Assembly (NCBI GenBank): GCA_017744365.1
Contig: JAGIBL010000001.1
Span: 186,001 to 250,000 of the forward strand
DNA: 64,000 bases
Reading direction: 5' to 3'
DNA from: Nocardioidaceae bacterium
Lineage (GTDB): Bacteria > Actinomycetota > Actinomycetes > Propionibacteriales > Nocardioidaceae
Shown here: positions 1 through 64,000 of the stretch, in pieces
Position numbering within the stretch: position 1 is the first letter of the stretch
Layout: every line of letters starts with the position of its first letter
Position numbers and translations under genes: made by a program
The notes under the pieces: generated by a model
Told to the model about the DNA's origin: nothing
The model's input: only the letters and a program-made list of their open reading frames with translations
The model's database searches: none

Positions 1-5538
<5,538 letters not shown>

Positions 5539-5546
<8 letters not shown>

Positions 5547-7485
5547 GGGCGGCCACCCGGACCGGCCTGACCCGGGCCGAGGCGAGCCGGGCCTGCTGGG
5601 TCGCGTGGCTGCGGGCCGGCAGCGCGCTGGCGGCCGCGGGAACGCCGTACGGCAAGCTCGGGACCGCGCCGGCGGGGGTGTGGAACAGCCACAGCGCGAG
5701 CGTCCGCATCGCCTCCCAGTCACCGGCGGGCGCCCGCAGCGAGAGCACGCCGCCGGCCTGGGCGCGGACCACGGCCAGCTTGACCGGGGCGGCACCGGGA
5801 AGCCGCACCTCGGCGAGACCGCTGGGGGAACCGGCGCCGTCGGGCAGGCGGAGCCGGAGCCCGCCGACCGAGACGTCGACCAGCTCGGCGCCCTCGCCGT
5901 CGACGAGCACGCCGGTGCTCACCGCGAACCGGTGCGCGTTGCGTCGCGAGGAGGCGTACTCCTCGGCGACGATCCGGCGCATGCCCAGGGCGACCGTGGA
6001 CAGCGCGAGCACCAGCCAGGCCCCGGAGGCGACGGTGGCGCCGGTGGTGGCGCGCCACGGTGCCAGGTCGGCCAGGCCCAGCGCGGCGGAGACCGAGACA
6101 CCGAGCAGGCCGCCGAGCACGAGGTGCAGGATCGTGGGGACGCGGCTGCGCACCCGGTGCTGGCTGCCCTCCTTCGGCGTGACCTGGAAGGTGAGCGCGC
6201 GCCGGGTCACCAGCCACCACAGGCAGGAGAGCCCGACCGGGATCCGCAGCACCCGCAGCGCGAGCGCGTTGCGCCAGCTCAGCTGGTGCCGGTAGAGGCG
6301 CTTGGCGCCCCAGAGCCGGGCGACGAAGGTCGCGGCGAAGACCGAGCCGAACGTCGCGGGGGAGGCGGTCGAGGTCTGCGCGCCGGTGAGCAGCAGCGTC
6401 ACCGGGACGAGCAGGGCCAGGACGCTGCCCGCGCCCTCCAGCCACCACAGCGTGCCGGTCAGGTACTCGTAGTAGTTGCGCCAGGACAGCCACCGCTTGG
6501 CCTTCCAGAGCCGCTCGTGCAGCAGCACCTGCATGGCGCCCATGCCCCAGCGTCGGCGCTGCAGCAGGTACTGCTCGGCGGTCTGCGGCGCGATGCCGAC
6601 GGCCAGGGTCTGGTGGTGGTACGTCGTGCGCCAGCCGGCCTCGAGCAGCCGCAGCGTGGTGTGCATGTCCTCGACGATGGTCTCGGTGGCGACCCCGCCG
6701 ATCTCGCGCAGCGCGGCGGTGCGCACCAGCGCGGTCGAGCCGCACCAGAACGGTCCCGCGTCGGGCCGGTTGCGGGCGGCCATGAGCACGTTGAAGAACA
6801 GGCCCTGCTCGCCGTTGACGCCGTCGTCGTCGAAGGAGCCGGTGTTGTAGAAGGACTGCGGGCCCTGGACCAGCGCGATCCGCGGGTCGGCGAACCAGCC
6901 CAGGGTGGCGGTCAGGAAGGTCGGCAGCGGCACGTGGTCGCAGTCCAGGACGGCCACGACGTCGATGCCGGCCTGCTCGCGCTCCATCAGGTCCAGCGCG
7001 TGGTTGAGGTTGCCGGCCTTGGCGTGCGTGTGCTCCTCGCGACGGACGTAGCGGGCGCCGTACGAGCGGCAGAGCTCCTCGACCCACGGCCGGTCGCCGT
7101 CGTCGAGGACCCAGGTCTCGTGGGCGGGCTCGAGGGCGCACGCGGCGGCGATCGTCGGCACGATGACCTCGGCGGGCTCGTCGTACGTCGGGATCAGCAC
7201 CGCCACGCCCAGGCCCTCGGGCGCCGGGGTCGAGGGCGCCCGCGAGTCGATGTTCCACAGGGTCACCATCCGGATCACCAGTCCGGCCAGCGGGATCGCC
7301 TCGAAGCCGATCAGCACCCAGGCGGCGGCCGGGTGCACCGGCAGCGTGAACAGCACCCGCCAGGTCAGGTAGCCGGCCAGCGCGGTGATCGCGACGGCAC
7401 CGCCGAGGCGGGCCGTGCGGCGGGAGCGGGCGGTCTCCGGGCCGGGGCTGCCGAGCAGGTCGGCCCAGCCGGCGACGGGACTCAT
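5539..7485 (-). CDS. Cellulose-synthase-like family 2 glycosyltransferase with PilZ domain
   Basis: A 648-residue membrane glycosyltransferase of the BcsA type, which polymerises a sugar from a nucleotide donor and extrudes it. Two N-terminal membrane segments precede a GT2 catalytic domain with DCDHVP (the DxD site, near residue 180), the VEDMHTT acid region and QRRRWGMG (the QxxRW signature, near 310). More membrane segments follow, then a PilZ domain near 513-560 with RNAHR and DVSVGG, matching the c-di-GMP-binding RxxxR...DxSxxG pattern. The start ATGA (7485) overlaps the stop of a 32-codon ORF; the end overlaps the GGDEF-EAL start. The product could be a beta-glucan or another exopolysaccharide; no bcsB, bcsZ or bcsC is adjacent, so cellulose itself is not shown. 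Confidence 0.93.
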
Positions 7486-7580
7486 GCCCGCTCCGGGTCG
7501 TGGCGCTTGGTGGTGGTCCGGTTGCGCCGCTCGGAGGCGACGAGGCGGGTCCAGGTGGCGTAGGCAGCCGGCATGCTCAT
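7482..7580 (-). CDS. 32-residue ORF coupled to the glycosyltransferase gene
   Basis: ATG 7580 opens a 32-codon frame starting MSMPAAYATWTRLVASER and rich in Arg, Lys and Thr towards its end. Its TGA (7482-7484) overlaps the ATG of the glycosyltransferase in the ATGA arrangement, which is the usual geometry for translational coupling. A Shine-Dalgarno AAGGGG lies 6-11 nt upstream of the start. No membrane segment or family is recognised. It may be a regulatory leader ORF or a true small protein. An inverted repeat abutting its start codon contains the Shine-Dalgarno, so its translation may be the control point of the operon. Confidence 0.6.
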   Translation of the reverse strand: MSMPAAYATWTRLVASERRNRTTTKRHDPERA

Positions 7581-7628
7581 GAGTACCCCTTGGGTCGTGG
7601 TACTCCTCAGATCGGTCCGCTATGGACC
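7581..7628 (-). promoter_or_regulatory. Two hairpins in the 5' leader of the c-di-GMP glycosyltransferase operon
   Basis: Read on the minus strand, GAGTACC (7605-7599) pairs with GGTACTC (7587-7581). The 3' arm directly touches ATG 7580, and the Shine-Dalgarno AGGGG sits inside the hairpin. Just upstream, GGTCC (7628-7624) pairs with GGACC (7618-7614) around a 5-nt loop. This arrangement could hide the ribosome-binding site. No known riboswitch class is recognised; the pairing is seen, the regulatory role is inferred. Confidence 0.5.
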
Positions 7629-7686
7629 ATTCCGTGCCGTTTTGACTGTTTCGGGACGTTCAGTTTGACGGAGTAGTCCGTTCGGG

Positions 7687-8847
7687 TCAGGACTCGTAGC
7701 TCAGGCCCCCGAGCCGCACCGTTCCGGCAGGGACCCGGCGAGCGCCGTCGCAGGAGCCGGTGACCGGGTCGCAGACCGCGACGGTGCCCGCCTCCGGGTC
7801 GAACGCGAGCACGCTGCCGTCCGGGGTCCAGCCGTAGAACCGGGAGCCGGGCAGCGTGACCGTCGCGCCGTTGCTCAGGGTGACGATCCGCACCGGCGTC
7901 GCCGGCGGGACCCCGTCGCTGGACAGGTAGTCGTCCAGGATCCGGCCGTAGCGGGCGTCGGGGGAGAGGAGGCCGCCGAGCATCGGCTCGCGTGGCCGCA
8001 CCGAGCGCAGCACCTTGCCGGTGGCGAAGTCCCGCACCACCCAGGCAGGGTCCGCCTCGTCGGCGTACACGCCGTGCGCCGCCTCCAGGGTCACGCCGGC
8101 GGTTCCGGGGACGGTGCGCACCGCCCCGGTGGACCAGTCGAGCTCGACCCAGCCCTGGTCGAGCAGCGCCCGGATCCGGGTGCCGTCGGTGGTGACCGGG
8201 GGCGCCTGCCAGCCGCCCCAGGTGAAGGCGCCGGTGATCTCGTGGCGGGCGACCTCGGCGCCCGTGGTGACGTCGACGGCGACGAGGTCCCACGCGGTGT
8301 TCAGCCCGGGACGCGGTGACGAGGCACCCTCGTGCGGCTCGGCGTAGGCGACGTACGGGCTGTCGATGTCGGTGCCCGGGACCCGGTCGGCCATCCGCAG
8401 CCCGCCCAGGTCCCGGGCGCTGCCGTCCGGGCGGACGAGCGTGTACCGCGTCGGCCCGCCGGTCTCCCCGTCGGCGACGGGGCCGCGGCGCACGAGCACG
8501 CCCGCGCCGGTGTAGTAGATCGACGTCACGGCGCTCTCGAAGCGGACCTGGTGCTCGCCGATGTGGAGGACCCGGCCCACCGCGAACGCCCCTTGCTCCC
8601 GGTAGGCGGCCATCGCGGCGGCATCGACGCCGCCGCCCCCCGGACCGGCGCCGCGGACGCCGGCCGTGACGCCGGTGGTGACCGCCGCGACCACGACGAG
8701 CCCGGCCACCGCCTCCAGGCCGCGCCGGCGGCGGCGCATCCCGCGCGCCCGGTGGCGCACGGCGGCAGCATCGGGAGCCGGTACGTCGATCGCGGCGGCC
8801 TCCTCGCGCAGCAGGGTGGCGAGACGCCCGGAATCGTGGTCAGTCAT
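7687..8847 (-). CDS. Membrane-anchored partner of the SigE-family sigma factor
   Basis: A 386-residue protein: an N-terminal cytoplasmic segment of about 40 residues (MTDHDSGRLATLLREEAAAI), a basic stretch RRRRRG, one membrane segment near 45-65 (VAGLVVVAAVTTGVTAGV), then a large extracytoplasmic domain with repeated Trp/Gly/Asp-rich strands that looks like a beta-propeller of the WD40/YVTN kind. Its ATG overlaps the stop of the sigma-factor gene by 8 bp, so the two are made together. Position and topology suggest it holds or tunes the sigma factor, an anti-sigma role inferred from context. No zinc-binding anti-sigma motif (HxxxCxxC) is visible. Confidence 0.75.
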   Translation of the reverse strand: MTDHDSGRLATLLREEAAAIDVPAPDAAAVRHRARGMRRRRRGLEAVAGLVVVAAVTTGVTAGVRGAGPGGGGVDAAAMAAYREQGAFAVGRVLHIGEHQVRFESAVTSIYYTGAGVLVRRGPVADGETGGPTRYTLVRPDGSARDLGGLRMADRVPGTDIDSPYVAYAEPHEGASSPRPGLNTAWDLVAVDVTTGAEVARHEITGAFTWGGWQAPPVTTDGTRIRALLDQGWVELDWSTGAVRTVPGTAGVTLEAAHGVYADEADPAWVVRDFATGKVLRSVRPREPMLGGLLSPDARYGRILDDYLSSDGVPPATPVRIVTLSNGATVTLPGSRFYGWTPDGSVLAFDPEAGTVAVCDPVTGSCDGARRVPAGTVRLGGLSYES

Positions 8848-9343
8848 GGCGGACTCCTTCGAGCTGGAAGGTCTCGCCGAGCTCCGTGCGGAGCTTGGCG
8901 AGGGCGTGGGAGGTCTGGCTCTTCACGGTGCCGGGGGTGATCCGCAGTGCCTGCGCGGTCTGCTCGACGCTCAGGTCCTCGTAGAAGCGGAGCACCACCA
9001 CGGCTCGCTGGCGGGGCGGCAGCGCCCGCAGCGCGGCGGCGAGGTCGGGGCGGTCCGGGCTGGTGGCCGGCGCGACCCGGTCCGGCAGCTCGCCGGTCGC
9101 CACCTCGCGGCGCCAGGCGTGCCGGCGGAACCAGCTGGTCGCGGTGTTGATCAGGACGGTGCGGGCGTAGACGCCGGCAGCGCCGCGGTCGCGGATCCGG
9201 CCCCAGGACAGGTACGTCTTCGCCAGCGCGGTCTGCACCAGGTCCTCGGCGAGTCCTCGCTCGCCGACGAGCAGGTGGGCGGTGCGGAACAGCACCGGCC
9301 ACGCGGTCGTGACGAACTCGGTGAACTCCTCGTCCGCGGTCAT
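8840..9343 (-). CDS. SigE-family ECF RNA polymerase sigma factor
   Basis: A 167-residue sigma-70-type factor. Region 2 lies in the first half (FRTAHLLVGERGLAEDLVQ, the helix binding core polymerase and the -10 element). Region 4 forms the second half, with LPPRQRAVVVLRFYEDLS followed by the helix-turn-helix VEQTAQALRITPGTVKSQ. This size and the phrase ALPPRQRAVVVLRFYEDLS are typical of the SigE-like subfamily common in actinomycetes. ATG 9343 was chosen because AGGAGGTG lies 4-11 nt upstream; the frame is open 24 nt further. It is co-transcribed with the membrane gene at 7687-8847, probably its regulator. Confidence 0.9.
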   Translation of the reverse strand: MTADEEFTEFVTTAWPVLFRTAHLLVGERGLAEDLVQTALAKTYLSWGRIRDRGAAGVYARTVLINTATSWFRRHAWRREVATGELPDRVAPATSPDRPDLAAALRALPPRQRAVVVLRFYEDLSVEQTAQALRITPGTVKSQTSHALAKLRTELGETFQLEGVRHD

Positions 9344-9436
9344 CGCACCTCCTGGTCGGGCCCTCACCCGGAGGGCGCCGTCACCCGGAAGGATGCGACG
9401 GGACGGCCGTCCGGTTGCACGGACCCGCCGGAATCC

Positions 9437-9928
9437 TCAGCCGTCCGCGCCGATGTCGGTGGACCCGAACGCGTCGGCCGCGAGGAGCTGCTCGCGCAGG
9501 ATGTCCGCGTGCCCCGCGTGCCGGGCCAGCTCCTGGATCATGTGCAGGTAGATCCAGTGCAGCGTCACCGCACCGTGCCGGGCCTGGAAGGTCTCGCCGA
9601 GGTCGTGCTCGGCGGCGATCCGGCGCGAGTCCGCGGCCGCCTCCTCGAACAGCGCGATCGCGCCCTCGACCGTGTCGGCGTCGCTGGTGACGAAGCTGGA
9701 GTCGACGTCCTCGCCGATGCCGACCTCGGCCCGGGTGCGGCCGTCGACCCGGTGGCTGAACCAGACCCGCTCGACGAAGGTCGCGTGCTTGACCAGGGCC
9801 AGCGGGGTCGTCAGCGAGGGCACCAGCCGGCGGCGGGCCTGCTCCTCGGTGAGGCCGCGCAGGGTCTCGACCAGCTCGGCCCGGATCATGTCCAGGAAGT
9901 TCTCCAGCTCGGTGCGCTCGTCCTCCAT
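9437..9928 (-). CDS. DinB-family protein (DUF664 type)
   Basis: A 163-residue four-helix protein of the DinB/YfiT-like superfamily. The likely metal-binding histidines are in LALVKHATFVERVWF near residue 47 and in HWIYLHMIQELARHAGHADIL near the C-terminus, the spacing normal for the group. Members act as thiol-dependent S-transferases or have unknown functions; the substrate is not readable here. It is divergent from gatC with about 43 bp between starts. Confidence 0.85.
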   Translation of the reverse strand: MEDERTELENFLDMIRAELVETLRGLTEEQARRRLVPSLTTPLALVKHATFVERVWFSHRVDGRTRAEVGIGEDVDSSFVTSDADTVEGAIALFEEAAADSRRIAAEHDLGETFQARHGAVTLHWIYLHMIQELARHAGHADILREQLLAADAFGSTDIGADG

Positions 9929-9971
9929 GCGGGTGAGAGTAGGCGGTCCCGGACCTCCTAGGATGACGGGC

Positions 9972-10271
9972 ATGCCTGACATCACCCGTGACGAGGTGCG
10001 CCACCTGGCCGACCTCGCCCGGATCGAGCTCGACGACGCCGAGCTCGACCACCTCGCCCCGCAGCTCTCGGTGATCCTCGAGTCCATCGCCTCGATCGCC
10101 GACGTCGCGGCCGCGGACATCCCGCCGACCTCGCACGCGCTGCCGCTGACCAACGTGTTCCGCGACGACGTGGTGGAGCCGTGCCTGACCGCCGAGCAGG
10201 CGCTCGCGGGCGCACCCGCGGTCGAGGACCAGCGCTTCTCGGTGCCGCGGATCCTGGGGGACGAGCAGTGA
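9972..10271 (+). CDS. gatC: Asp/Glu-tRNA amidotransferase subunit C
   Basis: A 99-residue accessory subunit that stabilises GatA-GatB in the complex converting mischarged Glu-tRNAGln (and Asp-tRNAAsn) to Gln-tRNAGln. It shows the family opening [17 protein letters not shown] and the C-terminal [14 protein letters not shown]...FSVPRIL. ATG 9972 gives the normal length. The TGA overlaps the GTG of gatA (GTGA). First gene of gatC-gatA-gatB. The window also encodes gltX and a tRNA-Gln, the other parts of this indirect route. Confidence 0.96.
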
Positions 10272-11779
10272 GCCTCCTGAGCAAGACCGCCGCCGAGCTG
10301 GCCGACCTGCTCGCCGCCGGCGAGACCACGAGCGTGGCGCTCACCCAGGCCTACCTGGACCGGATCGCCGAGGTGGACACCCACCTGCACGCCTTCCTGC
10401 ACGTCGATGCCGAGGGCGCGCTCGCCCAGGCCGCCGCCTCCGACGCCCGGCGCGCGGCCGGTGAGCTGCTCAGCCCGCTCGACGGGGTGCCGATCGCCGT
10501 CAAGGACGTGCTCGCCACCAGCGGGCTGCCGACGACCTGCGGGTCCAAGATCCTCGAGGGCTGGATCCCGCCGTACGACGCGACCGTGGTCGCCCGGCTC
10601 AAGGCCGCCGGCCTGCCGATCCTGGGCAAGACCAACATGGACGAGTTCGCGATGGGCTCCTCCACCGAGCACTCCGCGTACGGCCCGACCCGCAACCCGT
10701 GGGACACCGACCGGATCCCGGGCGGCTCCGGCGGCGGCTCGGCGGCCGCGATCGCCGCGTCCGAGGCGCCGCTGGCCATCGGCACCGACACCGGCGGCTC
10801 CATCCGGCAGCCGGGTGCGGTCACCGGCACGGTCGGGGTCAAGCCGACGTACGGCGGGATCTCGCGCTACGGCCTGGTGGCGATGGCCAACTCGCTCGAC
10901 CAGGCCGGCCCGGTGACCCGCAGCGTGCTCGACGCGGCGCTGCTGCACGAGGTCATCGGCGGGCACGATCCCAAGGACTCGACCAGCATCGACCAGCCGC
11001 TGCCCGCGCTCGTCGCGGCCGCGCGCCAGGGTGCCTCCGGTGACCTGACCGGGGTCCGGATCGGCGTGATCAGCGAGCTGCGCGGCGAGGGCTACCAGCC
11101 GGGGGTCGAGCAGCGGTTCGACGAGGCCGTCGCACTGCTGACCCAGGCCGGCGCCGAGGTCGTCGAGGTCTCCTGCCCGAGCTTCACGCACGCGCTCGCG
11201 GCGTACTACCTGATCATGCCGAGCGAGGCCTCCAGCAACCTGGCCCGCTTCGACGCCATGCGCTACGGGCTGCGGGTGCTCCCCGACGGGGTGGCCGACC
11301 CGAGCGCCGAGGAGGTGATGCGGGCGACCCGCGACGCCGGCTTCGGCGACGAGGTGAAGCGCCGCATCATCCTGGGCACCTACGCCCTGTCCAGTGGCTA
11401 CTACGACGCCTACTACGGGCAGGCGCAGAAGGTGCGGACCCTGATCAGCCGCGACTTCGAGGCGGCGTTCGCGAAGGCCGACGTGCTGGTCTCGCCGACC
11501 GCGCCGACAACCGCGTTCAAGATCGGCGAGAAGCTCGACGACCCGCTGGCGATGTACCTCAACGACGTCGCTACGATCCCGGCCAATCTGGCCGGCGTCC
11601 CGGGCATCTCGGTCCCGGCCGGCCTGGCCCCGGAGGACGGCCTCCCGGTCGGCTTCCAGGTGCTCGCCCCGGCCCTCGCCGACGACCGGCTCTACCGCGT
11701 CGGCGCCGCGCTGGAGGCCCTGCTGGAGAAGCAGTGGGGCGGTTCGCTCCTTTCCCAGGTTCCCGAGGTGACCGCATGA
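10268..11779 (+). CDS. gatA: Asp/Glu-tRNA amidotransferase subunit A
   Basis: A 503-residue amidase-signature enzyme that hydrolyses glutamine and passes ammonia to GatB. The catalytic Lys is in VPIAVKDV, the cis-Ser in the Gly/Ser loop [12 protein letters not shown], and the nucleophile Ser in [11 protein letters not shown], the complete Ser-cisSer-Lys set. GTG 10268 overlaps the gatC stop, and the TGA overlaps the ATG of gatB, so all three subunits are translationally coupled, as expected for a stoichiometric complex. Confidence 0.97.
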
Positions 11780-13266
11780 CCGAGACCCTGCTCTCCTTCG
11801 AGGACGCGCTCGCGCAGTTCGACCCGGCGATGGGCTTGGAGGTCCACGTCGAGCTGAACACGAACACGAAGATGTTCTGCGGCTGCCCGACCGAGTTCGG
11901 TGCCGAGCCGAACACCCAGGTCTGCCCGACGTGCCTGGGCCTCCCCGGCTCGATGCCGGTGGTGAACCGCACCGCGGTCGAGTCGGCGATCCGGATCGGC
12001 CTGGCGCTGAACTGCCAGATCGCGGAGTGGTGCCGGTTCGCCCGGAAGAACTACTTCTACCCGGACATGCCGAAGAACTTCCAGACCTCCCAGTACGACG
12101 AGCCGATCGCGTTCGACGGCTGGACCGAGGTGGAGGTGGACGGGGAGACCTTCCGCATCGAGATCGAGCGGGCGCACATGGAGGAGGACACCGGCAAGTC
12201 CACGCACGTGGGCACCACCGGTCGCATCCACGGCGCCGACTACTCGCTGGTCGACTACAACCGGGCCGGCATTCCGCTCATCGAGATCGTCACCAAGCCG
12301 ATCACCGGCACCCGCGAGCAGGCCCCGGCCGTGGCGCGCGCGTACGTCGCGGCGCTGCGCGACATCCTGCTCGGGCTCGGGGTCTCCGACGTACGGATGG
12401 AGCAGGGCTCGCTGCGCTGCGACGTGAACCTGTCGCTCGCCCCCGCCGGCAGCGGCACCCTCGGGACCCGGACCGAGACCAAGAACGTGAACTCGCTGCG
12501 CTCGGTCGAGCGGGCCGCGCGCTACGAGATCTCCCGGCAGGCCGCGCTGCTGGCAGCAGGCTCGACCGTGACCCAGGAGACGAGGCACTGGCACGAGGAC
12601 ACCGGCGTCACCACCAGCGGCCGGGAGAAGTCCGACGCCGAGGACTACCGGTACTTCCCTGAGCCCGACCTGGTGCCGGTGGCGCCGTCGCGGGAGTGGG
12701 TCGAGGAGCTGCGCGCCGCGCTGCCCGAGCCGCCGCGGGAGAAGCGGGCCCGGCTGCAGGCCGAGTGGGGCTACTCCGACCTGGAGATGCGCGACGTGGT
12801 GGCCGCGGGTGCGATCCCGCAGATCGAGGAGACCATCGCCGCCGGCACCACCGCGCAGGCGGCCCGGAAGTGGTGGATGTCCGAGCTGGCCCGGCGCGCC
12901 AACGAGCAGGGTGTCGAGCTGGCCGAGCTGCCGGTCACCCCGGCCCAGGTCGCCGCGATCCAGGCGCTCGTCGATGCAGGCGAGATCAACGACAAGCTTG
13001 CCCGCCAGGTCTTCGACGGCGTCCTCGCCGGCGAGGGCTCGCCCGAGGAGGTCGTGAAGGCCCGCGGGCTCGCGGTCGTCTCCGACGAGGGCGCCCTCTC
13101 CGAGGCCGTCGACCGCGCCATCGCTGCCAACCCGGACGTCGCCGAGAAGATCCGCGACGGCAAGGTGGCCGCGGCGGGCGCGCTCATCGGCGCGGTCATG
13201 AAGGACATGCGCGGCCAGGCCGACGCCGGCCGGGTCCGCGAGCTGATCCTGGAGAAGCTGGCCTGA
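11776..13266 (+). CDS. gatB: Asp/Glu-tRNA amidotransferase subunit B
   Basis: A 496-residue kinase-like subunit that phosphorylates the tRNA-bound Glu or Asp and performs the amidation. Family motifs seen are [11 protein letters not shown], zinc-site cysteines CGC...[12 protein letters not shown], the segment [17 protein letters not shown], and the C-terminal helical and YqeY-like tail ([21 protein letters not shown]). ATG 11776 overlaps the gatA stop as ATGA, with GAGGTG upstream. Last gene of the operon; a weak 6-bp inverted repeat follows the stop. Confidence 0.97.
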
Positions 13267-13317
13267 CGCCCGTCCCGAACTCGGTGGGCGGGCGCATCGC
13301 TGACTCCTCAGCCGAGC

Positions 13318-13944
13318 TCAGCGTTCAACTCTCGACGTGCCATCGCCGGCGACCTCGTACGCATTGTCGGCGCATGCCGTGTCGGGTTGGCCGGGCGCGC
13401 AGAGTGCGAAGGCGGACGGGATCACCGCGCGGTAGGTCTTGGCTCCGATCCGATAGGTGATCCGAATGCCGGTACGCACTGCCGGCACGTCCGACTTCAG
13501 CCGGTAGCCCATCAGGATCTCGTAGCCACTCTCGTTGTACGTCTTCTTCAGCGGCTGAACCTTGACGTTCTCCGCGTCGAAGACGTCCGCGCCGATTCCC
13601 TTCGGTGGCCACCCGGGCAGTACCTGTTGCTGGGCGAGCTCCCGATCAGGCGCGGCAAGCTTCGCGCCGAGGAACTCGAACGTGGACTCGCCCCCGAGGC
13701 TCTCGACTTTCAGCAGCGTCGCCGGCCGGTTTCCGCCGAGGGCGAGGACGGCGAATCCGTCGGTGAACAAGCGAGGCGTGTCGTTGCGCAGGACGTAGCC
13801 GGACCTGCCGTCCTGACCCAAGAGTGGTCCTGGACCACTGATCTCGTGACGTCCCTGGGTGGGTGCGTCACCGCACCCACCCACCGTCAGAGCGGCACAG
13901 AGTCCAACGACGAGAACAGCAACCATGGTGCGGAGTCTGTTCAC
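13318..13944 (-). CDS. Putative lipoprotein of unknown function
   Basis: A 208-residue exported protein. A signal peptide (MVAVLVVGLCAALTVGGC) ends in a lipobox-like VGGC, so Cys24 would be lipid-modified and the protein held on the outer face of the membrane. The mature part has no recognised domain; it contains two late cysteines (ALCAPGQPDTACADN) that could form a disulfide. GTG 13944 was chosen because GAGGAAG lies upstream and because it overlaps the TAG stop of the preceding secreted gene by one base (TAGTG), so the pair forms one operon. Codon choice uses more A/T at third positions than neighbouring genes, which may mean acquisition from another genome. Confidence 0.75.
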   Translation of the reverse strand: MNRLRTMVAVLVVGLCAALTVGGCGDAPTQGRHEISGPGPLLGQDGRSGYVLRNDTPRLFTDGFAVLALGGNRPATLLKVESLGGESTFEFLGAKLAAPDRELAQQQVLPGWPPKGIGADVFDAENVKVQPLKKTYNESGYEILMGYRLKSDVPAVRTGIRITYRIGAKTYRAVIPSAFALCAPGQPDTACADNAYEVAGDGTSRVER

Positions 13945-15428
13945 TACCGAACTTCCTCGAAGAGAGAAGAGGCGCGGATGTCGGCGCCGCTGATGCAGTA
14001 CCTCGGTGCGGTGCCTGGTTTCGGGACGATTCTTACCGACGTTGCAGATGTCTGCTGCTGGCTTGCATCCAGCCTGATCCCGATGACCGCAAAGTAGCCG
14101 CCGAAGGTCGTGGTTGTAGCTTGCGATGTTGTCACCGCGGCACCCACCGACGCTTGATGCTTGCAGGCGAATCCTGGACCCCACGGGTATTCGCGAGGAG
14201 CGGACGCCCCAATAGCCGGTACCGCCATGACCCACTTGTAGTTCAACTTGTCATCACGACGATCGGTCCAGAGCCCGCGATAGAAGCACCGCTCCTTGTA
14301 GTGGGTATAACGCCACTCGACAAACTGCGTGGCGAAAACGTCGTACGGAATGGTCCAATCGAAGCTCAGCGAGCCGTCGGTCTCGGTTCCGTACTGAATC
14401 CCGCCTGCGACCTTCTTTCCGGCGAGGTCGAACGCGACACCGCCCTTCGTCTTCTTGTCCGTGTGGAACCTGACCTCTTGAGTCGATTTGAGCGCGGTGT
14501 GGGTGAACCGGGTCGGCAACATGGCGTACTTGACCCCTGAAACCTTCTGGTACCGCAGATAGAACGGATAAGCGCAGGGACCTGGGACATAGACCTGAGC
14601 CTCGGCTGGAGTCGCCTGTGAGGCGGTCCTCGCGAACGCGGGAGCGGGAGGAGGAGATGAAGGGTCATCGGACTCCGCGGGCGGTACGTACCCATCGGGC
14701 GCAGGGATCACCAGGTTCCCGCCATCGCCGACGAGCCCGTTGACCAGGTTCACGATGAACCCCGGGACCAGCGACCCGAGTTCGTCGAGATAGGAGACGG
14801 CGTCCGACACGGGTCCAGTGACCGAGTTGATCACTGCGACCGCAGGCGTGAGGAGTTGGAGGAGACCAGAGATGAGGCCGTTCACCGTGGGAGCGAAGTC
14901 GTACACGACCTGCTCGTCGCCGACTACCGCGCGCAGCTCGTAGTTAGCGTCGGGATCAACAAGTGCAACCAGTCCAGTGAAGAAACCGTCAGAGTCGGTG
15001 ACTGCGGTCCCCACAGGATCCAGATCTATCGCGGTCGGGACCTGCTTGCCGCTGCCGTCGTCGACGTAGTCGCCCGACGTCTGCTTGAACAGCTCGATGT
15101 CGACACTCCCTGCGCCAAGACCCGTGGCATCGAGAAGGCGACCAGTGATGATGGGAAGGAGTTCCAAGGTGTCGCCTGCTGCCGCCGGTGCTGTGGTCTT
15201 GGCGGCCGCCGATGTCTTCGCCGGGCCGGCGGGAACAAGCATCCCGTCCGAGTTGACAACGACCTTGACGCCGCCGACCACTCCACTTGTGGCTGTCTGG
15301 TCGCCGTTCGCATCGGTGACCACGTCACGGGATGTGTTCGGCCTCGCTTGTGCTGTTGGAATCGCGAGTAGCGATGCTGCGACTGCCAGGACAGCAACCG
15401 CGGCGCGAGCAGATGTGAAACGAGACAT
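13944..15428 (-). CDS. Secreted protein with a carboxypeptidase-regulatory-like region
   Basis: A 494-residue protein with a Sec signal peptide (ARAAVAVLAVAASLLAIPTAQA). Residues about 90-190 resemble a carboxypeptidase-regulatory or SpaA-like beta-sandwich (GRLLDATGLGAGSVDIELF, TDSDGFFTGLVAL, ANYELRAVVGDEQVVYDF). A hydrophobic stretch near 200-250, a Pro/Ser linker (DDPSSPPPAPAF) and a C-terminal region of about 200 residues without recognised family follow. ATG 15428 has CAGGAG upstream. Third-position A/T is visibly higher than in the flanking genes. It probably acts at the cell surface with the lipoprotein encoded immediately downstream; function unknown. Confidence 0.75.
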   Translation of the reverse strand: MSRFTSARAAVAVLAVAASLLAIPTAQARPNTSRDVVTDANGDQTATSGVVGGVKVVVNSDGMLVPAGPAKTSAAAKTTAPAAAGDTLELLPIITGRLLDATGLGAGSVDIELFKQTSGDYVDDGSGKQVPTAIDLDPVGTAVTDSDGFFTGLVALVDPDANYELRAVVGDEQVVYDFAPTVNGLISGLLQLLTPAVAVINSVTGPVSDAVSYLDELGSLVPGFIVNLVNGLVGDGGNLVIPAPDGYVPPAESDDPSSPPPAPAFARTASQATPAEAQVYVPGPCAYPFYLRYQKVSGVKYAMLPTRFTHTALKSTQEVRFHTDKKTKGGVAFDLAGKKVAGGIQYGTETDGSLSFDWTIPYDVFATQFVEWRYTHYKERCFYRGLWTDRRDDKLNYKWVMAVPAIGASAPREYPWGPGFACKHQASVGAAVTTSQATTTTFGGYFAVIGIRLDASQQQTSATSVRIVPKPGTAPRYCISGADIRASSLFEEVR

Positions 15429-15595
15429 TCCGACTCCTGGGGCGATGAGGAGATCCGCCTGACGGGGGAGCAGGCAGCGTGAACATCGTGGCAGATCGGA
15501 GTGATGAGTTGTGGCAGTCAAAGATCTGAATCAAAGTGGTCTAGATGTAACTCACTCGGCGAGAAGAGCCGAACTCCTTTTCGACCGCCTCGGCT

Positions 15596-16732
15596 CTATC
15601 CCCCGGGGCTGACCAGCAGGATCCGGTCGTCGCCGTCCGCCGGGTCGCCCCGGCCGTCCCGGTTGGAGGTGGCTACCCAGAGGTTGCCGTCGGGGGCGAC
15701 CACGACGGTGCGCATCCGGCCGTACCTGCCGACGAAGAACGCCTTCGGGTTGCGCGAGCGCGGACCGGCCACGTCGATGCGCCAGAGCCGCTCGCCGCGC
15801 AGCGAGGCGAGCCAGAGGCGGCCGCGGTCACCGGCGCCGGGGGTGAAGGCGAGACCGGACGGGGAGGCCTCGTCGGTGCGCCAGACCTGCTGTGGGTTCA
15901 CGAAACGGCCGTCGTCTCCGCGCCCCTCGACCTCGGGCCAGCCGTAGTTCTTGCCGGGCTGGATCAGGTTCAGCTCGTCCCAGGCGTCCTGGCCGAACTC
16001 CGAGGCCCACAGCCGGGCGCCGTTGTCGAAGGCCAGCCCCTGCACGTTGCGGTGGCCGAACGACCAGACCGGCGAGCGCGGGTCCGGGTTGCCGGGCGCC
16101 GGGTCGCCGTCGCGGGTGATCCGCAGGATCTTGCCGCCGAGCGAGCCCCGGTCCTGGGCGAGCGGGCCGTCGCCGGTCTCCCCGGTGGAGACGTACAGGT
16201 AGCCGTCCGGCCCGAACGCCAGCCGCCCGCCGTCGTGGATGTGCCCCTTCGGGATCCCGGTCAGGATGGGGGTGAGCGGGCCCAGCCGCTGCCCGTCGTA
16301 CGTCGCGCGCAGCACCCGGTTGTCCTCGTCGGTGGTCGCGTAGAGGAAGACAGCCTTGTCCGAGGCGTACGACGGGGAGACCGCCAGCCCGAGCAGCCCG
16401 GCCTCGCCGTCGGCGCGGGTCTGGTCCACGGTGCCGACCTCGCGGGGCGCCTGTCCGGCCCGGACCAGCAGCACCCGGCCACGGTCCCGCTCGGTGACCA
16501 GCGCGGAGCCGTCGGGGAGGAAGGCGATGCCCCAGGGCACCTCGAGGTCGCGGGCGATCGTGCCGACGACCTTCGGCGGGCCGCTCTGGGGGACCGGCGG
16601 GGTTGCGGTGCCGGTGCCGGTGGTCGGCTGTGCGGTCACGGTGGGCTCGGGCTCGGCGGGGCTGTCGTCGCCCCCGCCGCACCCGGCGAGCAGCACGGCT
16701 CCGGCAGTCAGGGCGAGGGCGAGCCGGCGCAT
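15596..16732 (-). CDS. PQQ-dependent sugar dehydrogenase-like lipoprotein
   Basis: A 378-residue beta-propeller of the glucose/sorbosone dehydrogenase (GSDH) family. A lipoprotein signal (LALALTAGAVLLAGC) places it outside the membrane; a Thr/Pro-rich linker follows. Family motifs are VPWGIAFLPDGSALVTERDRG, GEAGLLGLAVSP, GHIHDGGRLAFGPDGYLYV, SFGHRNVQGLAF and ASEFGQDAWDELN. Members oxidise aldose sugars using PQQ; many actinobacterial copies are uncharacterised, so substrate and cofactor use are unproven. No PQQ-synthesis gene is in the window. Confidence 0.9.
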   Translation of the reverse strand: MRRLALALTAGAVLLAGCGGGDDSPAEPEPTVTAQPTTGTGTATPPVPQSGPPKVVGTIARDLEVPWGIAFLPDGSALVTERDRGRVLLVRAGQAPREVGTVDQTRADGEAGLLGLAVSPSYASDKAVFLYATTDEDNRVLRATYDGQRLGPLTPILTGIPKGHIHDGGRLAFGPDGYLYVSTGETGDGPLAQDRGSLGGKILRITRDGDPAPGNPDPRSPVWSFGHRNVQGLAFDNGARLWASEFGQDAWDELNLIQPGKNYGWPEVEGRGDDGRFVNPQQVWRTDEASPSGLAFTPGAGDRGRLWLASLRGERLWRIDVAGPRSRNPKAFFVGRYGRMRTVVVAPDGNLWVATSNRDGRGDPADGDDRILLVSPGG

Positions 16733-16770
16733 GCCCTCGAACCTAGCGCCCTGAGTCAGAACACTGGCGT

Positions 16771-17721
16771 TCAGCCGACGCGGTCCAACAGGTCGAGCAG
16801 CGCCTCGTGCACCTCGGCGGGCTTCTCCAGGGCGACGAAGTGCGAGGCGTTGAGCTCGACGTACGTCGCTGCCTCGATCCGCTCGGCGGCGGTGCGCATG
16901 TCCTGTGCGGAGGCGAGGACGTCCCAGCGGCCGGCCACGAACGCGGTCGGAACCTCGATGCCGCGCAGCGAGACGCGCAGGTGCTCCGAGGTGGTCACCG
17001 CCAGGTGCATGTACCAGTCGATCGGTGTGGTCAGGAACGACTGGATCGCCCGCTTCGCGACCTCGGCGTCGGCCACCGGGAGCATGAATCCGCTGTGGCT
17101 GAGCACCGCGATGGCGGCGTCGCCGACCGGCAGCCGGCGCGCCACCTGGGTCAGCGGCTTGCCCAGCAGGCCCATCAGCCGGGCGGCGTTCACGGTGATC
17201 GCCGCGCGCAGGAACCGGGGCACGTGCAGCGGGGCCAGCATCGAGGAGAAGGTGCCCCCGGGGACGCCGGCGACCGCGAACAGCGCCTCGACCCGCTCGG
17301 GGTGCAGGGTGGCCAGCTCGAACGCGGTGTTGACGCCCATCGACCAGCCCACCACCGGGCAGGACTCCAGCCCGGCGTCGTCCATCACCGCCATCGCGTC
17401 CTCGACGAAGGCCTCGATGCCGACGTGGGTGCGGTCCTGCGGGCGTGCCGACCCGCCGGTGCCGCGGTGGTTCCAGGAGATCACCCGGACCCCGCACTCG
17501 GGGTCGAGCAGGGCGGGCCAGGCGTAGGGGCTGGTGCCCAGGCCGTTGCAGAGCAGCACGGTCGGCCCGGTCATGGTGCCGTCGACGTCGTTGGTCCAGG
17601 CGCGCAGCGGCGTGCCGTCGTACGCGGTGACGTCGTAGAACCGCAGCGCCGGGCCGCCCTCGTCCTCGAGGTCGGGGACCAGGTGGAGGGCCGGTGCGGG
17701 CTCGGTCTGCGGAGCGGACAT
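16771..17721 (-). CDS. Alpha/beta hydrolase
   Basis: A 316-residue alpha/beta-hydrolase. The oxyanion region is LLCNGLGTSPYAW, the nucleophile elbow VVGWSMGVN (Ser), the Asp is likely in VAGRWDVLAS and the His in LNASHFVALEKP, giving a full triad. WNHRGTGGS after strand 4 resembles lipase, haloperoxidase and meta-cleavage hydrolase relatives. ATG 17721 (MSAPQTE) is preferred; the frame is open to 17778. Substrate unknown. It is not clearly in an operon. Confidence 0.88.
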   Translation of the reverse strand: MSAPQTEPAPALHLVPDLEDEGGPALRFYDVTAYDGTPLRAWTNDVDGTMTGPTVLLCNGLGTSPYAWPALLDPECGVRVISWNHRGTGGSARPQDRTHVGIEAFVEDAMAVMDDAGLESCPVVGWSMGVNTAFELATLHPERVEALFAVAGVPGGTFSSMLAPLHVPRFLRAAITVNAARLMGLLGKPLTQVARRLPVGDAAIAVLSHSGFMLPVADAEVAKRAIQSFLTTPIDWYMHLAVTTSEHLRVSLRGIEVPTAFVAGRWDVLASAQDMRTAAERIEAATYVELNASHFVALEKPAEVHEALLDLLDRVG

Positions 17722-17790
17722 GGCCCTGAGTGTGCCGTAGCCCTGCTGCGTGAGAGGGCCGTTCGTGGCAGAAGTCACCCACCCGCGCGG

Positions 17791-17997
17791 TCAGCCGACC
17801 GCGACGACGACCTCGACCTTCTCGGTGGCGGCCTGGCGGGCCAGGTGCGCGCTCACGTACTCCTCGACCTCGAGACGTTCCAGTCGGCGGGCGGCCAGGA
17901 CCGTGCACGCGGCCATCGCGTTGCGGCGGGCACCTTCCTGGCTCTTGCTCGACCAGCGCCCAACGAGACCCAGCGGCGTGACGGACAGGATGCTCAT
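17791..17997 (-). CDS. 68-residue protein of unknown function
   Basis: The frame begins MSILSVTPLGLVGRWSSKSQ after a strong Shine-Dalgarno (GGGAGGAG, 8 nt from ATG 17997), which supports a real gene. It is basic in the middle (ARRLERLEVEEYVSAHLARQ) and predicted helical, with no membrane segment or signal peptide. No family is recognised. It is divergent from the beta-propeller gene at 18138, sharing a 140-bp promoter region. Confidence 0.65.
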   Translation of the reverse strand: MSILSVTPLGLVGRWSSKSQEGARRNAMAACTVLAARRLERLEVEEYVSAHLARQAATEKVEVVVAVG

Positions 17998-18137
17998 CCG
18001 GGTTCTCCTCCCTTGTTGGTGTTCGTCGAACCTAGGCAGCCGGAGGGACGGCGCGGTCACGGCGCTGTGACATCTGTGTGAACAAGTCCGCACGCAGCCC
18101 TTGAGGACTGTCGGTGGGCAGGACCATGCTCGCTTCC

Positions 18138-19220
18138 ATGAGCGATGCCACCCTGCTGCTGGTCGGGACCCGGAAGGGTCTCTGGATCGGCCGGTCCGAC
18201 GCACGCCGTACGACGTGGAGCTGGACCGGCCCGCACTTCGACATGATGGAGGTCTACTCCTGCATGGTCGACACCCGCAACGGCCGACCACGGATCTTCG
18301 CCGGCGCCTCCTCACCCTGGACCGGTCCACAGATCCAGGTCTCCGACGACTTCGGCGAGACCTGGCACCCGACCTCGGGCGCGCACTTCCCGGAGGGGAT
18401 GGACACCTCGGTCGAGCGCGTCTGGCAGCTCGTCCCGGGCGCCGAGCCCGGGGTCGTCTACGCCGGCACCGAGCCGGGCGCGGTCTTCCGCTCCGAGGAC
18501 GGCGGCGAGACCTTCGCCCTCGAGCAGGCCCTCTGGGACCACCCGCACCGGCCGGAGTGGGGCGCCGGCTTCGGCGGCCAGGCGTTCCACACGATCCTGC
18601 CGCACCCGACCGACCCCGACTCGGTGACCGTGGCGATCTCGACCGGCGGCTGCTACCAGACTGCCGACGGCGGCAAGTCCTGGGAGCCGAGGAACGCCGG
18701 CATCAAGGCGGAGTTCCTGCCCGAGGGCCAGCAGTACCCGCCGTACGGGCAGTGCGTGCACAAGATCGCCCGGCACCCGGACAACCCCGAGCGGCTGTTC
18801 CTGCAGAACCACGGCGGCGTCTACCGCAGCGACGACCACGCCGCGTCCTGGCAGTCGATCGCCGAGGGGCTGCCCTCCGAGTTCGGCTTCTCGATCGTGG
18901 TGCACCCGCACGAGCCGGACACCGTCTACGTCTTCCCGATCAGCGGCGGCGACGGCCGCTACCCCCCGGGCGGGCACGCCGCGGTGTGGCGCTCGCAGGA
19001 CGCGGGAGAGAGCTGGAAGCAGCTGGACAACGGCCTGCCCGACCCGTTCTACGTGGCGGTGATGCGCGATGCCATGTGCACCGACGGCCACGACTCGACC
19101 GGCCTGTACGTCGGCGCCCGCAACGGCGCGGTCTGGGGTTCGCCCGACGCGGGGGAGGCCTGGGACCAGGTGATCGCCAACCTGCCCGACGTGATGGTGG
19201 TGCGGGCGGCCGCGATCTGA
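18138..19220 (+). CDS. BNR/Asp-box beta-propeller protein (sialidase-like fold)
   Basis: A 360-residue protein made of repeated BNR blades. At least six Asp-box motifs of the form SxDxGxTW are seen: SDDFGETW, SEDGGETF, TADGGKSW, SDDHAASW, SQDAGESW and SPDAGEAW. There is no signal peptide, so it is probably cytoplasmic. Such proteins are often named exo-alpha-sialidase, but the sialidase arginine triad and FRIP motif are not evident, so enzyme activity is doubtful. ATG 18138 (MSDATLLLV) matches the start of the first blade; ATG 18126 and 18114 are alternatives upstream. Confidence 0.85.
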   Translation: MSDATLLLVGTRKGLWIGRSDARRTTWSWTGPHFDMMEVYSCMVDTRNGRPRIFAGASSPWTGPQIQVSDDFGETWHPTSGAHFPEGMDTSVERVWQLVPGAEPGVVYAGTEPGAVFRSEDGGETFALEQALWDHPHRPEWGAGFGGQAFHTILPHPTDPDSVTVAISTGGCYQTADGGKSWEPRNAGIKAEFLPEGQQYPPYGQCVHKIARHPDNPERLFLQNHGGVYRSDDHAASWQSIAEGLPSEFGFSIVVHPHEPDTVYVFPISGGDGRYPPGGHAAVWRSQDAGESWKQLDNGLPDPFYVAVMRDAMCTDGHDSTGLYVGARNGAVWGSPDAGEAWDQVIANLPDVMVVRAAAI

Positions 19221-19263
19221 GCCGCGGCCGACCGTGCTGGCGCGGTCCGACAGAATGTGAGGC

Positions 19264-20946
19264 ATGACGCAGACGCCCGACATCAAGCCCCGCTCCCGCG
19301 ACGTCACCGACGGCCTCGAGAAGGCCGCCGCGCGAGGGATGCTCCGGGCGGTAGGCATGGGCGACGAGGACTTCGCCAAGCCGCAGATCGGGGTCGCCTC
19401 GTCCTGGAACGAGATCACGCCCTGCAACCTGTCCCTGGACCGGCTCGCCAAGGCGGTCAAGAACGGCGTGCACGCTGCCGGCGGCTACCCGCTGGAGTTC
19501 GGCACCATCTCGGTCTCCGACGGCATCTCGATGGGCCACGAGGGCATGCACTTCTCGCTGGTCTCCCGCGAGGTCATCGCCGACTCGGTCGAGACGGTGA
19601 TGATGGCCGAGCGGCTGGACGGCTCGGTGCTGCTGGCCGGCTGCGACAAGTCGCTGCCGGGGATGCTGATGGCCGCCGCCCGCCTCGACCTGGCCAGCGT
19701 CTTCCTGTACGCCGGGTCGATCATGCCCGGGCAGGTCGACGGCAACGACGTCACGATCATCGACGCCTTCGAGGCCGTCGGCGCCTGCCTGGCCGGCAAG
19801 ATCACCCGTGAGGAGGTCGACCGGATCGAGCGGGCGATCTGCCCGGGCGAGGGCGCCTGCGGTGGCATGTACACCGCGAACACGATGGCCTCGGTGGCCG
19901 AGGCGCTCGGCATGTCGCTGCCCGGCTCGGCCGCCCCGCCGGCGGTGGACCGTCGCCGCGACGGGTTCGCGCACCGCTCCGGCGAGGCCGTGGTCGGCCT
20001 GCTCAAGGAGGGCATCACCGCCCGCCAGATCATGACCCGCGAGGCCTTCGAGAACGCCATCGCCGTGGTGATGGCGCTGGGCGGCTCGACCAACGCGGTG
20101 CTGCACCTGCTCGCGATCGCCCGCGAGGCCGACGTGGACCTGACCATCGACGACTTCAACCGGGTCGGCGACAAGGTTCCGCACCTCGGCGACCTGAAGC
20201 CGTTCGGCCGTTACGTGATGAACGACGTGGACAAGATCGGCGGCATCCCGGTGGTCATGAAGGCGCTGCTCGACGCCGGCCTGATGCACGGCGACTGCCT
20301 GACCGTCACGGGCAAGACGATGGCGGAGAACCTCGAGGCACTGGCCCCGGCCGCTGTCGACGACGACGTGATCCGCACGCTGGACCGGCCGATCCACAAG
20401 ACCGGCGGCCTGACCATCCTCAAGGGCTCGCTGGCCCCGGAGGGCGCGGTGGTCAAGAGCGCCGGGTTCGACGACACCACCTTCACCGGCACCGCACGGG
20501 TCTTCGACGGCGAGCGCGCCGCGATGGACGCGCTGGAGGAGGGCAAGATCCAGCCCAAGGACGTCGTGGTGATCCGCTACGAGGGCCCCAAGGGCGGTCC
20601 CGGCATGCGCGAGATGCTGGCCATCACCGGCGCGATCAAGGGCGCCGGGCTGGGCAAGGACGTCCTGCTCATCACCGACGGCCGCTTCTCCGGAGGGACC
20701 ACGGGTCTCTGCGTCGGGCACATCGCCCCCGAGGCGGTCGACGGCGGCCCGATCGCCTTCGTCCGCGACGGCGACCCGATCACCCTCGACGTGGCGAACC
20801 GGACCCTGGAGGTCACGATCGACGCCGACGAGCTGGAGGCGCGCAAGGACGGCTGGGTGCCGAATCCGCCGAAGTACACCCGCGGCGTGCTCGGCAAGTA
20901 CGCCAAGGTGGTGCAGTCCGCCGCGCACGGCGCCGTCTGCGGCTGA
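19264..20946 (+). CDS. ilvD: Dihydroxy-acid dehydratase
   Basis: It dehydrates 2,3-dihydroxy-isovalerate and 2,3-dihydroxy-3-methylvalerate to the 2-oxo acids, the third step of valine and isoleucine synthesis. The 560-residue length is normal. Iron-sulfur cluster cysteines are in [10 protein letters not shown] and [16 protein letters not shown]; substrate and Mg motifs include [16 protein letters not shown] and the C-terminal [20 protein letters not shown] 19264 has GTGAGG upstream. It stands apart from ilvBNC (6 kb away) and has only 43 bp of upstream space, with no leader peptide seen. Confidence 0.97.
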
Positions 20947-20955
20947 CCGCGAGTC

Positions 20956-21375
20956 ATGGACCAGAGGATCAGCTTCGTCACCCTCGCGGTGGCCGACCTG
21001 GAGAAGACGCACGCCTTCTACGTCGACGGCCTCGGCTGGACCGCGGAGATGTACGTTCCCGGCGAGGTGCTGATGATCCGCACCGGGCAGCACCTGCTGC
21101 TCTCCCTGTGGGCCGAGTCCGGCTTCGAGGCCGAGGTCGGACCGATCATGCGCGGCCAGGGGATCGTGCCTATCACGCTCGCCCACAACGTCCGCACCCC
21201 AGCCGAGGTCGACGAGATCCTGGCCCTGGCCCGCAGCATCGGCGCCGACCCGGTGGGCGAGGCCGAGCAGCGCGACTGGGGCGGCTACACCGGCTACTTC
21301 GCGGATCCGGACGGGTACCGCTGGGAGATCGCGGTCAACCCGGGGCCGGTCGGCGAGCTGGTGCTGCCCAACTGA
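20956..21375 (+). CDS. VOC-family (glyoxalase-like) protein
   Basis: A 139-residue vicinal-oxygen-chelate protein with two beta-alpha-beta-beta-beta modules: ISFVTLAVADLEKTHAFYVDGLGW at the start and YFADPDGYRWEIAVNP at the end. The final Glu in WEI is the usual metal ligand; the canonical first His is replaced (FVTLAV), so the metal site may be incomplete. Function could be lyase, antibiotic binding or other; not assignable. It begins 9 bp after ilvD and is probably co-transcribed. Confidence 0.85.
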   Translation: MDQRISFVTLAVADLEKTHAFYVDGLGWTAEMYVPGEVLMIRTGQHLLLSLWAESGFEAEVGPIMRGQGIVPITLAHNVRTPAEVDEILALARSIGADPVGEAEQRDWGGYTGYFADPDGYRWEIAVNPGPVGELVLPN

Positions 21376-21406
21376 GCAGCGACCAGCTCGCCGTCCCCCC
21401 TTCTGC

Positions 21407-22438
21407 TCAGCCGAACAGGGTGAGCAGCACCGTCAGCAGGCTGTTCTGCTGGGTCGTCGTCCAGTCACCGTCGAGCCGGGTGATCGGGATGTCGTTGCGG
21501 GCGAGCGCGGTGGTGTCCGCGTTCTTCCTGGTCTCCGCGGCCGGGACGCCGGGGCTGAGCAGGTAGGTGCCGCCGGTGCGGGGCACGTCGCCGCTGAAGG
21601 CCAGCCCGATGTCGTTCGAGGTGCCGGCGACGGTGTTGACCGGCTTGCCGAGGGTCTCGCCGGCGCCGACGAACGGGTAGTTCACGTTGAGCGTGGTGCC
21701 GGGCACCAGCTGCTGGCCGCCGACCAGCTTGCGGAGCAGGTCGACCGCGAACCCGGCCGCCTTCGCGAACGGCGTGCTCGGGATCTGCGCCAGGTCGCGC
21801 GGCACCTCGGCGCTGAGCGCGATCGCCGGCACGCCGTACTCGCGCGCGGTGACCACGGCACCGACTGTGCCGGAGTGGTTGAGGGTGGAGCCGACGTTCT
21901 GGCCGAAGTTCACCCCGGACAGCACCACGTCGGGGCCCCCGGTCCAGTAGGTCTTCGCGAAGCGCGACAGCGCGACGTTCACCGCGTCGGCCGGCGAGGC
22001 GCTCGGCGTGGTCGAGCTGCACGGGGCAGCGGCCTGGCAGACCCCGAACACGGCACCGGCGGTGGAGCTGGAGGCGCAGTCGCCGGTGTACGCGGCCGGG
22101 GGAGTGACCGCCTGCACGGTCAGCGGGACCGGGGCGAAGCCGGGCGACGTCATCCGCGCGCCGGCGCCGCTCTGCTGGCCCCACGGCGCCACCACGAGGA
22201 CGTCGGCGCCGGCGGCGCAGAGCGCCTTGCGCAGTTCGTAGAGCCCCTTGCCATCGGTGCCGAAGCCGGCGTCGAGGCCGCGGGCGGAGTCGTCGTTGGT
22301 GATGAGGACCTTGAGGCCGGTGAGGTCGGTGGCCGGGGCGGCCTGGGCGGCCTGGGCGGGCGCCCAGGAACCGGCACCGAGAGCGACGGCCACCAGGGCC
22401 AGCGCGGCCGAGGCGGCGAGTGAGTGGACGGTTCGCAT
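21407..22438 (-). CDS. Secreted SurE-like nucleotidase
   Basis: A 343-residue protein of the SurE 5'/3'-nucleotidase fold, with features that normal cytoplasmic SurE lacks: a Sec signal peptide (ALALVAVALGAGSWAPAQA) and an insertion with extra cysteines (TGDCASS, FGVCQAAAPCSS). The metal site ITNDDS and the SurE signature SGVNFGQNVGSTLNHSGTVG...YGVPAIALS are present, so hydrolysis of a phosphate ester outside the membrane is likely. ATG 22438 has GAGGAG upstream. It is divergent from a LysR-type regulator, which probably controls it. Confidence 0.85.
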   Translation of the reverse strand: MRTVHSLAASAALALVAVALGAGSWAPAQAAQAAPATDLTGLKVLITNDDSARGLDAGFGTDGKGLYELRKALCAAGADVLVVAPWGQQSGAGARMTSPGFAPVPLTVQAVTPPAAYTGDCASSSTAGAVFGVCQAAAPCSSTTPSASPADAVNVALSRFAKTYWTGGPDVVLSGVNFGQNVGSTLNHSGTVGAVVTAREYGVPAIALSAEVPRDLAQIPSTPFAKAAGFAVDLLRKLVGGQQLVPGTTLNVNYPFVGAGETLGKPVNTVAGTSNDIGLAFSGDVPRTGGTYLLSPGVPAAETRKNADTTALARNDIPITRLDGDWTTTQQNSLLTVLLTLFG

Positions 22439-22530
22439 GGTTCTCCTCGTGGGTGGGTGCAACTTGTTCTAGATTCGGGCGACCGGCCGGACGCGGTCCA
22501 AGACCCGTTCGGCATGACCCGGGAGCCGCG

Positions 22531-23403
22531 ATGAACATCCAGCAGCTGCGCTACGTGGTCGCGACCGCCGAGCTCGGCTCGATGACCGCGGCGGCGGCCC
22601 GGCTGTACGTCGCCCAGCCCGCGCTGAGCCGGGCGGTTCGCGGGCTCGAGCGCGAGCTGGGACTGGACCTGTTCGCCCGCTCGGCTGCCGGGGTCCGCGC
22701 GACGCCGGCCGGGGAGGAGTTCGTCGCCGCGGCCCGCAAGGTGCTGCGCGGGCTCGACGCGCTCCGCGCGGTCGGTGACACCCGGGACCCGGACGCGCAG
22801 GTCGTCATCGCGGCGACCCCGACGCTGCAGGCCTCGATGGCGGTGCCGATCCTGCGGGCGCTGCGCGAGCAGGGGATCACGGTGCACACCCGGCTGCTCG
22901 GGGCCGGGGGCGCCCGGGAGGTGCACGAGCTGGTCGCCGGCGGCCGCGCCGACCTGGGCATCTGCGACCAGACCCTGGCCAGCGACCTCGCGCTGGTGCC
23001 CCTCGGCCGGGCGGAGGTGCGGCTGTTCTGCCCGCTCGGCAGCGACCTGCCGGACCCGATCACGCTGGCCCAGGTGGCCGGGGTTCCGCTGGTGCTGCCC
23101 ACCGCGGGGACCGAGCGCCGCGCCGCGCTGGACGCCTTCTTCGAGTCCGCCGGTGTGGTGCCCACGGTCGCGGTGGAGAGCGACGAGCGCAGCGTCTGGC
23201 TCGAGTCGGTGCTCAGCGGGCTGGCCTCGTGCATCTGGCACAGCGTGGAGGCGCTGCACGCGCCCGCCGGCGGCTACGACGTACGACGGTTCGACCCGCC
23301 GATGTACACCGAGCTCTCCGCGGTGCACCGCGACGAGCTGCGCTCCGAGCCGGCCGCGCTGCTGCTCGGGGTGATCCGGGACCTGGCCGTGCTCGCGGGC
23401 TGA
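22531..23403 (+). CDS. LysR-family transcriptional regulator
   Basis: A 290-residue regulator: N-terminal winged helix-turn-helix (MNIQQLRYVVATAELGSMTAAAARLYVAQPALSRAV shown here in parts: LGSMTAAAARLYVAQPALSR) and a C-terminal LysR substrate-binding domain from about residue 90. GGGAG precedes ATG 22531. The 92-bp gap to the divergent secreted SurE-like gene is the classic LysR arrangement and suggests that gene as target. The effector is unknown. Confidence 0.92.
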   Translation: MNIQQLRYVVATAELGSMTAAAARLYVAQPALSRAVRGLERELGLDLFARSAAGVRATPAGEEFVAAARKVLRGLDALRAVGDTRDPDAQVVIAATPTLQASMAVPILRALREQGITVHTRLLGAGGAREVHELVAGGRADLGICDQTLASDLALVPLGRAEVRLFCPLGSDLPDPITLAQVAGVPLVLPTAGTERRAALDAFFESAGVVPTVAVESDERSVWLESVLSGLASCIWHSVEALHAPAGGYDVRRFDPPMYTELSAVHRDELRSEPAALLLGVIRDLAVLAG

Positions 23404-23445
23404 CGCGCGGAAATCAGCGGCATCCGTGCCCGCGCCTGGTGTCGA

Positions 23446-23790
23446 ATGGTCGCCATGGACCGGCGCGAGGGACCCGAGTGGGTGGCGATCTACCTGGTCG
23501 GCCTGCTGCTCGTCGGCTTCCTGGTGCTGGTCGGCGCGGCCGGGCACGGTGGCCTCGGCGACCCCTCACCCGTGCCCGACTCGGTCGTCCCCGCGCCGCA
23601 GCGCGGCACCCGGCCCGGCCTGGCCCCGGCCGGGCCCGCGCGGCCCGGTCGGGGCGAGGAGACCCCGCTGGCTCAGCCGCCGTGGGGGACCTTGTTCACC
23701 GTGCACACGAACTCGCGCAGGATCCGTCCGGTGTCGACGGCGGTACCGTTGTCGAACGCTCGCTGGAGCTCGGCGGTGGAGTCGATCTGA
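23446..23790 (+). CDS. Small membrane protein (uncertain 3' end)
   Basis: The frame has one clear membrane segment (WVAIYLVGLLLVGFLVLVG, residues about 12-30) followed by a Pro/Gly/Arg-rich tail, and strong G/C at third positions up to about 23680. Beyond that it continues 118 bp antisense into the convergent secreted gene, where the sequence looks non-coding on this strand. ATG 23455 is an alternative start. Probably a real small inner-membrane protein, but the C-terminal 40 residues are doubtful. No family recognised. Confidence 0.45.
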   Translation: MVAMDRREGPEWVAIYLVGLLLVGFLVLVGAAGHGGLGDPSPVPDSVVPAPQRGTRPGLAPAGPARPGRGEETPLAQPPWGTLFTVHTNSRRIRPVSTAVPLSNARWSSAVESI

Positions 23791-24131
23791 CCGTTGCCGT
23801 TGACGTCTCCGGTGGCCAGTGCCGCTGGGTACCCGGACGGGAAGACCAGCTCGTGCACCTGCCACCGCCCGCCGTTGAAGTCGCGGTCCCCGGGCTTGGC
23901 CTCGGCGACGTTGCGCTGGCTGCCCGCGAAGGAGTAGATGGCGTCGAACGAGCTGTCCGGAGCGCCGGTTCCGGAGAGGTCGGTCGGCGTCGCGACGGTC
24001 CGGTAGAGCTGGCCGTCGATCCAGAACGCCGGCCCGCTGACGCCGGCGGCCTGCGCCGGTCCGGCAAGCCCGACCGCGGCGACGGCCAGGGTCGGAAGCG
24101 TGCTGAGCAGGACGGTGCGGGAGATGGTCAT
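23673..24131 (-). CDS. Small secreted protein
   Basis: A 152-residue protein with a Sec signal peptide (LLSTLPTLAVAAVGLAGPAQAA). The mature part includes DVNGNGQIDSTAE, which resembles an EF-hand/dockerin-type calcium loop, and a second similar stretch (GDRDFNGGRW). GGAGGACC precedes ATG 24131. The function is unknown; a calcium-binding extracellular protein is a reasonable guess. It ends inside the convergent small membrane-protein frame. Confidence 0.72.
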   Translation of the reverse strand: MTISRTVLLSTLPTLAVAAVGLAGPAQAAGVSGPAFWIDGQLYRTVATPTDLSGTGAPDSSFDAIYSFAGSQRNVAEAKPGDRDFNGGRWQVHELVFPSGYPAALATGDVNGNGQIDSTAELQRAFDNGTAVDTGRILREFVCTVNKVPHGG

Positions 24132-24260
24132 GCGGTCCTCCAGGGTTGGTGCCGGCGGCGTTCGCCGGCTGTTCTCCAGGCAACCGGGACCCGGACCGCA
24201 ATCCCATGACGAGGGTCTTACGGAGTCTTACGGAACCCTGACGCGCCCTACGATGCGCGG

Positions 24261-24956
24261 GTGACGCGCACGAACGAGTTCGGCCAGCCGATCGGCGAGG
24301 CGGTGGACTGGAGCCCGCGGCCGGAGGTCGGGCCGGTGACGCTGGTCGGCCGCTGCTCCCGGGTCGAGCCGCTCGCCGCCCACCACCTCGACGCCCTGTA
24401 CGACGCCCTGGTGCTGCGCTCGCCGCCGAGCATCTGGACCTACCTGTCCGGAGGCCCGTTCGACGGCAAGCCCGGGCTGTTCGGCTGGCTGCGGATGCAC
24501 GACGAGGACCCGGGCATCGTGCCGCACGTGCTCTGCGGGCCGGACGCGCGCCCGGCCGGGGTGGCGTCCTACCTGAGGCTGGACGGGCGCAACGGCTCGG
24601 TCGAGGTCGGCGCGATCGCCTACGCCGCCGCGCTGCAGCGCACCACCGCGGCGACCGAGGTGATGTACCTGATGATGCGGCACGTCTTCGAGGACCTCGG
24701 CTACCGGCGCTACGAGTGGAAGTGCGACTCCCTCAACGAGCCGTCCCGGCGGGCCGCCGAGCGGCTCGGGTTCCGCTACGAGGGCCGGTTCCGCCACGCC
24801 TTGGTCTACAAGGGTCGCAACCGGGACACGGACTGGTTCTCGGTCACCGACACCGAGTGGCCCGGGGTGAAGGCGGCCCTGGAGGCGTGGCTGGCCCCGG
24901 TGAATTTCGATACCGACGGACGGCAGATCGAGCCGCTGCGGGTGCCGCGAGGGTAG
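24261..24956 (+). CDS. GNAT-family N-acetyltransferase (RimJ/RimL-like)
   Basis: A 231-residue acetyltransferase using acetyl-CoA. The N-terminal strand VTLVGRCSRVEPLAAHHLDALYDAL, the core YLMMRHVFEDLGYRRYEWKCD and ERLGFRYEGRFRHALVYKGR near the end match proteins that acetylate ribosomal-protein N-termini or small amines. GTG 24261 is the start that keeps the family N-terminus; there is no clear Shine-Dalgarno, so the mRNA may be leaderless. The target is unknown. Confidence 0.88.
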   Translation: MTRTNEFGQPIGEAVDWSPRPEVGPVTLVGRCSRVEPLAAHHLDALYDALVLRSPPSIWTYLSGGPFDGKPGLFGWLRMHDEDPGIVPHVLCGPDARPAGVASYLRLDGRNGSVEVGAIAYAAALQRTTAATEVMYLMMRHVFEDLGYRRYEWKCDSLNEPSRRAAERLGFRYEGRFRHALVYKGRNRDTDWFSVTDTEWPGVKAALEAWLAPVNFDTDGRQIEPLRVPRG

Positions 24957-24989
24957 AATCGGCACCCTGAAAGGTAGAAGGGTGTTTCG

Positions 24990-25259
24990 GTGAGCCTGAA
25001 CATCAAGGACGAGCAGGTGCACGACCTCGTCCGCCAGGCGGCTCGACGGGCCGGGCTGAGCCAGACCCGCGTGGTGGCCCGTGCGATCGAGGAGTTCCTC
25101 GCGCGCATGGAGGCCGAGGACGAGCGTGAGGCCCGGCGCCGGCGTCTGGATGCGCTGTGGGAGAGGTGGCAGCGCGAACCGCTCACCGAGGAGGAGAAGG
25201 CAGCGATGCGGCAGGTCGAGGAGAGTCTGTACGACCCGGAGACCGGGCTTCCCGCATGA
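24990..25259 (+). CDS. VapB-type antitoxin
   Basis: An 89-residue antitoxin: N-terminal ribbon-helix-helix-like DNA-binding part (MSLNIKDEQVHDLVRQAARR, then GLSQTRVVARAIEEFL), followed by a long charged helix that would wrap the toxin (ERWQREPLTEEEKAAM). GTG 24990. Its TGA overlaps the ATG of the toxin gene (ATGA), the standard layout. It probably represses its own promoter in the short gap 24957-24989, which holds two GGTAGAA copies. Confidence 0.88.
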   Translation: MSLNIKDEQVHDLVRQAARRAGLSQTRVVARAIEEFLARMEAEDEREARRRRLDALWERWQREPLTEEEKAAMRQVEESLYDPETGLPA

Positions 25260-25663
25260 TCGTGGACTCGTCGGCACTGGTGGCGATCGTGCGGGAGGAG
25301 TCAGACGCGTCCGTGTTCCTCGCCGCACTGCGAACGGCCGAGCGACCGCCGAGGATCGCGGCGCCGACGTTGGTCGAGACCTCGGTCGTGGTTGACGGTT
25401 CGCGGGTCCGCGCCGGCCGCAGGCTGGACGAGCTCGTGTTCGAGGCGAACCTCGAGGTCGTCCCCTTCGACGAGGAGATGGCGCGTATCGCGCGGGCGGC
25501 GTACCGGGACTTCGGGCGCGGCAGCGGCCACCCGGCCAACCTCAACCTCGGCGACTGCTTCTCCTACGCCCTGGCCGTCGTGACCGGTGAGCCACTGCTC
25601 TACAAGGGCGACGACTTCAGCCGCACCGATGTGCGCTCGGCCTCTCCTGAGGTCCAGTCGTAA
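25256..25663 (+). CDS. VapC-type PIN-domain toxin
   Basis: A 135-residue PIN-domain ribonuclease. The acidic metal-binding residues are in MIVDSSA (Asp4), ETSVVVD (Glu), LGDCFSYALA (Asp) and KGDDF (Asp), a complete catalytic set. Known VapC toxins cut tRNAs or rRNA. It overlaps the antitoxin stop by 4 bp. The pair sits just upstream of the ilvBNC leader, and no mobility genes are adjacent. Confidence 0.92.
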   Translation: MIVDSSALVAIVREESDASVFLAALRTAERPPRIAAPTLVETSVVVDGSRVRAGRRLDELVFEANLEVVPFDEEMARIARAAYRDFGRGSGHPANLNLGDCFSYALAVVTGEPLLYKGDDFSRTDVRSASPEVQS

Positions 25664-25751
25664 CCCTCGTTCCTGAGACGGCTGTCCCAGATGGTGGGAT
25701 CGCTGGCATAGTGAGTTGAGCGCCGTACGGCCCGAGGGGCAGGATGTGCCC

Positions 25752-25793
25752 ATGCGTTTCGAGATTCTTGTACGCACGCGACGCGTGAGCTGA
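25752..25793 (+). CDS. ilvB leader peptide MRFEILVRTRRVS
   Basis: A 13-codon ORF with consecutive Ile-Leu-Val codons (ATT CTT GTA), the three end products of the pathway, placed 100 nt upstream of ilvB. CGAGGGG lies about 14-20 nt upstream. Low Ile, Leu or Val should stall ribosomes at codons 5-7. The Arg/Val/Ser codons that follow lie within a 9-bp RNA stem (25779-25787 with 25811-25819), so ribosome position would change folding. Leader peptides before ilvB are known in Actinobacteria; this sequence fits the pattern. Confidence 0.85.
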   Translation: MRFEILVRTRRVS

Positions 25794-25819
25794 GGCTTCG
25801 GCCCCACGCCCGCGCGTCG
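25779..25819 (+). promoter_or_regulatory. Leader-overlapping stem of the ilvB attenuator
   Basis: CGACGCGTG (25779-25787) pairs with CGCGCGTCG (25811-25819), nine pairs including one G-U. The 5' arm lies in the last codons of the leader peptide, so a ribosome reaching the stop would melt it while one stalled at Ile-Leu-Val would not. The mechanism is inferred. Confidence 0.6.
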
Positions 25820-25820
25820 A

Positions 25821-25857
25821 CCCCTCGTTGCCGATCCGGCCGAGGGGTTTCTTGTTG
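25821..25857 (+). terminator. Intrinsic terminator of the ilvB attenuator
   Basis: CCCCTCG (25821-25827) pairs with CGAGGGG (25841-25847). The loop can extend the stem with GCCG/CGGC around ATC. A T-rich run TTTCTTGTT follows directly. It lies between the leader peptide and ilvB, where premature termination would act. Confidence 0.88.
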
Positions 25858-25892
25858 CTAGGACCCGGACACACGAAGAACGAAGGAAGCAG

Positions 25893-27646
25893 ATGACGGA
25901 CGAGGGCAGCACCGGGGCACAGGTCACCGGTGCCCAGAGCCTGATCAAGTCACTGGAGCACGCGGGTGTCGAGAACATCTTCGGCATTCCGGGCGGGGCG
26001 ATCCTCCCGGCGTACGACCCGCTCTACGACTCCAAGGTCCGGCACATCCTCGTACGGCACGAGCAGGGCGCCGGGCACGCGGCGCAGGGCTACGCGGTCG
26101 CGACCGGCCGGGTGGGCGTGTGCATGGCCACCAGCGGGCCGGGCGCGACCAACCTGGTGACCCCCATCGCGGACGCCTACATGGACTCGGTCCCGATGGT
26201 CGCGATCACCGGCCAGGTGCCGGCCGCCGCGATCGGCACCGACGCCTTCCAGGAGGCCGACATCCGCGGCATCACCATGCCGATCACCAAGCACAACTTC
26301 CTGGTCACCGACCCGGCCGAGATCCCGCGCACGGTCGCCGAGGCGTTCTACCTCGCCAGCACCGGCCGCCCGGGTCCCGTACTGGTGGACGTGGCCAAGT
26401 CCGCGCTCCAGGCGATGACCTCCTTCGACTGGCCGACCGAGCTGAACCTGCCCGGCTACCGGCCCGTCGCGCGGCCGCACTCCAAGCAGATCCGCGAGGC
26501 GACCAAGCTGATCCTGGAGGCGCGCAAGCCCGTCCTGTACGTCGGCGGCGGCGTGATCCGGGCGCGGGCGTCGAAGGAGCTGCGCGTCCTGGCCGAGATG
26601 ACCGGTATCCCGGTGGTGACCACGTTGATGGCCCGGGGCGCGTTCCCGGACAGCCACCCGCAGCACCTCGGCATGCCTGGCATGCACGGCACCGTGGCCG
26701 CGGTCGCCGGCCTGCAGAAGTCGGACCTGATCATCAGCCTGGGCGCCCGCTTCGACGACCGGGTCACCGGCAACCTGGACTCCTTCGCGCCGGGCGCGAA
26801 GGTGATCCACGCCGACATCGACCCGGCGGAGATCGGCAAGAACCGCGTCGTCGACGTGCCGATCGTGGGTGACTGCCGCGAGGTGATCGCCGACCTGATC
26901 GTCGCGCTGCAGGCCGAGCAGGACGCCGGCACCACCGGTGACTACGAGGGCTGGGTGAAGTTCGTCGCCGGTCTCAAGGCGCGCTACCCGCTCAGCTACG
27001 ACACCCCGGCCGAGGGCCTGGCGCCGCAGTACGTGCTCGAGCGACTCGGCCGGATCGCCGGCCCGGAGGCGATCTACTGCGCGGGCGTGGGGCAGCACCA
27101 GATGTGGGCCACCCACTACGTCGGCTTCGAGAACCCGCAGACGTGGATCAACTCAGGTGGCGCGGGCACGATGGGCTTCGCGGTCCCGGCCGCGATGGGC
27201 GCCAAGGTCGGCCGGCCGGACACCACCGTCTGGGCGATCGACGGCGACGGCTGCTTCCAGATGACCAACCAGGAGCTGGCCACCTGCACGATCGAGGGCA
27301 TCCCGATCAAGGTCGCGGTCATCAACAACGAGTCGCTCGGCATGGTCCGGCAGTGGCAGACGCTCTTCTACAACGAGCGCTACTCCAACACCGACCTGCA
27401 GTCCAAGCGTGTGCCGGACTTCGTCAAGCTCGCCGACGCGTACGGCGCCATCGGGCTGTCCTGCGAGAGCCCGGCGGACGTGGACGCGACCATCCAGAAG
27501 GCGATGGAGATCGACGACGTGCCCGTGGTGGTCGACTTCCGGGTCAACCGCGACGCGATGGTCTGGCCGATGGTGGCCGCCGGGACGTCGAACGACGACA
27601 TCAAGTACGCGCGCGACCTGGCGCCCGACTTCGAGGAGGACGAGCT

Positions 27647-27650
<4 letters not shown>
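25893..27650 (+). CDS. ilvB: Acetolactate synthase large (catalytic) subunit
   Basis: A 585-residue thiamine-diphosphate enzyme joining two pyruvates to acetolactate, or pyruvate and 2-oxobutyrate to acetohydroxybutyrate, the committed step for Val/Leu and Ile. The catalytic Glu region is [20 protein letters not shown]; the FAD/regulatory domain is central; the ThDP motif is [17 protein letters not shown]...[17 protein letters not shown] precedes ATG 25893. First gene of ilvB-ilvN-ilvC, behind a leader-peptide/terminator element. The final codons overlap ilvN (GTGA). Confidence 0.97.
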
Positions 27651-29261
<1,611 letters not shown>

Positions 29262-29380
29262 CAGCGGAGCGTCCGCGGCGTTGTCGTCCCTCGACGACCG
29301 CTCCGCCCCCAAGGTCGCCTTCGGTCCTCCGCCTGGCGGCCGCACGCGCTGTCAGCACGTGGACCCGCTGAGCCCGCGTC

Positions 29381-29417
29381 ACGAGATCCCCGGAAGGCCA
29401 CCTTCCGGGGATCTCGT
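29381..29417. terminator. Perfect 17-bp inverted repeat after ilvC
   Basis: ACGAGATCCCCGGAAGG (29381-29397) and its exact complement (29401-29417) flank a 3-nt loop. There is no long T-run, as is common for actinobacterial terminators. It would end the ilvBNC transcript and insulate the peptidase gene that starts 18 bp later. Confidence 0.75.
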
Positions 29418-29435
29418 CGTTCTAGGGTGCCGGGC

Positions 29436-30917
29436 ATGGCCCCCTCCCAGGTCCTCTCACGCCGTGCCCTGCTCACCGCCGGGGGAGTGGCGGGCGCGCT
29501 CGCGCCGGCCCCGCCCGCCGAGGCGGCCGCCGTCAGTGTCGACACCCTCTGGCGCTGGAACCACGTGCTCGCCGACCGCGGCCCCCGGCTGACCGGGAAC
29601 ACCGCGCACCGCTGGTACGTCGACTGGCTGGCGTACCGGTTCGCCCGGGCCGGCCTGCGCGTCCACCGCGATCGGCACACGTTCACCCGGTGGGCGCCGC
29701 GCCGGTGGAGCCTGAGCGTCGAGGGTGTCCCGGTCCCGGTCGCGTTCTACTTCCCCTACTCCGGCGAGACCCCGCCCGGCGGGGTGAGCGGCAGGCTCGC
29801 CTACCTCGGCGCCAGCCCGCTCAACGCGGCGCTGTGGTCGCGGGCGCGCGGCAAGATCGCCGTGGTCGACGTGGCCTCCCCGCAGCTGCCGATCACGGCC
29901 ACGTTCCCGCCGACCGGGCGCTACCCGAGCACGGCTCGGCCACCGCTGCTCGCGCCGGCGCCGTCGATCGCGGACGTCGCGCTCGCCCCGCTCCTCGAGG
30001 GCGCCAGGGCCGCCGGGGTTCTCGGCGTCATCTGCATCCGCACCGGGGTCAGCGACGCGCTGGCCCGCGACCAGTACAGCCCGTTCACGACCGGGCACCA
30101 GGGCTGCCCGGCGCTGTGGGTCGGGCCGACCGCGGGGAAGCGGCTGCGTGCGCAGGCCCGCGCCGGCGCGCACGCCACGCTGACCCTCGATGCCCGGCTG
30201 CTGCCCGGCTCGGCCAGCGACACCGTCTGGGCGGTGCTGCCGGGCAGCGACCCGCGCGAGGCGGTCGTGGTGAACACGCACACCGACGGGCCGAACGTGG
30301 CCGAGGAGAACGGCGGGCTCGGGCTGCTCGCGCTGGCCCGCGAGTTCGCCGCGGTGCCCCGGTCGCGGCGTCGCCGTACGCTGGTCTTCGTGGCCACGAC
30401 CGGCCACTTCCAGCTGCCGCAGTTCAACTCCGGTGCCCCGCTCGCCCAGTCCGCGAGCCTGTGGATCCAGGACCATCCCGAGATGATCCGCGGCCGTCGC
30501 CGTACGGTCGCGGCCCTCACCCTGGAGCACCTCGGCTGCCGGGAGTGGGGCGACAACCCGGTGACGAACCGGTACGCCGCCACCGGCCGCAACGAGGCCG
30601 GGTTCTGCTACACGACCACGCCGGCGATGCGCCGGTCCTACCTGCGCAGCGCCGCCGGGACCGCGAACCGGCGCACCTTCACGGTCGCACCGCCGCCGGT
30701 GCTCTACTTCGGCGAGGGCCACGACTTCTACCACGCCGGCATCGCCACGGCCTCGCTGATCCCGGCGCCGTCGTACCTGGTCGCCGCGCCGCGCGACGGC
30801 GCCATCGGCAAGCTCGACAAGAACCTGATGCACGGTCAGGTGCGCACCTTCGCGCGGATGATCCGGGCCCTCGACGGTCTCTCCGCGCGCCAGATCGGCC
30901 GGCCGCTCGGGCTCTGA
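29436..30917 (+). CDS. Tat-exported M28-like aminopeptidase-fold protein
   Basis: A 493-residue exported protein. The N-terminus SRRALLTAGGVAGALA looks like a twin-arginine signal (SRRxLL). A PA-like insert comes near residues 110-240 (LAPLLEGARAAGVLGVICI). The M28-type core has VVVNTHTDGPNVAEENGG, where His-x-Asp and a Glu-Glu pair resemble the zinc ligands and catalytic acid, then LEHLG and a late YFGEGHDFYHAG. The usual DDxSG motif is replaced by EENGG, so metal binding may differ or be lost. ATG 29436 is used; GTG 29427 is possible. Confidence 0.75.
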   Translation: MAPSQVLSRRALLTAGGVAGALAPAPPAEAAAVSVDTLWRWNHVLADRGPRLTGNTAHRWYVDWLAYRFARAGLRVHRDRHTFTRWAPRRWSLSVEGVPVPVAFYFPYSGETPPGGVSGRLAYLGASPLNAALWSRARGKIAVVDVASPQLPITATFPPTGRYPSTARPPLLAPAPSIADVALAPLLEGARAAGVLGVICIRTGVSDALARDQYSPFTTGHQGCPALWVGPTAGKRLRAQARAGAHATLTLDARLLPGSASDTVWAVLPGSDPREAVVVNTHTDGPNVAEENGGLGLLALAREFAAVPRSRRRRTLVFVATTGHFQLPQFNSGAPLAQSASLWIQDHPEMIRGRRRTVAALTLEHLGCREWGDNPVTNRYAATGRNEAGFCYTTTPAMRRSYLRSAAGTANRRTFTVAPPPVLYFGEGHDFYHAGIATASLIPAPSYLVAAPRDGAIGKLDKNLMHGQVRTFARMIRALDGLSARQIGRPLGL

Positions 30918-30932
30918 CCCCTTCCCGATTTT

Positions 30933-30946
30933 TAGAACACGTTCTA
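30933..30946. promoter_or_regulatory. KstR-like operator TAGAACACGTTCTA
   Basis: A 6+2+6 inverted repeat that fits the TnnAACnnGTTnnA motif bound by KstR, the TetR-type repressor of sterol catabolism in mycobacteria and rhodococci. It ends 10 bp before the ATG of the SnoaL-like gene, where a repressor would block transcription or initiation. Assignment rests on motif match alone. Confidence 0.6.
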
Positions 30947-30956
30947 CAGTCCGGGC

Positions 30957-31439
30957 ATGGACCTCATCGCGATCGAGGAGATCAAGCGCCTCAAGTACCG
31001 CTACTTCCGCACCCTCGACCTCAAGCAGTGGGACGAGTTCGGGGACTGCCTGACCGCCGACGTGAAGGCCCGGTACGGCACCCAGGCGATGAACGAGCCG
31101 CTGCACTACGACAACCGCGACGACGTGGTCGCCTTCATGTCGGAGAACCTCGGTCCGGGCATCGTCACCATCCACATCGCCAACCACCCCGAGATCGACG
31201 TCGACGGCGAGGTCGCGACGGGGTCGTGGGCCTTCGAGGACACCGTGATCGTCCCGGACTTCAAGGTCACCATCCGCGGCGGCGGCTACTACCTCGACGA
31301 GTACCGCAAGGACGCCGACGGGCGCTGGCGGATCGCGGCGACGAAGTACGAGCGCATCTACGAGGCGATGACCTCCCTGGAGGACACGCCCAGCTTCAAG
31401 CTCATCGCGAACCGCTGGGACCCGAGCCTCAGTCACTGA
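30957..31439 (+). CDS. SnoaL-like / NTF2-fold protein
   Basis: A 160-residue cone-shaped alpha+beta protein of the SnoaL_4 or bile-acid-dehydratase-like group. It starts with a helix (AIEEIKRLKYRYFRTLDLKQ), a Trp-Asp-x-Phe turn (WDEFGDCLTAD), a histidine-bearing strand (GIVTIHIANHPEI) and a C-terminal sheet (GRWRIAATKYERIY). Related proteins are hydratases, isomerases or dehydratases acting on steroid or polyketide ligands. The KstR-like box just upstream suggests a role with sterols or similar lipids. There is almost no leader before the ATG and no Shine-Dalgarno. Confidence 0.82.
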   Translation: MDLIAIEEIKRLKYRYFRTLDLKQWDEFGDCLTADVKARYGTQAMNEPLHYDNRDDVVAFMSENLGPGIVTIHIANHPEIDVDGEVATGSWAFEDTVIVPDFKVTIRGGGYYLDEYRKDADGRWRIAATKYERIYEAMTSLEDTPSFKLIANRWDPSLSH

Positions 31440-31463
31440 GGCCCGGGTCCCGTACGGCGAGTG

Positions 31464-32270
31464 CTACTTCACCTCGGAGCGCACCACCAGCCGCAGCCCG
31501 ACCGCGAGCGGGATCACCAGCCAGACCAGGCCCGAGACGGCCAGGTGGGCCCACTCGGTGGCGGTGAGCCCGCCGTCGTACAGCTGGCCGGAGGCGAACT
31601 GGAAGTCGACCCAGCCCTGGATGCGCTCGAACCAGTCCTGGAACGCGGCCAGGGCGCCGAACGCCGCCGGCAGCACCAGCGCGTAGACGAAGTAGCCCAC
31701 GATGGCGCCGGGGGAGTTGCGGATCAGCACGCCGAGCATGAAGCCCATCAGCATGCCCAGGCCGTCGGCGAAGAAGATCGTCAGCGCGTTGCCGACGCTG
31801 ATGTCCCAGACCGTGTCCTGACCCATCAGAGCGCTGCCGGCGACGTTGCCGAGCGCGCCGACCGAGAAGGCGATCGCGATCGAGGTGACCCCGACCAGCA
31901 GGGTGGCAGCGAGCTTGGCGCCGATCACCTGACCCCGGTGCGGCACCAGGGTGAACGTGGTCAGCCCGGTGCGCTGGCTCCACTCGCTGGTCACGGCGAG
32001 GATGCCGGCCATCGGCAGCACGATCGACAGCGGTGCCCCGATCGCGGCCGCGAAGCTGCCGTAGGACAGGTCCGGATCGGCGAACACCGTGATGATCGTG
32101 GCCACGACCGACAGCAGCGCGCCGCCGGTCAGCAGCCAGAACCCGGACCGGGTGTTGAACATCTTCTGCAGCTCGACGCCGATCAGCCGGCTGGTCGGGA
32201 TGGTCTCGGTGGAGCGCAGCCCGCGCACGCGCGCCTTCGAGACGGGACGGTCGATCACAGACGTACTCAT
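31464..32270 (-). CDS. ABC-2 type transporter permease
   Basis: A 268-residue membrane subunit with about six membrane segments (LLTGGALLSVVATIITVF; LSIVLPMAGILAVTSEW; AATLLVGVTSIAIAFSVGAL; GAIVGYFVYALVLPAAFG; HLAVSGLVWLVIPLAVGL). ATG 32270 overlaps the ATPase gene stop (ATGA), so the pair forms one importer/exporter operon. The substrate is unknown; the arrangement resembles actinobacterial daunorubicin-type or nutrient-stress exporters. Confidence 0.88.
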   Translation of the reverse strand: MSTSVIDRPVSKARVRGLRSTETIPTSRLIGVELQKMFNTRSGFWLLTGGALLSVVATIITVFADPDLSYGSFAAAIGAPLSIVLPMAGILAVTSEWSQRTGLTTFTLVPHRGQVIGAKLAATLLVGVTSIAIAFSVGALGNVAGSALMGQDTVWDISVGNALTIFFADGLGMLMGFMLGVLIRNSPGAIVGYFVYALVLPAAFGALAAFQDWFERIQGWVDFQFASGQLYDGGLTATEWAHLAVSGLVWLVIPLAVGLRLVVRSEVK

Positions 32271-33184
32271 GCCGCCACTCCTTCGGTGTTTCCCTCACGC
32301 TGGGACTCGGCGGTGAGCTCCAGGAACATCTCCTCCAGGCCGGCGCCGTCGGCGGCGCGCAGCTCGGTCAGCGGGACGCGGGCGTCCATCGCCAGCAGCC
32401 CGACCTGCTCGGCGTCGGCGTCGGTGCGGACCGCGCCGTCCCCGGTGATCGAGCTGGCGATCCCGGCCGCGCTCAGCGCCCGGGTCAGGCCGGCCACGTC
32501 GCGGGTGCGGACCAGGGTCCCGGCCGCCGCGAGCAGCTCCTCCTTGGTGCCCTGAGCGACGATCCGGCCGTTGCCGATCACCACCAGGTCGTCGGCGACG
32601 ACCTCGATCTCGTGCAGCAGGTGCGAGGAGAGCAGCACGGTGCCGCCCTCGTCGGCGTAGTCGCGGAGCAGGTCGCGCATCCACCGGATGCCGGCCGGGT
32701 CCAGGCCGTTGGCCGGCTCGTCGAGGATGAGCACGGCCGGGTCGCCGAGCAGCGCGGCGGCGATGCCGAGCCGCTGGCGCATGCCCAGCGAGTAGTTGCG
32801 CACCCGCCGGTCGGCCTCGGCGTCGGTGAGGCTGACCCGGCGCAGCATCTCCTCGACGCGCATCTTCGGCAGGCCCATGGTGCGGGCCGCGACGGCGAGG
32901 ATCTCCCGCCCGGTGCGGCCGGCGTGCTGGGCCGAGGCGTCGAGCAGCACGCCCACGTCCAGGCCGGGGTTGGGGAGCTCGGCGAAGGGACGGCCGTCGA
33001 TCAGCGCCGTCCCGCTGGTGGGCGGGGTCAGCCCGACCATGATCCGCATGGTCGTGGACTTGCCCGCGCCGTTGGGGCCGAGGAAGCCGGTCACGCGTCC
33101 GGCCCGCGCGGTGAACGAGACGTCGTCGACGGCCCGGAAGCCGCCGTACGTCCTCGTCAGGTTCTCAACAGTGATCATGGGCAT
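32267..33184 (-). CDS. ABC transporter ATP-binding protein
   Basis: A 305-residue ATPase: Walker A GPNGAGKST, signature YSLGMRQRLGIAAAL (LGMRQ variant), Walker B AVLILDEPANGLDP and the switch His in LLSSHLLHEIE. A C-terminal extension of about 90 residues is typical of DrrA-like or CcmA-like exporters. Start at ATG 33184 (MPM) or 33178 (MIT); a weak GAAAG lies upstream of both. It drives the permease encoded directly downstream. Confidence 0.93.
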   Translation of the reverse strand: MPMITVENLTRTYGGFRAVDDVSFTARAGRVTGFLGPNGAGKSTTMRIMVGLTPPTSGTALIDGRPFAELPNPGLDVGVLLDASAQHAGRTGREILAVAARTMGLPKMRVEEMLRRVSLTDAEADRRVRNYSLGMRQRLGIAAALLGDPAVLILDEPANGLDPAGIRWMRDLLRDYADEGGTVLLSSHLLHEIEVVADDLVVIGNGRIVAQGTKEELLAAAGTLVRTRDVAGLTRALSAAGIASSITGDGAVRTDADAEQVGLLAMDARVPLTELRAADGAGLEEMFLELTAESQREGNTEGVAA

Positions 33185-33319
33185 GACTTTCGTCGTACGA
33201 CGGGGCAGCGCACATCGGGGAGACCACCACAACCACCCCTGAGCCGACCCCGGGATCCCTAGGGGTCACCCTGGTCACGCGCCGGAATACAACTGGACCC
33301 TGGTCCGGTTGGGCCAGTC

Positions 33320-35513
<2,194 letters not shown>

Positions 35514-35519
35514 AAGCGG

Positions 35520-37100
35520 CTAGCTCAGCGCGATCCGCCTGGTCACCCCGATGTCGGCCAGGAATCGCTCGTCGTGGCTGGCCACCAGCAGTGCCCCGCC
35601 GTACGACGAGAGCGCGCCGACCAGCTGGCCCACGCTGGCCAGGTCGAGGTTGTTCGTCGGCTCGTCGAGGAGCAGCAGCCGCGGCGCCGGCTCGGCCAGC
35701 AGCAGGCAGGCCAGCGTCGCCCGGAACAGCTCGCCACCCGACAGCGCCCCGACGACCCGGTCGGCGGCCCGGCCCCGGAACAGGAACCGGGCCAGCGACG
35801 CCCTGATCGCGTTCGGCTCGCTCGCCGGGGCCAGCACCCGCGCGTTCTCGGCCACGGTGAGGGCCGGGTCCAGCACGTCCAGCCGCTGCGGCAGCAGCCG
35901 GGCCGGCACATCGAGACGAACCGTTCCGTCTCGTGGCGCCAGCGACCCGGTGACCGTGTGCAGCAGGGTGCTCTTCCCGCTCCCGTTGGCGCCGGTGACC
36001 GCGACGCGCTCCGGGCCTGCGATCTCCAGGTCGAGCAGCCGGCCGGTGCGCAGCACGACCCGGTCCAGGCCGAGCACCTGCTGGCCGCGGTGCACCGTGG
36101 TCGCGGGCAGGTCGACCGCGATCTCCTGGTCCTCGCGAACACGTTCCTGGGCCTCGTCGTACCGCTGCCGGGCGCCCTCGAGCCGGTCGTCCTGGACCGC
36201 GCGGAGCTTGGCCGCGGAGACCTGGGCAGCCCGCTTCTTCGCGCCCGCGACGATCTTCGGCATCGACTGCGCGGACTTGTCCCCGTAGCGGCGGCGCCGC
36301 GCCAGCACCACCTCGGCCTCGACCCGGTCGCGCTGCTCGCGCCGGACGTCGTTGCGCGCCGCGGTCAGGGCCTGCTCGGCGGCGCGCTGCTCGTCGGCCA
36401 CCGCCGTGGCGTACGACGACCAGCCACCGCCGTACCAGGTCAGCGACCGGGCGCCCGCCCGCTCGCGGCGCACCCGGACCTCGGCGATCCGGTCCACGTG
36501 CTCGAGCAGCTCGCGGTCGTGGCTGACCACGACCAGGGTGCCGCGGTAGCCGGCGACCAGCTGGTGCAGCGCCGCGCGGGCCTCCCGGTCGAGGTTGTTG
36601 GTCGGCTCGTCGAGCAGCAGCACCTCGGGCCGCCGCAGCAGCAGCGCCGCCAGCGCGAGCCGGGTGCACTCGCCGCCGCTGAGCTCGCCGAGGCGCCGGT
36701 CGAGCACGTCCGCGGGCAGGCCGAGGCGGGCGAGCTCGGCGACCGCACGCTCCTCGACGTCCCAGGCGTCGCCGACCACGTCGAAGTGGCGCGGGTCGGT
36801 CTCGCCGCGCTCGATGGCGTGCAGCGCCCGTCGTACCGGAGCGATGCCGAGGTGCACGTCGACCGGCTCGTCCGCGCGCAGCACTAGGTCCTGGCGCAGC
36901 CAGGCGACCCGTTCGGGGCCCGAGACCGAGCCCGAGGTGGGCGCGAGCTCGCCGGCGAGCAGGCGCAGCAGGGTGGACTTGCCGCTGCCGTTGTCACCGA
37001 CGATGCCGGTGCGGCCGTCGGGAAAGGTGGCGCTGAAGCGATCGAGGGCGAGGTCGCCGTCGGGCCAGCGCAGGGAGACGTCGTGGAAGGCGAGAGACAT
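35520..37100 (-). CDS. ABC-F family ATPase
   Basis: A 526-residue protein with two ATPase domains and no membrane segments. Domain 1: GDNGSGKST, LSGGECTRLALAALL, LLLDEPTNNLD. A charged linker near 240-310 follows (RYDEAQERVREDQEIAVD). Domain 2: GANGSGKSTLL, LSGGELFRATLACLL, LLLDEPTNNLD. ABC-F proteins act on the ribosome; some give antibiotic resistance by displacing drugs, others are translation factors. Which applies cannot be told here. ATG 37100 lies downstream of an unusual 460-bp non-coding region that could carry its control elements. Confidence 0.92.
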   Translation of the reverse strand: MSLAFHDVSLRWPDGDLALDRFSATFPDGRTGIVGDNGSGKSTLLRLLAGELAPTSGSVSGPERVAWLRQDLVLRADEPVDVHLGIAPVRRALHAIERGETDPRHFDVVGDAWDVEERAVAELARLGLPADVLDRRLGELSGGECTRLALAALLLRRPEVLLLDEPTNNLDREARAALHQLVAGYRGTLVVVSHDRELLEHVDRIAEVRVRRERAGARSLTWYGGGWSSYATAVADEQRAAEQALTAARNDVRREQRDRVEAEVVLARRRRYGDKSAQSMPKIVAGAKKRAAQVSAAKLRAVQDDRLEGARQRYDEAQERVREDQEIAVDLPATTVHRGQQVLGLDRVVLRTGRLLDLEIAGPERVAVTGANGSGKSTLLHTVTGSLAPRDGTVRLDVPARLLPQRLDVLDPALTVAENARVLAPASEPNAIRASLARFLFRGRAADRVVGALSGGELFRATLACLLLAEPAPRLLLLDEPTNNLDLASVGQLVGALSSYGGALLVASHDERFLADIGVTRRIALS

Positions 37101-37226
37101 GGAGGGGCTCCGGAGGGAAGGCGGGTCGGGGGACCGGGATCGACCTCACGAGAGCATGGGCAGGACCGTACGTGGCATGTCCGGAGAGCGCCAACCGGTT
37201 TTTCCGTCCACAGGTTCAGGCCCGAT

Positions 37227-37275
37227 CCTGTGGGTAACCGGGGCGCTCCTGTGGACGACCGGGGCCGTTCTGTGG
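37227..37275. repeat. Three CTGTGG repeats at 21-bp period
   Basis: CCTGTGGGTAACCGGGG starts at 37227, CCTGTGGACGACCGGGG at 37248 and TCTGTGGAGGAC at 37269, exactly 21 bp apart (two helical turns). A fourth, inverted copy (CGTCCACAGG) is at 37205-37214. Each resembles a degenerate actinobacterial DnaA box (TGTGGACAA in reverse). Confidence 0.7.
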
Positions 37276-37503
37276 AGGACACGCCGTCAGGGCCGAAAAC
37301 CCCGAAAAAACAAGGGGAAACCTCTTGCGCGGCGGTGTCGTGGCGGCGTAGAAATCTCGCACGCGATCCCTTCGGGGAGAGCGAGGATCGGACCAAGGCG
37401 CAGATCTGGTCGCGGGGCGACTCGCGACAGCCGACAGGGTGACAGTCGGTGGGTCGGCGGTGAGGACCGGTTCGATCGGAAGTGTCACCGTGATCCGGTC
37501 ATA

Positions 37504-37538
37504 GAAGGGCCCAGCAACTCATACTTGCTGGGCCCTTC
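37504..37538. terminator. Perfect 14-bp hairpin
   Basis: GAAGGGCCCAGCAA (37504-37517) and its complement (37525-37538) flank a 7-nt loop. No T-run follows on either strand. It may terminate the small membrane gene (stop at 37568, minus strand) 30 bp downstream of its end, or be part of the ABC-F leader. Confidence 0.65.
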
Positions 37539-37567
37539 GTCCATGTCGGGGACGGATCGGCGCCCGA

Positions 37568-37783
37568 TCACCGGCTGGGCGTGGCCACGGCCGCGTGATG
37601 GTGGTGGACCCGGTGCGGTCGCGCCTTCACGGCGGGCTGCGGCCGGACCGCCAGCACCAGCGCGACGGTGACAGCGGCGAGGGCCAGCACGCAGCCGGCC
37701 ACCAGCGCGATGCCCATCCACGGGCGGCCGTGGCGCACGGCGTGGCTCTCGGCCACCGAGAGGCGGGTGTCGTCGTCGTTCAC
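37568..37783 (-). CDS. 71-residue membrane protein
   Basis: One membrane segment (MGIALVAGCVLALAAVTVALVLAV, residues about 23-46) between an acidic N-terminus (MNDDDTRLSVAESHAVRH) and a basic, His-rich tail (RVHHHHAAVATPSR). GTG 37783 has CGGAGC upstream. A histidine tetrad in the tail may bind metal by chance. Family unknown; divergent from serA. Confidence 0.6.
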   Translation of the reverse strand: MNDDDTRLSVAESHAVRHGRPWMGIALVAGCVLALAAVTVALVLAVRPQPAVKARPHRVHHHHAAVATPSR

Positions 37784-37948
37784 GCTCCGACCGTGCCACG
37801 GCGAACCTGACAGGACGCTGACGGGACGCTCGCGAGATCGTCCTCGGCGGTTCGCCTCGTTCGGGTACAGTCGCTCACCGGGCACAGCGTCGTGCACGGC
37901 GACCTTCCGTTCGCTCCAGCCGGCCATCACAGACCCGAGGACCCTTTC

Positions 37949-39538
37949 GTGAGCAAGCCCGTCGTACTCATTGCCGAAGAGCTCAGCCCCGCCACCGTCG
38001 AGGCGCTGGGCCCGGACTTCGAGATCCGTCACTGCAACGGCGCTGACCGCACCGAGCTGCTCGCCGCCATCGCCGACGTCGACGCCATCCTGATCCGGTC
38101 CGCGACCCAGGTCGACGCGGAGGCGCTGGCCGCCGCCAAGCGGCTCAAGATCGTCGCCCGGGCCGGTGTCGGCCTGGACAACGTCGACGTCAAAGCCGCC
38201 ACCCAGAGCGGCGTCATGGTGGTCAACGCGCCGACGTCCAACATCGTCTCGGCCGCCGAGCTCGCCGTGGCCCTCATGCTCGCGGCGGCCCGGCACATCA
38301 GCCCGGCGCACGCGGCGCTGCGCAACGGCGAGTGGAAGCGCTCGAAGTACACCGGCATCGAGCTCTACGAGAAGACCGCCGGCATCGTCGGCCTGGGCCG
38401 GATCGGCGTCCTGGTCGCGCAGCGGCTCTCCGCCTTCGGCATGAACGTGATCGCCTACGACCCCTACGTGCAGGCCGGCCGGGCCGCCCAGATGGGCGTC
38501 CGGATGGTCGGGCTGGACGAGCTGCTCGCCGAGGCCGACTTCATCAGCGTGCACCTGCCCAAGACCCCGGAGACCGTCGGCCTGATCGGCGCCGAGCAGC
38601 TGGCCAAGGCCAAGCCGAGCCTGGTGCTGGTCAACGCCGCCCGCGGCGGCATCGTCGACGAGGGCGCCCTGTACGACGCGCTCAAGACCGGTCAGATCGC
38701 CGCGGCCGGCGTGGACGTCTACGCCAAGGAGCCCTGCACCGACTCGCCGCTCTTCGAGCTGGAGAACGTGGTCGCCACCCCGCACCTGGGCGCGTCCACC
38801 GACGAGGCCCAGGAGAAGGCCGGCATCGCGGTCGCCAAGTCCGTCCGGCTGGCGCTCTCCGGCGAGCTGGTCCCGGACGCGGTCAACGTCCAGGGCGGCG
38901 TCATCGCCGAGGACGTCCGCCCGGGCATCGGGCTGACCGAGAAGCTGGGCCGGATCTTCACCTCGCTGGCCGGCGAGGTCGCCCAGTCCCTCGACGTCGA
39001 GGTGCGCGGCGAGATCACCGAGTACGACGTGAAGGTGCTCGAGCTGGCGGCGCTCAAGGGCGTCTTCGCCGACATCGTCGAGGACCAGGTCTCCTACGTG
39101 AACGCGCCGCTGCTCGCCGCCGAGCGGGGCACCGCGGTCCGGCTCGTCACCGACCCGGAGAGCCCGGACCACCGCAACCTCATCACCATCCGGGGCACCC
39201 TGGCCGACGGCTCGCAGTTCTCGGTCTCGGGCACCCTGGTCGGCATCAACCAGCGCGAGCGCCTGGTCGAGGTCAACGGCTTCCTGGTCGACGTCGAGCC
39301 GACCGAGCACCTGGCGTTCTTCCGCTACGAGGACCGTCCGGGCATGGTCGGCACCGTCGGCCAGATCCTCGGCCAGGCGGGCGTGAACATCGCCGGGATG
39401 CAGGTCTCCCGCGACGAGAAGGGCGGCCAGGCCCTGGTCGCGCTCTCGGTGGACAGCGTGATCCCGGCCGAGGTGCTGGAGCAGATCCGCACCGCGATCG
39501 ACGCCGAGACCGTGCGCGGGGTCGACCTCACCGAGTGA
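37949..39538 (+). CDS. serA: D-3-phosphoglycerate dehydrogenase
   Basis: It oxidises 3-phosphoglycerate with NAD+, the first step of serine synthesis. At 529 residues it is the long type 1 form: substrate domain, Rossmann NAD domain (AGIVGLGRIGVLVAQRL), the catalytic His in ATPHLGASTDEAQ, an intervening ASB domain (about 320-450), and a C-terminal ACT domain (LAFFRYEDRPGMVGTVGQIL) for serine feedback. GTG 37949 gives the family N-terminus. It stands alone; a 9-bp inverted repeat lies downstream. Confidence 0.97.
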   Translation: MSKPVVLIAEELSPATVEALGPDFEIRHCNGADRTELLAAIADVDAILIRSATQVDAEALAAAKRLKIVARAGVGLDNVDVKAATQSGVMVVNAPTSNIVSAAELAVALMLAAARHISPAHAALRNGEWKRSKYTGIELYEKTAGIVGLGRIGVLVAQRLSAFGMNVIAYDPYVQAGRAAQMGVRMVGLDELLAEADFISVHLPKTPETVGLIGAEQLAKAKPSLVLVNAARGGIVDEGALYDALKTGQIAAAGVDVYAKEPCTDSPLFELENVVATPHLGASTDEAQEKAGIAVAKSVRLALSGELVPDAVNVQGGVIAEDVRPGIGLTEKLGRIFTSLAGEVAQSLDVEVRGEITEYDVKVLELAALKGVFADIVEDQVSYVNAPLLAAERGTAVRLVTDPESPDHRNLITIRGTLADGSQFSVSGTLVGINQRERLVEVNGFLVDVEPTEHLAFFRYEDRPGMVGTVGQILGQAGVNIAGMQVSRDEKGGQALVALSVDSVIPAEVLEQIRTAIDAETVRGVDLTE

Positions 39539-39593
39539 CCCTTTCGGGTCATGCGCACCATCCGCTCGTCCCGGTACGTTGCCTGACATCTCG

Positions 39594-39618
39594 GGACCGC
39601 CGTCCTCCCCGGCGGTCC
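39594..39618. terminator. Inverted repeat after serA
   Basis: GGACCGCCG (39594-39602) pairs with CGGCGGTCC (39610-39618) around a 7-nt loop. No T-run. It is placed to end serA transcription before the GH16 gene. Confidence 0.6.
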
Positions 39619-39667
39619 TGTCCTGTGTTCGTGGGGGCTCTGTTCGTGGGGAACGAGGGGATGACCT

Positions 39668-40585
39668 GTGCGTACGACGCTGCCTGCTGCCCGGTTCGTC
39701 CAGCTGGTCCGGCGCGTCGCCGGGGTCGGGCTGCTCGCCTGCCTGAGCTTCGGGGTGCTGGTCGCGCTGCCCGGTGAGGCGGCCCCCGGGAGTACCGCGA
39801 CGACGACGGCCCCGAGCTGCGGCAGCACCGTGTTCCGCAAGCCCGACGGCACCCGGTGGCGGTGCACCTTCGCCGACTACTTCAGCGGCACCAGCCTGGA
39901 CACCCGCAAGTGGACCGTGATGACCAGCGCGGCCAGCGGCTTCGGCAAGCGGCAGGACTGCTTCATGAGCTCGAAGTCCAACGTGCTGGTCACCAAGGGC
40001 CTGCTCTGGCTGACCTCGCGGCGCGCCGCCCCGTTCACCTGCGGCCGCGGCAGCCGTGCCTTCACCGCGCGAGCGACCTCGGGGATGGTCAGCACGATGG
40101 GCAAGTTCGCCCAGGACTACGGCCGCTTCGAGTTCCGGGCGAGCTTCCCCTACACCACCCAGGAGGGGCTGCAGTCCTCGCTCTGGCTGTGGCCGCAGGG
40201 GGCGACCGGCGCGATGTGGCCGGTGACCGGCGAGATCGACGTCGCCGAGTGGTACAGCAGCTGGCCGGACCGGGTGATCCCGCGGCTGCACTACGCCACC
40301 GCGTTCCTGCTGCCGCGGGCGGCGACCAACAACCGCTGCCTGGTGCCGAACGTGCGTGCCTTCCACACCTACCTGCTGGAGTGGACGCCGAGCTCGATCA
40401 CGATCAGCTACGACGGCCGGACCTGCCTGCGCAACACCAGCTGGCGCACGCTCGGCTCGGCGCCGTTCGACAAGCCCTACTTCCTGGCGATGATGCAGGC
40501 CCTGGGCGTCGGCAAGAACCCGCCCACCTCCAGGACGCCGATGCCGGCGAGCACGATGATCGACTACGTGCGGATCTGGTCCTGA
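39668..40585 (+). CDS. Secreted glycoside hydrolase family 16 protein
   Basis: A 305-residue secreted beta-glucanase-fold protein. A signal peptide ([23 protein letters not shown]) is followed by a Thr-rich spacer and the GH16 jelly roll. The catalytic motif ExDxxE is intact as GEIDVAEW. Four paired cysteines are conserved with the neighbouring paralogue. GH16 enzymes cut beta-1,3/1,4-glucans, xyloglucan or marine galactans; the target cannot be chosen. GTG 39668 follows GAGGGG. Confidence 0.92.
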
Positions 40586-40709
40586 CACCGGCCGGTACCA
40601 GACACCTGTACAGCGGGGACGATCCACGCTAGTTTTTGTCGCAATCTGTGGGCTTGTCCGGATTGCACCCCCGGCGCGAGCCCGCTTCTGCTGAGTGGGG
40701 AGTCACAGC

Positions 40710-41585
40710 ATGCGCATGCGCATTTCCACCTGGGCCAAGCCCGTGCTCGGCGCCGTCGTCCTGATGATGACGGCCGCCGTTCTCTCGGTGGCACCGGCCT
40801 CGGCCGCAGCGAGCTGCGGTGCCACCGTGTACAAGTCCGACGGCACGCCGTGGACCTGCACCTTCGCCGACGATTTCACCGGCACCTCGCTGGACCGCAC
40901 CAAGTGGTACGTCCAGAAGACCGCGACCGACGGCTACACCAACGGCGGTGAGTGCTACGTCGACAGCTCGAACAACATCGGGGTCTCCGGCGGCCTGCTC
41001 ACCCTGACCATGAGGAAGGGCAGCATCGCCAAGACCTGCACCAAGCCCAACGGGTCGAGCTTCAAGACCAAGTACACGTCGGGCAGCGTCACCACCCTCG
41101 ACAACTTCACCCAGGCCTACGGCCGCTGGGAGATCCGGGCGCAGTTCCAGAACACCAAGGTGCCCGGCATCCAGAGCTCCATCTGGATGTGGCCGCAGAC
41201 CCAGAAGTACGGCCCGTGGCCGCTGTCGGGCGAGATCGACATCGCCGAGTGGTACAGCAAGTACTACGACCGGGTGATCCCGTACCTGCACTACGGCTGG
41301 GACTTCATCGACCCGAACGCGACCAGCAACACCTGCCTGCTCGCCGTCGGCGCCTGGCACACCTACGTGCTCGAGTGGACCCCGAGCTCGATCACCATCA
41401 GCTACGACGGCAAGACCTGCATCCGCAACACCAAGTGGATGGGGGACTCCGGCACCTCCGCGCCGTTCGACCAGCCGTTCATGGTGGCGCTGACCCAGAT
41501 CCTGGGCAGCGGCAACAACGCCCCGGTCTGGAACACCCCGAAGACCTCGGCGATGAAGGTCGACTACGTGAAGGTCTGGAGCTGA
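40710..41585 (+). CDS. Secreted glycoside hydrolase family 16 protein (paralogue)
   Basis: A 291-residue paralogue of the gene before it. Signal peptide AVVLMMTAAVLSVAPASAA, then directly the jelly roll: CTFADDFTGTSLDRTKW, YGRWEIRAQFQ, catalytic GEIDIAEW and [22 protein letters not shown] precedes ATG 40710. The tandem copies share long identical phrases, so they arose by duplication; this copy lacks the spacer after the signal and looks the more canonical. Confidence 0.93.
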   Translation: MRMRISTWAKPVLGAVVLMMTAAVLSVAPASAAASCGATVYKSDGTPWTCTFADDFTGTSLDRTKWYVQKTATDGYTNGGECYVDSSNNIGVSGGLLTLTMRKGSIAKTCTKPNGSSFKTKYTSGSVTTLDNFTQAYGRWEIRAQFQNTKVPGIQSSIWMWPQTQKYGPWPLSGEIDIAEWYSKYYDRVIPYLHYGWDFIDPNATSNTCLLAVGAWHTYVLEWTPSSITISYDGKTCIRNTKWMGDSGTSAPFDQPFMVALTQILGSGNNAPVWNTPKTSAMKVDYVKVWS

Positions 41586-41598
41586 CGACCCAGGAACG

Positions 41599-43032
41599 CT
41601 AGGCGACGAGCGTCGGCTCGCTCGACCCGCCACCCAGCGGGTCGGCGAGCGTCTCCTCCCAGGCCAGCGCCAGCCGCGCGATCGCGTCGGTGACCAGGTG
41701 CGCGGGCTGGGTGTAGGGGAGCCGCAGGAACCGGTCGAGCCCGCCCTCGGGGGCGAAGCTCGGTCCGGGCGCCAGCAGCACGCCGCGCTCGGCGGCACGC
41801 GCGACCAGGTCGGTCGAGTGCGCTTCGGGCAGCTCGGCCCACAGGCTGAGCCCGCCGCCCGGCACCCGCACCTTCCAGTCCGGCAGGTGCTCGGCGACCG
41901 CGGCCGCCGCGGCGTCCCGGTTGGCGCGCAGGTTCTCCCGGCGCTGCTCCAGCAGCGGGGTGCCGTTGCGGAGCAGGTCGGCGGCCACCAGCTGCTCGAG
42001 CACCGGCACGCCGAGGTCCAGGCTCACCCGGGCACGCACGATCGCGTCCATCCTGTCCGCGGGCGCGCGCACCCAGCCGACCCGCAGGCCACCCCAGAAC
42101 GGCTTGCTCAGCGAGCCGACGGTGATGGCGTCGCGGCAGTGCGTCGCGAACGGGGCCGGCATCGGCTGGCCCTCGAGCGCGAGCTCGACCATCGACTCGT
42201 CGACGATCGCCACCGTGTCGAGCTTGTGGATCTGCGCGGCCACGCGGGCCCGGCTCTCGTCGGAGAGCAGGTGGCCGGTCGGGTTGTGGAAGTCCGGGAT
42301 CAGGTACGTCGTCGCCGGCCGCACCTGGCGCAGCGCGGCGAGCAGCTCCTCCACGTCGGCGTGCTCGCGCCCGATGGGCGCGCTCACCAGGCGGCCGCCG
42401 TTGAGCCGCAGGGTGGCGATCGCGTTCGGGTAGGTCGGCGACTCGACCAGGGTCCGGGCGCCGCGCCGGGCGATCGCGCGGGCCGCCACCGCGAGGCCGG
42501 ACAGAGCCCCGGGGACGATCATGATCTGCTCCGGCGCCGTCGGCAGCCCGCGCTCGGCGAACCGGTCGGCGACCGCCTCGCGCAGCACCGGCAGGCCCGA
42601 GGGGAAGTAGCCGATCCCGGCCAGGTACGACGGCATCTCGGCGACCGCGCGCTCGTAGGCGGTCATGATCCCGGTGCCGGCCGGGTGGGCCGCGCAGGTC
42701 AGGTCGATCTCGTCCTCGTGCACCTCCGTGGGCACCAGCAGGTGGTCGCCGCGGAACGCGCGTGAGGCCGGCAGGCTGGCCACGCTGCCCGAGCCCTGCC
42801 GGGAGACGAGGAACCCGTGCTCGCGCAGCTCGGCGTAGGCGCGGGTGACGGTGGTGCGGCTGACGCCGAGCGCGTCGGTGAGCTCGCGCTCGCTCGGAAG
42901 CCGTACGCCGACGGGCATCCTGCCGTCGGTGATGAGCACCCGCAGTCCCTCGGCGAGTCCCCGGTAGGCCGGCTCGCGGTCGAAGTCACCGATCAGCTCG
43001 GCGACCTTGCTGGCTGCCATCGCCCGTGTCAT
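41599..43032 (-). CDS. MocR-type GntR regulator with aminotransferase domain
   Basis: A 477-residue fusion: N-terminal GntR winged helix (PSERELTDALGVSRTTVTRA) and a C-terminal class I aminotransferase-like domain (from about 110) with the PLP lysine in TVGSLSKPFWGGLRVGW. MocR proteins sense PLP or amino compounds. Divergent pairing with a YczE-like membrane gene is a known theme (YczR/YczE), so it probably controls that gene. ATG 43032 or 43020 may be the start; neither has a clear Shine-Dalgarno. Confidence 0.92.
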   Translation of the reverse strand: MTRAMAASKVAELIGDFDREPAYRGLAEGLRVLITDGRMPVGVRLPSERELTDALGVSRTTVTRAYAELREHGFLVSRQGSGSVASLPASRAFRGDHLLVPTEVHEDEIDLTCAAHPAGTGIMTAYERAVAEMPSYLAGIGYFPSGLPVLREAVADRFAERGLPTAPEQIMIVPGALSGLAVAARAIARRGARTLVESPTYPNAIATLRLNGGRLVSAPIGREHADVEELLAALRQVRPATTYLIPDFHNPTGHLLSDESRARVAAQIHKLDTVAIVDESMVELALEGQPMPAPFATHCRDAITVGSLSKPFWGGLRVGWVRAPADRMDAIVRARVSLDLGVPVLEQLVAADLLRNGTPLLEQRRENLRANRDAAAAAVAEHLPDWKVRVPGGGLSLWAELPEAHSTDLVARAAERGVLLAPGPSFAPEGGLDRFLRLPYTQPAHLVTDAIARLALAWEETLADPLGGGSSEPTLVA

Positions 43033-43050
43033 GCAGGCCAGTGAACCACG

Positions 43051-43079
43051 ATTGGCTATGTAGAACCAGGCCAATTGGC
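43051..43079. promoter_or_regulatory. Candidate MocR operator with ATTGGC repeats
   Basis: ATTGGC at 43051-43056, GCCAAT at 43070-43075 and ATTGGC again at 43074-43079: a direct repeat 23 bp apart and an inverted pair. It lies in the 61-bp gap between the divergent regulator and membrane gene. Mixed direct and inverted half-sites are typical of MocR binding regions. Confidence 0.55.
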
Positions 43080-43093
43080 GTCACTCTTGTTCC

Positions 43094-43912
43094 ATGGGTG
43101 CATTCGACAACAGCAGGATGGGCACCCCGTCGCTGGGCCGGCCGCGTCGGGACCCGAAGATCGTTCCGGTCATCAGGCGGGTGTTGCTCCCTTTTCGGGG
43201 CACCGGGTCGGCCACTGAGCCGGCCCGGGCTCCTCGCGAGCTGGCCGCCATCGGGCCGGTCGAGCAGCTGCGAGCCGGCCGGCTGACCCGCCGGCTGACG
43301 CAGCTCATGCTCGGCCTGACCCTGTACGGCGTCTCCATGGGGATGATGGTGCGCGGCACCCTCGGGCTCGACCCCTGGGACGTCTTCCACGCCGGCGTGA
43401 TGGAGCAGATCGACCTGAGCTTCGGCACGATCGTGATCGTCGTCGGCTTCCTGGTGCTGCTGCTCTGGATCCCGCTGCGCCAGCTGCCCGGCCTCGGCAC
43501 CATCGCCAACGTCATCTGGATCGGGCTGGCCACCGACGCCACCCTCGCCCTCCTCGGCGAGCCCGAGAACCTGGCGCTGCGGCTCGGGCTGCTGCTCGGG
43601 GGAGTCGTGCTCAACGGCCTGGCCGGCGCGCTCTACATCGGCTCGCAGTTCGGGCCGGGTCCGCGCGACGGCCTGATGACCGGTCTGCACCGTCGTACGG
43701 GAGTCTCGATCCGGCTGGTCCGGACGACCCTGGAGGTCTCGGTCCTGGTGGTCGGCTTCCTGCTCGGCGGCCCGGTCGGCCTCGGCACCGTCGTCTACGC
43801 GCTCGCCATCGGTCCGTTGGTGCAGCTGTTCCTGCCCTGGGCGATCGTGGAGCTGCCCGCCGGCGACACCGCTGACGAGGTGGCAGCGGAGCCGGTGGTC
43901 CTCGCCGCCTAG
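43094..43912 (+). CDS. YczE-like integral membrane protein
   Basis: A 272-residue membrane protein with about five membrane segments after a basic N-terminal tail of 70 residues. Conserved YczE features are RGTLGLDPWDVFHAG, ALYIGSQFGPGPRDGLMTGL and the segment LLLGGVVLNGLAGALYIG. Function of the family is not established; transport linked to PLP or amino acids has been suggested from its genetic link with MocR regulators. The stop overlaps the convergent methyltransferase stop (CTAG). Confidence 0.88.
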   Translation: MGAFDNSRMGTPSLGRPRRDPKIVPVIRRVLLPFRGTGSATEPARAPRELAAIGPVEQLRAGRLTRRLTQLMLGLTLYGVSMGMMVRGTLGLDPWDVFHAGVMEQIDLSFGTIVIVVGFLVLLLWIPLRQLPGLGTIANVIWIGLATDATLALLGEPENLALRLGLLLGGVVLNGLAGALYIGSQFGPGPRDGLMTGLHRRTGVSIRLVRTTLEVSVLVVGFLLGGPVGLGTVVYALAIGPLVQLFLPWAIVELPAGDTADEVAAEPVVLAA

Positions 43913-44475
43913 TTCTTCGTCGCGATCAGGACCGAGGCGTCCGGCGCGACCATCACCTCGACCGCGGTGAACCGCTCGTCGGTCAGCCAGGTCTCGCGCA
44001 GCGTGTCCACCCGGCCCAGCGTCAGCGGGGGCCACTGCTCGCACGGGGTGAAGTCGTCGAGCACCACGATGCCGCCGCTCTCGACCAGGTCGACGACCGA
44101 GTCGACGCTCGCGTCCTCGGGAGAGGACGGGTCCAGGAACAGCAGCGAGAACGGGCCCTTGTTGCGCAGCGTGGACCAGTCCGCGGCGAGCACCTCGACC
44201 TGCGGGTCGTCGGTGAAGATCTCCTGGGCCGCGACCGCGAGCTTCTCGTCCAGCTCGGCGGTGAGGATCACCGTGTCCGGCCGCGAGCCCGAGCGCAGCC
44301 ACGCCGTCCCGACGCCGCACCCGGTGCCGAACTCCGCCATCGTGCCGGACCGGGTCGCGGCCAGCGCGGCCAGCAGCCGGCCGGTCTCGTTGCGGCAGAA
44401 CGACACGTAGCCGGCACGCCTGCCGACCTCGAAGGCGCGCTCGACGACCGCGGGGACCTCCGGGGGAGCACTCAT
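43909..44475 (-). CDS. SAM-dependent O-methyltransferase-like protein
   Basis: A 188-residue class I methyltransferase. Motif I is AEFGTGCGVGTAWL, followed by LTAELDEKLA (acidic ribose binder) and LLFLDPSSPED; VVLDDFTP is typical of catechol/caffeoyl-type O-methyltransferases. The substrate is unknown. Convergent with the YczE gene, with 4 bp overlap of stops, and divergent from the leuB leader. Confidence 0.85.
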   Translation of the reverse strand: MSAPPEVPAVVERAFEVGRRAGYVSFCRNETGRLLAALAATRSGTMAEFGTGCGVGTAWLRSGSRPDTVILTAELDEKLAVAAQEIFTDDPQVEVLAADWSTLRNKGPFSLLFLDPSSPEDASVDSVVDLVESGGIVVLDDFTPCEQWPPLTLGRVDTLRETWLTDERFTAVEVMVAPDASVLIATKN

Positions 44476-44594
44476 GCCACGAGCGTTTCACATGCCTCCC
44501 ACCCGTCCGTGATTCGGCCCGAAGTCTCGGATTCTGGGACGTGTTCGCGAATCGGCCCCGCGGCCGCGGCTCGTGCCCCTACCCTGGATGCACC

Positions 44595-44639
44595 ATGCGG
44601 AGCGTGTTCGTACTTATCGAGCGCCGCGGCGAGGCCTAA
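44595..44639 (+). CDS. Candidate leuB leader peptide MRSVFVLIERRGEA
   Basis: A 14-codon ORF with Val-Phe-Val-Leu-Ile codons (GTG TTC GTA CTT ATC). It has the form of an attenuator leader peptide. Its last seven codons are the 5' arm of a long hairpin. A TACCCT -10-like box ends 9 bp upstream, which would give a nearly leaderless mRNA. leuB itself starts 330 bp further on. Confidence 0.7.
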   Translation: MRSVFVLIERRGEA

Positions 44640-44702
44640 GACGTAGGCCACCTCGCCGCGGAGTTCGGCGTTACACGCCAATCGGCCCACGAACCCTCCG
44701 CG
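44624..44702 (+). promoter_or_regulatory. Mutually exclusive hairpins in the leuB leader
   Basis: Stem A: CCGCGGCGAGG (44624-44634) pairs perfectly with CCTCGCCGCGG (44651-44661). Stem B: CGCGGAG (44657-44663) pairs with CTCCGCG (44696-44702). They share 44657-44661, so only one can form. A ribosome at the leader stop would cover the 5' arm of A and favour B; a ribosome stalled at Val/Leu/Ile would allow A. No T-run follows B; a C/T-rich tract does. Confidence 0.6.
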
Positions 44703-44830
44703 AGCGAGTCGGCGAAGCGCCACCCCTTCTTCTCTCACTCCATCCGAAGGTCACCCCCTGAGGTGCTCTGCGGCGGGTTCGGGTCATCCACCGAAACCGA
44801 CAACCAGCAGAGACCAGAAGGAAGAGACCG

Positions 44831-44956
44831 ATGTACGAGATGTACCCGGAGTGGGGACCCGCCCGGAACAACCCCGAGAGCCCCTACTCGCACCAGGCCG
44901 TCCAGGAGGCGCTTGACCTGCGAGACAACGGCGGTCAGCGCCCCGACGACAACTAG
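44831..44956 (+). CDS. 41-residue protein upstream of leuB
   Basis: The ORF starts [20 protein letters not shown] after a strong Shine-Dalgarno (AGAAGGAAGAG, 5 nt from the ATG) and ends QRPDDN at TAG 44954-44956, 10 bp before the leuB start. It is acidic, rich in Pro, Asn and Tyr, with no signal peptide or membrane segment. Spacing implies co-transcription with leuB. No family recognised. It could be a real small protein or a second regulatory ORF. Confidence 0.65.
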
Positions 44957-44966
44957 GCTCGCCTGC

Positions 44967-46034
44967 ATGTCCACCGAAGCAACCCAGTCGCTGAAGCTTG
45001 CCGTCATTCCCGGGGACGGGATCGGCACCGAGGTCACCGCGGAGGGCCTGAAGGTCCTCGAACAGGTGACGCCGGCGAACGTGAAGTTCGAGCCGACGCG
45101 CTACGACCTGGGCGCGGAGCGCTACCTGGCCACCGGCGAGGTGCTCCCGGACTCGGTGCTCGAGGAGATCCGTCAGCACGACGCGATCCTGCTCGGCGCC
45201 GTCGGTGGCAAGCCGAACGACCCGAACCTTCCTCCGGGCATCCTGGAGCGCGGGCTGCTGCTGCGGCTGCGCTTCGAGCTCGACCACTACGTGAACCTGC
45301 GCCCCTCGCGCATCTTCCCCGGCTCGGTCTCGCCGCTGGCCGACCCCGGCGAGGTCGACTTCGTCGTCGTCCGCGAGGGCACCGAGGGCCCCTACACCGG
45401 CAATGGTGGCGCGCTGCGCGTGGGCACTCCGGCCGAGGTGGCCACCGAGGTGTCGGTCAACACGGCGTACGGCGTGGAGCGGGTCCTGCGCGACGCGTTC
45501 GCCCGGGCCCAGCGCCGGCCGCGCAAGAAGCTGACCCTGGTGCACAAGACCAACGTGCTCGTGCACGCCGGCTCGGTGTGGTGGCGGCTGTTCCAGCAGG
45601 TCGGCGCGGAGTACCCCGACGTGACGACCGACTACATGCACATCGACGCCGCGATGATCTTCATGACCACCGACCCGGCGCGCTTCGACGTGATCGTCAC
45701 CGACAACCTGTTCGGCGACATCATCACCGACCTCGCCGCCGCGGTGACCGGTGGCATCGGCCTCGCCGCCAGCGGCAACGTGAACCCGGACCGGACCGCA
45801 CCCTCGATGTTCGAGCCGGTGCACGGATCCGCCCCCGACATCGCCGGGAGTGCGAAGGCGGACCCGACCGCCGCGATCCTCTCCGTCGCGCTGATGCTGG
45901 ACCACCTCGGTCTCGGCGACGCGGCCGCGAGCGTGGAGCGCGCGGTCATCGAGGACCTCGCCGCCCGCGAGCCCGGCGCCGCGCTGAGCACCCCCGAGAT
46001 CGGCGACCGCATCGCCGCCCGAGTAGCCGGCTAG
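44967..46034 (+). CDS. leuB: 3-isopropylmalate dehydrogenase
   Basis: It oxidises 3-isopropylmalate to 2-oxoisocaproate (after decarboxylation) for leucine, and 3-methylmalate to 2-oxobutyrate in the citramalate route to isoleucine. The 355-residue length is normal. Motifs: [13 protein letters not shown], metal/substrate arginines in [32 protein letters not shown] and the NAD loop [21 protein letters not shown] 44967. It follows the leader-peptide region and a 41-codon ORF. Being needed for both Leu and Ile, mixed control by a Val/Leu/Ile leader would make sense. Confidence 0.96.
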
Positions 46035-46046
46035 CCCGCACGGAGG

Positions 46047-46063
46047 TCGAGTCACCGACTCGA
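46047..46063. terminator. Inverted repeat between leuB and ilvE
   Basis: TCGAGTC (46047-46053) pairs with GACTCGA (46057-46063) around ACC, with outer GGTC/GACC extending it. It could end leuB transcription or attenuate into ilvE; no T-run. Confidence 0.5.
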
Positions 46064-46125
46064 GACCCGGGTGGCGGGCGGTAAGCGACTGTTAACCACC
46101 CGACTCAGAGAGATAACGTGCACTC

Positions 46126-47208
46126 ATGACCCTCGACATCTCCATCACGCCCTCGGCGAACCCGAAGACCGAGGCGCAGGTCGCCGAGATCCTGGAGAAC
46201 CCGGGATTCGGCACCCACTTCACCGACCACATGTTCACCGTCGAGTGGACGCCCGAGAAGGGCTGGCACGACGCCCGGATCACGGCGTACGGGCCGCTCA
46301 CCCTGGACCCCGCCACCGCGGTGCTGCACTACGCGCAGGAGTCGTTCGAGGGGATGAAGGCCTACCGGCACGAGGACGGCTCGGTGTGGACCTTCCGCCC
46401 CTTCGAGAACGCCGAGCGGATGAAGCGCTCCTCGCACCGGCTGGCGCTGCCGGTGCTCGAGCCGGAGGACTTCGTGCAGGCGGTCGAGGCGCTCGTCGAG
46501 ATCGACCAGCGCTGGGTGCCCGAGGCCGGCTCGGAGAAGAGCCTGTACCTGCGCCCGTTCATGTTCGCCTCCGAGGCGTTCCTCGGGGTGCGCCCGGCCA
46601 AGCACGTGACCTTCATGGTGATCGCCTCGCCGGCCGGCTCGTACTTCACCGGCGGCATCAAGCCCCTGACGCTCTGGCTGACCACCGAGTACACCCGCGC
46701 CGGCCGCGGCGGCATGGGCGCGGCCAAGACTGGTGGCAACTACGCCAGCTCGCTGGTGGCGCAGCAGGAGGCCATTGCGCAGGGTTGCGACCAGGTCGTC
46801 TTCCTCGACGCCCAGGAGGGCAGGTACGTCGAGGAGCTCGGCGGGATGAACATGTACTTCGTGTACGGCGACGGCCGCATCGTCACCCCGGAGACCGGCA
46901 CGATCCTCGAGGGCATCACCCGCAGCGCGATCATCGAGCTGGCCGGGAAGATGGGCCACCAGGTCGAGGAGCGGAAGTTCTCCATCGACGAGTGGCGCGA
47001 CGGCGTCGCGTCGGGCGAGATCACCGAGGTCTTCGCCTGCGGCACCGCCGCCGTGGTGACCCCCGTCGGCACCCTGAAGTGGGACGGCGGCGAGGTCGGC
47101 AGCGCCACCGAGACCGGCCCCCTCACCACCGAGATCCGCCAGTCCCTCGTCGACATCCAGTACGGCCGCCGCCCCGACGAGTTCGGCTGGATGCACAAGG
47201 TCATCTGA
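46126..47208 (+). CDS. ilvE: Branched-chain amino acid aminotransferase
   Basis: The last step of Ile, Leu and Val synthesis, a PLP enzyme moving the amino group from glutamate. The 360-residue length fits. The PLP lysine is in MGAAKTGGNYASSL; substrate motifs include YAQESFEGMKAYR and FACGTAAVVTPVG. ATG 46126 has no strong Shine-Dalgarno. It lies 91 bp after leuB with an inverted repeat in between, so partial co-transcription is possible. A repeat array begins 4 bp after its stop. Confidence 0.96.
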   Translation: MTLDISITPSANPKTEAQVAEILENPGFGTHFTDHMFTVEWTPEKGWHDARITAYGPLTLDPATAVLHYAQESFEGMKAYRHEDGSVWTFRPFENAERMKRSSHRLALPVLEPEDFVQAVEALVEIDQRWVPEAGSEKSLYLRPFMFASEAFLGVRPAKHVTFMVIASPAGSYFTGGIKPLTLWLTTEYTRAGRGGMGAAKTGGNYASSLVAQQEAIAQGCDQVVFLDAQEGRYVEELGGMNMYFVYGDGRIVTPETGTILEGITRSAIIELAGKMGHQVEERKFSIDEWRDGVASGEITEVFACGTAAVVTPVGTLKWDGGEVGSATETGPLTTEIRQSLVDIQYGRRPDEFGWMHKVI

Positions 47209-47212
47209 CCAA

Positions 47213-47360
47213 CGCTGACCTGGCGCAGAAGTACATGTGTGAACGCTGACCTGGCGCAGAAGTACACGTGTGAGCGCTGACCTGGCGCAAAGGTGCGAGT
47301 ACTACTCGCACCTTTGCGCCAGGTCAGCACAATTACGTGCACCTTTGCGCCGGGTCAGCG
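47213..47360. repeat. Five-unit repeat array with a 26-bp perfect palindrome
   Basis: Units begin CGCTGACCTGGCGCA at 47213, 47244 and 47275 (31-bp period). Two inverted units follow at 47303-47328 and 47335-47360. The arms 47276-47301 and 47303-47328 are exact complements over 26 bp with a single central base. The last unit contains the stop codon of the patatin gene. The array fills the whole gap between two convergent genes. Confidence 0.9.
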
Positions 47361-48179
47361 CCAGAGGGTGGTGACGTCGGGCGCGAGGGCGAGGCCCTGG
47401 GCGAGGCCGGCTCGGGCAGCTGCGGGGCGCTTGCCGGGGTCGAGCGGGTTGTGGCCGATCGCGTGGGACGCCTGATGGTCCGGGCTGATGGCGAGGGTGT
47501 GCGCGGCACCGGTGCGGGCGAGCTGGCGGCTGAGCAGGTGCTCGCGCGAGGGCGCTTGGGTCTGCGGGGCCAGCACCACGACCCGCTCCGCGCCCGCGAC
47601 CAGGTCGGCGTTCGCGGGGGAGCGGATGCCGCCGTCGACGTACGTGGTGTCGTCGATGCGTACCGGCGGCCACGCGAACGGCAGCGCGCAGCTGGCCGAG
47701 ACCGCGTCCAGCAGGCTGACCCCCGAGTCCTTGTCGAAGACGACGAACGCGCCCGCGTCCACGTCGACCGCGGTGATCCGCAGGTCCCGGTCCGGCCAGT
47801 CCGCGTCCCCGAGCCGGGCGCGGATCGCCTTGCTGCGGTCCAGTGAGCCCACCGGGTGCGCGTGCTCGGCGGCCGTGCCGACCTTGCGCCACTTCGCCGC
47901 CTGGTCCCCGGGACGGGCCAGCATGATGCCGAGCCGGAGCAGCGTGGTCGGTCCGAGGTGGCCGGCGACCTCCTCGGTCGGAGGCGTGCACTGCTCGTCG
48001 TACGCGGTCTCCAGCGCGCTCGTGGTGACCCGCGCGCCCACCGCTGCACCTGCCGAGGTGCCGACGACGACGTCGGCGCCGGTCAGGTCCACCCCCGCCC
48101 GCCGGAGTCCTTCCAGCACACCGAGCTCCCAGGCGACCCCGGTGACACCGCCACCGCCGAGCACGAGCGCACGCGTCAC
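47355..48179 (-). CDS. Patatin-like phospholipase
   Basis: A 274-residue lipid acyl hydrolase. The oxyanion loop is LVLGGGGVTGVAWELGVL, the nucleophile elbow VVGTSAGAAVG (Ser), and the dyad Asp is in YVDGGIRSPANADL. No signal peptide, so intracellular. GTG 48179 has GAGGAGAA upstream. The substrate is a lipid ester of unknown type. Its TGA lies within the neighbouring repeat array. Divergent from the cimA leader. Confidence 0.92.
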   Translation of the reverse strand: MTRALVLGGGGVTGVAWELGVLEGLRRAGVDLTGADVVVGTSAGAAVGARVTTSALETAYDEQCTPPTEEVAGHLGPTTLLRLGIMLARPGDQAAKWRKVGTAAEHAHPVGSLDRSKAIRARLGDADWPDRDLRITAVDVDAGAFVVFDKDSGVSLLDAVSASCALPFAWPPVRIDDTTYVDGGIRSPANADLVAGAERVVVLAPQTQAPSREHLLSRQLARTGAAHTLAISPDHQASHAIGHNPLDPGKRPAAARAGLAQGLALAPDVTTLWR

Positions 48180-48251
48180 GGGTTCTCCTCGGTGAGTCGG
48201 ATCGTGGGACGGCGGTCCCGCGGAGCGAGATCATGTGGCACACTCGCGGGT

Positions 48252-48281
48252 ATGCCTCAGGCAGCGATCATTATCGACTAG
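48252..48281 (+). CDS. cimA leader peptide MPQAAIIID
   Basis: A nine-codon ORF ending in three consecutive isoleucine codons (ATC ATT ATC), then Asp and TAG. It lies 90 nt upstream of citramalate synthase, the entry step of threonine-independent isoleucine synthesis. Immediately after the stop come a GC-rich hairpin and an intrinsic terminator. This is the expected structure of an isoleucine attenuator. No strong Shine-Dalgarno is seen; initiation may be near-leaderless. Confidence 0.8.
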   Translation: MPQAAIIID

Positions 48282-48305
48282 CGCGACGGAACCCTTCCGC
48301 CGCGC
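48281..48305 (+). promoter_or_regulatory. Upstream hairpin of the cimA attenuator
   Basis: GCGCGACGGAA (48281-48291) pairs with TTCCGCCGCGC (48295-48305) with one A-C mismatch and a CCC loop. It starts at the last base of the leader stop codon, so a ribosome terminating there would prevent it and one stalled at Ile codons would allow it. It could be a pause or control hairpin. Confidence 0.6.
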
Positions 48306-48306
48306 C

Positions 48307-48337
48307 AACCTCTCGTCCACCGAGAGGTTTTTTTGTT
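48307..48337 (+). terminator. Intrinsic terminator of the cimA attenuator
   Basis: AACCTCTCG (48307-48315) pairs perfectly with CGAGAGGTT (48321-48329) around TCCAC, followed by seven T in a row. One of the clearest intrinsic terminators in the window; it lies before, not after, a gene. Confidence 0.92.
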
Positions 48338-48370
48338 GCCTGGCCCAGCCCCGAACAGAGAGATGAGCAG

Positions 48371-49945
48371 ATGACCGCCCCGGACGCCTTCCACGTCTAC
48401 GACACCACGCTGCGCGACGGCGCCCAGCAGGAGGGGCTCAACCTCTCCGTCGCGGACAAGCTCGCCATCGCGCGGCACATCGACGGGCTCGGCGTCGGCT
48501 TCATCGAGGGCGGCTGGCCAGGGGCGAACCCGAAGGACACCGAGTTCTTCGCGAAGGCCAAGCAGGAGCTCAAGCTCCAGCACGCCCAGCTTGCTGCCTT
48601 CGGCGCCACCCGCCGGGCCGGCATGAAGGCGGCCGACGACCCGCTCGTGGCCGCGCTACGCGACTCCGGCGCCGGGGTGGTGACCCTGGTCGCCAAGTCC
48701 CACGACCGGCACGTGGAGCTGGCGCTGCGGACCACCCTGGAGGAGAACCTCGCGATGGTCCGCGACACGGTCGCGCACCTGACCGCCGAGGGGCAGCGGG
48801 TCTTCCTGGACGCCGAGCACTTCTTCAACGGCTACCGGGACAACCGCGACTACGCCCTCGAGGTGCTCCGGGCCGCCTTCGAGGCCGGTGCCGAGGTGGC
48901 CGCCCTGTGCGACACCAACGGCGGGATGCTGCCGACCTGGGTCAGCGACGTCGTGCACGACGTGGTCACCGCGACCGGTGGCCGGATCGGCATCCACGCG
49001 CACAACGACACCGGCTGCGCGGTGGCGAACAGCCTGGCCGCGGTCGACGCCGGTGCCACCCACGTGCAGGGCTGCATCAACGGGTACGGCGAGCGCACCG
49101 GCAACGCCGACCTCATCAACGTGGTCGCCAACCTCGAGCTGAAGATGGACCGCCAGGTGCTCCCGGCCGGCTTGCTGCGCGACGCCACCCGGATCGCGCA
49201 CGCCGTCGCCGAGGTCACCAACGTGCCGCCGGCCTCCCGGCAGCCGTACGTCGGGGTCTCGGCGTTCGCGCACAAGGCCGGGCTGCACGCCAGTGCGATC
49301 AAGGTCGACCCGAACCTCTACCAGCACATGGATCCCGAGGGCGTCGGCAACGACATGCGGCTGCTGGTCTCGGACATGGCCGGGCGGGCGTCCATCGAGC
49401 TCAAGGGCAAGGAGCTCGGCTTCGAGCTCAGCCCCGAGCTGATCGTCGCGGTGACCGCGCGGGTCAAGGAGATGGAGCTGCGCGGCTACACGTTCGACGC
49501 CGCCGACGCCTCCTTCGAGCTGCTGCTCGCCGAGGAGGTCGCCGGGGAGCGCCCGTCGTACTTCAGCGTCGAGTCCTGGCGGGTCATCACCGACTCCGCC
49601 CCCGGTGCCGAGGCCGGCTCCGAGGCCACCGTCAAGCTGGTCGCCGGCGGCTCCCGGCTGGTCGTGGTCGGCGAGGGCAACGGCCCGGTGAACGCGCTCG
49701 ACCACGCGCTGCGGCAGGCGATCGAGCAGCTGTACCCGGAGATCGTGAAGTTCGAGCTGATCGACTACAAGGTGCGCATCGTGGACCAGGGCCACGGCAC
49801 CGACGCGATCACCCGGGTGCTCATCGAGACCTCCGACGGGCAGTCGTCCTGGGTCACCGTGGGGGTCGGGCACAACGTGATCGAGGCGTCGTGGGAGGCG
49901 CTGATCGACGGGCTCACCTTCGGCCTGCGCCGGCACGGGGCCTGA
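48371..49945 (+). CDS. cimA: Citramalate synthase
   Basis: It condenses acetyl-CoA with pyruvate to (R)-citramalate, giving 2-oxobutyrate without threonine. The 524-residue length and pattern match the CimA subfamily: catalytic start YDTTLRDGAQQEGLNL, FIEGGWPGANPKDTEFF, metal-binding HAHNDTGCAVAN and the C-terminal LeuA dimer/regulatory domain (VRIVDQGHGTDAITRVLIET) for isoleucine feedback. ATG 48371. It is preceded by a triple-Ile leader peptide and terminator. LeuB, IlvBN, IlvC, IlvD and IlvE to complete the pathway are all in this window; leuCD are not. Confidence 0.95.
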   Translation: MTAPDAFHVYDTTLRDGAQQEGLNLSVADKLAIARHIDGLGVGFIEGGWPGANPKDTEFFAKAKQELKLQHAQLAAFGATRRAGMKAADDPLVAALRDSGAGVVTLVAKSHDRHVELALRTTLEENLAMVRDTVAHLTAEGQRVFLDAEHFFNGYRDNRDYALEVLRAAFEAGAEVAALCDTNGGMLPTWVSDVVHDVVTATGGRIGIHAHNDTGCAVANSLAAVDAGATHVQGCINGYGERTGNADLINVVANLELKMDRQVLPAGLLRDATRIAHAVAEVTNVPPASRQPYVGVSAFAHKAGLHASAIKVDPNLYQHMDPEGVGNDMRLLVSDMAGRASIELKGKELGFELSPELIVAVTARVKEMELRGYTFDAADASFELLLAEEVAGERPSYFSVESWRVITDSAPGAEAGSEATVKLVAGGSRLVVVGEGNGPVNALDHALRQAIEQLYPEIVKFELIDYKVRIVDQGHGTDAITRVLIETSDGQSSWVTVGVGHNVIEASWEALIDGLTFGLRRHGA

Positions 49946-49957
49946 GCCCGGTCCTGG

Positions 49958-50557
49958 CTACGCGTCCACCACCCGCGCGACCAGGTCCTCCCAGCCCGCG
50001 ACGATCCGATCGACGTCGATGCCCTCGATCTGGGTCTGCTGCAGCAGGATCGGAACCTCGAGCGGAGCCAGCAGGGCGGTGGTGAGCAGGTCGATGTCGC
50101 CGCGGACGCCGAGCTCGTGGAGCAGGTAGCGCACGTGCGTCGCGGTGAACGAGTAGGCGGCGTACGAGCGCGGCTGCGCGCCCGTGGCGGCCTGCACCAG
50201 CGCGGCCCGCTCGAGGTTGCCGACCAGGCGTGAGCGGCCGAAGGCGAGCAGCCGTTCCCGGGGCGGCGCCCCCGGGCCGAGCGGGGGCGGCCCGCCCATC
50301 ACGTCGCCCTGCCACGCCGCCTCGGACGCATCGAGCAGCGCGGCCATCAGCCCGGCCCGGCTCCCGAACCGGCGGAACACGGTGCCCTTGCCGACCCCGG
50401 CGCGCTCCGCGACCGCGTCCATGGTGACGGCGTCAACGCCGGCGCTGTCGACGAGCTCCTTGGCGGCGCACATGAGGGCATCCCGGTTGCGCGCGGCGTC
50501 GCTGCGCTCGCGCGGCGGCTCCCCGAGGAGGGGGAGCAGCTCCGGCTCATGGCTCAT
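49958..50557 (-). CDS. TetR-family regulator
   Basis: A 199-residue repressor. The N-terminal helix-turn-helix is VDAVTMDAVAERAGVGKGTVFRRFGSRAGL in parts (AERAGVGKGTVFRRFGSRAG); the C-terminal ligand domain is unassigned. ATG 50557 is chosen for its AAGGTGG Shine-Dalgarno; GTG 50566 is possible. It is divergent from the flavin reductase gene, with a palindromic operator between them, so it probably represses both until an unknown ligand (perhaps a quinone or electrophile) binds. Confidence 0.9.
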   Translation of the reverse strand: MSHEPELLPLLGEPPRERSDAARNRDALMCAAKELVDSAGVDAVTMDAVAERAGVGKGTVFRRFGSRAGLMAALLDASEAAWQGDVMGGPPPLGPGAPPRERLLAFGRSRLVGNLERAALVQAATGAQPRSYAAYSFTATHVRYLLHELGVRGDIDLLTTALLAPLEVPILLQQTQIEGIDVDRIVAGWEDLVARVVDA

Positions 50558-50620
50558 GCGGGCCACCTTAGGGGGTGCTCCGACATCGTGCAGAAAGTTT
50601 CCCAGGCTCGGGAATGAAAG

Positions 50621-50634
50621 CGGACCACGGTCCG
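50621..50634. promoter_or_regulatory. TetR-type operator CGGACCACGGTCCG
   Basis: A perfect 6+2+6 palindrome with further symmetric A/T outside (AAAG...TTTA). It lies 63 bp upstream of the TetR start and 46 bp upstream of the reductase start, in the middle of the divergent gap. Strong candidate for autoregulation. Confidence 0.7.
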
Positions 50635-50679
50635 TTTAGGCTTCTCGAAGCGGTTCCCACAACCTCAGGAGAGAGTCCC

Positions 50680-51222
50680 ATGACCCGTGTAGCCGTGCTC
50701 GTCGGCAGCCTTCGCGCCGACAGCGTCAACCGCCAGGTGGCCGAGTCCCTGCGCACCCAGGCCCCGGCCGGCGTCGAGATCGAGATCATCGACGGTCTCG
50801 GCGACGTGCCGTTCTACAACGAGGACATCGACGGCGCCGCTGCTCCGGCCGCCGCCACCGCGTTGCGCGAGAAGGTCGCCCGCGCCGAGCGCGTCCTGGT
50901 CGTCACCCCCGAGTACAACGCCACGATGCCGGCCGTGCTCAACAACGCGATCGACTGGCTGTCCCGCCCGTACGGCGCCGGCGCGCTGGTCGGCAAGCCG
51001 CTGGGTGTCGTCGGCGTGACCCCGACGCCGTACGGCGGCAAGTGGGCCCACGACGACGCCCGCCGCTCGGCCAAGATCGCCGGGGCCGTCGTGGTCGAGG
51101 ACATCAACGTCTCGCAGACCTCCATCGACGTGGACGTGCTCAACGACCCCGCCGTGCGGGCCAAGCTGCGCGGCGCCCTGGAGACCCTGGTCGACTACCA
51201 GCCCGAGGCGTCCGCGGCCTGA
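50680..51222 (+). CDS. NAD(P)H-dependent FMN reductase family protein
   Basis: A 180-residue flavodoxin-like reductase. The FMN phosphate loop is VLVGSLRADSVNRQVAESL and the flavin/active region LVVTPEYNATMPAVLNNAIDWLSRP. Members reduce quinones, azo dyes, chromate or free FMN. AGGAGAG precedes ATG 50680. Regulated probably by the divergent TetR protein through the palindrome at 50621. Confidence 0.92.
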   Translation: MTRVAVLVGSLRADSVNRQVAESLRTQAPAGVEIEIIDGLGDVPFYNEDIDGAAAPAAATALREKVARAERVLVVTPEYNATMPAVLNNAIDWLSRPYGAGALVGKPLGVVGVTPTPYGGKWAHDDARRSAKIAGAVVVEDINVSQTSIDVDVLNDPAVRAKLRGALETLVDYQPEASAA

Positions 51223-51250
51223 TCCGCCGCGCGCTCGCTAGCCTCGGTGC

Positions 51251-52648
51251 GTGAGCGCGCTCCATGACCTGACCGCCCTCGAGCAGGGTGCGGCGATCCG
51301 ATCCGGTGAGGTGTCCCGGACCGAGCTCGTCGAGCACTACGCCGAACGCGCCGAGCGACTGAACCCGTCGCTCGGCGCGTTCGTCACTCTCGCCGCTGAC
51401 CAGGCACGCAAGCGCGCACTCGACGACCTGCCCGAGGGACCGCTCGCGGGGGTCGTCAGCGCCGTCAAGGACCTCAACCTGACGGCCGGCATCCGCACGA
51501 CCTTCGGCTCGGCCCTGTTCGCCGGCTACGTGCCCGAGTTCAGCGACGAGGTCGTGCTCCGGATGGAGCGCGCGGGCCTGCTCAGCCTCGGCAAGACCAA
51601 CACCCCCGAGTTCGGCTCGCCCTGCTACACCGAGCCCGACGTCGCGCCGCCCGCGGTGACGCCCTGGGACACCAGCAGGATGGCCGGCGGGTCCAGCGGT
51701 GGGGCGGCGGCCGCGGTCGCGGGCGGGCTGGTCGCCGTCGCTCAGGGGTCCGACGGCGGCGGCTCGATCCGGATCCCGGCGAGCTGCTGCGGCCTGGTCG
51801 GGCTCAAGCCGACCCGCGGGCGCATCTCCGGGTCCCCGATGTACGGCGAGGTCACCGGGCTGGCTACCGCGGGTCCGCTCGCCAGGACCGTGCGCGACGC
51901 GGCGGCGTTCCTGGACGTGCTCGCCGGGCGGGCCGTCGGCGACCCGTTCTGGGCTCCCGAGCCGGACCGGTCGTTCCTGGAGGCGTGCGCGTCCCCGCCG
52001 GGCCGGCTGCGTGTGGGTCGCTTCGCCGAACCCGTGATCGCGGAGACGTCCGTGGATCCCGCCTGCCTCGAGGCCTGGGAGAACGCCTCGCGCCTGCTGG
52101 AGTCGCTCGGCCACGAGGTCGAGGACATCGCCCCGCCGATGGAACGGGAGTCGGTGGCGACCTTCGAGACCTGCTGGGCCGTGCTCACCGCGCTGTCCAC
52201 GGTCTCGCTGAGCCCCGAAGACCGTGCGCGGCTGCGAGCGCTGACCCGGTGGCTCGGCGGGCTGGGGGAGCGGGTGAGCGGACCGCAGTTCGGGCTGGCC
52301 CTGGGCGAGCTGCGCCGGATCGCTGCCGGGGTGCTCGAGCGCCTGGCGCCGTACGACGTGGTGCTCACGCCGACGCTCGCCTCCCCGCCGCTGCCCGTCG
52401 GAGCGCTGCGCAACGACGAGGACCCCTCCGCCGACTTCGAGGCGCAGAAGCGGTTCACGCCGTGGACGTCGCTCTACAACGTCACCGGCAGCCCGGCGAT
52501 CTCGCTTCCCCTTCACCAGACGCCCGAGGGACTGCCCGTCGGCATCATGCTCGCGGCTGCCCCGGGGCGCGAGGACCTGCTGCTCTCGCTGGCCGCCCAG
52601 GTCGAGGAAGCTGCCCCGTGGATCGACCGGAAGCCGCCCTGCTGGTGA
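51251..52648 (+). CDS. Amidase (amidase-signature family)
   Basis: A 465-residue amidase with the Ser-cisSer-Lys triad: Lys in GVVSAVKDLNL, cis-Ser in MAGGSSGGAAAAVAGG and nucleophile Ser in GSDGGGSIRIPASCCG. It is distinct from GatA (no gatB/C neighbour, different C-terminus). The substrate may be an aryl or aliphatic amide. GTG 51251. It follows the reductase by 28 bp and may share its transcript. Its stop is directly followed by the convergent stop of a small membrane gene. Confidence 0.92.
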   Translation: MSALHDLTALEQGAAIRSGEVSRTELVEHYAERAERLNPSLGAFVTLAADQARKRALDDLPEGPLAGVVSAVKDLNLTAGIRTTFGSALFAGYVPEFSDEVVLRMERAGLLSLGKTNTPEFGSPCYTEPDVAPPAVTPWDTSRMAGGSSGGAAAAVAGGLVAVAQGSDGGGSIRIPASCCGLVGLKPTRGRISGSPMYGEVTGLATAGPLARTVRDAAAFLDVLAGRAVGDPFWAPEPDRSFLEACASPPGRLRVGRFAEPVIAETSVDPACLEAWENASRLLESLGHEVEDIAPPMERESVATFETCWAVLTALSTVSLSPEDRARLRALTRWLGGLGERVSGPQFGLALGELRRIAAGVLERLAPYDVVLTPTLASPPLPVGALRNDEDPSADFEAQKRFTPWTSLYNVTGSPAISLPLHQTPEGLPVGIMLAAAPGREDLLLSLAAQVEEAAPWIDRKPPCW

Positions 52649-52882
52649 CTAGCGGGCCCTGAGGCGGTACCGGGCGATCAGGCCCGCGACCAGGCCGATG
52701 ATCGCGCCGAGCAGCGCTGCCGGCACACCGAGCTCGAACACCGCGAACCAGGCCGTGGGTGCGTAGACGTTCAGTCCGACGACCAGCCCCGCGATCCCGC
52801 CGAGGATGCCGAAGACGGCGCCGACGGTGAGCATCGAGCGCGCCGGCTCGGGGACGTCGCGGTACCAGCTCGGGGCGGGCAT
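52649..52882 (-). CDS. 77-residue membrane protein
   Basis: Two membrane segments (SMLTVGAVFGILGGIAGLVVGL near 16-37 and ELGVPAALLGAIIGLVAGLIA near 50-70) and a basic C-terminus RYRLRAR. ATG 52882. No family assigned; Gly-zipper-like segments suggest it oligomerises. The stop codon abuts the amidase stop. Confidence 0.72.
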   Translation of the reverse strand: MPAPSWYRDVPEPARSMLTVGAVFGILGGIAGLVVGLNVYAPTAWFAVFELGVPAALLGAIIGLVAGLIARYRLRAR

Positions 52883-53087
52883 GGGGCCAGCCTAGGGGTA
52901 CGCACGCGGTGCGCGTCGGTAGTCAAGGTCCAGGGTGCGGCAGGGCCTACATGAGGTCACGATCCTTGACCGGGCGCGCGGGTCTCCCGTCTACCGCCCT
53001 TTACACCTGCCGCTTCAGCTTGCGCCTCGGGCATCCCTGGATGCCTGTTGTCGGGATGACCGAGTCTCTCACGCCGGAGCCGGCCAA

Positions 53088-53131
53088 CCAGAACCCCTGA
53101 TTCGGCGGGCCAGAAGGCCTGATTCGGCGGG
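53088..53131. repeat. 22-bp tandem duplication
   Basis: CCAGAACCCCTGATTCGGCGGG (53088-53109; written here as CCAGAACC then CCTGATTCGGCGGG) is repeated at 53110-53131 with two changes. It lies just 3' of the gene ending at 53144, in a 261-bp region that otherwise has no convincing gene. Confidence 0.8.
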
Positions 53132-53143
53132 TGGGGGTGGGGG

Positions 53144-54004
53144 TTAGGTAAGGAGGCGGGCGCACGCCTCGATCAGCCGCTGCCGGATCGGGGCGGCGCG
53201 GTCGGCGAAGGTGCGCTGCTGGGCGACGTAGTCCGCCTTGCCCTCGGGGGTCTCGATCCGCACGGGGGTCCAGGGTTCGCCGGTGGGGTCGAGGGTGAGG
53301 CCGGTGAAGTCGTACGGCGCCGCGCGCATGTCGAGGATGCGGATGTCCCAGGCGAGCTCGAAGGCGTCGGCCACGAGCTCCGAGGGGATCATCGGGGAGA
53401 GCCGGAAGGCGTGCTTGTACAGGTCCATCCCGGCGTGCAGGCAGCCTGGCTGCTCGAAGGCCGGGCGGTCGTCGCGGCCGGGCTGGAGCGTGTTCAACTG
53501 GCGCGCCTCGGGGGTGAAGAACCGGAAGGCGTCGAAGTGGGAGCAGCCGATCCGGTGGGTCTCGACCACCTCGTCGGTCGCCCGGGCCCCGAGGCGCAGG
53601 GGCCAGGAGTGCCGGACGTCGTCGGTCCGATAGACCATCGCCCACTCGTGCAGGCCGAAGCAGCCCAGCGTCGGGGGCCGGGAGGCCGTGGCGGTGAGCA
53701 GCGTGTGCAGCTGCCGGACGAGGGAGCGCTGCGACTCGACGTACGCAGGTGACACGGTCCCTCCGTCGTACGCCGGGAGGCCCTCGTACTCCGGCGCCTC
53801 GGCCAGCGTCACGCCGTACCCGGGGTGCCAGCGCCGCAGCGCCGCCGGCCGCTGGGAGTAGTAGGTGAAGAGGAAGTCGTGCACCGGGTGCATGACCCGG
53901 TCCCGCCGTCGCGCCAGGTGGGGAGCCACCCACACGTCGACCCGCGACTCGTGCGCGCGAGCACGCTGCTCCCACGCGTCACGGGGCAGCACGGTCGATG
54001 GCAC
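53144..54004 (-). CDS. Uncharacterised protein, often named 3-methyladenine DNA glycosylase in actinobacteria
   Basis: A 286-residue soluble protein. Actinobacterial homologues carry the glycosylase name in many annotations, but no helix-hairpin-helix or other glycosylase motif is evident. Conserved-looking features are HPVHDFLFTYYSQRPAALRRWHPG, GLHEWAMVY, HRIGCSHFDAFRFF and CLHAGMDLYKHAFRLSP, rich in His and aromatic residues, suggesting a metal or cofactor site. GTG 54004 is the likeliest start; the frame is open further into the divergent gene. Function should be treated as unknown. Confidence 0.75.
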   Translation of the reverse strand: MPSTVLPRDAWEQRARAHESRVDVWVAPHLARRRDRVMHPVHDFLFTYYSQRPAALRRWHPGYGVTLAEAPEYEGLPAYDGGTVSPAYVESQRSLVRQLHTLLTATASRPPTLGCFGLHEWAMVYRTDDVRHSWPLRLGARATDEVVETHRIGCSHFDAFRFFTPEARQLNTLQPGRDDRPAFEQPGCLHAGMDLYKHAFRLSPMIPSELVADAFELAWDIRILDMRAAPYDFTGLTLDPTGEPWTPVRIETPEGKADYVAQQRTFADRAAPIRQRLIEACARLLT

Positions 54005-54035
54005 GGCGTGAAGGGTACGTCGATAGGCTCTCCCA

Positions 54036-54839
54036 GTGCGCATCACCAGGTTCACCACGGGGGAGGACCCCCTCTACGGAGTACTGACCGGCGAGGTCGA
54101 CGAGAACGGGATCCCCGAGGACGACGCCGTCATCGTCGGTCTCAACGGCGACCCGCTGTACGTCGGCCTGCACCTGTCCAGCAAGGAGTACGCCCTCGAC
54201 GACGTCCGGCTGCTCTCGCCGGTGCTGCCGCGCAGCAAGGTGGTCGGCATCGGCCGCAACTACGCCGCGCACGCCAAGGAGCTGGGCAACGAGACCCCCG
54301 AGGAGCCGCTGCTGTTCCTCAAGCCGAACACCTCGGTGATCGGCCCGGACGACCCGATCTTCTACCCGCCGCAGTCCAGCGAGGTGCACTACGAGGGTGA
54401 GCTCGCCGTCGTCATCGGCCGCATCTGCCGTGACGTCCCGGCCGCCCAGGCCGCCGAGGTCATCCAGGGCTACACCGTCGGCAACGACGTCACCGCGCGC
54501 GACCTGCAGCGCAAGGACGGCCAGTTCACCCGGGCCAAGGGCTTCGACTCGTTCTGCCCGCTCGGCCCGTGGATCGAGACCGAGCTGGACACGTCGGACC
54601 TGCGGCTGCGGACGTTCGTCAACGGCGAGGTGCGGCAGGACGGCCGTACGTCGGACATGGTCTTCGGCGTGCCGGAGCTGGTCGAGTACGTCTCCTCGGT
54701 CATGACGCTCCTGCCCGGTGACGTGATCCTGACCGGCACCCCCGAGGGCGTCGGCCCGGTCGAGCCCGGGGACGAGATCGAGGTGTCCATCGAGGGCATC
54801 GGCAACCTGACCAACACAGTGAAGAAGCGTGAAGCGTGA
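54036..54839 (+). CDS. Fumarylacetoacetate hydrolase-family protein
   Basis: A 267-residue FAH-fold enzyme. Metal ligands are in [13 protein letters not shown] (Glu residues) and the later [19 protein letters not shown]; the core ends with [12 protein letters not shown]. Relatives are acylpyruvases, oxaloacetate decarboxylases and 2-hydroxyhepta-2,4-diene-1,7-dioate isomerases; the phrase [16 protein letters not shown] fits the isomerase/acylpyruvase group. GTG 54036. Its stop overlaps the GTG of gltX, so the two are translationally coupled, a common actinobacterial pairing. Confidence 0.93.
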
Positions 54840-56290
54840 GTGAGAACGTCCGAGTCCGGATGGCCCCGAGCCCGACCGGCTCCCCGCACGTGGGCATGGC
54901 GCGAACCGCCCTCTACAACTGGGCTTTCGCCCGCCACCACGGTGGCACCTTCGTGTTCCGCATCGAGGACACCGACCGCGAGCGCAGCACCGACGAGTCG
55001 CTGGCCTCGATCATCGAGGTGATGCACTGGCTCGGCCTGGAGTGGGACGAAGGCCCCGAGGTCGGCGGTGAGTACGGCCCGTACCTGCAGTCCGAGCGCG
55101 GCCACCTCTACCTCGATGCGCTGCAGCGGCTGCGCGAGGCCGGCTACACCTACGACTGCTACTGCACCAACGACGAGGTCGAGGCGCGGCGCAAGGCATC
55201 CGGCTCCAAGGTGATGGGGTACGACGGCTTCTGCCGCGAGCTCACCGACGAGCAGGTCAACGCGTTCGCGGGCCGCCCGAGCGTGGTCCGCTTCCGGATG
55301 CCCGAGGGCGAGATCACCTGGGACGACCTGGTCCGCGGCGACATCACCTTCCAGACCGAGTTCGTCCCCGACTACGCCCTCGCCCGGGCGAACGGCGAGC
55401 CGCTGTACACCCTGGTGAACCCGGTCGACGACGCGCTGATGGACATCACGCACGTGCTCCGCGGCGAGGACCTGCTCTCCTCCACGCCGCGCCAGATCGC
55501 CCTGTACGACGCGCTGCGCGAGGTCGGCATCGCGAAGGGCACGCCGCGGTTCGGGCACCTGCCGTACGTGATGGGCGAGGGCAACAAGAAGCTCTCCAAG
55601 CGCGACCCGGGCGCCAACCTGATCGGCTACCGCGAGGACGGGTTCCTGCCCGAGGGACTGCTCAACTACCTGGCCCTGCTGGGCTGGGCGATCGCCCCGG
55701 ACCGGGACGTGTTCACCCTGGCGGAGATGGTCGAGAAGTTCGACATCGCCGACGTGAACCCCAACCCGGCCCGCTTCGACCTGAAGAAGGCCGAGGCGAT
55801 CAACGCCTCGCACATGCGGCTGCTGCCGATCGACGAGATCACCCACCGCTCCCTGCCCTACCTGAAGGCGGCCGGCGTCGTCAGCGACCCGGTCTCGGAC
55901 GCGGACGCCCGCCTGCTCGAGCTCGCGATGCCCCTGGTCGCCGAGCGGGTCAACAAGCTGACCGAGGTGCCGGAGATGCTCGGGTTCCTCTTCGCCGACG
56001 AGGTCGCCTACGACCCCGCCGACGTGGCCGCCGTGCTCGACGAGGCCGGCCGCGCGGTGGTGGCCGCGTCGCGCGAGGCGCTCGCCGGGCTCGGCCCGTG
56101 GAGCACGGCCGCGATCGAGGAGGCGCTGCGCGCCAAGCTGGTCGACGAGCTCGGCCTCAAGCCGCGCCACGCCTTCGGCCCGGTCCGGGTCGCCGTCACG
56201 GGACGCCGCGTCTCGCCGCCGCTGTTCGAGTCGCTGGAGCTGCTCGGCCGCGACGCCACGCTGCGCCGCCTGGACGCGGCCCTGGCCTGA
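54836..56290 (+). CDS. gltX: Glutamyl-tRNA synthetase
   Basis: It charges tRNAGlu, and in organisms with GatCAB also tRNAGln, with glutamate. The 484-residue length is normal. The HIGH motif is [13 protein letters not shown], the KMSKS motif [10 protein letters not shown]; the C-terminal anticodon-binding domain is from about 330. A Cys-rich zinc region appears in [12 protein letters not shown] 54836. tRNA-Gln and tRNA-Glu genes lie 1 kb downstream and gatCAB is 43 kb upstream, so the full indirect Gln-tRNA route is in this window. Confidence 0.97.
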
Positions 56291-56302
56291 CGCCGTACGC
56301 CG

Positions 56303-57301
56303 ATGAGCACGACCGCGCCGGAGGCGCACCCGCACCCCGAGGCGCGCACCTACCCGTTGATGCTGCGCACCTCGGCCTACGTCTGGTGGAAGCCGGCGCT
56401 GGGCATCGTGCTGCTGTTCCTGGCGTTCTTCTTCGCCTCGCCGCTGCTGCTGCCGCTGCTGGCCGTGCTGGTCGCACTCGACCACGACGGCTCGTTCGCC
56501 GACGCGTTCAAGCAGGCCGGCACCCTGGACCACGTCACCTGGCAGAACATGCTCTGGCTCAACCTCTCGCTGGCGCTGCTGGTGCCGGCGACGTGGGGGA
56601 TCCTGCGGCTGGTGCACTGGATGCGCGGCACCTGGCTGGCCTCGGTGCGGCCGGGGTTCCGGTGGCGGTTCTTCTGGGGCTGCTTCGGGCTGGCGGTGCT
56701 GGCGATCCTGGCCAGCCTGCTGGTCGGGGCGTTCCTGCCCGGCGACCCCGCCGACCTGCACGCCTCGGCCAACGACGTCACCGGCCGCCTGGTCGGCATC
56801 GGCGTCGTGGTGCTGCTGACGACGCCGCTGCAGGCGATCGGCGAGGAGTACGCGTTCCGGGGCTACCTGCTGCAGGCGTTCGGCTCGCTGACCCGGCAGC
56901 CGTGGTTCGGGATCGGTCTCAGCGCGGCGCTGTTCGCGCTGGCCCACGGCGCGCAGAACCTGCCGCTGTTCCTGGACCGGCTCGCCTTCGGGCTGATGGC
57001 CGGCTACGTCGTGTACCGGACCGGGGGACTGGAGGCCGGGATCGCCCTGCACGTCTGGAACAACCTGGTCGCCTTCGGGCTGGCGCTCGGCTTCGGCGAC
57101 ATCGACGATGCCCTCGGGGTCGACAAGGTGCCGTGGTCGAACATCGTGCTGACCCTCACCCAGAACGGCGTCTTCCTGGTCCTGGTGCTGCTGCTGGCCC
57201 GGCGGATGGGCGTGAGCAGGACCACGCAGCCGCCGGGCTCCTGGCCGCCACCACCGCCGGGGGAGGCCCCCGTTTTGGTGCCCTCAAGTCCCTCCGTGTA
57301 A
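56303..57301 (+). CDS. CPBP-family intramembrane glutamic endopeptidase
   Basis: A 332-residue membrane protein with about eight membrane segments. The catalytic motifs are AIGEEYAFRGYLLQAF (EExxxR), a His in FALAHGAQNLPLF and WNNLVAF near the end. Such Abi/CaaX-like proteases cut prenylated or membrane proteins, or give bacteriocin immunity. ATG 56303, 12 bp after gltX. Substrate unknown. Confidence 0.92.
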   Translation: MSTTAPEAHPHPEARTYPLMLRTSAYVWWKPALGIVLLFLAFFFASPLLLPLLAVLVALDHDGSFADAFKQAGTLDHVTWQNMLWLNLSLALLVPATWGILRLVHWMRGTWLASVRPGFRWRFFWGCFGLAVLAILASLLVGAFLPGDPADLHASANDVTGRLVGIGVVVLLTTPLQAIGEEYAFRGYLLQAFGSLTRQPWFGIGLSAALFALAHGAQNLPLFLDRLAFGLMAGYVVYRTGGLEAGIALHVWNNLVAFGLALGFGDIDDALGVDKVPWSNIVLTLTQNGVFLVLVLLLARRMGVSRTTQPPGSWPPPPPGEAPVLVPSSPSV

Positions 57302-57345
57302 GGTTTCCCTTCGGTTCGGGCGCCCGGGAGGGCTGTCCGAATTGG

Positions 57346-57417
57346 TGGGATATGGTGTAATTGGCAGCACGACTGATTCTGGTTCAGTTAGTCAAGGTTC
57401 GAGTCCTTGTATCCCAG
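57346..57417 (+). tRNA. tRNA-Gln (anticodon CTG)
   Basis: A 72-nt cloverleaf: acceptor TGGGATA/TATCCCA, D arm around TGGTGTAATTGGCAGCA, anticodon stem ACTGA/TCAGT with loop TTCTGGT (CTG, reading CAG) and T arm AAGGTTCGAGTCCTT. The 3' CCA is not encoded. Substrate of GltX plus GatCAB. Confidence 0.95.
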
Positions 57418-57475
57418 CGAGTAGGGACGATTTGGTCTGTCGTTCGTGCAAACGATAGAGTCACGTCTCGCTCAA

Positions 57476-57551
57476 GCCCCCGTTGTGTAGTGGCCTAGCA
57501 CGCCGCCCTCTCAAGGCGGTAGCGCCGGTTCGAATCCGGTCGGGGGTACCA
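57476..57551 (+). tRNA. tRNA-Glu (anticodon CTC)
   Basis: Acceptor GCCCCCG/CGGGGGT, anticodon stem CCGCC/GGCGG with loop CTCTCAA (CTC, reading GAG), T arm GCCGGTTCGAATCCGGT. The CCA end is encoded (57549-57551). Followed at once by a strong terminator. Confidence 0.95.
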
Positions 57552-57555
57552 CGAG

Positions 57556-57590
57556 AAAAGCCCAGTCCGTCGAGGACTGGGCTTTTGTCA
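57556..57590 (+). terminator. Intrinsic terminator of the tRNA pair
   Basis: AAAAGCCCAGTCC (57556-57568) pairs perfectly with GGACTGGGCTTTT (57574-57586) around GTCGA, followed by GTCATCC. Ends the tRNA transcript. Confidence 0.92.
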
Positions 57591-57679
57591 TCCCCTCAGA
57601 TTGGGGGTTCCGGTCAGGCCGCGCGCGGTCCACGATGGAGGTTCCGGCCGCCGTCGAACGATCCCCCGGGAGGGACCGT

Positions 57680-58912
57680 ATGCGCGCTGACCGGCGGCGA
57701 GGGCTCAGCAGGGTGGCCCTCTACTCGCACGACACGCAGGGACTCGGGCACGTCCGCCGCAACAGCCTGCTCGCGGCCGCGATCGTCGCCACCGACCCCG
57801 ACGTCTCGGTGCTGCTCCTCTCCGGCGCGCGTGAGGCCGTCTCGTTGCCGCTTCCCGAGCGCACCGAGGTGGTGGTCGTCCCGGGGATCGCCAAGGACCG
57901 GACCGGCCGCTACTCCTCGCGCTTCCCCGGCTGCTCGCTGCCGCAGGTCGTCGCGATGCGGGCCGCCGTCGCCGAGGCCGTGCTCGCGTCGTACGCACCC
58001 GACGTGCTCGTCGTCGACAAGTGGGCGCGCGGGTTTCGGGGCGAGCTCGAGCCCGCGATCAGGCGGCTGCGCGAGGAGCACGGCACCCGCACGGTGCTGG
58101 GTCTGCGCGACGTCCTCGACGACGTCGAGACCACCCGGCGGGAGTGGGCGGCCGACGGCACCACCGAGGCGATCGACAGCCTGTACGACGAGGTCTGGGC
58201 CTACACCGACCCCACCGTCTTCGACCCGGCCGAGGTCTACGGCTGGGAGCGCTGCGTGCGCGCCAAGGTCCGCTACCCGGGCTACCTGGGCAGCGGCCGC
58301 GCCCGGCTGCTGCCGTCGGCGACCGGCCCGTACGGCGCCCGCCCGGCACTGCCCGAGCTGCGCCGACCGTTCGTCCTCGGGCTGGTCGGCGGGGGTCAGG
58401 ACGGCGAGGCGGTCGTCGCGTCGTTCCTGGACGCCTCGTTCCCCGCGGGGCACGACGGCGTGCTGGTGGCCGGTCCGTACCTGCCGGGCCCGCTGCTGGC
58501 CGCGGCCGAACGGACGGCGGCGCGCCGACCCGACCTGCGCGTGTACCGGTTCGTCGCCGACGTCCCGCGGCTGACCCGGGCCGCCAGCGCGATCGTGACG
58601 ATGGGCGGCTACAACTCGGTCTGCGAGGTGGTCGTGTCCCGGCGGCCGGCGCTGGTCGTGCCCCGGGTACGGCCGCGCGGCGAGCAGGCGCTGCGGGCTG
58701 CCCACTTCGCGCGCCGCGGCCTGCTCGACGTCGCGTGCGGCGACCACCTCGGCGCCGACGACCTGACCCGGTGGCTGAGCGCCGCGGTGGGCACCCGTCC
58801 CGCCGGCCGGCCCCCGGTCGACCTCGGTGGTCTCGGCCGGGTCCCCGCGCTGGCCGCCGGGCTCGTCGGCCGGCCGGTGGGCCCGGCGAGGAGGACCGCC
58901 GATGTCGGCTGA
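57680..58912 (+). CDS. MurG-like glycosyltransferase (GT28-type fold)
   Basis: A 410-residue GT-B glycosyltransferase. The N-terminal domain starts VALYSHDTQGLGHVRRNSLLA, the Gly-rich loop of this group; the C-terminal domain has VLGLVGGGQDGEAV and TMGGYNSVCEVVVSRRPALVVPR, the MurG-like donor site. No membrane segment. GGGAGGGA precedes ATG 57680. First gene of a tight cluster whose products probably build and export a sugar-containing compound. The acceptor is unknown. Confidence 0.88.
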   Translation: MRADRRRGLSRVALYSHDTQGLGHVRRNSLLAAAIVATDPDVSVLLLSGAREAVSLPLPERTEVVVVPGIAKDRTGRYSSRFPGCSLPQVVAMRAAVAEAVLASYAPDVLVVDKWARGFRGELEPAIRRLREEHGTRTVLGLRDVLDDVETTRREWAADGTTEAIDSLYDEVWAYTDPTVFDPAEVYGWERCVRAKVRYPGYLGSGRARLLPSATGPYGARPALPELRRPFVLGLVGGGQDGEAVVASFLDASFPAGHDGVLVAGPYLPGPLLAAAERTAARRPDLRVYRFVADVPRLTRAASAIVTMGGYNSVCEVVVSRRPALVVPRVRPRGEQALRAAHFARRGLLDVACGDHLGADDLTRWLSAAVGTRPAGRPPVDLGGLGRVPALAAGLVGRPVGPARRTADVG

Positions 58913-60116
58913 GCACGGACGGGTCGGCTACGTCCTCAAGATGTACCCACGGCTCTCGGAGACCTTCGTGGTCAACGAGATCCGCGCGCTCGAGCACCTG
59001 GGCGCCGACCTCGAGATCTTCTCGCTCCGCCCGCCCGCCGACGGCCGGTTCCACGAGGCGCTGGCGCAGGTGCGGGGCACCGTCACCTACCTCGACCTGT
59101 CCGGCAAGGCCGGCGACCTCTGGCAGGCGCTGGCCGCCTGCCGCCTCGCCGATCCGGAGCGCTTCGCCGCGAGCACGGCCGACCTGTTCGCGGCGGCGGC
59201 CGCCGACGGTTACCAGGCACTGCTGCTCGCCGGGCTGGTGCGCGAACGCGGGATCACCCACCTGCACGCCCACTTCGGCTCGGTCTCGGCCGCGGTGGCC
59301 CGGCTCGCCGCGCGGCTGGCCGGGATCGAGTACTCGGTCACCCTGCACGCGAAGGACATCTTCCACGACGACGTCGACCGCGAGCAGCTGGCGCTGCGGC
59401 TGCGCGACGCGGCCGCCGTGGTCACGGTCAGCGACTACAACGAGCACTACCTGCGGGAGCGGTACCCGGCCGCGACGGCTCGGCTGGTACGCATCTACAA
59501 CGGCATCGAGCTGGACGCGTACCCGCCGAGCCGCCCGGACGTGCGGCCCCGGGTCGTGGCCGGTGTCGGCCGCCTGGTCGAGAAGAAGGGCTTCGACGAC
59601 CTGGTCCGCGCGATCGCGCTGCTGCGCGACCGAGGTGCGCCCGCGCACCTCGACCTGGTCGGCGCCGGCGAGCGGGAGCCGGCTCTCCGCGAGCAGGTCG
59701 CCGGCCTCGGGCTGGAGGAGCTGGTGACCTTCCACGGTCCGCTCACCCAGGCGGAGACCCGCGAGGTCGTCCGTGCGGCAGCGGTGCTCGCGGCGCCCTG
59801 CGTGGTCGGTGCGGACGGGAACCGGGACGGCCTCCCGACGGCGATCCTGGAGAGCCTGGCCCTGGGCACGCCGGTGGTCGCGACGCCGGTGACCGGCATC
59901 CCCGAGGCCGTGATCGACGAGGAGACCGGACTTCTCGTGCCGGAGCACGATCCGGTCGCGCTGGCCGACGCCCTGGCGCGGCTGCTCGACGACCCCGGCC
60001 TGCGCTGCCGGCTGGCCGAGGCCGGCCGGCACCGGGTCGAGCAGGCCTTCGACCTGCAGGTGAACGCCAAGCTGGTCCACGACGTGATCGGCGCGGGGGC
60101 AGGAGCAGGCCGATGA
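58902..60116 (+). CDS. GT4-family glycosyltransferase
   Basis: A 404-residue retaining glycosyltransferase. N-terminal VGYVLKMYPRLSETFVVNEIRAL; the donor-binding site has AGVGRLVEKKGFDDLVRAI and the E-x7-E motif ESLALGTPVVATPVTGIPEAV. The phrase LSETFVVNEI is found in colanic-acid WcaL/ExpE-like enzymes. GAGGAGGA precedes ATG 58902, which overlaps the previous gene by 11 bp. Confidence 0.92.
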   Translation: MSAEHGRVGYVLKMYPRLSETFVVNEIRALEHLGADLEIFSLRPPADGRFHEALAQVRGTVTYLDLSGKAGDLWQALAACRLADPERFAASTADLFAAAAADGYQALLLAGLVRERGITHLHAHFGSVSAAVARLAARLAGIEYSVTLHAKDIFHDDVDREQLALRLRDAAAVVTVSDYNEHYLRERYPAATARLVRIYNGIELDAYPPSRPDVRPRVVAGVGRLVEKKGFDDLVRAIALLRDRGAPAHLDLVGAGEREPALREQVAGLGLEELVTFHGPLTQAETREVVRAAAVLAAPCVVGADGNRDGLPTAILESLALGTPVVATPVTGIPEAVIDEETGLLVPEHDPVALADALARLLDDPGLRCRLAEAGRHRVEQAFDLQVNAKLVHDVIGAGAGAGR

Positions 60117-61297
60117 TGCGGGTCGCCTACGTCTGCACGGATCCGGGGGTGCCGCCGTTCGGCTGCAAGGGCGCCTCGGTCCACGTCCAGGCCGTCCTCA
60201 CCCAGCTGCTCGACCGCGGCGCCGAGGTCCATCTGCTCACGCCCCGGCCCGAGCCGCCGCCGCCGAGGCTCGCCGGCGTGCGGGTGCATCCGCTGCCCGC
60301 CGTACGCGGTGCCGGGCCGGTCGCGCGGGAGCGCGCGGCGCGCCTGGCCGACCGCGTGGTCGCGACCGTCCTCGACCGGCTCGCGTCCGAGAGACCGCTG
60401 GACCTCGTCTACGAGCGCTACGCCCTGTGGGGCCGCACGAGCATGTCCTGGGCCCAGTGGCACGAGGTCCCCAGCGTGCTCGAGGTCAACGCCCCGCTGC
60501 CCGACGAGCAGAGCCGCTACCGGGCGTTGTACGACCGCGTCGCCGCCGACCAGGTGGCCCGGACGGCGACCGGACGGGCCGGCGTGGTGGCCTGCGTGAG
60601 CGATCCGGTCGCGGCCTGGGTGCGAGGGCTGGGTGCCGCGGACCCGTCCCGGGTGCACGTGGTGCCCAACGGCGTGGACACCCGCCGCTTCGCGGCCAGA
60701 CCCGTACGGCGCTCCGCGGACGTGTTCACGCTGGGCTTCCTGGGCACGCTCAAGCCCTGGCACGGCGTCGACCTCCTGCTGCAGGCCCTCGCGCTGCTGC
60801 GCCGGAGCGACCCGTCCTGGCGGCTCCTCGTCGTCGGCGACGGGCCCGAGCGACCGCTCCTCGGGTCGCTCGTCGCGGCCCTCGGGATCGCCGGCTGCGT
60901 CGAGCTCACCGGCGCGGTCGCGCCCGAGGAGGTGCCGGGCCTGCTGTCCCGGATGGACGTCGCGGTGGCGCCCTACCCGCCGGCAACGGACTTCTACTTC
61001 TCGCCGCTGAAGATCTACGAGTACCTCGCGGCCGGGCTGCCCGTGATCGCGAGCGACGTCGGGCCGCTGCCGGCGCTGCTGACCGCCGGGCCGCGGCGCC
61101 TCGGCAGCGTGTATCCGGCCGGCTCGGCCACCGGACTGGCCGAGGCTCTCCTCCGGCTCCGGGGCGACCCGGACCTGCGTGCCGCGCTCGGAGCGAACGC
61201 CCGCCGCGCCGCCGTCGAGCGCCACGACTGGAGTCGGGTGGTCGGTCGCATCCTGGACCTGAGCGGGGTGCGCCATGGCGCGACGCAAGCCTCGTGA
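60113..61297 (+). CDS. GT4-family glycosyltransferase
   Basis: A 394-residue GT-B enzyme. N-terminal CTDPGVPPFGCKGASVHVQAV; donor domain FLGTLKPWHGVDLLLQAL and SPLKIYEYLAAGLPVIASDVG. ATG 60113 overlaps the previous stop (ATGA). The C-terminus overlaps the ABC gene by 23 bp. Distinct subgroup from the enzyme encoded just before it, so two different linkages are likely. Confidence 0.92.
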   Translation: MMRVAYVCTDPGVPPFGCKGASVHVQAVLTQLLDRGAEVHLLTPRPEPPPPRLAGVRVHPLPAVRGAGPVARERAARLADRVVATVLDRLASERPLDLVYERYALWGRTSMSWAQWHEVPSVLEVNAPLPDEQSRYRALYDRVAADQVARTATGRAGVVACVSDPVAAWVRGLGAADPSRVHVVPNGVDTRRFAARPVRRSADVFTLGFLGTLKPWHGVDLLLQALALLRRSDPSWRLLVVGDGPERPLLGSLVAALGIAGCVELTGAVAPEEVPGLLSRMDVAVAPYPPATDFYFSPLKIYEYLAAGLPVIASDVGPLPALLTAGPRRLGSVYPAGSATGLAEALLRLRGDPDLRAALGANARRAAVERHDWSRVVGRILDLSGVRHGATQAS

Positions 61298-63062
61298 TCT
61301 GCGGGAGTCGCTGCCGGGCTTCCGGCGCCTCTTCCACTACGTGCGTCCGCACCTCCCGCGCGAGCGCGGCATGCTCGTCCTCGGGTCGGTCGCGCTGCTC
61401 TCCGAGGTCGGGTGGCGGCTGCTCGAGCCGTGGCCGCTGAAGTTCGTCATCGACGCCCTGGTCACCTCCAGCGGCGGCAGGATCGCCGCCAAGCAGCCCG
61501 AGAACGTGACCGTGCTGCTGCTCGCCGCGAGCGCCGGCCTGCTGGTGATCACGCTGCTGCGCGCCGGCTCCTCGTACGTCGGCACGCTGGCCTTCTCGCT
61601 CTCCGGGAGCCGGTTGCTCAGCGCCGTACGGGCCGACCTGTTCGCCCACCTGCAGCGACTGCCGATGGCCTACCACGACCGGGCCCGCACCGGGGACCTG
61701 GTCACCCGGGTGACCAGCGACGTGGGACGGCTCAAGGAGGTCGTCGTCACCGCGGCGCTGCCGCTGGTGTGCAACGTGCTGACCCTGGTCTCGATGATCG
61801 GGGTGGTGACCTGGCTCGACTGGCGGCTCGGCCTGGTGATGCTGCTGGTCTTCCCGGCCTTCTTCGTGACCAGCACCCGGCTGGGCCGCCGGATCAACAG
61901 CGTCTCCCGGCTGCAGCGGCACGCGGAGGGATCGCTGGCCTCGCACGCGACCGAGTCGCTGGCGGCCATGCGCGTGGTGAAGTCGTACTCGCTCGAGCAG
62001 ACCATGCAGGAGACGTTCACGGTCAGCAACCAGAAGTCGCTCAAGGACGGCGTCAAGGCCAAGCGCCTCTCCGCCGGGCTGGAGCGCAAGACCGACGTGC
62101 TGGTCGGGATCGCGACCTCGGTGGTGCTCTTCGCCGGCGCCCAGCGCGTGCTCGCCGGCGCGATGACCCCCGGTGAGCTCGTCGTCTTCCTGACCTACCT
62201 CAAGGCCGCCTTCAAGCCGCTGCGCGACGTCGCGAAGTACGTCGGGCGGATTGCCCAGGCGGCCGCCTCCTCCGAGCGCATCGTCGACGTCCTCGAGGAG
62301 GTCCCGACCGTCGTCGACACCGAGGGTGCGATGCCGGCGCCGCGACTGTCCGGCGACATCGAGCTGCGCAACGTATGGCTCGAGCACACCCCCGGGCACC
62401 CGGCGCTGCGGGGAGTGGACCTGAAGATCCCCGCGGGCCAGCGGATCGCGGTCGTCGGGCCTTCGGGCGCCGGGAAGTCGAGCCTGGCGATGCTGCTGTC
62501 GCGGCTGTGCGACCCGGTACGCGGCCAGGTCTACCTCGACGGCATCGACCTACGGAACCTGACCGTGCGCTCGGTGCGCGACCAGACCGCGGTCGTGCTG
62601 CAGGAGAGCGTGCTGTTCGCGACGACGGTCGCGGAGAACATCGGCTACGGCACCACCGACCCGACGCCCGACCAGGTCCGTGCCGCTGCCGTGCTGGCCG
62701 GGGCCGACGGCTTCATCTCCCGGTTGCCGGAGGGCTACGACACCGTGGTCGGGGAGCGCGGCGCGACCCTCTCAGGAGGCGAGCGCCAGCGGATCGCGAT
62801 CGCCCGCGCCGCGATGCGGCGGGCTCCGATCGTCGTCCTCGACGAGGCGATGACCGGGCTGGACCCGCGCACCGAGACCGAGGTGCACGCGGCGCTGCAC
62901 CGGCTGACCGAGGGCTGCACCACCGTGGTCATCAGCCACGAGCCCGCCGCCGCGCTCGCCTGCGACCGGGCCGTGTGGATCGAGGACGGCCGGATCGTCG
63001 ACGACGGCCACCCGCGGATGGTGCTCGCGCGGCGGGTCGGGGGCACCCATGCCGCGGGCTGA
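61275..63062 (+). CDS. ABC exporter with fused membrane and ATPase domains
   Basis: A 595-residue half-transporter that would act as a homodimer. Six membrane segments lie within residues 35-320; the coupling-helix region YHDRARTGDLVTRVTSDV is typical of MsbA/lipid exporters. ATPase: GPSGAGKSSLAMLLSR, signature LSGGERQRIAIARAA, Walker B IVVLDEAMTGLD, switch His VVISHEP. It is encoded inside the glycosyltransferase cluster and probably exports the glycosylated product. ATG 61275. Confidence 0.94.
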   Translation: MARRKPRDLRESLPGFRRLFHYVRPHLPRERGMLVLGSVALLSEVGWRLLEPWPLKFVIDALVTSSGGRIAAKQPENVTVLLLAASAGLLVITLLRAGSSYVGTLAFSLSGSRLLSAVRADLFAHLQRLPMAYHDRARTGDLVTRVTSDVGRLKEVVVTAALPLVCNVLTLVSMIGVVTWLDWRLGLVMLLVFPAFFVTSTRLGRRINSVSRLQRHAEGSLASHATESLAAMRVVKSYSLEQTMQETFTVSNQKSLKDGVKAKRLSAGLERKTDVLVGIATSVVLFAGAQRVLAGAMTPGELVVFLTYLKAAFKPLRDVAKYVGRIAQAAASSERIVDVLEEVPTVVDTEGAMPAPRLSGDIELRNVWLEHTPGHPALRGVDLKIPAGQRIAVVGPSGAGKSSLAMLLSRLCDPVRGQVYLDGIDLRNLTVRSVRDQTAVVLQESVLFATTVAENIGYGTTDPTPDQVRAAAVLAGADGFISRLPEGYDTVVGERGATLSGGERQRIAIARAAMRRAPIVVLDEAMTGLDPRTETEVHAALHRLTEGCTTVVISHEPAAALACDRAVWIEDGRIVDDGHPRMVLARRVGGTHAAG

Positions 63063-64000
63063 GCCGATCCTCGAGGACGCCCAGGTGCCCGGCGCCGCGG
63101 TCGTCCTCGCGCCCGCCCTGCTCGAGGAGTGGCTCGCCGAGCGGCTGCGGCCTCCGTGCGCCGTCGTGCCGCACCGGCTGCGCTACAAGGCCGGGACCAG
63201 CGTGGTCCTGGGCTTCTCGCTGACCACCGGGCACGACGGGCCCACCGAGCGCTGCGTCGCGCGCGCCTACGCCGCCGAGGCCGCGGCCAAGGCCGCCAAG
63301 GACGTGGCGAAGTCGCCGCCGGGTAGCGTCCTCGCCCACGACGCCGGCCTGCGCCTCGTGGTCACGACCATGGCGGGGGACCGGGCGATCCCCGTGCTGG
63401 GCCGGCTGGCCGAGCCCGAGGACGTCGCGCGCCGGCTGTCTCCGGGAGACCCGCGCGCGGTCCGGCTCCGGACGCTGCGGCACAACCCCGGGCGCCGCTG
63501 GGTGGGTGTCCTCGAGCAGGACGGCGCGGCGCCGCTGCTGGTGCGCGCGTACGACGGGCCGGCGCGGATGCGTGCGGCGGCGGAGTGCTACCGCGCTCTC
63601 GGCGGACGCGACGAGGTCAGCGGCCCTCAGGCCCCGTGGCTCGTCGGCCGGTCCCGCCGGCTGGCCGCGATCGCCGTGACGTGGGCCGAGGGCACCGACC
63701 TCGCGAGCAGCGGCACGGCCGGCGACTGGCGGGCCGCGGGCACGGAGCTCGCTCGCCTGCACGACCGGTCGGGCCGGCGGCTGCGTACCCGGCGGCCCGC
63801 GCTCGCCGCCGAGGCCGTGGCCGCCACGTGCGACCAGATCGCCCTCCTGCTGCCGGGTCTGGCCGCCGACGTGCTCGCGGCGGGGCAGGAGGTCCGGCGG
63901 CTGCTGGAGCGGACCGGCGGCGAGGGCGGGGTCGGCGAGGGTAGGGCCACGCACGGCGACTTCTCCGCCGACCAGGTGGTCGTCGGCGCGCGGGCACGGC
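63049..64000 (+). CDS. Aminoglycoside-phosphotransferase-fold kinase (partial)
   Basis: The frame opens at ATG 63049 (14 bp inside the ABC gene) and stays open to the window end; 317 residues are seen. The catalytic loop appears just before the cut as ATHGDFSADQVVVG, the HGDxxxDQ/N Brenner motif of APH/choline kinase enzymes. The N-lobe is in the first 130 residues, and WAEGTDL, WRAAGTELARLHDRSG are typical of the family. It phosphorylates a small molecule or sugar; in this cluster it may modify the exported glycoside or give self-protection. The C-terminus is missing. Confidence 0.85.
   Translation, partial: MPRAEPILEDAQVPGAAVVLAPALLEEWLAERLRPPCAVVPHRLRYKAGTSVVLGFSLTTGHDGPTERCVARAYAAEAAAKAAKDVAKSPPGSVLAHDAGLRLVVTTMAGDRAIPVLGRLAEPEDVARRLSPGDPRAVRLRTLRHNPGRRWVGVLEQDGAAPLLVRAYDGPARMRAAAECYRALGGRDEVSGPQAPWLVGRSRRLAAIAVTWAEGTDLASSGTAGDWRAAGTELARLHDRSGRRLRTRRPALAAEAVAATCDQIALLLPGLAADVLAAGQEVRRLLERTGGEGGVGEGRATHGDFSADQVVVGARAR

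Follow-up and report, generated by a model that had tools for sequence, protein, structure and literature searches.

How the expression of cimA is controlled is the question raised by the short region preceding this gene in the window, i.e., the whole 64,000-nt stretch of a Nocardioidaceae bacterium genome that was analysed here. The gene is the first one of the threonine-independent isoleucine route via citramalate and lies behind a minute open reading frame with a run of isoleucine codons, followed by two hairpins (Table 1). The earlier note had described a nine-codon ORF (MPQAAIIID), a hairpin starting at its stop codon and a perfect 9-bp stem with seven T, all placed just 5' of cimA, and direct reading of the sequence bore out each of these parts. 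The ORF consists of the codons ATG CCT CAG GCA GCG ATC ATT ATC GAC TAG (48252–48281), the G of UAG being the first base of hairpin 1 (48281–48305), and two of the seven T belong to the perfect stem (48307–48329). The downstream gene starts at 48371, and its product scored 629.8 bits against TIGR00977 (cut-off 450).

Table 1. Features of the cimA leader region, its neighbourhood and the ilvB leader of the same window.
Feature	Position	Strand	Remarks
Extended -10 promoter element TGG-CACACT	48236..48244	+	from sequence; 7 nt 5' of leader start codon
Leader peptide ORF MPQAAIIID* (nine codons), ATGCCTCAGGCAGCGATCATTATCGACTAG	48252..48281	+	read from sequence
Ile codons of leader	48267-48275	+	stop UAG at 48279-48281
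Hairpin 1, GCGCGACGGAACCCTTCCGCCGCGC	48281..48305	+	10 bp, one mismatch (A x C, 48286 x 48300)
Intrinsic terminator hairpin, AACCTCTCG-TCCAC-CGAGAGGTT	48307..48329	+	perfect 9-bp stem; 1 nt from hairpin 1
T7 tract of terminator	48328..48334	+	first two T paired in stem; then GTTGCC
cimA, (R)-citramalate synthase, regulated gene	48371..49945	+	TIGR00977 equivalog match
Patatin-like gene	47355-48179	minus	separates ilvE from cimA
ilvB leader, MRFEILVRTRRVS* (ATT CTT GTA)	25752-25793		element spans 25752-25850

Folding of the 86-nt element yields −33.7 kcal/mol, compared with −19.4 ± 2.7 kcal/mol for dinucleotide shuffles (z −5.3; 0/200 shuffles). Hairpin 1, whose lower stem GCGCG/CGCGC is near-invariant among homologues, has a folding energy of −14.2 kcal/mol, and the terminator one of −12.7 kcal/mol, with the T run in addition. 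The latter is the sole terminator-like site found within 2 kb. A longer ORF (48233–49945), in frame with cimA, was rejected as the gene, the leader and the terminator lying inside its first 46 codons; it was also disfavoured by the TIGR00977 match, located entirely inside the protein starting at 48371.

The leuB and ilvE genes are found just upstream of cimA, with a patatin-like gene of the opposite strand between ilvE and cimA. The closest named cimA proteins (90–91% identical) come from Nocardioides marmoriginsengisoli and Marmoricola MAGs. An ilvA-type threonine deaminase is also encoded in the genome, so both entry routes to isoleucine exist. A tandem of tRNA-Gln(CTG) and tRNA-Glu(CTC) at 57346–57551 is unrelated to the cimA element.

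The cimA loci of Propionibacteriales were gathered by protein homology alone and their upstream sequences were then parsed for the leader layout. A total of 113 distinct upstream regions, taken from Nocardioidaceae and other families of Propionibacteriales, had the same arrangement of Ile codons, hairpin 1 and terminator. Among the loci failing the parser, L016 and L024 carried slightly diverged elements, and no element was found at L027 and L067 (identical to each other), L064, L097 and L113; two more were unusable, one of them at a contig end. The last Ile slot belonged to the parsing pattern, which makes its 113/113 circular, and the set was not picked by the covariance model R1 described below. 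Counted back from the last slot, the second was occupied by Ile in 106 of the 113 loci and the third in 77, with the neighbouring slots varying freely. In the class-level alignment, positions 1 and 2 of the Ile codons were nearly fixed and position 3 was T or C; a third base varying only between these two indicates selection on the amino acid. Loss of the Ile codons in related genomes had been named in advance as the finding that would speak against an attenuator, and they proved to be kept in Nocardioidaceae, in further families and class-wide.

The UAG codon was located one codon past the last Ile in 98 of the 113 regions. In leaders lacking UAG (L028, L081, L075, L102, L106, L107, L111 and L112), the peptide continues into hairpin 1, e.g., as IIIDRRAGH, and in the Aeromicrobium locus (L102) the stop was lost with the Ile codons retained. 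Since the Ile codons and their spacing to hairpin 1 are kept despite the lost stop, the Ile-to-hairpin distance is the conserved feature.

An in-frame start codon was found 4–12 nt 3' of the motif [TC]ANNNT in 108 of 112 loci (at 6–7 nt in 96 of them), 94 having TGN, whereas only 30 of the 230 out-of-frame starts used as a control followed the motif at such spacing. Because of this promoter-to-start spacing in the relatives, the prediction that the leader mRNA is leaderless, with transcription starting at the leader start codon, is well supported. In this respect, the cimA leader is like the known actinobacterial leader peptides (PMC8079986).

Covariance model R1 was built from 43 of the Propionibacteriales elements. 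In the whole genome of the organism itself, it gave a single strong match (79.8 bits) at cimA; a second match at 61545–61618 (17.7 bits, E 0.25), well inside apparent coding sequence, was taken as chance. R1 matched in 234 of 346 genomes sampled from the whole class Actinomycetes, namely in 226 of the 274 cimA-bearing genomes versus 8 of the 72 without cimA, with 48 genomes having cimA only. All but three of the class-level matches that were fetched lay immediately 5' of cimA, whose identity reached as low as about 60%; the remaining three preceded ilvB, recognised by the encoded acetolactate synthase, in other families. Ile codons were present in the leader at all 50 of the more distant cimA loci examined, a count which is partly selected since the Ile columns are part of R1. 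The element is class-wide and present in most Actinomycetes carrying cimA, and such conservation excludes a chance origin.

Of 18 model-negative cimA loci, one (L263) had a diverged element. In most of the model-negative loci checked, cimA followed ilvE directly, the promoter was situated at the cimA start codon or the upstream region was unrelated. In small-genome actinobacteria (L257–L260, L264, L265 and L268–L270), cimA abuts or overlaps the apparent ilvE end (TAATG or TGATG) and no attenuator was seen; directly after that end, cimA lacks a separate promoter on which an attenuator could act.

The covariation of stems anticipated upstream of cimA in relatives was found for both hairpins. In 70 class-spanning sequences, 96.0% of pair cells were standard and double-sided changes were counted in 152 pair cells versus 38.3 ± 6.5 in shuffles (0/500), statistics that are partly built in by the fitting of this alignment to the model. 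When the partner was shifted by one to three columns, pairing fell to 33–65%. RNAalifold run on a MAFFT alignment of the first 43 sequences recovered both stems and had double changes at 7 pairs, and 7 of the 10 modelled pairs of hairpin 1 changed on both sides in the set of 70. The four basal pairs of hairpin 1 (GCGC/GCGC; 48281–48284 with 48302–48305; columns 18–21 with 110–113 of alignment A2) were almost invariant class-wide. The rest of the stem covaries freely, and the invariance of GCGC is more than pairing alone demands. At the sixth position, the A x C mismatch of hairpin 1 was shared by 7 of the 43 sequences of alignment A1, others having U-A, A-U or C-G.

The geometry of the element was also constant. 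Hairpin 1 of the homologues starts at most 3 nt from the first base of the stop codon and is separated from the terminator by 0–2 nt in 113/113 and 70/70 homologues, with its own length ranging from 22 to 76 nt. Its loop is free in length and sequence, and no conserved unpaired core was seen. The sequence GTTGCC or GTTTGCC after the U tract (48330–48342) is often conserved in relatives, also at ilvB.

Antitermination was assessed by folding the transcript as it stands before the 3' arm of the terminator is made, the pairing of the 5' arm with upstream sequence being scored. With a stalled ribosome, E. coli thrL, hisL and leuL gave pairing probabilities of 1.00, 0.69 and 0.60 and gains of 13.7, 6.0 and 4.2 kcal/mol, respectively. 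For the 113 cimA leaders, the stalled mean was 0.28 with a gain of 0.74 kcal/mol, and similar values were obtained with no ribosome (0.25) or with the ribosome at the stop codon (0.30). No strand complementary to the conserved terminator 5' arm was seen in hairpin 1, and equilibrium folds of the cimA leaders revealed no structural exchange between the fed and starved state, so the coupling of a stall to the terminator is not apparent from the RNA itself. Equilibrium folding with a ribosome mask was itself dropped as a test of antitermination because the E. coli thrL control keeps its terminator too. Two other pairings were discarded. The conserved GTTGCC 3' of the U tract, considered as a partner for the linker or for the 3' arm of hairpin 1, exists only once the terminator is passed; an interaction between the loop of hairpin 1 and the terminator 5' arm, noticed by eye in some ilvB leaders, is not conserved. 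By nearest-neighbour folding, no classical antiterminator is detectable at the cimA leaders. As modelled, the element acts like a leader-peptide attenuator yet lacks a detectable antiterminator, one of the defining parts of the classical form.

Conserved Ile codons matching the end product, a retained start codon with a leaderless promoter, from which translation is predicted, and an intrinsic terminator between the leader and cimA are all features by which an attenuator is recognised. Judged from these sequence features, the element is very probably a ribosome-mediated transcription attenuator that tunes cimA to the supply of Ile-tRNA. By analogy, the leader would sense charged tRNA-Ile, and low isoleucine would be expected to raise cimA. 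When isoleucine is plentiful, the ribosome would pass the Ile codons and depart, hairpin 1 would close flush on the terminator and transcription would end; when isoleucine is scarce, the ribosome would stall at the Ile codons and RNA polymerase would continue into cimA.

The leading edge of a ribosome lies about 12 nt past the first base of the codon in its A site. If this codon is the last Ile, which starts 8 nt before hairpin 1, the ribosome would cover the first 4–5 bases of hairpin 1, the near-invariant GCGC. Once hairpin 1 is opened at its base, the abutting terminator may close too slowly or too weakly. This version, in which stalling weakens the terminator through the opened hairpin 1 next to it, is the preferred one, although its chance is put at somewhat less than even. 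The stall position relative to hairpin 1 depends on the codon holding the ribosome: with the first of the three Ile codons in the A site, hairpin 1 would be just free, so the effect of hairpin 1 may be of either sign. It also speaks against this reading that a terminator of −12.7 kcal/mol plus a T run should be able to form even without hairpin 1.

In the classical form of attenuation, a stalled ribosome would free a strand of hairpin 1 for pairing with the terminator 5' arm, perhaps in a pseudoknot or a weak interaction missed by folding. E. coli leaders work in this way, the ilvB leaders of C. glutamicum (PMC11857589) and M. tuberculosis (PMC13236596) were modelled so and the constancy of GCGC hints at a role beyond simple pairing. 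However, the stalled pairing of the cimA leaders (0.28, 0.74 kcal/mol) hardly differs from the unstalled one and contrasts with the 0.60–1.00 of the E. coli controls, hairpin 1 has no visible complement to the terminator 5' arm and its loop varies in length and sequence, which makes the classical form improbable here. The near-invariant GCGC pairs in otherwise variable stems, together with GCGC-like bases in the ilvB leaders of the same genomes, could alternatively point to a protein reading the hairpins (e.g., NusA, Rho or a dedicated RNA-binding protein recognising the GCGC-based stem), with the ribosome position only gating access. Such a reader is considered unlikely, as no candidate protein was identified and the strict conservation of Ile codons beside the hairpin needs a translating ribosome.

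An untranslated metabolite- or tRNA-binding RNA, i.e., an isoleucine riboswitch or a T-box, might be suspected from a compact conserved RNA lying 5' of an isoleucine gene, the more so as ileS is under T-box control in Actinobacteria (PMC1262725). This reading is hardly credible against codons that vary at third positions only, a retained start codon with a leaderless promoter, a hairpin 1 loop free in sequence and length and the lack of any conserved unpaired core. In addition, the Rfam covariance search gave no match at the gathering score, and the three matches below this threshold were unrelated and lay on the opposite strand. Intergenic terminators are common, and the one found here could be a constitutive insulator of cimA accompanied by an accidental ORF, but it sits between a promoter and the gene of that promoter, the upstream gene (47355–48179, minus) runs the opposite way and the Ile codons are kept class-wide; next to no probability is attached to it.

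The putative ribosome-mediated attenuator has its nearest counterparts at ilvB. In the ilvB leader of the window, a hairpin (about 25779–25819) is followed by a directly adjacent terminator, ACCCCTCG...CGAGGGGTTTCTTGTTGC. Hairpin 1 abuts the terminator (0–2 nt) in 14/14 ilvB leaders of the relatives, and no antiterminator was detected in the ilvB leaders of the relatives, that of the window included, in the pre-terminator folding test. Attenuation without an antiterminator may be class-wide, a sensor hairpin stacked on the terminator setting the termination efficiency and serving cimA and, in several families, ilvB; this generalisation is a tentative one, held with rather less than even confidence. 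The cimA element shares a short leaderless ORF, branched-chain codons, a hairpin and a U-tract terminator with the actinobacterial ilvB leaders (Seliverstov et al. 2005, PMC1262725; PMC8079986), among them that encoding the ilvL leader peptide of Streptomyces lividans, MRTRILVLGKRVG (PMC8079986). It differs from them by preceding cimA, by having an Ile run (the third slot sometimes Val) instead of mixed Ile/Leu/Val codons, by a shorter leader peptide and by a stop codon placed usually exactly at the base of hairpin 1.

Like the ilvBNC attenuator of Corynebacterium (ilvB-II motif; PMC10272879, PMC11857589), the cimA element comprises a (nearly) leaderless leader and two hairpins, the second being an intrinsic terminator, but the mutant-supported antiterminator overlapping the terminator there has no equivalent found at cimA. 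Branched-chain codons in a uORF are shared with the ilvB1 attenuator of M. tuberculosis, whose premature termination was shown by 3'-end mapping and which, in contrast to cimA, was modelled with an antiterminator and concerns a different gene (PMC13236596). E. coli thrL, leuL and hisL similarly combine a run of control codons for the pathway product with a terminator before the gene; unlike the cimA leaders, they give an antiterminator in the pre-terminator folding test. The LEU element of actinobacterial leuA also places a leader peptide 5' of a gene whose enzyme belongs to the same superfamily; it has leucine codons, a pseudoknot and Shine-Dalgarno pairing and no terminator, while the codons at cimA are those of isoleucine (PMC1262725).

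In their survey of actinobacterial amino acid genes, which contains no citramalate synthase, Seliverstov et al. (2005, PMC1262725) found leaders or attenuators at trp, cys, ilvB, leuA, leuS and trpS, with T-boxes at ileS. The S. lividans leader-peptide list (PMC8079986) has no cimA entry. For ilvB, antiterminators were modelled in Corynebacterium (PMC10272879, PMC11857589) and M. tuberculosis (PMC13236596). A literature search combining citramalate synthase with leader peptide or attenuator, its coverage mostly outside subscription journals, retrieved no described cimA attenuator. The statement of the earlier note that no cimA attenuator of such form had been described agrees with these literature and Rfam searches.

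Leader-peptide control is predicted for a gene of the citramalate route, for which none was found in print before. For engineering, the element marks a site where the isoleucine feedback on cimA could be removed. The finding also bears on a puzzle posed by Seliverstov et al. (2005, PMC1262725), who noted that some components expected of an attenuator are absent from several actinobacterial leader peptides and that S. coelicolor ilvB and leuA mutants were not classical in behaviour. The constant abutting geometry of hairpin 1 and the terminator offers a concrete candidate mechanism for such leaders.
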